Positions 1 through 25,941 of a stretch of 25,941 bases of DNA are shown here, one piece after another. A model generated the notes under the pieces. It was given only the letters and a program-made list of their open reading frames with translations. It made no database searches and was not told where the DNA came from. The position numbers and the translations under genes were made by a program. Source of the stretch: a virus; the IMG/VR virus record IMGVR_UViG_3300046752_000087, positions 1-25,941 of that record, one strand, 5' to 3'. The stretch's first letter is position 1; the number at the start of each line of letters is the position of its first letter.

Positions 1-191
1 TCCCCAGGCATTTTGCCAAAGGCAACGTATTCGATTGCTTGTAGAGAACCTTCCAATCTTGTCAGAGCGTTCTCATTCTTTATATACTCTTCATACCAAC
101 CTTGTAGGTCATCTTGTCTAGCAGACAATTGTTCTTTACGTTTAGTAAAGCGAGCAATAAGTTGCTCGTAGTTTTCAACAGGTTTTGTCAT
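1..191 (-). CDS. Hypothetical protein, 3' end outside the window
   Basis: The frame opens with ATG at 189-191 and stays open for 63 codons to the window edge, so the C-terminus is missing. The visible part begins MTKPVENYEQ and is charged and probably helical, with many Lys, Glu and Gln and no membrane segment. The start overlaps the stop of the upstream gene in an ATGA (188-191), the coupling seen throughout this operon, which supports both frames. I do not recognise a family. Confidence 0.75.
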   Translation of the reverse strand, partial: MTKPVENYEQLIARFTKRKEQLSARQDDLQGWYEEYIKNENALTRLEGSLQAIEYVAFGKMPG

Positions 192-475
192 AATGTTCTC
201 TCTAATCTGGTTGTTGCTTGGTCTGGGAAATCCCTTGGTCTACTATCAGTAGCATTGTCAGTTCTAGGAGAACCTTCGTTTGCCTTCATAGTATGTTGAT
301 AGTTTGGTCTTTTATACCTCATATAGAACGGGTCAGGCATCCAGTAGGTAACTTGCCATTCTTGATCAGGACATAGTTCGAGATGTTTCTCTACAGTATG
401 AGAGAAACTACCGAGTTGGATGTAACCATCGTGACTGACACACCTACCATCACCAGTGTCAACCAAGAACATCAT
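188..475 (-). CDS. Hypothetical protein (95 aa)
   Basis: Not recognised. The frame is open further upstream, but only to a TTG at 500-502 that would overlap the previous gene. I chose the first of two adjacent ATGs (473-475, then 470-472), which follow the previous stop by a few bases. The protein starts MMFLVDTGDG, is rich in aromatic residues and His in its first half (YWMPDPFYMRYKRPNY), and ends in a polar, probably disordered tail. Its stop overlaps the next start by four bases, so it is probably translationally coupled. Confidence 0.7.
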   Translation of the reverse strand: MMFLVDTGDGRCVSHDGYIQLGSFSHTVEKHLELCPDQEWQVTYWMPDPFYMRYKRPNYQHTMKANEGSPRTDNATDSRPRDFPDQATTRLERTL

Positions 476-483
476 CTTACTAC

Positions 484-795
484 TCAATCTCTCTGTCTCC
501 AATCATCTGGTTTATCGTGATGAAACCAATCATTGATGTCATCAGCGTCGGTGAACCCTGTTCTTGTATCGGATGGGTCTGGTTCACCTAACCCCATCCT
601 ATTCAGAAAATCATCGGTACTGCCTTCATCGATCCCTTTGGATGCTCGTCGTGCCTGACGCATCCACTCTCGGGCAGTTGTATGACTCTTTGATAATTTC
701 TCTGCCCAGATCATATCTGAGATTGATACTTCTTCTCCTTTGGAGATTTTCTTACAGATCCCTTCGAGTCGAAGTCGGTAAGCAGTTGAGAGCAT
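484..795 (-). CDS. Hypothetical protein (103 aa), helical N-terminal half
   Basis: Not recognised. ATG start at 793-795. Residues 1-55 look like a helical basic domain (AYRLRLEGICKKI, then AREWMRQARR), and the rest is acidic and polar, ending DDWRQRD. The Arg-rich helices could bind nucleic acid or a partner, but no defined helix-turn-helix or zinc motif is visible. It begins just downstream of a TCTAAATA element at 815-822 and leads the group of small genes running to the left edge. Confidence 0.7.
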   Translation of the reverse strand: MLSTAYRLRLEGICKKISKGEEVSISDMIWAEKLSKSHTTAREWMRQARRASKGIDEGSTDDFLNRMGLGEPDPSDTRTGFTDADDINDWFHHDKPDDWRQRD

Positions 796-813
796 TGTCT
801 ACGAGCGTTTTGA

Positions 814-1014
814 TTATTTAGAACCGAGTATCTCTTTCAAGGCATCAACCTTCTGGAATTCAGCGTACGCTGACTCTGATCGATCTGAAAGGATACCAAG
901 AATGTCTGACAAAATGTCATCGTTATCAACGTCATCGTTGATGTAGGAGTCTAACGCTTCCTGTAAGTAGCGTCTCCTGTTCCATTCTGGTGAATAAGGT
1001 TTGTAGTGTGGCAT
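814..1014 (-). CDS. Hypothetical small protein (66 aa)
   Basis: Not recognised. ATG start at 1012-1014, two bases after the stop of the upstream gene. The protein is predicted helical, acidic in the middle (DDVDNDDILSDILG) and ends with a short basic tail (ILGSK). There are no Cys residues and no membrane segment. Its tight position in the same-strand run argues that it is real. Confidence 0.65.
   Translation of the reverse strand: MPHYKPYSPEWNRRRYLQEALDSYINDDVDNDDILSDILGILSDRSESAYAEFQKVDALKEILGSK
815..822 (-). promoter_or_regulatory. Candidate late-promoter-like element TCTAAATA
   Basis: TCTAAATA on the minus strand differs by one base from the T4 late consensus TATAAATA. It lies at the stop codon of the 66-residue gene, 20 bases before the 103-residue gene. 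Similar elements precede gp5, gp26 and gp32 in this window. It could simply reflect a stop codon in AT-rich sequence. Confidence 0.3.
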
Positions 1015-1016
1015 TA

Positions 1017-1274
1017 TTAAAATGGCAATTCCTCTTCACATCTTACCACGTCTGTCAACTCAAAGACGATAGGGTGGCAAGATTCCATAATGAGGTATTG
1101 GGAGTGCCTATAAAGTTCCTCCATAGTATAGCACATTTTTTCAGTACATTCATCTATTAACTCAGGAGTTGGTCGATCAACTTCATCAAACGTAAAGGGG
1201 ATGCCATTGATGTACCACATCTTGACGACACCTTGTCCGTGAATAAGTCTAAAATCTGAATTTACCGTGTACAT
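1017..1274 (-). CDS. Hypothetical protein (85 aa)
   Basis: Not recognised. ATG at 1272-1274; the gene overlaps the end of the upstream CpeT-like gene by 13 bases. The protein has a beta-rich start (MYTVNSDFRLIHGQGVVKMWYINGIPF) followed by an acidic helical part with three Cys (IDECTEKMCYTMEEL and MESCHPIVFEL), and a fourth Cys near the C-terminus. The Cys spacing does not match a standard zinc ribbon. Its position beside the CpeT-like pair suggests the same transcript but not necessarily the same role. Confidence 0.65.
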   Translation of the reverse strand: MYTVNSDFRLIHGQGVVKMWYINGIPFTFDEVDRPTPELIDECTEKMCYTMEELYRHSQYLIMESCHPIVFELTDVVRCEEELPF

Positions 1275-1696
1275 TTTACAAACTCAAAAGGTCCTTTTTC
1301 TGATCCCCATAGAAGAGTTCCTGATTTGTCCCACCCTTTGTCAGACGTTTCCCAAGAGTCTTTAGTAAGTCTTGCCTTGGTTTCAACTCTCCTACCTTGT
1401 TCGTCAATCCTTTCAGATTTACCGACCCAAACACGATCTTGGACTTCTGTGAACGTCATATCACTGACGTTGATTCCATCTTTGAAAGTTTGTAGGATTA
1501 GTTGATCATTATCAATAACAATTTTATGTTCTCTCTGGCGATATACATCACCATTCCAGTCATACCACTGTTTAGTTTTCAATACGTCATCTTCGTAGTA
1601 CCACTCATAATGTACATAAGCAAATGAAGTCGGGTTGAGTTGACATTGCTTGATGTTATGCCAGTGGTGGACTAAGTGATCAAGAAACTTTTTCAT
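1262..1696 (-). CDS. cpeT: CpeT/CpcT-like protein, copy A (144 aa)
   Basis: CpeT and CpcT proteins are bilin lyases or chaperones that help attach chromophores to phycobiliproteins, and cpeT-like genes are known auxiliary genes of cyanophages. Shared with the family are the N-terminal N-P-T-x-F-A-Y-V-H-Y block (residues 22-31), the central QWYDWNGDVYRQREHK block, and the C-terminal DKGWD...LLWGSEKGPFEF block, which matches the family's D-K-G...W-G...G-P-F ending. At 144 residues it is shorter than host CpeT proteins (about 200). It sits directly downstream of a second, diverged copy. Lyase activity is not proven for phage forms. The family call is good; the substrate is unknown. Confidence 0.75.
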   Translation of the reverse strand: MKKFLDHLVHHWHNIKQCQLNPTSFAYVHYEWYYEDDVLKTKQWYDWNGDVYRQREHKIVIDNDQLILQTFKDGINVSDMTFTEVQDRVWVGKSERIDEQGRRVETKARLTKDSWETSDKGWDKSGTLLWGSEKGPFEFVKCTR

Positions 1697-1700
1697 AGAT

Positions 1701-2138
1701 CTAATCTATATATTTTCTTTTGAAAATGAATGGTCCTGGAGTTTTACCCCACGTCGTACCTTTATCAATAGATGTAAATTCTTCAGCAGTCACAGTGACG
1801 TAAGAATATACGTCTTCACCTCTGCTATTCTTAGCATCCTGTTCAGTTCTACCACAGAAACCACCCTTCCCTACCTTAGTGAAGAGCATACTAGGTTCTT
1901 GAGTATTATCCTTGCGAAAGGTTTGCAACTCAATGTGATTACCTTTGTCCAAGAGTTTGTGATTACGCTCTCGGTACATTTCTCCATTCCAGTCATACCA
2001 TTGAGCAGAATGAATCTCTCCATCTTCTTCCCAGAACTGATAGTGAACGTGGGAGAAATGAGATGGAGAGTTCTGTGCTTGTTGTTTGTTTTCCCAAGGA
2101 TGAAACAACAGTGACTTTAATTCTTCAATCTCGGTCAC
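1701..2138 (-). CDS. cpeT: CpeT/CpcT-like protein, copy B (145 aa), GTG start
   Basis: This is the second CpeT-like copy, four bases upstream of copy A. It shares N-S-P-S-H-F-S-H-V-H-Y (residues 23-33), QWYDWNGEMYRERNHK and the terminal DKGTTWGKTPGPFIFK block. The start must be GTG (2136-2138), which overlaps the stop of the antitoxin-like gene as GTGA; the next ATG would remove the first conserved block. It keeps a Cys in the GGFCGR stretch where copy A has VWVGKS, so the two may differ in function. The tandem arrangement points to duplication and divergence, or to joining of two acquired copies. The likely role is adjusting the host light-harvesting antenna during infection. Confidence 0.77.
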   Translation of the reverse strand: MTEIEELKSLLFHPWENKQQAQNSPSHFSHVHYQFWEEDGEIHSAQWYDWNGEMYRERNHKLLDKGNHIELQTFRKDNTQEPSMLFTKVGKGGFCGRTEQDAKNSRGEDVYSYVTVTAEEFTSIDKGTTWGKTPGPFIFKRKYID

Positions 2139-2398
2139 AGCATCTTATGAGCGGCAGCAGTCTCTTGTGCAACGTGTGCACCAAGTGCTCCTTCGCTAGG
2201 TAAGTTGTCCATATTGGGTAGTTGTTCTTCTTCATTAAGAAGTGAATCTACTTCAGAACCAATAGTGCGCCCTGGGGCAACTTGTGTCATAACAACATTA
2301 CCTTTAGGTGCTTCGATGAGAACATTCTCACCGCGTTCAACAAGTTTGAACAAGAAATCAAAATTTTCTTGTGCTTCGTCGATAGTAACTCTAATCAT
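2135..2398 (-). CDS. Phd/YefM-like antitoxin domain protein (87 aa)
   Basis: The N-terminal 42 residues (VTIDEAQENF, LFKLVERGENVLIEA, then GNVVMTQVAP) follow the Phd/YefM pattern: a short beta strand, a helix beginning at the 'EA' of the second line, and the G-E-x-V-x-I strand pair that ends in a hydrophobic strand. In type II toxin-antitoxin systems this fold binds DNA and the C-terminus neutralises the toxin. The C-terminal half here (residues 45-87) is acidic and Ala-rich. No RelE, Doc or YoeB-type toxin is visible next to it, so it may be an orphan antitoxin or a transcription regulator. It overlaps the GTG of copy B by four bases. Confidence 0.6.
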   Translation of the reverse strand: MIRVTIDEAQENFDFLFKLVERGENVLIEAPKGNVVMTQVAPGRTIGSEVDSLLNEEEQLPNMDNLPSEGALGAHVAQETAAAHKML

Positions 2399-2403
2399 AG
2401 GTT

Positions 2404-2550
2404 TTAATCATCGTGGTCATCAAATGGATCGTCAAGTCCCTCGTTATCAAAGAATCCTTTGTAGACGCCATAGAAAACAAAGATCACAACGATAACCATA
2501 ATGGAGATCGGAAATGTGATATTTGGATCAGCGTTGTAGTGATGGATCAT
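2404..2550 (-). CDS. Small single-pass membrane protein (48 aa)
   Basis: A short gene read directly from the sequence: ATG at 2548-2550, TAA at 2404-2406. The protein starts MIHHYNADPN, has one strongly hydrophobic helix (about residues 11-34, ITFPISIMVIVVIFVFYG) and ends with an acidic tail (DDPFDDHDD). Its start overlaps the upstream stop as ATGA, which supports translation. The likely location is the host membrane with the acidic tail in the cytoplasm. Function unknown. Confidence 0.6.
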   Translation of the reverse strand: MIHHYNADPNITFPISIMVIVVIFVFYGVYKGFFDNEGLDDPFDDHDD

Positions 2551-2750
2551 AGTAAATAACAAATAGATTCGTTGTCAACTGCCCCTTGGACATTAGTTAC
2601 GGATTCTCGGAATCCTTCTGCTCCTTCTTCGGTGAACTTATACCGAATCTTTTCAATATTTCCATCACTAACTTGTATGGACAGGGTGCGTTTCGGAAAA
2701 TTGATCCAAACATAATCAACGTACAATTGGTCTAGGTACTCGTCAGTCAT
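2547..2750 (-). CDS. Hypothetical protein (67 aa)
   Basis: Not recognised. An ATG six codons further upstream is possible, but ATG 2748-2750 overlaps the stop of the preceding 51-residue gene as ATGA, the pattern of this operon, so I use it (MTDEYLDQLY). The protein is probably beta-rich (DYVWINFPKRTLSIQV, then EKIRYKFTEEG) and soluble. It ends NESICYLL, four bases into the start of the membrane protein gene. Confidence 0.62.
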   Translation of the reverse strand: MTDEYLDQLYVDYVWINFPKRTLSIQVSDGNIEKIRYKFTEEGAEGFRESVTNVQGAVDNESICYLL

Positions 2751-2902
2751 TTGTATGTAGGATAGCAATCGATAACTTGCAGACCATACATAGATGCTGC
2801 GGTTTGACGTGCCTCTTGTGCAGAGAACACTTCGTCAATTATAACACGTTTGATTGGACCGTTTGGTCTACGAAGGAGAACTTCGTACTTCCTTGCAGGC
2901 AT
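2747..2902 (-). CDS. Hypothetical small protein (51 aa)
   Basis: A short gene with ATG at 2900-2902 and TGA at 2747-2749. The protein begins MPARKYEVLLRRPNG, is basic at the N-terminus, has a helix with EVFSAQEARQTAASMYG, and ends in VIDCYPTYK. The pattern of strands, then a helix, then a strand resembles small single-domain phage proteins, but I cannot name a family. The stop overlaps the next ATG. The gap before it (2903-2932) shows no clear terminator or promoter. Confidence 0.6.
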   Translation of the reverse strand: MPARKYEVLLRRPNGPIKRVIIDEVFSAQEARQTAASMYGLQVIDCYPTYK

Positions 2903-2932
2903 TGAATTCTTGTGACTGACCTTAGTATAGCA

Positions 2933-5389
2933 CTAATTCAGCATAATGGGTAGTCCAACGAACTGTGCTAGACCACCTGTACAACCTGCTGTGTAGACTC
3001 CAGTTCCAACTGTATATGCCATAGCACCGTTGTTGACAGTGTTTAGGATAGCACCACCTGCTCCTGTAACGAATTCTCCGATACCACCTTTAGGTGTTTT
3101 AACCAGAGTCAAGTGACCACCACCTGTACCTGTAACTAGATCCACCATACCCCCAGGTTGTCCTGTACACTCGGCAATACGAACGTGTGCAGCAGGGAGA
3201 GGTGATGTACCTGCTCCTGATCCACAGATAGTAAGGTCAAGACCTTTCATCAAAGTACATCTACCTGTCAATCCAGGGATCACATTAGTCATTCCAATGT
3301 TCTGGAAAATAACATTGTTGATAAACTCAGACTTCCACGCTGCCTCGTTGATAATCTCACCAGAAACAGTGTTCATTAATGTTGTACACTTATTATTAAT
3401 TGCTGAAGCGTTTAAACTCAACTCACTGTGAGCATTCAATTTAATATTTGCTGCTTGAATCTGATAGTCACCCTCATAAGCAACGTTATAATCTGATGAA
3501 TATGTTTGTGCTGCTTTAGATTGCTTTGCACCTGATGCAGGTTCACCAGTCTTTTCATCTGTCTCAACATTTTGTGAGAGGTGAGTATTGAATGCACCAC
3601 CAACCTCAAGGTTGAAATCACCCATAACTTTGAGGTTAAGATCACCCTCAACAGTCAGAGTTTTATTTTTCTTGACAGTCTTGCAATCATCTCTACCAAT
3701 GATCTTTGTATCATTTCCAGGGACGTTTGTATGTTGGTCACCCATCACAGTGGCGATCACAGTCTGACCACCTGCGTGCTGAACAATAGTTTTCTCTTTT
3801 CCTGGGGTGTTATCTTGAATAGTTTTTGCACCATTCAAGAATGATTCTGCTTGTGTAGCATATACATCAATATCCGAGAAAAGATTACTGAGGTAACTTC
3901 CCTTCTTCTTATTGTTTTTTCCACCACCAGTATAAACAGTAACTTCTTCTTCTAAGAAGTCTGGAACACTAGCACACGTCGTTGTACCCAACAAGGGCAT
4001 CCAGAATTTAATTTTCGGTCGTTTAATCTTCCTCCCGCAATCCTTGTTTCCAAACAGTGCTGCAAGGATACCAAGAATGATTGAAACGAGTGATTGGAAG
4101 TTTAACTTAGAGAAATCAAATTCAAAAAGAGTATCTAGTTTATCTTTGATATTACGAGCAACACCAGTTGCCTTCTTTGCCATAGCAAGTGCTGATGTGA
4201 TCTTATTAGCAACTCCAGAAACTTTACCAATAGCACCTTGAACCTTACCAATAACTGCGTTGACTGTATCAGTAACTTTATCAGCAAAACCACCGACAAC
4301 TTTAGTAACTACCTTACCTGCAATATCACTGGCGAATCCACTAATATCTCCAAGTGCACCCTGAAGTCCTTTGATAATATAATTTGCTTCGAAGTTACAG
4401 AACAAGTTGGTAATGAAGTCTGCAAGTGTTAGGATTGAAGAGATAACTCCTGTAGGGACAACATTACTAATAGCAGACATAATCTTATCCATAATTGCCT
4501 CGATGCCTTTTGCAAGCATCTGTTTCAAGGAACTTAGGATACCAGTCATAGCAGAAGAAACATAGTTCTTGATACCTGCCATCGATTCATTCATCACATC
4601 GTTAAAAACCTTCTTACCAGTAATCAATGAAGTGAGATTACCATTTAAGTCAGTCGCGAGTGTGCCGCTAAGATTGCCGAACTCTGTCAGCATTCTTTCA
4701 AGGTCTTTTTCAAAACCGTCCCCACTTGGACCGACCGCTCCATCAGCAACACCTTGTGCTTCTGCTGGAACCTTAGTAGGGTTTGTATATGGATTTCCAG
4801 GTGTTTGTTGCTCTAGGATTGACAACAATCCTCTAGACTTTTCTTCACCACCACCCTCGTCACCAACCTGTTGACTTGGATCTACGTTAAATGAAGTACC
4901 TTGGTGTGCAACTTGTCCTTTTACATCTTTTGATGCAGGAGGCATTTCATCATCAGATAATGCCTCATCATTAGATGCAATAGTAGTTGCACTGATCTTC
5001 TCATCTGACGTAGGTGTAGTATCTCCACTTTTAGGATTACTCATACCACGGAATCCACGGAGGGATCCCATCACAACAGGAAGTTGTGCTTCTTCACCAT
5101 CTAAAAAGAAACCTAGAACCTGTGCACCAACCTGCAGTTCAGTCTTAGTACCAGTATTCTTGATACCTGCCTGATCTGTAGGAAGCATAACAACTGCCCA
5201 CGGTAAATCTTCAGTAGGGACTTTATCAAGATACGATTCACCGCCAGCACCAGTGTACCAACCGACAATACGCACCTTGACCCTACCGATCATCTGAGGA
5301 TCTTTAATAGACTCGACTTCTCCGATCCACCAAGTGAACCCGTCGCGTCCCATTACATCAGATTTTCCGACAGCAGCAGTTAAACTCAC
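2933..5389 (-). CDS. 5: Baseplate hub/spike protein gp5-like, without lysozyme domain
   Basis: gp5 forms the central spike of the T4 baseplate. Residues 15-115 match its N-terminal OB-fold: GFTWWIGEVESIKDP, then GRVKVRIVGW, then LPWAVVMLPT and GAQVLGFFLDGE...VVMGSLRG. T4 gp5 then has a lysozyme domain; I see none here. Instead residues about 225-470 are long Gly/Ala/Val-rich amphipathic helices. A repetitive beta section follows (VEGDLNLKVMGDFNLEVGG, residues about 560-620), fitting the beta-helical spike, and a Gly-rich C-terminus. At 818 residues it is much longer than T4 gp5 (575). The start at 5387-5389 is GTG; ATG at 5351-5353 (MGRDGFTWW) is an alternative that fits the fold just as well. 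The gp27-like hub gene is in the same operon. Confidence 0.85.
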   Translation of the reverse strand: MSLTAAVGKSDVMGRDGFTWWIGEVESIKDPQMIGRVKVRIVGWYTGAGGESYLDKVPTEDLPWAVVMLPTDQAGIKNTGTKTELQVGAQVLGFFLDGEEAQLPVVMGSLRGFRGMSNPKSGDTTPTSDEKISATTIASNDEALSDDEMPPASKDVKGQVAHQGTSFNVDPSQQVGDEGGGEEKSRGLLSILEQQTPGNPYTNPTKVPAEAQGVADGAVGPSGDGFEKDLERMLTEFGNLSGTLATDLNGNLTSLITGKKVFNDVMNESMAGIKNYVSSAMTGILSSLKQMLAKGIEAIMDKIMSAISNVVPTGVISSILTLADFITNLFCNFEANYIIKGLQGALGDISGFASDIAGKVVTKVVGGFADKVTDTVNAVIGKVQGAIGKVSGVANKITSALAMAKKATGVARNIKDKLDTLFEFDFSKLNFQSLVSIILGILAALFGNKDCGRKIKRPKIKFWMPLLGTTTCASVPDFLEEEVTVYTGGGKNNKKKGSYLSNLFSDIDVYATQAESFLNGAKTIQDNTPGKEKTIVQHAGGQTVIATVMGDQHTNVPGNDTKIIGRDDCKTVKKNKTLTVEGDLNLKVMGDFNLEVGGAFNTHLSQNVETDEKTGEPASGAKQSKAAQTYSSDYNVAYEGDYQIQAANIKLNAHSELSLNASAINNKCTTLMNTVSGEIINEAAWKSEFINNVIFQNIGMTNVIPGLTGRCTLMKGLDLTICGSGAGTSPLPAAHVRIAECTGQPGGMVDLVTGTGGGHLTLVKTPKGGIGEFVTGAGGAILNTVNNGAMAYTVGTGVYTAGCTGGLAQFVGLPIMLN

Positions 5390-5407
5390 AGCGATATATA
5401 GTTTTTA

Positions 5408-5566
5408 TTATTTAGCAAGTGACTCAACATAGTTATTAAAACTCTCTGACATACGGTGATAACCGCTGCCAATATAAATTTGTCCTGCTACAACAGCAAC
5501 AGTACAAATACCCCAGAAAACGTAGTAAGGTGATGCTTTCACTTGATGAAAATGCTTTTTCTTCAT
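5408..5566 (-). CDS. Small membrane protein (52 aa)
   Basis: A short gene, ATG 5564-5566 to TAA 5408-5410. It has a basic N-terminus (MKKKHFHQVK), one hydrophobic helix (about residues 13-31, YYVFWGICTVAVVAGQIYI), and a polar C-terminus (MSESFNNYVESLAK). By the positive-inside rule the N-terminus should face the cytoplasm. It overlaps the upstream zinc-ribbon gene by four bases and precedes gp5 by 18 bases. Function unknown; a role in the host membrane is inferred only from topology. Confidence 0.65.
   Translation of the reverse strand: MKKKHFHQVKASPYYVFWGICTVAVVAGQIYIGSGYHRMSESFNNYVESLAK
5409..5416 (-). promoter_or_regulatory. Candidate late-promoter-like element GCTAAATA
   Basis: GCTAAATA on the minus strand, followed by ATAAAAAC, lies at the stop of the small membrane protein gene, about 20 bases before the gp5 GTG. 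The string CTAAATAAT-N-AAAAC also occurs at 806-821 (one mismatch). The short distance to GTG would give a very short leader, so a start at the downstream ATG (5353) would fit a promoter better. Confidence 0.28.
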
Positions 5567-5721
5567 TGATGTGGATAATAAACTTCAACAAATGAGTTGC
5601 ACTTAGGACAACTCAGATTAGTGACCATAGAATACTCCGACGAGGTGACTGGATAGTCTTCTTCATCGAGACTATGGTCACCTCCCCAGATTAACTCAGT
5701 TTGGCAATGCCAACAATTCAT
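5563..5721 (-). CDS. Small zinc-ribbon protein (52 aa)
   Basis: A short gene, ATG 5719-5721 to TGA 5563-5565. Two CxxC knuckles, CWHC (residues 3-6) and CPKC (residues 38-41), are separated by about 31 residues, the layout of a treble-clef or zinc-ribbon fold. The linker is acidic (GGDHSLDEEDYP). Start and stop both overlap neighbours as ATGA, so it is coupled between the secreted HExxH protein and the membrane protein. Zinc binding is well supported by motif; the partner is unknown. Confidence 0.68.
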   Translation of the reverse strand: MNCWHCQTELIWGGDHSLDEEDYPVTSSEYSMVTNLSCPKCNSFVEVYYPHQ

Positions 5722-6407
5722 TTAATGTATTTGTTTTTGAGTAACCACTTCCTTGTGAGAGGAGTGGGTGAGTAATGTTCCCACATAGGAGTAGATGATG
5801 CACAGACTTTAAGTGCTTGTGCAGTCATACCCTCTGTGTGCCCTGCCCAAAACGCTTCCTTTTCCCAAGGGATTGCCGAGGGTTGTTGGAAATACGTTTT
5901 CTCTGCCATATTCTGCCACATTTTAGGAACTTGGTCCTCTGGGTGAATAATAGCGATCAATGAATTGTTAAGGGTACCTGCCATACAATCCTGAGCAGCG
6001 TGCCAACCTTCGTGCCTGACTACTGCCATAAACACATTAGGACGACTGACGTGTGCCTCATTTAGATAGAAATGATTACTCACAGTATGGTAAACACCTC
6101 TATGTCCAACAGGAAAATACTTTGGACTTGCAATATAAACGTTAATTCCTAATTTGTCAAATGATCTTGATAGACTATTAAACTCTTCTCTAACTGTATT
6201 GAAGTTTTGGTTAGAAAAAATCTTTTGTACATCGTCCGTATTACGGACTCTCTTTACATCTTCAGTACACTCCTGTAGGAGCATACATCCCATAGCATCA
6301 TTTGTAAACCACCCTTTAGTAATTTTACCTTCAATAGGTTTTGGTAAAGGGTTTGCTGCTACAGGTAAACTCAAACTCAACAATGTCGCCAATAGGACAT
6401 TACGCAT
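5718..6407 (-). CDS. Secreted HExxH metallopeptidase-like protein (229 aa)
   Basis: Residues 1-18 form a signal peptide (MRNVLLATLLSLSLPVAA) with an Ala-Ala cleavage site. The zinc-peptidase motif HEGWH is at 132-136 within a helix (VVRHEGWHAAQD), and WEKEAFWAG at 181-189 could supply the third Glu ligand, as in gluzincins. Four Cys (41, 47, 141, 202) could form disulfides after export. The arrangement predicts a periplasmic zinc peptidase or peptidoglycan peptidase. It sits among tail genes, between the 2OG oxygenase and a zinc ribbon, so it could be a virion or lysis factor. The substrate is unknown. A non-catalytic relic is possible, but all expected residues are present. Confidence 0.68.
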   Translation of the reverse strand: MRNVLLATLLSLSLPVAANPLPKPIEGKITKGWFTNDAMGCMLLQECTEDVKRVRNTDDVQKIFSNQNFNTVREEFNSLSRSFDKLGINVYIASPKYFPVGHRGVYHTVSNHFYLNEAHVSRPNVFMAVVRHEGWHAAQDCMAGTLNNSLIAIIHPEDQVPKMWQNMAEKTYFQQPSAIPWEKEAFWAGHTEGMTAQALKVCASSTPMWEHYSPTPLTRKWLLKNKYIK

Positions 6408-6993
6408 ACGAAATCCATCCAGTTACAATTAATTTTTCTTCGTTTGGTGCAGGGTTACCGTGATGAATATGAGTCCAATCTACAGGCCACAGCAGGGTTA
6501 AACCCTTTTCTGGTTGAATCTGTAGGTCTTGATGAACCCATTGTGTATCACCGCCTTCCTCTACGGTGTTTAGGTATGTCATCCATACCAGATGTCTGAA
6601 AGAGGTGGTCTTATTGGAACCTACTCTTTCACAGTGTGGTTGTGTGAATGCTTGCCCTGGTTCATACTTCTGGATATTGAATGGTTCGATAACCTCCAAA
6701 TCCGCCATTTTTGCCCAGGGATATTGATCGACGTACAATTGAATGCACGCTTGTACCTCATCCAAATAATTTGTAATTCTCGGATCTTTGATCCAAGATG
6801 GAACAGACATATCCGTGGAGTTCTTGATCAATGGATCAGTTCCACCACTATATTCACCAGGGACTTTGGCAAGATAATCACAGGTGTTGTAAAAATCTAC
6901 TACACCGTCAATGATTTCTTCTTTTATTTTGCCACCTGCAATAAACGATTGTACTGCTGCCATAATAATAGATGATAGGTTATTAGTCTTCAT
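6400..6993 (-). CDS. 2OG-Fe(II) oxygenase, prolyl-4-hydroxylase-like (197 aa)
   Basis: Members of this superfamily use iron and 2-oxoglutarate to hydroxylate proteins or small molecules, and several are common in cyanophages. The iron ligands are visible as H120-C-E122 (an HxE variant of the usual HxD) and H175 in WTHIHHGNP; K187 in EEKLIVTGW is placed to bind 2-oxoglutarate. The sheet between them (RHLVWMTYLNTVEEGGDTQW) is typical. The frame is open further upstream, but that part overlaps the previous gene. I chose ATG 6991-6993, and ATG 6961-6963 (MAAVQSF) is equally possible. The substrate is unknown; a tail protein or host protein is a guess from context. Confidence 0.82.
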   Translation of the reverse strand: MKTNNLSSIIMAAVQSFIAGGKIKEEIIDGVVDFYNTCDYLAKVPGEYSGGTDPLIKNSTDMSVPSWIKDPRITNYLDEVQACIQLYVDQYPWAKMADLEVIEPFNIQKYEPGQAFTQPHCERVGSNKTTSFRHLVWMTYLNTVEEGGDTQWVHQDLQIQPEKGLTLLWPVDWTHIHHGNPAPNEEKLIVTGWISYA

Positions 6994-7210
6994 AAACCAG
7001 ACATTCTGGTTCTGAAGGGTTTTGATCACAATATAGTTCGAGAGCAGTAGGATCGTGATGATCTCCTTCCTCAATTTCTTTTTTGTGATGATCGACGTAA
7101 TCTTCCAACTCGTGAAGTTCGCCTTCGATGTGCCTACGAGTCTGAGGACTTGTTGTAGGATTATCCAAGATTTCTTTATCGTGTTGGATGTGGTCTTCTA
7201 GTGATTTCAT
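6983..7210 (-). CDS. Charged hypothetical protein (75 aa)
   Basis: ATG at 7208-7210 follows a strong ribosome binding site (AAAGGAGA). The protein is helical and very rich in His, Asp, Glu and Lys (MKSLEDHIQHDKEIL, EGELHELEDYVDHHKKEIEEGDHHD), probably a coiled coil. It ends with a distinct tail, LYCDQNPSEPECLVYED, that has two Cys and looks like an independently conserved element. It lies between the hub gene and the 2OG oxygenase, so a structural accessory role is possible. Not recognised by family. Confidence 0.68.
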   Translation of the reverse strand: MKSLEDHIQHDKEILDNPTTSPQTRRHIEGELHELEDYVDHHKKEIEEGDHHDPTALELYCDQNPSEPECLVYED

Positions 7211-7220
7211 TAGGTCTCCT

Positions 7221-8588
7221 TTATGAGGTTACACTATCTTTAGATAGTTGTAAATGGGTAGTTAATCCAGTAGGACTATAGTCGTGTTTTAGTCCTACGA
7301 CAAGATAACGTCCCGAATATACAGGATCCAATACAGTTCTTTCCTCTACGTTAGAAGATGCAGGAATTTTACATTGAATTACCATACCGACAGCCAATGA
7401 TACATTACCTGGGATGGTTATGTCAAGTCTTATGGAGTTAAGTAACTGCCATCGAGAATACGAGTATGAACTCGCTGCAATGGTGTCATTATCCATATTT
7501 CCTGCAGTATCGGTTCCATCTTGAGACGTTTTCGCATTCTTCATTCCAGGTAGAGCACGGATTTTAACTCTGGTAGGTTTTTTCTCATCAAAGTATGCTT
7601 CCTTGATCTTTGGAAAAGGAAAAGCATCATTAAGTGTTTCTGCCTGTCCAAATACCTCAATTAATGATTGAGTCCTTGGCGGTGAGATTGAACCAGAGGG
7701 TCCACTCTTTCCACTCCCTGCTGTAGGGAGATTACCTGAAGTGAGTGCAGGTGCTTTAACACCGATAACGGTATTTACATATGCACCAGTTCGCATTTTT
7801 TCCAGATGGTTGCCCTGATCTGGATAATTCATACTTTCGATACTGTAAGCATTATACTCGGCATTGCCGACATTTGCTTGTTCATATGTGAACGTCGGGA
7901 CACTTCCCTTGTTCATCAATTCTCCCTTGGTAAGGGTATCTATAGTATTAAAATAGAACCCATTCTTGTTTTCAAAGAACAAATATCCTGCCTTGTTGTT
8001 TTCAGATGAAACAATTTTATCAGAGATATATGCAATAACATCAAATGGTCTCCAAGAGGGAGATATAAAATTGAAGTTACCTTTAGAACCTTCGTATGAA
8101 TACTTCCGTCCAGATGACTTCAAAAACTTGTTGACAATTTCTTTTACGTGACTTGATCCAGTCTTATATCTAAATGCTTTAAATACTCTATTTGTTTCAT
8201 TGTTATATGCTTCTGGTGAAACTGTATATATCACATATGATTGTGCTCTTTCAGATTTAGTTACCGCACCAATCTTAAAAATACGTTGTCTGACGATTAG
8301 AGGTTGATCTGGAGCACTATCTGACTCCATTTCTAGTTGAATAAATTCATTACCAGTTAGATCCGAAATCAAGTCAACAGTATCCATTACTGCAATCTCC
8401 ATTCTGACCGAAGGAGAATCGATAGACTCAATATAATTAAATCCAGGGCAGATACCTCTAATATCTACTGCCTTTCCCCCTTCAGGTGACAGTTCCTGAA
8501 TCTTTTCTGATGGAACATAGTCATCTGCCAAATACAGATTAAACTGTTTAATTTTATACCCTTTTGCTTGGTACGTTGATTCAGACAT
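7221..8588 (-). CDS. Baseplate hub protein, gp27-like (455 aa)
   Basis: The protein looks like the hub trimer component that carries the gp5 spike. It is beta-rich with an early section on a bounded property (NYIESIDSPSVRMEIAVMD, residues about 52-70), a middle YVIYTVSPEAYNNETNRVF section, and a C-terminal barrel (GRYLVVGLKHDYSPTGLTTHLQL) of the kind that ends phage hub and gpD-like proteins. T4 gp27 is 391 residues, so the size fits. Its gene follows the tape-measure pair and shares an operon with gp5, matching the 51-27-28-29 cluster of T4 in content. Sequence similarity to gp27 itself is not obvious to me, so this is a context-plus-fold call. Its ATG overlaps the preceding TGA by one base. 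Confidence 0.65.
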   Translation of the reverse strand: MSESTYQAKGYKIKQFNLYLADDYVPSEKIQELSPEGGKAVDIRGICPGFNYIESIDSPSVRMEIAVMDTVDLISDLTGNEFIQLEMESDSAPDQPLIVRQRIFKIGAVTKSERAQSYVIYTVSPEAYNNETNRVFKAFRYKTGSSHVKEIVNKFLKSSGRKYSYEGSKGNFNFISPSWRPFDVIAYISDKIVSSENNKAGYLFFENKNGFYFNTIDTLTKGELMNKGSVPTFTYEQANVGNAEYNAYSIESMNYPDQGNHLEKMRTGAYVNTVIGVKAPALTSGNLPTAGSGKSGPSGSISPPRTQSLIEVFGQAETLNDAFPFPKIKEAYFDEKKPTRVKIRALPGMKNAKTSQDGTDTAGNMDNDTIAASSYSYSRWQLLNSIRLDITIPGNVSLAVGMVIQCKIPASSNVEERTVLDPVYSGRYLVVGLKHDYSPTGLTTHLQLSKDSVTS

Positions 8589-10612
8589 CAGAACAGATTA
8601 CTCAATACACTAGCGGATTCAGCAACTCTACCAAACCTGCTAGACAAGAAGTCATTCGCTGGATTGGGATTACCTTTTTGTACAACAGGGGTACCGCCAC
8701 CACCACCTGAACTAGTTTTAGCAGTAGGTAGTACGATTGCTTCAGCAACCATAGTCTCTATACTAGAATTTAGGTCACTAGTCTTGACCTTAGTAGCAAT
8801 ACTCTTGATATTTGCAACTGTTTTATTAATAATATTACCAGTTCTTGCTTTAAGTGCAGGTGGCATAATATCAACAACATTATTCACAACACCACCAATA
8901 TTCTGTGCAGCAGTATTGATATGTGGTTGCATAAAGTTCATTGCTGCCTGTGCACCTGGGGGTAGAGTTGCCGATGCCACTGCTGAACCTATACCTTTCA
9001 ACATACCACCAAATGAATATCCTTTATATTGTCCGTAGTTTGATGGGGGTAGTGATGAAACTGCTGTTGACTTTTTAGATCCGAAATCAAAAGGAACTGT
9101 ACCACCCATAGAAAATCCAGGGACTTTATATCCTGCAGAAGTTGCTTGTTGAATTCTTCTACTAGTAAGTCCAGGGTCTTTCTTAGTATGGGGGGTATTA
9201 AAGGGAACAACAAAACCCCCACGAGATCTTTGTGCCACATATTCAGTTCCGTGTCCGATAAAGGATACGGACTTACCACCATCGAGTGATACTGGGTAAC
9301 CTGATTGTGGTCCAGAGATCCAACCACCATCCGACTTCTCAGGTAGAACTGCAGTCTGTGGAACGATTCCACCTATGGACATTTCTGGCGTATCTTCGTT
9401 ATTTCCTTTCTCTGCCGCGTCCATTCTCTCTTGCACCCCAGGAATCATCTTGAGGAAAAATGTCAACCCTTCGATCATTTTGATCAGTGGGAAGAATGCC
9501 GCTTTACCCATAAATTCGGCAAACGACAGTAATTTAGGTAGATGTGGTTTGATCGCATCTACTATCATCTGCAATGGAGGACCCACTGCTTTGAAAAGTT
9601 CTGTAATTGCCTCTCTTAAAGGTTTAAAGAACTCATCAAGTGTCTGCATCATAAAGTCAAATGCTTCCTTAATAGTATTAAAGAAATTACCAACTATAGG
9701 TCCAAGGAACTTGCCTGCCTCTTTTCCTAGTAATCCACCAACAGCGTTACCAATCAAACCACCGATAGGACCTGCAATCTGGTTGCCGATCATACCAAGT
9801 GCCATACCGCCACCTGCAGCACCAATACCAGCACCTCTCGCCGCTGCCATCCTGTCTTCTTCAACACCGTCATAGTTCTGTGATACATCCTGATATGCTG
9901 CAGCACCCTGTGCACCTGCTAGTGCTAACTGACCTAGAGGGTTGCCACCAAGGAATTTACCCAGATTCAGGATACCTTTACCGATAGTACCAATAATACT
10001 ACCAAATGCTTTGACAGTTCCGATAGGATTCTTCAGGAATGATAAACCTGCTAATACAGCAAGTCCTGCACCAAGCATTTTTGCTGCTGCTTTGAATCTG
10101 GTCCATCCATCACTATCTTCGCCAAATAACTCGCCATATTTCTGTTTCCACCAATTTATCGTGTTCCCAATCCACTTAAATAACCCACTAACCATCTCAA
10201 ACGCTTTTACTATCTTCTCTCGGTTCTCTTTCTTAGATAACCAATTGAGTGCACCAAATATCAAGAGGTTTTTAAGGAATTTCATCAAATATTCCATAAA
10301 TCCCAAACCAGCGCCCTTTGTGGCACTGATTGCACTATCTGCAGTATCTCCTTTTGCTTCTATCGCTGCTTCTCTTTGTCTATCTGCTTGAAGAGCAGCA
10401 AAGCGGCGCTGCTCATCCATAAGTCTTTGTTGTGCTACTTGGTTCTTCTTCAGTGCAAGACCAATACTATTTACAGTCGCTCCTAGGGAATTAATTGCTT
10501 TAACTGTCGGGACGAAACCTGTGGTGGTAAATGTTTTTTTACCGACAGTCATCTGTGCACCATCTGCCTCTTTAGGTGGTGTGACGTATTTGTATAGTCT
10601 TATCTTACTCAT
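8588..10612 (-). CDS. Tape-measure-like tail protein 2 (674 aa)
   Basis: Likely lies in the tail core and contributes to tail length or hub structure. It has an N-terminal domain (residues 35-95, with INSLGATVNSIG and a charged coiled coil), a hydrophobic part ending in LNWLSKKENREKI (122-134), a long Gly/Ala-rich hydrophobic centre (about 160-320) typical of tape measures, and a C-terminal part with GGWISGPQSGYPVSLDGG starting near residue 429 and FIGHGTEYVA, which resembles a repeat-like module of cyanophage structural proteins. It is clearly paralogous to the larger protein encoded immediately upstream, but lacks that protein's His/Cys domain. The T4 counterpart would be gp29 by position. 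Antisense frames over the Gly-rich centre are not genes. Confidence 0.7.
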   Translation of the reverse strand: MSKIRLYKYVTPPKEADGAQMTVGKKTFTTTGFVPTVKAINSLGATVNSIGLALKKNQVAQQRLMDEQRRFAALQADRQREAAIEAKGDTADSAISATKGAGLGFMEYLMKFLKNLLIFGALNWLSKKENREKIVKAFEMVSGLFKWIGNTINWWKQKYGELFGEDSDGWTRFKAAAKMLGAGLAVLAGLSFLKNPIGTVKAFGSIIGTIGKGILNLGKFLGGNPLGQLALAGAQGAAAYQDVSQNYDGVEEDRMAAARGAGIGAAGGGMALGMIGNQIAGPIGGLIGNAVGGLLGKEAGKFLGPIVGNFFNTIKEAFDFMMQTLDEFFKPLREAITELFKAVGPPLQMIVDAIKPHLPKLLSFAEFMGKAAFFPLIKMIEGLTFFLKMIPGVQERMDAAEKGNNEDTPEMSIGGIVPQTAVLPEKSDGGWISGPQSGYPVSLDGGKSVSFIGHGTEYVAQRSRGGFVVPFNTPHTKKDPGLTSRRIQQATSAGYKVPGFSMGGTVPFDFGSKKSTAVSSLPPSNYGQYKGYSFGGMLKGIGSAVASATLPPGAQAAMNFMQPHINTAAQNIGGVVNNVVDIMPPALKARTGNIINKTVANIKSIATKVKTSDLNSSIETMVAEAIVLPTAKTSSGGGGGTPVVQKGNPNPANDFLSSRFGRVAESASVLSNLF

Positions 10613-10615
10613 AGT

Positions 10616-13114
10616 TTATGAATTTAAACCTGTTAGAGAGAAATCACCAGACTTAGTGACCGTTTGTACTCCTATCACACCAGTCTCTGAGACAACAGGT
10701 TTAATAATTGGTTGGAATACTACCATTGAAGATCCATCTCCAGAACTTAGTTCGGTATCTTGTTGTTGAGATGACCGTGTTAATTCACTAGTCTTCGTAC
10801 TATTTAGATCTGTTGGTCTGATTTCTCTATTGTCAGGACTAGGTGAAGGTCCAGTGCTCAACTGTTTTGCACCTTTAGCGATAGAAACTCTTATAGTTTC
10901 TGGCATCACCTGTTTATATTTTTTCACAAAATCCTTATCTTTATTATTACCTGCAGTACCACCAAGAGTCACACCAACACAACCTGCAGTACCATTGTCA
11001 TTAATATCATTATGAAGTTGAATTGCAGATCTCTTACCAATAACACCACCCATATTGTTAATAAAGGTAGACCAAGTTCCAATACCACTTACATTTGAGT
11101 GTTCTGCAAATCCAACAAGAGGATACTTACCATCTGGTAAAGGATAAAGAGCACCAGATACGTTTCTTCTTTGTGATTGTGATGTGCCTGCTGTACTATA
11201 TTGACCACTAATCGCTTCCCACTGACCAATCTTTCTATTCTTACCATCAAACAGACGTAGCACACCAGTAGCACCATCACCGTGTCCTTGGAAATCTATA
11301 CGTCCTCCTTTTGGTACAGGACTATCATCGGTACCGATACCTTTCTTCGATACAAATGGATCATCGACCATAGAAGTTTGAGGTTGTGCCATCTCAAACT
11401 GTGCCAATGCTGCCTTCGCACTCGCTGCTTTTTCTTCAGCGAACGGTATTAAAACATTCTCCCAGTGCTTCGCTTTTTCTTCGTTGGTTGAACCTAAACC
11501 ATTCCAGTGTCCATTCATAATGGTCATCCCTGGAGCACCATTTGATGTCTTGAACACGCCATCAACCCCAAACCAGGCAGATCTACTTCCACCTTCACCA
11601 TTTGCAATTCTTTCTCTTATTACTTTAAGTTCTGCCTTCAATCTCTTCACATCATAGTCTTCATTCTCTACCTGTGCCATTGCCTTTTGACCATCACTAC
11701 CAATGACTCTGGTTAAAGTATTCCCTGTACCTTTAATAAATCCTCCAACATTATTAATTGCCCATATTGCTTTCTCAAATATCCAGACAATACTATCTAA
11801 CGCTGCCTTAGCAGCAGGACCAATAACATAGTCCATCAAACCTTGGAAAGCAGCACCTGCAATAGGTGCAATAAACTCAAGCACCATATCAAGGACGTGC
11901 TTCAAAGGTTCAAACAAATCTTGTATTGCTGTTGCAACTGGTTTTACAAATGCATTAAACATTGGTAAAGCAATATTCTTAAAGTAATCTCCAAGAGGTT
12001 TCAGAACAGGTTCTATTGCCTCTCCAAGGAACGCTCCAATCTTATCTCCAAAGAACCCACCTAGAACACCACCCACAATAGGTGCGAATGGTCCTAGGAC
12101 AGGTGTTAACAGTGCAGTGACCGCAACTGTACCAATAGTGGCACCGATACCTCCACCTGCTGCTACATTCATTTTGTCACCAGCAGCGAGTCTGGATCCA
12201 AATGAGAGTGCACCTGCAAATATACCTCCACCAGCACCAGATCGCATAAAGCGACCCATACCTGTCATACCTTTAAATCCTGCCCTTCCTGCAATACGAC
12301 CACCGAATCTTGACTTGGATGCATTGCCACCAAATCTTCTAGCGTATCTCTTTCGTGCTGCCTTTGATGCGTTACCAGACCTGATACCTTTTGCTACTCT
12401 TTTTGGTTTTTGCTTTAAGAAATTATTTTGATTTACTTTCTTTGCGTTTTTTGTTGCCTTGGTACGATTAACTTTAAATAATTTTGATAGTTTACCAATA
12501 TCTCCTGCCAACTTCCAGGGCATTAAAATCCTACTTGCTACCTTGAGCGCGGCGATGCCCCCTACAACCTTCAACGCTCTCATTAAGTAACTGTCGTTCC
12601 CATCTGGATCGAACAGTCCATCATATATCATACCGAATCCCCACGATCCAACCTTCCAGACCGTGCCCAACCACTTACCGATCCATTCGAACCCAGTTCG
12701 AATTGACTCTTTGTTTTCCTTCTTAGACAACCAGTCTAATGCAAAGAATGTACCAAGAGTTGCCGCAAATTTAATCAGTGGTTCTATTAATGGTGATAGG
12801 AACCCAAAGATACCACTCCCACCCTTTGAATATCCTCTTGATTTCGACTCTCTTTCTATCTCTTCAGTTGCTTTCTTCTCAATCTTACTCTCTCTCGCCC
12901 TGTCCTGTGCTAGAGATCTTCTCCCTTGCACAGCGTACGCTGCATCAAGTCGTGCTTGGTGTCCACTTGTGAGAATCTTACCAACATCGGTGACAGTATG
13001 TCCCAATCGGTTGACCGCTAGGGTCATTGACATTGCAGGATCCTTCTTGTCCATACCAGAGGTAGTGACAGGAATAAAGTTTCTTATTGATAACTTGGGT
13101 GCTGCTTTTGCCAT
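10616..13114 (-). CDS. Tape-measure-like tail protein 1 with L,D-transpeptidase-like domain (832 aa)
   Basis: The N-terminal half has VNRLGHTVTDVG (residues 34-45), a charged coiled coil (65-95), LDWLSKKENKESI (127-139) and a very basic stretch (about 215-285), then a long Gly/Ala-rich hydrophobic centre like a tape measure. Residues about 604-735 look different: LRLFDGKNRKIGQWEAISG, then PLPDGKYPLVG, then IQLHNDINDNGTAGCVGV with H701 and C712. This His...G-[ST]-A-G-C layout is that of L,D-transpeptidase/DUF2778-like proteins, which act on peptidoglycan peptides. The gene starts one base after the previous stop (TAATG), directly after the gp26 frameshift region. Tail length control plus cell wall action at entry is the inferred role. 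Confidence 0.72.
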   Translation of the reverse strand: MAKAAPKLSIRNFIPVTTSGMDKKDPAMSMTLAVNRLGHTVTDVGKILTSGHQARLDAAYAVQGRRSLAQDRARESKIEKKATEEIERESKSRGYSKGGSGIFGFLSPLIEPLIKFAATLGTFFALDWLSKKENKESIRTGFEWIGKWLGTVWKVGSWGFGMIYDGLFDPDGNDSYLMRALKVVGGIAALKVASRILMPWKLAGDIGKLSKLFKVNRTKATKNAKKVNQNNFLKQKPKRVAKGIRSGNASKAARKRYARRFGGNASKSRFGGRIAGRAGFKGMTGMGRFMRSGAGGGIFAGALSFGSRLAAGDKMNVAAGGGIGATIGTVAVTALLTPVLGPFAPIVGGVLGGFFGDKIGAFLGEAIEPVLKPLGDYFKNIALPMFNAFVKPVATAIQDLFEPLKHVLDMVLEFIAPIAGAAFQGLMDYVIGPAAKAALDSIVWIFEKAIWAINNVGGFIKGTGNTLTRVIGSDGQKAMAQVENEDYDVKRLKAELKVIRERIANGEGGSRSAWFGVDGVFKTSNGAPGMTIMNGHWNGLGSTNEEKAKHWENVLIPFAEEKAASAKAALAQFEMAQPQTSMVDDPFVSKKGIGTDDSPVPKGGRIDFQGHGDGATGVLRLFDGKNRKIGQWEAISGQYSTAGTSQSQRRNVSGALYPLPDGKYPLVGFAEHSNVSGIGTWSTFINNMGGVIGKRSAIQLHNDINDNGTAGCVGVTLGGTAGNNKDKDFVKKYKQVMPETIRVSIAKGAKQLSTGPSPSPDNREIRPTDLNSTKTSELTRSSQQQDTELSSGDGSSMVVFQPIIKPVVSETGVIGVQTVTKSGDFSLTGLNS
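10801..10808 (-). promoter_or_regulatory. Candidate late-promoter-like element TCTAAATA inside tape-measure gene 1
   Basis: TCTAAATA on the minus strand, 189 bases upstream of the tape-measure 2 start. The 12-base string CGTACTATTTAG (10796-10807, plus-strand reading) is repeated exactly at 19195-19206 before gp32. It is inside coding sequence, so chance is a real alternative. Confidence 0.22.
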
Positions 13115-13287
13115 TAAAGTGACTGGTGTTGTCCCGCCTGTTGGCGTTGTCTTGCCTCTTCCTCACGTAAGTAACGCATCAAGAGGTTCACATAAACATC
13201 CCTTTCCCACGGCATCATATTTTCAAGTTCTGTGAGACTGTACTTATGATGTTGCATCAAAGCAAAGTTGGTCTCATAGATGTTCAT
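13114..13287 (-). CDS. Small tail-assembly frame, possible frameshift extension of gp26 (57 aa from its ATG)
   Basis: From ATG 13285-13287 the frame encodes 57 residues: MNIYETNFALMQHHKYSLTE at the start, then ENMMPWERDVYVNLLMRYL and a charged EEEARQRQQ tail. The frame is also open upstream of that ATG through 13319, and no ribosome binding site precedes the ATG. The helix with 'S-L-x-E-L-x-x-M-x-x-W-E-R' resembles the second part of tail chaperones (gpT type) that is reached by -1 frameshift just before a tape-measure gene. In T4 the gene at this position is 51. It could be made as a separate protein, as a 299-residue gp26 fusion, or both. Confidence 0.65.
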   Translation of the reverse strand: MNIYETNFALMQHHKYSLTELENMMPWERDVYVNLLMRYLREEEARQRQQAGQHQSL

Positions 13288-13307
13288 CAACGAATCGTGC
13301 GCTAGGG

Positions 13308-14012
13308 CTACGCGAAAAAACTTGCTAGTCCTTCGAGTACAATTGGTGATGTAACTTCAGTCTTCGGATTGAAAACCTCAATAGTATGGGAGAGTTTAGG
13401 CATAGTTTCAAAGAACTTCTGAACTAAACCGAACTGTTGTGAGTTCATATTTTCATAGAATTCAACTAGTTCTTTAGTTGTGTGATCTTTTCCTTCATAT
13501 ACATCCTCACCTTCAGCAATACTTTCAGTACAACTAGCAGCAAGTTTGAATAGATCGTCTACACCTGGGTTGTCAACGAGATTATTCTTCACAAACACAT
13601 CCAAGGATGGATATTGCATAGTGATAGTGACATCATCGCTGACTTTAAGAATGGTGGTATGTTCCTTAGGAATTATTACCTTCACATCATCAAGGTTGAC
13701 TTCAACATCAACTTGAGTCTTCTCATCATCAGGGCAAGTGATCTTAAATTCACTCACCTCACCAACAGATTTACCACGGATTCTAAGAAAGAGATATTCA
13801 ATATCAAATGTAGCAAGGTCATCAAGTTTCTTGAGGTTGGTACAATTCTTGATAATCTCTTTCACCGCTTTGATCATCTCTTTATTATCCTGTGTTTCCA
13901 TAGCAAGATAAAGAAGTTTCTCTTCTCTCACTAGGAATGGTCTATAGGTAACCTTTTGACCACGAGGAAGCACGCATTCATAATCTGGAATGCTCAGTTT
14001 GGGTAAAGGCAT
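13308..14012 (-). CDS. 26: Baseplate hub assembly protein gp26-like / tail chaperone (234 aa)
   Basis: In T4 gp26 is needed to assemble the baseplate hub. The family pattern is visible: G-Q-K-V-T-Y-R-P-F-L-V-R-E-E-K-L-L (residues 19-35), a helix ending in KNCTNL, then FDIEYLFLRIRGKSVGE, then a strand pair with CPDDEKTQVDVEVNLDDVKV. Most family members bind zinc with several Cys in that last part; here only one Cys remains. T4 gp26 is 208 residues. The gene ends in a slippery T TTT TTC four codons before its TAG, and precedes the tape-measure genes, so it probably acts as the G-like partner of a G/GT chaperone pair. Confidence 0.8.
   Translation of the reverse strand: MPLPKLSIPDYECVLPRGQKVTYRPFLVREEKLLYLAMETQDNKEMIKAVKEIIKNCTNLKKLDDLATFDIEYLFLRIRGKSVGEVSEFKITCPDDEKTQVDVEVNLDDVKVIIPKEHTTILKVSDDVTITMQYPSLDVFVKNNLVDNPGVDDLFKLAASCTESIAEGEDVYEGKDHTTKELVEFYENMNSQQFGLVQKFFETMPKLSHTIEVFNPKTEVTSPIVLEGLASFFA
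13314..13320 (-). promoter_or_regulatory. Predicted -1 programmed ribosomal frameshift site T TTT TTC
   Basis: On the minus strand the sequence reads GCA AGT TTT TTC GCG TAG in the gp26 frame, so the heptamer T TTT TTC fits X XXY YYZ exactly, in phase. After a -1 slip the reading becomes TTT TTT CGC GTA and continues without a stop into the 57-residue frame, giving a 299-residue protein. The gp26 stop comes two codons after the heptamer. I see no strong downstream hairpin; a weak pairing of GCG with CGC across 13298-13313 is the most I can find. Confidence 0.7.
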
Positions 14013-14038
14013 CGTGTAAAATTACAATTCAGTAAAAC

Positions 14039-14046
14039 TATTTAGA
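14039..14046 (-). promoter_or_regulatory. Candidate late-promoter-like element TCTAAATA before gp26
   Basis: TCTAAATA on the minus strand covers the gp54 stop codon and ends 27 bases before the gp26 ATG. It differs by one base from TATAAATA. It could start a separate gp26/tape-measure transcript. Overlap with a stop codon makes chance possible. Confidence 0.3.
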
Positions 14047-14767
14047 CCCCGACGTAGGTCCTGAAATCATTATCGTCGAGAACACTATCTATATTGTTTA
14101 TAACCTTTTCGTTGGTCCAACCACCTGCCTTCTCTTGTTTTGTAGTAAATCTATAACGCTCAAACTTAAACTGTACATCTAATCTCATCACTTCTGAATT
14201 ACTGTTGCCGAAGGTCATTGTACCTAGGTTGAATGGATATGCTCCATTGAATCTCCATATACCAACTGCTTTATTTAAACGTGTTTGATATTTTTGTCCT
14301 TTCTTCACGGTCTGCACGATAAAGTTAGATCCTCTCTCCCATTTCCTTACAATAATGTCACAAATATAATCATCATAGAAACTGACTCTGTTCTCACCAT
14401 CAGGTGCAATAGAATTCATCCAAGTCTCAAAGAAATTTCTATGCCACTGGTTCTTTGTCACTAAGAATGACACTGCTAGTTCATTAGGTGTCTGTCCTGT
14501 TACATATGATCTTTGAAGACCAAAGTTCTGAGTGTCTCCAGTCGTCAAGTTTCTTGAAGGGATAGTAACTTGATCAGCAAAATAATTTACAGCGTCATAA
14601 TATTCTCTACCATATGCAATCGTCCCACCACCATTAAGTGCTGCAGATCCCAAGACACCAGGGAATCCAATCTCTACAGAGTAAAGATTACCACGGGAGG
14701 GTTCCCACGCTCCCTTAGAAACGAGGTCTGTGAATGATCTAAATGAATTGGGTGCTGCGTATGACAT
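14042..14767 (-). CDS. 54: Baseplate-tail tube initiator gp54-like (241 aa)
   Basis: gp54 caps the baseplate and starts tail tube polymerisation in T4. The protein has the tube-like beta architecture: RGNLYSVEIGFPG near the start, QVTIPSRNL, NELAVSFLVTKNQWHRNFFETWMN, then SFYDDYICDIIVRKW, and MRLDVQFKFERYRF before the C-terminus. This is the pattern shared by gp19 and gp54 type proteins. It is shorter than T4 gp54 (320). An in-frame ATG 33 codons upstream lies deep in the previous gene; I use ATG 14765-14767 (MSYAAPNSFR), which overlaps the upstream TGA by one base. gp48, its partner, is encoded divergently nearby. Confidence 0.75.
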   Translation of the reverse strand: MSYAAPNSFRSFTDLVSKGAWEPSRGNLYSVEIGFPGVLGSAALNGGGTIAYGREYYDAVNYFADQVTIPSRNLTTGDTQNFGLQRSYVTGQTPNELAVSFLVTKNQWHRNFFETWMNSIAPDGENRVSFYDDYICDIIVRKWERGSNFIVQTVKKGQKYQTRLNKAVGIWRFNGAYPFNLGTMTFGNSNSEVMRLDVQFKFERYRFTTKQEKAGGWTNEKVINNIDSVLDDNDFRTYVGV

Positions 14768-15222
14768 CAGAGTTTCTTTAATACTAACGACGTTGGTACG
14801 GATATGTTTCTTCCGTTGACAGTGGTTACAAATTCTTCGGAGGGAATCAAACCAATATCTGCCCACTCAGAGTTTTCAATGCTGTAATAGGGTGATAAAA
14901 CATTACTTCGCAAGTATTTATGCAGAGTAACAGGAGGTGGTGACGGAGTGAACCCTGAGACCCGTGCTTGAGGTGGTAGATAGTGTACATTAGCACCCCA
15001 AAAGTGGTTCGTTGACTCACCTATGACATACACCAAAGGATATTTGTCCCAGAACTGATACTTCTCTGCATACTCTGCTGCATACTGGAAAGTACATACT
15101 CCTCCCACAGCAGGACCATCTATACCACGACCTGATAGGTAGAAGAACAATTGACTCCTCCACCAAGAAGGTGCCTGTGCTCTATTGTTTGCTAGATCTT
15201 TTAGATCTTGATAGACGCTCAT
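14767..15222 (-). CDS. Conserved-looking structural-type protein, unassigned (151 aa)
   Basis: I cannot name the family. The protein begins MSVYQDLKDLANNRAQAPSWWRSQ (a helical, basic start), and has a central YPLVYVIGEST block followed by WGANVHYLPPQAR (residues about 62-87). This Y-P-L-V-x-V-I...G-A-N-x-H-Y-L pattern looks like one I associate with phage tail and baseplate accessory proteins. The C-terminal half has NVLSPYYSIENSEWADIGLIPSEEF. Its position between gp4 and gp54 fits a tail or head-tail assembly role. Both ends overlap neighbours, so translation is coupled. Confidence 0.6.
   Translation of the reverse strand: MSVYQDLKDLANNRAQAPSWWRSQLFFYLSGRGIDGPAVGGVCTFQYAAEYAEKYQFWDKYPLVYVIGESTNHFWGANVHYLPPQARVSGFTPSPPPVTLHKYLRSNVLSPYYSIENSEWADIGLIPSEEFVTTVNGRNISVPTSLVLKKL
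14915..14922 (-). promoter_or_regulatory. Possible late promoter CATAAATA upstream of gp54
   Basis: CATAAATA on the minus strand fits an NATAAATA late consensus, 148 bases upstream of the gp54 ATG and inside the 151-residue gene. It could give extra late transcripts for gp54 and the tail genes beyond. It is in coding sequence and is not supported by other elements. Confidence 0.3.
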
Positions 15223-15653
15223 ACTTTGAGTTCTTTTTCTGTGAGTATAATAAATTTCATCTTACGATCTGCACAATACTCACGTGCTGCCTTCCACTTC
15301 GCCTGATTGACTCCGTACGTGGCAATCTCTGTCAATAATCTCTTAGTCTTCCTACCTTTTTTAGGTGGAAGAGTTTGTGCCTTGGGTTTTACCTCCACTA
15401 TATATTTAGTAGTACCAGAGGAAGTTCTTCCTTTGATGTAGAAGTCTGGAAAATATCTGTGTATTCTATTGTCAATAGGTGAGATATATGGAATGATTAT
15501 CTCCTCTGAACCCCATTCCATTACGTTTGCATTCTTATCGCACCATACCATTAATTTACGTTCCCACAAACTCCTATAAATAATATTCGTAGGGTCACCT
15601 TTGTATTTTCCTGGGTAACTAGGTCTGAACCTTCCAGAATAACTTCGCTGCAT
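15219..15653 (-). CDS. 4: Head completion protein gp4-like, TnsA/PD-(D/E)XK nuclease fold (144 aa)
   Basis: gp4 completes T4 heads before tail joining and is related in fold to TnsA-type endonucleases. The visible pattern is R-S-L-W-E-R-K (E31), W-x-S-E-E-I-I-I-P-Y, then HRYFPDFYI (D70), and VEVKP (E87, K89), which together give the E...PD...E-x-K catalytic set. The remaining part is basic and helical (KWKAAREYCADRKMKF). Size matches T4 gp4 (150). The ATG at 15651-15653 is directly back to back with the gp48 ATG (CATATG), so its promoter must lie within gp48. No TATTTATA is found there; the nearest AT-rich site is around 15880. Confidence 0.83.
   Translation of the reverse strand: MQRSYSGRFRPSYPGKYKGDPTNIIYRSLWERKLMVWCDKNANVMEWGSEEIIIPYISPIDNRIHRYFPDFYIKGRTSSGTTKYIVEVKPKAQTLPPKKGRKTKRLLTEIATYGVNQAKWKAAREYCADRKMKFIILTEKELKV
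15575..15582 (+). promoter_or_regulatory. T4-type late promoter TATAAATA for gp48-gp53
   Basis: A perfect TATAAATA on the plus strand, inside the oppositely transcribed gp4 gene, 71 bases upstream of the gp48 ATG. It is the only full match on the plus strand that I found and fits the only plus-strand operon. Late transcription would need phage sigma factor gp55 and co-activator gp33; a gp33 candidate is encoded at 19541-19786. Confidence 0.65.
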
Positions 15654-16748
15654 ATGACTACCCCACTAGTTTACCCAAGAACATTGCCGACCGATATACT
15701 CGGGTCGAGACGTGAGATCTCTCGTGAAGATACTTTTGCGACTAAACTCGTAGATTATCTTAAAATTCAAGTGTACGATCCTCAACAGGGTGGTAATCCT
15801 TATACTTATGTAGGTAACAACGGTAAACCCGTAGCAGAACCTTTTAGAAATGCATCTGATGCAGGATTAGTTGGTAATGTATTTTTATATTTACCTAATG
15901 GTTTACAAGAAAATTATACAGCGATGTATAATGAAACCACTTTAGGTGCAGCAGGTCTTGGTGCTATGCAAGCAGCATCAAATCCGACTCAAGGAAATGC
16001 TGTTAATACTCTACAAGAAACAGCAGGATCTTTAAAACCAGAGTTTTTAATGAACTCAATATCATCTGCTATTGGTACAGTTAACTCTACTCTAGGTGCA
16101 GGTGGAGATATTGATGGCAATGCTTTGTCTGCCATTGCAACTAAGAAAATATTCAACCCATACCAAGAAGTTACATTCAAAGGTGTGGCATATAGAAACC
16201 ACACATTTAACTTTAAGATTGCACCACGTAATGCTAAGGAAGCACAAGAAGCACTAGGTATATTCAAACTCCTTCGTTTTGCTATGCATCCTACGATGTC
16301 TGGTAGTAATGCTGATGCGATCAAGAAGATGTTTAAGTTAGGTCTCACCAGCACTGATCAAGAAACTAGAGATAATGCAGAAAAAGCAACAAATGCTCTT
16401 TCAACAGGGAATGGTACTGATGTAGGAACTCTGAACAACGCTAGGTTCCTAAACATTCCAAACTATTTCAGACTCGGTATTGTTCGTGTCAAAGCACAAG
16501 AGACTGAGAGTGGTGATGATCTTAGGATTACAGGCAATGGTGGTATGCTCAAGAGTATTCACTCATTCCCTTCCAAGGTTGTACTTGAGAATCTACAGTT
16601 GAATACATCACCTGATAACTTTATGAATACTTTGAGAGACATTACTGATAACACTTGGGACTATGGTCCAGTTGCATATACAATGACTCTCACCTTCAAG
16701 GAAACTCAATTCCTTACTTCAGATATGTTTGCAAGAGGAGGTTCCTAA
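15654..16748 (+). CDS. 48: Baseplate tail tube cap gp48-like (364 aa)
   Basis: gp48 caps the baseplate hub and forms, with gp54, the platform for tail tube growth. The length equals that of T4 gp48 (364). The N-terminal part starts with YPRTLPTDILGSRREISRED, then DYLKIQVYDP; the centre has low-complexity Ala/Gly segments; the most typical part is IFNPYQEVTFKGVAYRNHTFNFK (residues about 165-190) followed by a helix and a C-terminal tube-like sheet (VVLENLQLNTSP, AYTMTLTFKETQFL). The gene begins one base after the gp4 start and ends TAATG, so gp53 is coupled. Fold match is clear; the rest is context. Confidence 0.85.
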   Translation: MTTPLVYPRTLPTDILGSRREISREDTFATKLVDYLKIQVYDPQQGGNPYTYVGNNGKPVAEPFRNASDAGLVGNVFLYLPNGLQENYTAMYNETTLGAAGLGAMQAASNPTQGNAVNTLQETAGSLKPEFLMNSISSAIGTVNSTLGAGGDIDGNALSAIATKKIFNPYQEVTFKGVAYRNHTFNFKIAPRNAKEAQEALGIFKLLRFAMHPTMSGSNADAIKKMFKLGLTSTDQETRDNAEKATNALSTGNGTDVGTLNNARFLNIPNYFRLGIVRVKAQETESGDDLRITGNGGMLKSIHSFPSKVVLENLQLNTSPDNFMNTLRDITDNTWDYGPVAYTMTLTFKETQFLTSDMFARGGS

Positions 16749-17695
16749 TGGCATATTTTAAATATTTACCTAACGTATATGTAAGAAACAGAACGTTCCT
16801 TAATGGTACCCATCCATATGAACTGACTGTTAATATCTTCCGTCGTATTAAGATCCGAGATCTATACAAAGGAGAACTTTTAGGGTTCACTAAGTATGCT
16901 ATCAAAGATAACGAACGTCCTGATCAAATTGCAAAGAATGCATATGGTGATAGTGGATTAGACTGGATTGTTTTACTTGTGAACAACATCATCAATGTAA
17001 ACACTGAATGGCCAGTGACAAGAGAGGACCTTTATAAGATATGTGTAGACAGATTCGGTACTGTAGATAGTGTACATCACTATGAAACTAAAGAGGTTAA
17101 AGGTCAGAATGGTGAAGTGATTCTACCTGAAGGTCTTCAAGTCAATGAGAATTTTCAGTACATCAAACCAGATGGTACCCTGACTCCTAAGAATGATTCT
17201 CGTAGACCTGTCAGTAACTATGAAACGATGGATGAAGAGAATGAATTCAAACGTCAGATCTATTTGCTACGTGGTGCATACGTTGATGACTTTGTGAATG
17301 AGTTCAGAAGACTCAGCAAGTATCTACCTAATGATGAAGTAGATTCTGATGGCAATAAGAAAACCCCTACCACACTGGCAGAGGAGTTCATTGGTATTAC
17401 TAACTATAGAAAACCAAGTCAGAGCACAGCGTCAACTGGTTCTGCACGTGGTGGTGGATCATCTACTGCTCTCATTGCATCTGGTGGTGGGTCAGGTACT
17501 GCAGGTGTTGCAGCAGCAGTAGCAACAGAAGTAACTACTGGGACTAGCAGTACAGGTACAACAAGTAATAGCACTACATCATACAATACAGAGACAGCAA
17601 GCAGCAGTTCGTCATCATCCAGTTCCAGTTCTAGTTCTTCCTCATCTAGTTCTTCTTCATCCTCTGGATCATCTGGATCCTCAGGAGGATATTAA
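16748..17695 (+). CDS. 53: Baseplate wedge protein gp53-like with polyserine tail (315 aa)
   Basis: gp53 joins baseplate wedges in T4. The start is ATG 16748-16750, preceded by AGAGGAGG and overlapping the gp48 stop (TAATG). The first 105 residues fit gp53: FKYLPNVYVRN, then IRDLYKGELLGFTKYAIKD and a LysM-like NERPDQIAKNAYGDSGLDWIV. Residues to about 235 form the remaining wedge domain. The last about 80 residues are Gly/Ser/Thr-rich and end in 22 consecutive Ser, then GSSGSSGGY. T4 gp53 has 196 residues, so the tail is an addition. The Ser run uses all six Ser codons, so it is not a simple slipped repeat and is probably maintained as protein. Confidence 0.85.
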   Translation: MAYFKYLPNVYVRNRTFLNGTHPYELTVNIFRRIKIRDLYKGELLGFTKYAIKDNERPDQIAKNAYGDSGLDWIVLLVNNIINVNTEWPVTREDLYKICVDRFGTVDSVHHYETKEVKGQNGEVILPEGLQVNENFQYIKPDGTLTPKNDSRRPVSNYETMDEENEFKRQIYLLRGAYVDDFVNEFRRLSKYLPNDEVDSDGNKKTPTTLAEEFIGITNYRKPSQSTASTGSARGGGSSTALIASGGGSGTAGVAAAVATEVTTGTSSTGTTSNSTTSYNTETASSSSSSSSSSSSSSSSSSSSSSGSSGSSGGY

Positions 17696-17937
17696 TGCTT
17701 TGTATTGAAGGAGCACAATCTCTTAAATTAGAGTGTGCTCTTCGTGAATTAGGGTTTGTAGATATAGGTTGGAAAACTGTAGCACACGCAGGTATATTTT
17801 TTGTGCAACCAGTAGGAGTTCCTGATGTTCCAGACGGAGATCTCCTAGGATTTCTTGTGACTATTCCATACGCAGAATGGCGGCGTCCTAAACTTAAGAC
17901 GACCGCCAAACTTGCTTTAGATTATGCTCTAGGTTAG
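17695..17937 (+). CDS. Hypothetical protein (80 aa), end of plus-strand operon
   Basis: Not recognised. ATG 17695-17697 overlaps the gp53 stop (TAATG) and follows a strong AGGAGG. The protein is compact and mixed alpha/beta (IEGAQSLKLECALRELGFVDIGW, then IFFVQPVGVPDVPDG and FLVTIPYAEW), with a Lys/Arg-rich segment and a helical end (TTAKLALDYALG). It is the last plus-strand gene. Its stop overlaps the stop of the convergent His-rich gene by four bases, and no good terminator lies between them. A role in baseplate assembly is inferred only from the operon. Confidence 0.68.
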   Translation: MLCIEGAQSLKLECALRELGFVDIGWKTVAHAGIFFVQPVGVPDVPDGDLLGFLVTIPYAEWRRPKLKTTAKLALDYALG

Positions 17938-18218
17938 AAACACCAACCGTTTTTCTTGTAGATATAACACGGTGTTCCGTGTTCGTTATGCTTATTAGGT
18001 GTGAAGTATTCACCGTGATTGTGATCACCGTGGTAGTGATGATGTCTTCGCTTGGGGACTGGTGTGTACCAACAGTTCCAAGTCTCAAACAATTTATCGT
18101 AAGTGCAATGTGAGGGTTCAACCTCAAAATTACCACTTCTCAACCTCGGTGCACGGTGGTGTGCCATCGCAGGTGTAGCGACAGACAGTAGCAGTAGTGC
18201 GATGGCAAACTTCTTCAT
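17934..18218 (-). CDS. His-rich secreted small protein (94 aa)
   Basis: Residues 1-20 form a signal peptide (MKKFAIALLLLSVATPAMA) with an A-x-A cleavage site. The mature part is short and has 11 His, concentrated in RRHHHYHGDHNHGE and KHNEHG, and four Cys (HCTY, NCWY, PCYI, WCF) that could form two disulfides. This composition suggests a periplasmic metal-binding protein (zinc, nickel or copper), though no family is recognised. Start: ATG 18216-18218, after a clear ribosome binding site (AAAGGAA). It follows gp32 by eight bases and is probably cotranscribed. Confidence 0.72.
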   Translation of the reverse strand: MKKFAIALLLLSVATPAMAHHRAPRLRSGNFEVEPSHCTYDKLFETWNCWYTPVPKRRHHHYHGDHNHGEYFTPNKHNEHGTPCYIYKKNGWCF

Positions 18219-18226
18219 AGGTTCCT

Positions 18227-19144
18227 TTACTCTTCTTCTGCTAGTTTAGCAAAGTAAGACAGAGTATCGTCCTCACCTGTGCCACTTGTTGAAGTGGACA
18301 CTTGTTCAGTCCAAGATGGTCCTGCTGTAGCACTGATAGTGGGAGCAGGTCCACGTCCTTCAGACTCGTCTTCAAGAGACTCATCAACCTGCAGAGCAGC
18401 AGTCTTAGGACCAAGCACAGACTTCAAACGTGCCTCAAGTTCTTCATAAGACTTGAATTGATCTGGTGAAGTAAACGATGCAAGATCGTGTGCCTGACCA
18501 TAAACCTCTTCAAGTTTATCATCATCAAAACTACCTAGAGTTTGTGGTGAAGTGAACGTTGAGTCATCATAGTTCCAGTAACCTGCAACCTGCTTGATCT
18601 TCAACTTGAAGTCAGCACCCTTCCAAAGATCGAAAGGATTGAATGCGGGTTCTGGATCGTAATCATTCTCATTGGGTTGCATCTTTGCCATAATCTTGTC
18701 AAAGATACGCTTGCCATACTTATAGAGAAATACTTTCCCTTCGTTCTCAGGATTCAATGGATCCTTTACAACGTAGATGTTACTGTAGTATGACAGTTTA
18801 CGCTTTTGTTTACGTGCGATTTCTTTATCAGACTCGATACCAGAATTCCAGAGTGAAGAGTTCAGTGCAGAGACTGGATCCTTCTGTCCGAGAGTGGTAA
18901 GAGAATTCTCGATGAACCAACCGCCAGGTCCTTGGAATGCGTGACTCCAAACCTGTGCCCAAGGAAGTTCTGCTCCCTCAGATTCTGGAAGGAAACGGAT
19001 CACTGCGAATCCATTACCTGCTTTATCTACCTGTGGTTTCCAGAAGCGTTCATCAACCTTCTTTCCTCCACTGCTCATCTTCTCAATTTCCTTAGTCAAG
19101 TTAGCGAACTTACCTGACTTCTTTTTAAGATCTGCGAATGCCAT
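18227..19144 (-). CDS. 32: Single-stranded DNA-binding protein gp32 (305 aa)
   Basis: gp32 coats single-stranded DNA during replication and recombination. The N-terminal basic segment (KKKSGKFANLTKEIEK), the KQKRKLSYYSNIYVVKDP core segment, VFLYKYGKRIFDKI, the core region to about residue 240, and the acidic C-terminus (EDDTLSYFAKLAEEE) match T4 gp32 (301 residues) in order and length. Notably the protein has no Cys at all: the segment matching the T4 zinc site reads WSHAFQGPGGWFIENSLTT. The zinc of T4 gp32 must therefore be absent or replaced. Leader 19145-19202 carries a hairpin candidate for autoregulation. ATG at 19142-19144 has no obvious ribosome binding site. Confidence 0.88.
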   Translation of the reverse strand: MAFADLKKKSGKFANLTKEIEKMSSGGKKVDERFWKPQVDKAGNGFAVIRFLPESEGAELPWAQVWSHAFQGPGGWFIENSLTTLGQKDPVSALNSSLWNSGIESDKEIARKQKRKLSYYSNIYVVKDPLNPENEGKVFLYKYGKRIFDKIMAKMQPNENDYDPEPAFNPFDLWKGADFKLKIKQVAGYWNYDDSTFTSPQTLGSFDDDKLEEVYGQAHDLASFTSPDQFKSYEELEARLKSVLGPKTAALQVDESLEDESEGRGPAPTISATAGPSWTEQVSTSTSGTGEDDTLSYFAKLAEEE

Positions 19145-19202
19145 TTGTATTAGTGTTAGTGTTTTTGTGTGATTGTACTACCCATATAGGGTAACGTACT
19201 AT
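19145..19202 (-). promoter_or_regulatory. gp32 leader with hairpin, possible autoregulatory site
   Basis: The 58-base leader has, near its 5' end, a hairpin with arms TACCC and GGGTA around TATAT, extended by outer GTAC pairs past a two-base bulge. It is followed by about 30 bases of A/C-rich sequence almost free of G that looks unstructured and leads to the ATG. In T4 the gp32 leader has a pseudoknot followed by an unstructured stretch, which gp32 binds to repress its own translation. The arrangement here is similar, though I see only a simple hairpin. A CTAAATA element (19200-19207) lies just upstream. Confidence 0.42.
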
Positions 19203-19207
19203 TTAGT
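19200..19207 (-). promoter_or_regulatory. Candidate promoter-like element ACTAAATA before gp32
   Basis: ACTAAATA on the minus strand, two changes from TATAAATA, overlaps the stop of the 113-residue gene and lies about 55 bases before the gp32 ATG. The spacing fits a leader with the hairpin. It shares CTAAATAGTACG with 10796-10807. Confidence 0.3.
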
Positions 19208-19544
19208 TGTTGTCAAGGTGCTCTCTACGCATATCCTTGAGTTTTGTCTCCATATCATCAAGAACTTCATTGATGTGCTTGCCTCCAGAATACATCTCTG
19301 AAAGCGTATCAATTTTGAACTTGATGTCTGCTGCCTCCTTGTCCTGATGTGCCATCAGAGCAAGTCTAGCATAGAAAACCTTTTGTTTGGCGATCAGTTC
19401 TAGAGTTCCCTCTAGGTGCTCTCGCCTGCCTTCATCATCTAGTTCAGTAAACTTTACTGATAGTTTTGCTAGTTCGAGATAGAGTTTCTCCATCTCTTTT
19501 ACTTCACCACGTACGACTTCTGATTCGTAAAATGGATTGGTCAT
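19203..19544 (-). CDS. Coiled-coil hypothetical protein (113 aa)
   Basis: Not recognised. The protein is almost all helix with charged heptads (VKEMEKLYLELAKLSVKFTEL, EGTLELIAKQKVFYARLALM, EVLDDMETKLKDMRREH). In T4 the helicase loader gene 59 lies between genes 33 and 32, but gp59 is twice this length and I see no similarity. It could be a small accessory of the replication or recombination machinery, but that is inferred only from context. ATG 19542-19544 overlaps the gp33 stop as ATGA. Confidence 0.68.
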   Translation of the reverse strand: MTNPFYESEVVRGEVKEMEKLYLELAKLSVKFTELDDEGRREHLEGTLELIAKQKVFYARLALMAHQDKEAADIKFKIDTLSEMYSGGKHINEVLDDMETKLKDMRREHLDNN

Positions 19545-19786
19545 ATTGGTAGGACTCCCCTTGATGTTCGTTTAACATAATTTAACTCTTGGGCATTAAA
19601 CTTAATCTTATCCTTCAGCGGTTTGCTGATGAGTTTGTTGACAGTATCCACCTCAATGTCAAGATCATCGCAGACAACAATGACTGCATCAATATAGTTG
19701 ACAAGACCGTTGCTGTTTTTGACAACATCTTCAACCGCAGCAGAAAATTTTGCTTGTGTCATAAATTTGTCTTTGTATTCCTTCAT
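19541..19786 (-). CDS. 33: Late-transcription co-activator gp33-like (81 aa)
   Basis: gp33 links RNA polymerase to the sliding clamp at late promoters in T4 (112 residues there). The visible pattern, FSAAVEDVVKNSNGLVNYIDAVIVVCDD, then DTVNKLISKPLKDKIKFNAQELNYVKR and a hydrophobic C-terminal tail (GVLPI), fits the short cyanophage form as I know it. Order 33-x-32 in the same operon is as in T4. The hydrophobic C-terminus could bind the sliding clamp. TATAAATA promoters in the window fit. The start ATG 19784-19786 overlaps the preceding TGA; a later ATG (MTQAKFS) is possible. Confidence 0.62.
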   Translation of the reverse strand: MKEYKDKFMTQAKFSAAVEDVVKNSNGLVNYIDAVIVVCDDLDIEVDTVNKLISKPLKDKIKFNAQELNYVKRTSRGVLPI

Positions 19787-20454
19787 TGTAGTTTATCCTG
19801 CATAAATTCGTTGATGTATTCGACAAGTAGTTGGTAATAATAATCAAGGTCTGTCTTCTGAATGATCTGCATAGATCCTTCTTCAGTAGAAATAATAGTT
19901 ACAATACTATCAACCTTGACACCACACCGCTCGTAATACATCACAGCGTATGCAGTTTCTTGAACAAAGTAGTTCTCGATCCAGGATTCCTTCTTGGGTT
20001 TAGTAGAAGTTTTGAAATCAATGACTGATAACTTACCTTCATACTCAGCAATGCAGTCTACTCGACCTGCTATGCGAAGGTGATCACTGTAAAGAGGACT
20101 TTCAAGAAGATGAATGTTGTTAATGTTATTGAGAGTATCCTTAGCAGTCTTAAACATAAAAGATGCTAGTGGATTCTTCTCATCAAACTTGACAGTTTCA
20201 TTCTTCAGGTAACATTCTACCATACTATGAAACTTATTGCCACGTGAGGAAGCACGACCTGAGATCTTGTTTGCTTCCTTCTCGCCAACCCTCTTCCTCC
20301 ACTTCATAATTTTGTCCTTAGTCCTATGACCAGTGACTGTAGTGACGGATGGGTACCATTTGTTTTCACCAACTTCATAGAGACGAAGACCATTACTCTT
20401 GGTAACAGCATTCATCTCAGTCAGTGGAACTGGAGGTCCCACTAAGTTAAACAT
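19783..20454 (-). CDS. PD-(D/E)XK exonuclease, Cas4/RecB-like (223 aa)
   Basis: The nuclease core is visible: the RGNKFHSMVE helix with H76, GRVDCIAEY with D133, then VIDFKT with D146 and K148, and the QETAYAVMYYE motif (165-175). These are the successive motifs of RecB-family nucleases. It has no Cys cluster like that of true Cas4 iron-sulfur proteins. The product is likely a DNA exonuclease or endonuclease that supports replication, recombination or host DNA breakdown. The gene lies between PhoH and gp33 and overlaps gp33 by four bases. Confidence 0.78.
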   Translation of the reverse strand: MFNLVGPPVPLTEMNAVTKSNGLRLYEVGENKWYPSVTTVTGHRTKDKIMKWRKRVGEKEANKISGRASSRGNKFHSMVECYLKNETVKFDEKNPLASFMFKTAKDTLNNINNIHLLESPLYSDHLRIAGRVDCIAEYEGKLSVIDFKTSTKPKKESWIENYFVQETAYAVMYYERCGVKVDSIVTIISTEEGSMQIIQKTDLDYYYQLLVEYINEFMQDKLQ

Positions 20455-20456
20455 AA

Positions 20457-21209
20457 TTAAAATCCTAGATTGATTTTACTGATCAGATACTCACGTACCA
20501 GACCAGAACGCACGATGTCTTCGATACCAAATTCTACGCAGTCAAACGAACTCATTGTTTGAATGATCTTCATAAAATCTAGGACACCATTTTTTTCATT
20601 TGTTTTGATGAGGTCAGACTGTGTGTAGTCACCTGCAAAGATGATCTTACAGTTCTCTCCCACCCTAGTAATTATACTATCAAGTTCGTGAAAGTTCAAG
20701 TTACTGAACTCATCGACGATAACAATACAATTATCCATCGTGACACCACGGATGAATGATGTTGACCAGAATGAAATAGTTTCCTGTGCTCTAAGATTAT
20801 CGTAAAGCATTTCGAATGCAGCATCATCTGGCATTTCGAACATATACTTTACCATATTCTTATAAGGAATCTGGTATAGGTTTGACTTGTCTTCGTGGTC
20901 ACCTGGAAGGAAACCAATCTCTCTTGTAGGTACAAGAGAACGAACCATATAAACCTTTTCATAGGCAGTGGAAGGTTCTAGAACCTCCTTGAGTGCCATA
21001 TAAAGACTGATAAATGTTTTACCAGTACCTGCTGCACCGTGTAGGCATAGGTTTTTACCTTCAGCATAAGACTTGAATACCCGCTCCTGATTAGTGGTGA
21101 TGGGTTCAATCGTCTTAAGATGTTCTTGATTGATTGGTTTCTTTCTTCGCATCTGTTTCGCTGAGCGTGAAAAGGATGAGACAGGTGTCTTTCTCTTGCG
21201 TTGTGGCAT
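20457..21209 (-). CDS. phoH: PhoH-like P-loop ATPase (250 aa)
   Basis: The PhoH ATPase domain is related to superfamily 1 helicases and is very common in cyanophages. After a basic leader (residues 1-30), the Walker A is HGAAGTGKT (57-65), and Walker B is VIVDEF (163-168). Other family blocks are present: VRSLVP, GFLPGDHEDK, FIRGVTMDNCI, and FAGDYTQSD. The ATG is preceded by the end of the 76-residue gene. The exact role is not known; RNA metabolism or phosphate stress functions have been proposed for the family. It is not specific to phosphate supply in phages. Confidence 0.9.
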   Translation of the reverse strand: MPQRKRKTPVSSFSRSAKQMRRKKPINQEHLKTIEPITTNQERVFKSYAEGKNLCLHGAAGTGKTFISLYMALKEVLEPSTAYEKVYMVRSLVPTREIGFLPGDHEDKSNLYQIPYKNMVKYMFEMPDDAAFEMLYDNLRAQETISFWSTSFIRGVTMDNCIVIVDEFSNLNFHELDSIITRVGENCKIIFAGDYTQSDLIKTNEKNGVLDFMKIIQTMSSFDCVEFGIEDIVRSGLVREYLISKINLGF

Positions 21210-21212
21210 AAT

Positions 21213-21443
21213 TTAGGTAAAGCGACTAAGGTTCGCTGCAGGGTGATCCTTTTGGATTTTTTGCATCACGTTTTTGAATCCTTCAGACTGCCTAGGTTTA
21301 CCATAGACAGTACCGTTGTGTTGATTACCCAAGTATCTTTCCAACTCAGGATGTTCTTCTTTGTATTTATCGAGGTCTTTGATCGACATAAAATTGGTTG
21401 TGATCTCACCTGATTCTTTGTTAATCCATTCGTAGGTTGGCAT
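21213..21443 (-). CDS. Small protein with FmdB-like N-terminus, no Cys (76 aa)
   Basis: It begins MPTYEWINKESGE, like the MPTYEY start of FmdB-type zinc ribbons, but has no Cys at all, so no zinc knuckle. The remainder is charged and helical (LDKYKEEHPELERYL) and ends in KNVMQKIQKDHPAANLSRFT. It lies three bases upstream of PhoH and is probably cotranscribed. I know similar starts in cyanophage small proteins but cannot assign a function. Confidence 0.65.
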   Translation of the reverse strand: MPTYEWINKESGEITTNFMSIKDLDKYKEEHPELERYLGNQHNGTVYGKPRQSEGFKNVMQKIQKDHPAANLSRFT

Positions 21444-21486
21444 TTATCTTAGAATAATGTGGGTGTTGAGGGTAACTTTATATAGG

Positions 21487-21729
21487 TCATACCCAGTCGT
21501 ATGAAGCATCGTCTGGGAACTCTTCTATCATATCATACGGACCATCTAATTTGTGTTTGTATTCTCTTTCATCCAAGACCTCATTGATAAGTTGTTTAAG
21601 TTCAACCTTCAATGCATCAGATAAAAGATTCATTTCCTTTTTTTCTAAATCGGGAATCCGATTTCTCTGTTCTTCTATGTCCGATAAATCAATAGCACCA
21701 ATTTGTGCTGACATTGCTTGTGTGTTCAT
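21487..21729 (-). CDS. Hypothetical acidic protein (80 aa)
   Basis: Not recognised. ATG 21727-21729 overlaps the thyX stop by one base (TAATG). Residues 15-60 are helical with charged repeats (DLSDIEEQRNRIPDLEKKEMN, DALKVELKQLINEVLDE), suggesting a coiled coil. The C-terminus is acidic and aromatic (DMIEEFPDDASYDWV). Between this gene and the next one (21444-21486) is a short gap with the AT-rich TATATAAAG, which has no clear -35 partner. Confidence 0.62.
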   Translation of the reverse strand: MNTQAMSAQIGAIDLSDIEEQRNRIPDLEKKEMNLLSDALKVELKQLINEVLDEREYKHKLDGPYDMIEEFPDDASYDWV

Positions 21730-22448
21730 TAATCAATACGGAGACAAGGTTGTAGATCATTCCAGTAACTCTCGTCAACACAGTTGCAATCCTCATCAGG
21801 ACACCAGTCAAGAGCAGCAGAAATAATAGGGAACTGACAGATGAAGTGATTCTTCACGGTGTCAGCAATCTTTTTATGTTCTAGTTGCGTACCATTCTTC
21901 TCACGTAGTTCAATGTAATGAATCCAGTTGCGAAGATTGCCTGTCATATACAAACGAGTTGGTGTGGCAAGAGGTAGCACAAATCTTGCTGACTCTTTTG
22001 CAATACCATCTGTAACCATTTGCTTATACAGATCCATCGACTCATCAAAATGTTTACGGACTAGAATCTCATACTTTTGCCTAGTGAAATCATCAATATC
22101 ATCGATGGAATTTTGTCTGTTCTTTGTATCCTGTCTGCGTAATGCAAACAAAGGGATTTCATTTTCAATCTGTGATGCGTCTGCATAGCGTTGAGAAAAC
22201 TCTTGAAATGTAAACGACCTGTGCCTCAGAATTTGGGCAGCGATTGCTCTGGTCGTCGTAATCTCAAGAGTCATACTTGCTTGCTCAAATACAGACCAGT
22301 GTCCGTGCTTGATGCAGTAACTCAACAACCCAGAAATTTTAGGGTTGTCTTGATTTTTAGGGTTGCTCACACGAGCGATGTATCCAATAGTCTTTTCAGC
22401 ATCAGGTGTGACGGAGACTAAGCATACCTTCGTAGGGTCAGTCGGCAT
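21729..22448 (-). CDS. thyX: Flavin-dependent thymidylate synthase ThyX (239 aa)
   Basis: ThyX makes dTMP from dUMP using FAD, NADPH and methylene-tetrahydrofolate, supplying thymidylate for phage DNA. The signature R-H-R-x7-S is present as RHRSFTFQEFS with QRYA following (residues 75-89). The downstream block ARFVLPLATPTRLYMTGNLRNWIHYIELR (about residues 149-178) also matches. Size is typical (about 215-250). The Cys-rich C-terminus (CPDEDCNCVDESYWNDLQPC, residues 215-235) is unusual. It replaces the T4 thymidylate synthase gene. Confidence 0.92.
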   Translation of the reverse strand: MPTDPTKVCLVSVTPDAEKTIGYIARVSNPKNQDNPKISGLLSYCIKHGHWSVFEQASMTLEITTTRAIAAQILRHRSFTFQEFSQRYADASQIENEIPLFALRRQDTKNRQNSIDDIDDFTRQKYEILVRKHFDESMDLYKQMVTDGIAKESARFVLPLATPTRLYMTGNLRNWIHYIELREKNGTQLEHKKIADTVKNHFICQFPIISAALDWCPDEDCNCVDESYWNDLQPCLRID

Positions 22449-22668
22449 TAGTAATAAACCTAGTTAGTACAATCATATAAAATGCGTGTAGATAATTTAG
22501 TGCCTTTAATCCAAAGAGGTACGGCATTAAACCATTCCAACACACCATCAGAAGTAGCGGTCCAAGGAGGAAAACTCCAATGAACTTCCCGACTTGTTCG
22601 GGAGTGACTTCATATTCTTTCTTGGCATCATCAGAGTCTTCTTTGTTAAGACCCCTGATGTATGTCAT
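22438..22668 (-). CDS. Small membrane protein (76 aa)
   Basis: I use ATG 22666-22668, which overlaps the preceding stop as ATGA; an ATG 12 codons upstream would overlap more deeply. The N-terminal third is charged (MTYIRGLNKEDSDDAKKEYEV), then PEQVGKF leads to one or two hydrophobic helices (about residues 28-45 and 50-70: IGVFLLGPLLLMVCWNG and ALNYLHAFYMIVLTRF). It is probably an inner membrane or thylakoid protein with a cytoplasmic N-terminus. It overlaps the thyX start by 11 bases. Function unknown. Confidence 0.62.
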   Translation of the reverse strand: MTYIRGLNKEDSDDAKKEYEVTPEQVGKFIGVFLLGPLLLMVCWNGLMPYLFGLKALNYLHAFYMIVLTRFITNAD

Positions 22669-22919
22669 TTTTTCTTGCCAGGAGGTTGAGGGTTTGGATT
22701 CCATAATTTAGGGGAGATGCGTCCTTGGGTTTGTTCAAACCTTTGAAACTTCTTCTTATACTTATCGTAGTAGTGATCAAAGATTCTACCTGTATCACCC
22801 ATCGCTATATCATAGAGGGGATTGTCGTTCTCGTCAAGATAAGTAACAAGATACGAGTTGTTTGGAAGCGTCCGATCGTTACCTGCTTCTAGTGGCACAC
22901 TCTCTTTAAGTATTTTCAT
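22665..22919 (-). CDS. Hypothetical protein (84 aa)
   Basis: Not recognised. I use ATG 22917-22919, which overlaps the upstream stop as TAATG; an ATG nine codons upstream (MGWSESERL) is possible. The protein has a strand-rich N-terminus (SYLVTYLDENDNPLYDI), a helical basic middle (FDHYYDKYKKKFQRFEQT), and a Pro/Asn-rich tail (NPNPQPPGKKK). The Lys/Pro tail may be a binding element. The gene is part of the replication operon. Confidence 0.65.
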   Translation of the reverse strand: MKILKESVPLEAGNDRTLPNNSYLVTYLDENDNPLYDIAMGDTGRIFDHYYDKYKKKFQRFEQTQGRISPKLWNPNPQPPGKKK

Positions 22920-23368
22920 TAAGCGTTCTGACTCCGACCACCCCAATTGATAGTTGGAAACGCTTCACTCACAACATTCTTTGTGATACGAAACTTCTTG
23001 TGCAACTTCTTATCTTTTACAAGACAAAGAACTTCTGCTTCATCTTTATGCAACCCTTCACACATTTGAATAAACATATTCTCACGTGTCATCTTGTTGA
23101 TGTTTTCTGCACCACCCTTGATGAAGTAATAAAACTTACGTCCTTCTTTCTCTAGAAGTGTATGCTCTGTTCCTTGGGGTGCATCGTTTTCTCGGTAAGG
23201 TACTTCACCTTCTGGTACGATGGACTCTACAGTCTCGTCAAAGTTCCAGATGAACAGTGACCTGAGTGACTGTGAATTATTTTCTTGAAGGATTTTCACC
23301 TTCTCTGCTTTTGTTTTAGCGTTGTGTGCTTTCTGCAGAATTTCAGAAATCATAAGTTTAAATGCCAT
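22919..23368 (-). CDS. Conserved-looking phage protein, unassigned (149 aa)
   Basis: Not recognised as a named enzyme. Helical N-terminus (ISEILQKAHNAKTKAEKVKILQENN), then RSLFIWNFDETVESIVPEG and a C-terminal helical region (MTRENMFIQMCEGLHKDEAEVLCLVKDKKLHKKFRIT). The K-I-L-Q-E-N-N...L-R-S-L-F-I-W-N-F pattern is one I associate with proteins of unknown function in T4-like phages. It lies between RNase H and a small unknown, so a replication-linked role is plausible. ATG 23366-23368 has a second ATG five codons in. Confidence 0.65.
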   Translation of the reverse strand: MAFKLMISEILQKAHNAKTKAEKVKILQENNSQSLRSLFIWNFDETVESIVPEGEVPYRENDAPQGTEHTLLEKEGRKFYYFIKGGAENINKMTRENMFIQMCEGLHKDEAEVLCLVKDKKLHKKFRITKNVVSEAFPTINWGGRSQNA

Positions 23369-23370
23369 AG

Positions 23371-24240
23371 TTAAAAGTCTCCTATTTGTTGGAGCAAATC
23401 ATTTAGTTCGTTGTCTACAAGATACTTCCACACGTACTTACGTGCAGGAGGATTAAAACTCTCATAGGTATCTATAATCTTTTCTTCAACCTCTTTTGGG
23501 ATACAAGAAAAGTCTATCAGAGTTTTGTTTCTTTCGTAGTTCTTTTTGTTTTCCTCAGGGATGTAGTCTAAGTTCTGTACCCAGACATCGATCTTCTTAC
23601 GTGCCAGAGGGCGCTGTCTGCGTCCTTCTGTAAGGCAGGAGTCGTCTGATAGGATGTTGGGGATTCCGTCGCTCCTATCGCCTTTGAGGATGTGCTCAGA
23701 GATATAGATGAGAGGGTCTACACCGTTCACATATTTCTTGAGGCAAGGATTGTACTGAGTAACAAACCTAAAGCGTTGTAGTTGAATGAAATCTTTATCA
23801 CCAGATAGGATCAAAACTTTCTGAGCAGGTTGCATATTGTTTTGCAATCGTATGTTCTTAAGACCTTGGTCTTTAACAAGGATTGCGATGATGTCATCTG
23901 CTTCTGCTCCATCAACCTCAACAACTTTATAGGGGAGTGACTCTCGAAACTCATCCTTAAGTTTGTTCAGTAGATCGAAGATGTTGTTCCAATTGTGCTT
24001 GGACTTCTCTCGGTCTTTCTTTCTCGTACCTTTATAGTACGGATAGTATTCGCGTCTCCAGTAGTGTTTACTGTCATAGCAAAGGACTAACTCACCATAC
24101 TCTTTCCGAAACTCGTGCCTGTAATTACGCAACGAGTTAAGGATCATATGGCGAACCAGTCCTTCTTGTAGTTCATCAGATAGTGACAAACTAACCATAA
24201 GGTTAGCGATCATTACCTGATTCATATCGACCAGGATCAT
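23371..24240 (-). CDS. rnh: RNase H / 5'-3' exonuclease, FEN family (289 aa)
   Basis: T4 RNase H removes RNA primers from lagging-strand fragments. The conserved acidic centre is visible: D5 in ILVDMNQ, YDSKHYWRREYYPYYKGTR (Lys/Tyr-Arg block), VVEVDGAEADDII (three Asp/Glu), ILSGDKDFIQLQ, and KGDRSDGIPNI, the H3TH-type Asp block. Size (T4: 305) and order fit. It has no obvious PIP-like clamp tail beyond LLQQIGDF, which could serve as one. ATG 24238-24240; it follows the small membrane protein gene by three bases. Confidence 0.88.
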   Translation of the reverse strand: MILVDMNQVMIANLMVSLSLSDELQEGLVRHMILNSLRNYRHEFRKEYGELVLCYDSKHYWRREYYPYYKGTRKKDREKSKHNWNNIFDLLNKLKDEFRESLPYKVVEVDGAEADDIIAILVKDQGLKNIRLQNNMQPAQKVLILSGDKDFIQLQRFRFVTQYNPCLKKYVNGVDPLIYISEHILKGDRSDGIPNILSDDSCLTEGRRQRPLARKKIDVWVQNLDYIPEENKKNYERNKTLIDFSCIPKEVEEKIIDTYESFNPPARKYVWKYLVDNELNDLLQQIGDF

Positions 24241-24243
24241 AAC

Positions 24244-24474
24244 TTAGTCGTCGTCTTCAACATCAAGTATATCATCGTTCTCTGTGAATCGCAAGTAGAG
24301 CAGTTCAGTCTGATCTACATTGCCTTCCTCATCCAGCATCTCAGGATGCGTAATTGACTTTGCGTAAGCAGCGTTATCAATGTATGCATCAATGTAGTCT
24401 TTCGCTGTCCAAGTTACCAGTCCTCCAATTAGGAATGATCCTATGATTGCGAAGACATATAATGCTGTTTCCAT
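24244..24474 (-). CDS. Small membrane protein, acidic C-terminus (76 aa)
   Basis: The start is ATG 24472-24474 (METALYVF), preceded by GGAG at 24481-24484; a TTG further upstream would be a weaker choice. Residues 1-25 form one membrane helix (YVFAIIGSFLIGGLVTW), followed by a basic-aromatic turn and an acidic tail (TENDDILDVEDDD). Similar short 'METALY...' proteins occur in cyanophages as I know them. A perfect late promoter lies about 62 bases upstream, so it has its own start even though it sits in front of early-type genes. Function unknown. Confidence 0.72.
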   Translation of the reverse strand: METALYVFAIIGSFLIGGLVTWTAKDYIDAYIDNAAYAKSITHPEMLDEEGNVDQTELLYLRFTENDDILDVEDDD

Positions 24475-24475
24475 C

Positions 24476-24518
24476 GGTCTCTCCAAGTAAGGTGAACAAA
24501 GGGTGCAAGTTAGAGACC
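24476..24518 (-). promoter_or_regulatory. Leader hairpin overlapping the ribosome binding site
   Basis: On the minus strand GGTCTCT (24512-24518) pairs perfectly with AGAGACC (24476-24482) over a 29-base loop. The right arm overlaps the GGAG (24481-24484) of the small membrane protein gene. A second SD-like AGGAGG flanks the left arm. The long loop makes stability uncertain. Confidence 0.35.
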
Positions 24519-24535
24519 TCCTATAACGCTAAGGT

Positions 24536-24543
24536 TATTTATA
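24536..24543 (-). promoter_or_regulatory. T4-type late promoter TATAAATA
   Basis: Perfect TATAAATA on the minus strand, overlapping the stop codon of the glutaredoxin gene, 61 bases before the ATG of the 76-residue membrane protein. It could also transcribe RNase H and beyond at late times. Confidence 0.62.
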
Positions 24544-24787
24544 GAAGACCCTGGGATCTAAACTGTGTGAGTGTTTCGTTACACCCACCAGTCCTTTTAC
24601 CATCAACGATTAATTGTGGGAACGTAGCAGTACGACCAAACTCTTCCCAGAATTGTGGACGTGTGAAGTTGACATCAAGTTTTTGTTCTTGGAATTTCCA
24701 TCCTTTCATCTCGTATAGTTTCTTAATCTTAACACAGAAAGGGCAACCGTCACGAGTGTAGATAATAGTAGTGTTAGGCATTGTCAT
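24539..24787 (-). CDS. grx: Glutaredoxin (82 aa)
   Basis: Glutaredoxins reduce disulfides with glutathione and can supply ribonucleotide reductase. The CPFC active site is at residues 15-18 (TRDGCPFCVKIK), the TFPQLIVDGKRTGGCNE segment supplies the cis-Pro and glutathione-binding Gly-Gly, and the protein has the full thioredoxin fold order in 82 residues. The ATG is at 24785-24787. A few bases upstream is the terminator of the beta-barrel gene, so this gene probably starts on its own promoter or by read-through; no promoter is clear. Two ATGs (MTM) start the protein. Confidence 0.92.
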   Translation of the reverse strand: MTMPNTTIIYTRDGCPFCVKIKKLYEMKGWKFQEQKLDVNFTRPQFWEEFGRTATFPQLIVDGKRTGGCNETLTQFRSQGLL

Positions 24788-24795
24788 TAGAGAAT

Positions 24796-24819
24796 AAAAA
24801 AGGGAGCACTATGCTCCCT
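24796..24819 (-). terminator. Rho-independent terminator after the beta-barrel gene
   Basis: On the minus strand AGGGAGCA, loop TAG, TGCTCCCT gives a perfect 8-bp GC-rich hairpin followed by a T tract (24796-24801). It lies 25 bases after the stop of the secreted beta-barrel gene and just before glutaredoxin. This is the clearest terminator in the window. Confidence 0.85.
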
Positions 24820-24843
24820 AGTATCTATTATGGTATGAAAAAC

Positions 24844-25212
24844 TTAGAAAGCGTACTTAACTCCTAATTTACCACCATAACCAGTGTCAGCAACCTCATC
24901 TGTTAGGAATGAGATTTCACCATATACTCCAACTGCTTCTGAAACAGACAGTCCAAGACCTGCCTTACCTGAGAACTCAGTGCTGCTCTCAGCACCGTCA
25001 ACAGCGATTACAGATGGACCCGCTTGAACGTAATATGAAGCGCTTCCTGTGGCACCCTCGTACCCCACGTGAAGATCTGTGGTTGCAGATGTGTAATTAG
25101 AACCAGTCCATCCAGCGTTTGTTTCCACGTTGACGTAGGGTCCTGCAAGGACCGCAGATGGGGCAGCAATAGCAGTTGCAGCGGCAAGAGCAGCGAATGC
25201 AGATTTGATCAT
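24844..25212 (-). CDS. Secreted beta-barrel/porin-like protein (122 aa)
   Basis: A signal peptide (about residues 1-23, FAALAAATAIAAPSAVLA) precedes a mature part of alternating strands (PYVNVETNAGW, DLHVGYEG, ASYYVQAGPSVIAVDG, FSGKAGLGLSVSEAVGVYGEISF, GGKLGVKYAF). The short repeats and the C-terminal Phe fit a small outer membrane beta-barrel like those of bacterial porin and surface protein families. A phage product of this kind could be placed in the outer membrane, possibly to alter receptor exposure or exclude later phages, but that is only inference. It has its own late promoter (25279-25286), a strong AAGGAG site and its own terminator, so it is probably a strongly expressed monocistronic late gene. 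Confidence 0.76.
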   Translation of the reverse strand: MIKSAFAALAAATAIAAPSAVLAGPYVNVETNAGWTGSNYTSATTDLHVGYEGATGSASYYVQAGPSVIAVDGAESSTEFSGKAGLGLSVSEAVGVYGEISFLTDEVADTGYGGKLGVKYAF

Positions 25213-25278
25213 TTAAAAAAACTCCTTAATTAATAGTGTGAACGATTCGTGATGCGATACGATTCGGGCACGAATGAT

Positions 25279-25286
25279 TATTTATA
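25279..25286 (-). promoter_or_regulatory. T4-type late promoter TATAAATA for the beta-barrel gene
   Basis: Perfect TATAAATA on the minus strand, 66 bases upstream of the beta-barrel ATG and 24 bases downstream of the tRNA. The leader holds an inverted repeat ATTCGTG (25245-25251) / CACGAAT (25269-25275) with a 17-base loop, and a competing small hairpin ATTCG-TGCC-CGAAT within it. Confidence 0.66.
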
Positions 25287-25309
25287 CACAACATTGTTTA
25301 ATTGTGTAA

Positions 25310-25394
25310 CGGAAAAGGTGGGATTCGAACCCACGGATGCCTTCACATCGTTGGTTTTCAAGACCAATGCCATCAACCACTCGACCACTTTTCC
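25310..25394 (-). tRNA. tRNA-Ser (anticodon TGA)
   Basis: A complete cloverleaf on the minus strand: acceptor GGAAAAG with CTTTTCC, anticodon stem TTGGT/ACCAA around CTTGAAA (anticodon TGA), long variable arm with GATG/CATC as in serine tRNAs, T arm GTGGG-TTCGAAT-CCCAC. The discriminator base is G, as expected for tRNA-Ser. CCA is not encoded. It reads UCA and probably UCN codons; gp53's long serine run would be a heavy user of serine tRNAs. Confidence 0.93.
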
Positions 25395-25582
25395 TTGTAT
25401 TGAAATAACCCAGAACGATCATACACTAAACGGTAGTTATCTGTCAAGACATAGTGTCCAGTTATGTCGCTACCATCACAATGGTAACCATAGGAGACTA
25501 CGGACTCATAAACCCCATCAATACAGAACTTTTTCTGTTTATTCTCCAAATAAGAATGGTAATATTGATCAAGATTGAGCAT
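25373..25582 (-). CDS. Hypothetical protein (69 aa), 3' end inside the tRNA
   Basis: Not recognised. ATG 25580-25582, TGA 25373-25375. The protein starts MLNLDQYYHSYLENK, is aromatic-rich and probably beta (YESVVSYGYHCDGSDITGHYVLTDNYRLVYD), with two Cys. Its last eight codons and stop lie within the first 22 bases of tRNA-Ser, an unusual overlap: transcripts processed to mature tRNA would lose this end. It overlaps the 50-residue gene by 14 bases. It could be a remnant, but composition and coupling favour a real gene. Confidence 0.58.
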   Translation of the reverse strand: MLNLDQYYHSYLENKQKKFCIDGVYESVVSYGYHCDGSDITGHYVLTDNYRLVYDRSGLFQYKEKWSSG

Positions 25583-25721
25583 TGATTTCTCCCAATTTTG
25601 TATGGCAATACTCTACTAATTCGTCACGATAATTTAAGAGTTCATCGTAACATTCTTGGTTGTGTGCACACGCTCTGAGTTTAGAGTCAGGTTTGTGCAG
25701 ACTCTCTATCAGCAGTGTCAT
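25569..25721 (-). CDS. Hypothetical small protein (50 aa)
   Basis: The frame is open further upstream over the previous gene, but that part would be Arg-rich and out of phase with a better gene. I use ATG 25719-25721, which gives MTLLIESLHK and a helical rest with two Cys (RACAHNQECYDELLNYRDELVEYCHTKLG). The second part is typical of short, conserved-looking phage helical proteins. It overlaps the upstream gene by 35 bases and the downstream one by 14. Function unknown. Confidence 0.55.
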   Translation of the reverse strand: MTLLIESLHKPDSKLRACAHNQECYDELLNYRDELVEYCHTKLGEINAQS

Positions 25722-25932
25722 CCCCCGAATCTTTTGATCCTTCGTTGATGGCATCAATCGTGTCCTCCTGTGTCGGTTTCGTAACATTATATAGGGTTTG
25801 GTCCAATCTTGCAACCTCTCCCAAGGGTGATCTAAAAAACTTTCTAATCTTTTTAAGTTTCTGTTTCGCTTTCGCTTGATCTCCAGACTTGAGTGCTCCT
25901 TTAATAGCATCCAACTCCATCTTAGATTTCAT
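25687..25932 (-). CDS. Hypothetical helical protein (81 aa)
   Basis: Not recognised. ATG 25930-25932. A basic helical N-terminal half (MELDAIKGALKSGDQAKAKQKLKKIRKFFRSP, residues 5-36) leads to an acidic, polar tail (DTIDAINEGSKDSGDDTADRESAQT). The charge pattern (basic then acidic) suggests nucleic acid or protein binding, but no family is seen. Upstream sequence needed to see its promoter is outside the window. Confidence 0.6.
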   Translation of the reverse strand: MKSKMELDAIKGALKSGDQAKAKQKLKKIRKFFRSPLGEVARLDQTLYNVTKPTQEDTIDAINEGSKDSGDDTADRESAQT

Positions 25933-25941
25933 AAAGCGTCT

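Follow-up and report, generated by a model that had tools for sequence, protein, structure and literature searches.

INTRODUCTION

T4-like cyanophages are abundant marine viruses. Vladimirov, Gautam and Davidson (Virology 2022) reportedly assigned T4 genes 26 and 51 as chaperones and found frameshifting in several T4-like groups. As far as the cited passages go, the TAC-N genes of T4-like phages are known to contain poly-T slippery sites (PMC12846349), and in some T4-like phages a short gene and a fused long gene are present instead (PMC10274946). By these passages the frameshift idea is already published for T4-like phages, so the locus described here is a further instance of it; the details of its stimulators are possibly new.

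In lambda, as proposed for the present locus, there is a short chaperone and a -1-frameshifted long one (G and GT), and G is described as binding the tape measure and T the tail tube protein (PMC5009743, relevant passage). For T4, gp51 is stated to be absent from the particle, and the presence of gp26 in the hub to be disputed (PMC3004832, relevant passage). A 2010 comparison gives the length of cyanophage gp51 as about 20% of that of other gp51 proteins and matches it only to the C-terminal region of T4 gp51 (PMC3037559, relevant passage). A frameshift would explain why the short cyanophage protein matches only that end. Among the titles and abstract openings listed by literature searches (up to 20 papers of longer lists), no report of this site in cyanophages was found.

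Here we describe a locus of a T4-like marine phage that very probably encodes its tail assembly chaperones, as a G/GT pair made by a -1 frameshift.

RESULTS

The window, that is, the whole stretch of DNA analyzed, is the complete 25,941-base virus record IMGVR_UViG_3300046752_000087. Family and profile matches identified T4-like baseplate and tail genes in it. When positions 12000-15500 were compared with a phage collection by megablast, the sole match was Synechococcus phage S-WAM1 (two records), with 75% identity over 283 bases; S-WAM1 also had the closest gp26 protein among the matches listed (63.8%). A tRNA-Ser gene (anticodon tga; 25310-25394, minus strand) was the only tRNA found in the window, and Rfam at gathering thresholds returned nothing besides it. 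A 224-residue protein encoded among the tail genes (6400-7074, minus strand) matched the 2OG-Fe(II) oxygenase family phrog_61. The features of the locus are listed in Table 1.

Table 1. Coordinates of the putative chaperone locus and its neighbors in the window
Feature	Position	Strand	Basis or remark
Tail tube protein gene	14042..14821	-	PF23849, phrog_45; immediately upstream of gp26
gp26, putative short form (G, TAC-N), 234 aa	13308..14012	-	PF12322 / phrog_150
Shine-Dalgarno-like GAAGGA, candidate 5' stimulator	13329..13334	-	eight bases upstream of heptamer
Slippery heptamer T_TTT_TTC, in gp26 phase	13314..13320	-	sequence; conserved
gp26 stop TAG	13308..13310	-	one sense codon (GCG) after heptamer
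-1 frame that a slip would reach, 'gp51' / phrog_634 segment (putative T, TAC-C)	13114..13314	-	66 codons + TAA
Whole putative G/GT unit, predicted 299-residue fusion by -1 shift at 13320..13314	13114..14012	-	
832-aa gene after the -1 frame	10616..13114	-	ATG 13114..13112 shares one base with TAA 13116..13114

The original prediction placed an in-phase slippery heptamer near the end of gp26, followed by an open -1 frame. Inspection of the minus strand (...GAA GGA CTA GCA AGT TTT TTC GCG TAG CCC...) confirmed the heptamer just before GCG TAG, and it is the only in-phase X_XXY_YYZ motif in gp26. The -1 frame has no interruption between a stop that begins at 13359 and its own TAA. It extends for 66 codons past the slip rather than the 57 first given, a figure that counts from the ATG at 13287. 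The predicted length of the fusion, 299 residues (233 + 66), was correct. Of 13,960 random -1 frames within gp26, 106 stayed open over 55 codons.

The frame had also been said to end just before the tape measure gene. Its end does overlap the next ATG, and the identity of the 832-residue product of that gene is weakly matched: its E values against the tape measure families phrog_1535 and phrog_3336 were 7e-4 and 4.5e-3, and its stronger matches were to phrogs of unknown function and to 'endolysin' phrogs. An NCBIfam search of five proteins, including this one, gave no matches. It is probably the tape measure protein, an assignment that these matches support weakly. The adjoining 832- and 674-residue proteins (10616-13114 and 8588-10612, both minus strand) match the 'endolysin' phrogs 790 and 1200, and more weakly tape measure families, which suggests tape-measure-like proteins with enzyme domains.

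Conservation of the site was examined in 205 sequences, comprising the window and 204 loci (79 of 80 in a first set, 105 in further sets and 20 from named phages). This scored set includes near-identical copies and repeats of one phage (e.g., L085 and L169) and omits L074, in which no stop lies within the contig. An in-phase run of six T's near the end of gp26 was present in 204 of the 205, as TTTTTTC in 191, TTTTTTT in 11 and TTTTTTA in 2; one of the TTTTTTA sequences is that of Rhizobium phage I1_18, 34 bases before the stop. The single miss was Vibrio phage D509. Past the run, the -1 frame of the relatives continues through the gp51 segment.

Codon choice at the site was assessed in a nonredundant set of 81 sequences, selected by shared 12-mers. 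Three of these lack a terminal Phe-Phe pair (XG4 and I1_18, which have the in-phase run, and D509, which does not) and were left out of the count. Terminal Phe-Phe pairs were coded xxT TTT TTY in 78 of 78 sequences, against 27.9 expected from the codon usage of each gene, although a formal probability would overstate the case because the sequences are related. By comparison, only 3 of 86 other Phe-Phe pairs of the same genes fitted this pattern. The second terminal Phe codon was TTC in 68 of the 78, with 31.1 expected.

Past the slip, the -1 frame was 55 to 70 codons long (median, 62) in 77 untruncated nonredundant sequences. Over its first 18 codons, mismatches at the three codon positions of the -1 frame were 0.43, 0.32 and 0.61 (77 sequences); I1_18 and D509 were left out here and in the scan for 16S complementarity described below, and the mismatch count also omits the truncated L118 and L163. 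By this measure the -1 frame is evolving as coding sequence over these codons, and this holds as well for sequences in which the stretch lacks an ATG.

Both segments are homologous to the T4 gp26/gp51 families (PF12322, phrog_150 and phrog_634). gp26 matched PF12322 (E 5e-69) and phrog_150. The downstream segment matched phrog_634, annotated as hub assembly catalyst, with an E value of 3e-25 over positions 65-119 of 121, and also gave a weak match (E 6e-4) to the C-terminal end of phrog_150, whose profile has room for both parts.

The original prediction described T4 genes 26 and 51 as separate. They are two genes, but they are divergent, and T4 gp51 is a full-length long form rather than a small protein: it consists of PF12322 over residues 1-201 plus the gp51 domain, while T4 gp26 is PF12322 alone. 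When compared with a profile of the fusion (built without L118, L163, L198, L199 and L203), T4 gp51 aligned in one stretch across the junction, over profile positions 24-283. T4 gp26 aligned over 10-238, and its end, ...GLKEFFELL, falls at the Phe-Phe of the slip site. Thus, T4 has two genes where the present locus has one slip site. Aeromonas phage 31 and Proteus phage phiP4-3 have the same divergent arrangement as T4, and their gp51 proteins aligned across the junction in one of two stretches. On these alignments, T4, Aeromonas phage 31 and Proteus phage phiP4-3 encode the short and long forms as two genes. In RB43, both genes are on one strand; its gp51-like protein gave no match to the fusion profile, and the neighbor of that protein matched it weakly.

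The structure of gp26 was predicted with AlphaFold2 from 40 sequences (pLDDT 88.5). The best VIA-align matches of the model were 3fgx (Z 7.7), the HK97 tail assembly chaperone 2ob9 (Z 7.2) and 3klu/YqbN (Z 6.8), with the next at 4.6; all three cover gp26 residues 1-93 or less. We take 3fgx and 3klu to be chaperone relatives. The 2ob9 match, in the second row, had an rmsd of 4.2 over 82 residues. All three Z values are below 8, a range that can be reached by proteins sharing no more than a common arrangement. Foldseek alone gave no match to the model at E <= 0.001 (2ob9 ranked 8, E 2.3), and a search of the gp26 profile against the sequences of solved structures gave one chance-level row, a kinase (E 0.087). 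The predicted fold of gp26 bears some resemblance to that of the HK97 tail assembly chaperone.

Candidate stimulators were found on both sides of the site in relatives. Upstream, most relatives carry GAGGG 8 to 9 bases before the heptamer, of which the GAAGGA of the window is a weaker version. Complementarity to the 16S tail peaked sharply for 8-mers that begin 15 bases upstream of the heptamer, at a mean of -7.2 kcal/mol. The mean for the upstream stretch was -7.4, compared with -5.5 in synonymous shuffles (mean rank 0.33, n=80) and -2.3 in other intervals of gp26. Glu227 was coded GAG in 49 of 63 sequences (20.7 expected); its GAG fraction of 0.78 was the highest among 14 conserved Glu columns (0.15-0.59 in the others). 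Codon choice across the relatives, on these comparisons, is such that it favors an upstream Shine-Dalgarno-like element, and GAAGGA may help the slip in the phage of the window.

Downstream, the 65 bases after the heptamer folded better than shuffles, with a mean z of -1.45 and 34% of sequences below -2 (n=77), versus a mean z of +0.30 to -0.68 and 0-15% below -2 at 14 other offsets. Strong hairpins starting five to seven bases after the heptamer were predicted in P-SSM2, S-WAM1, Milchi and IG49, and their sequences differ. S-WAM1 and a relative have a very stable predicted hairpin right after the slip site (z -6.6 and -5.5; L082 3172-3261 and L075 2175-2264), which was not found in the related L073 and L077. 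A hairpin was also predicted in the P-SSM2-like group, where RNAalifold gave 0 of 10 pairs changed on both sides; in a 13-pair version, a single pair showed changes on both sides, namely in 2 sequences, and that pair was not formed in 17 of 48. Since these pairs hardly vary, covariation lends the hairpin weak support. In the window itself, three tests of the downstream RNA detected no stable structure (z 0.03, -0.82 and 0.88), and alignment A2 of its own group gave no consensus pairs downstream.

Absence of the heptamer was seen in one distant lineage. After D509 was noticed as an exception, three further sequences (L211-L213) were retrieved, which stand outside the 205. In D509 and K452 (Vibrio) and in maane and Ds5CZ (Ackermannviridae), a gp51-like -1 frame is kept, and the site reads CTT TTC, CTT TTT or ATT TTC. 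The ends of gp26 that lack the heptamer are those of L198, L211, L212 and L213. An ATG overlapping the stop is present in D509, K452 and Ds5CZ and absent in maane. Relatives with a broken heptamer and both frames intact, which would count against the original prediction, therefore exist in this Vibrio/Ackermannviridae lineage only, and the claim is limited to the other sequences.

These exceptions bear on whether gp51 could instead be an independent small product that arises from reinitiation or translational coupling downstream of the gp26 stop, with the heptamer incidental. gp51 is annotated as its own gene in public records, and three of the four heptamer-free phages have the overlapping ATG. 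Start codons of the -1 frame were therefore analyzed in 80 nonredundant sequences (D509 omitted; GTG and TTG not counted). The first ATG lies at codon index 3 in 32 of the 80, mostly in the P-SSM2 group, and overlaps the gp26 stop as TAATG in TCU-VP04-AIR2 and S-CRM01 and as TGATG in Mendera; in these phages and the P-SSM2 group, reinitiation could also yield gp51. However, a first ATG no farther along than index 10 and a Shine-Dalgarno duplex at least as strong as -4.5 kcal/mol occurred together in only 2 of 80 sequences. In 18 of the 80, the frame lacks an ATG ahead of index 18-19, and in three the 30 codons checked contain none at all. The window has its first ATG in this frame at index 9, with a duplex energy of +0.3 kcal/mol, which bears out the earlier statement that the ATG at 13287 has no ribosome binding site. 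Of the 20 nonredundant sequences in its own group, 3 have their first ATG at index 4, 9 at index 8-9 and 8 at index 19. The index-19 ATG falls inside the most conserved stretch, and 3 of the 8 sequences (L049, L060 and L066) have a duplex of -6.3 to -6.9 there. A missing Shine-Dalgarno sequence at gp51 is not decisive, since the starts of gp26 itself are also weak (median duplex, -0.5; 23% of 79 at or below -4.5). A separate gp51 would, in addition, leave the fixed Phe codons and the single-chain T4 gp51 unexplained, and we consider this origin of the protein very improbable.

A frame change could also arise in the mRNA, by slippage of RNA polymerase on the T run in a fraction of transcripts. 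Homopolymer runs are capable of this, and seven or more T's occur in 11 of the 205 sequences. Polymerase slippage would not, however, disfavor longer runs, whereas most sequences stop at six T's and continue with C, as the excess of TTC indicates; this pattern and the fixed in-phase position fit tandem tRNA slippage, and the probability left to the polymerase is very small. The same constraints bear on coincidence, in which a slippery-looking heptamer would simply lie beside an overlapping frame. In-phase X_XXY_YYZ motifs are common in the window, in other genes as well, but chance would have to account for the near-universal T run, the uniform Phe-Phe coding, the GAG bias at Glu227, the colinearity of T4 gp51 and the TTC bias together, and its likelihood is negligible.

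DISCUSSION

Collectively, the conservation and codon constraint of the site, the lack of a well-placed gp51 start in the window, the colinearity of T4 gp51 and the predicted fold support the G/GT chaperone reading that was originally proposed. Slippage itself, its rate and the chaperone role are inferences. In the proposed model, most ribosomes would stop at the gp26 TAG and release the short form (G, 234 residues), while a minority would slip back one base on T_TTT_TTC as the two tRNA-Phe re-pair with TTT TTT. The slipped ribosomes would read the -1 frame and make the long form of 299 residues (GT). Its C-terminal 66 residues correspond to what other annotations call 'gp51, hub assembly catalyst'. 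If the pair works like lambda G and GT, the tape measure protein would be coated by many copies of the short form and few of the long one, and the extra domain of the long form would recruit the tail tube protein.

Under this model, a core gene of T4-like cyanophages would have to be reannotated, since the short 'gp51' is most likely the final part of a fusion and not a truncated protein. None of 21 annotated records with this arrangement that were examined carries a joined gp26-gp51 feature, and the S-WAM1, S-CAM1 and maane records list no gene for the gp51 segment.

The lambda slippery site is a different heptamer, and the model would tie T4-like tail assembly to the lambda G/GT system. The T4 pair is alike in that gp26 and gp51 both belong to PF12322 and gp51 has the same C-terminal domain, and it differs in being two divergent genes, which allows frameshifting to be compared with a two-gene solution as the source of the short and long forms. 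In the tail assembly chaperone locus of Vandenendeviridae/Pakpunavirus (phage Adele), a conserved poly-T -1 site likewise precedes the tape measure gene; it was proposed on grounds of its conservation, belongs to another phage family and has the motif GTTTTT (PMC12846349, relevant passage).

The signal itself resembles that of E. coli dnaX in its homopolymeric X_XXY_YYZ site and, in about a third of the relatives, in a well-folding downstream region. The dnaX site has a Shine-Dalgarno-like element upstream, as does the present one. It differs in that no hairpin is detectable in the window and in that the predicted shift here adds a domain, whereas the dnaX frameshift is described as giving a shorter product. 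We tentatively suggest, as a reading with somewhat less than even chances, that the marine T4-like site is a composite dnaX-like signal, with a codon-selected GAGGG, a slip site held at six T's without growing longer, and downstream hairpins gained and lost by lineage. If T-even phages rely on separate short and long genes and the Ackermannviridae-like group on another route, the pair would be made in at least three ways.
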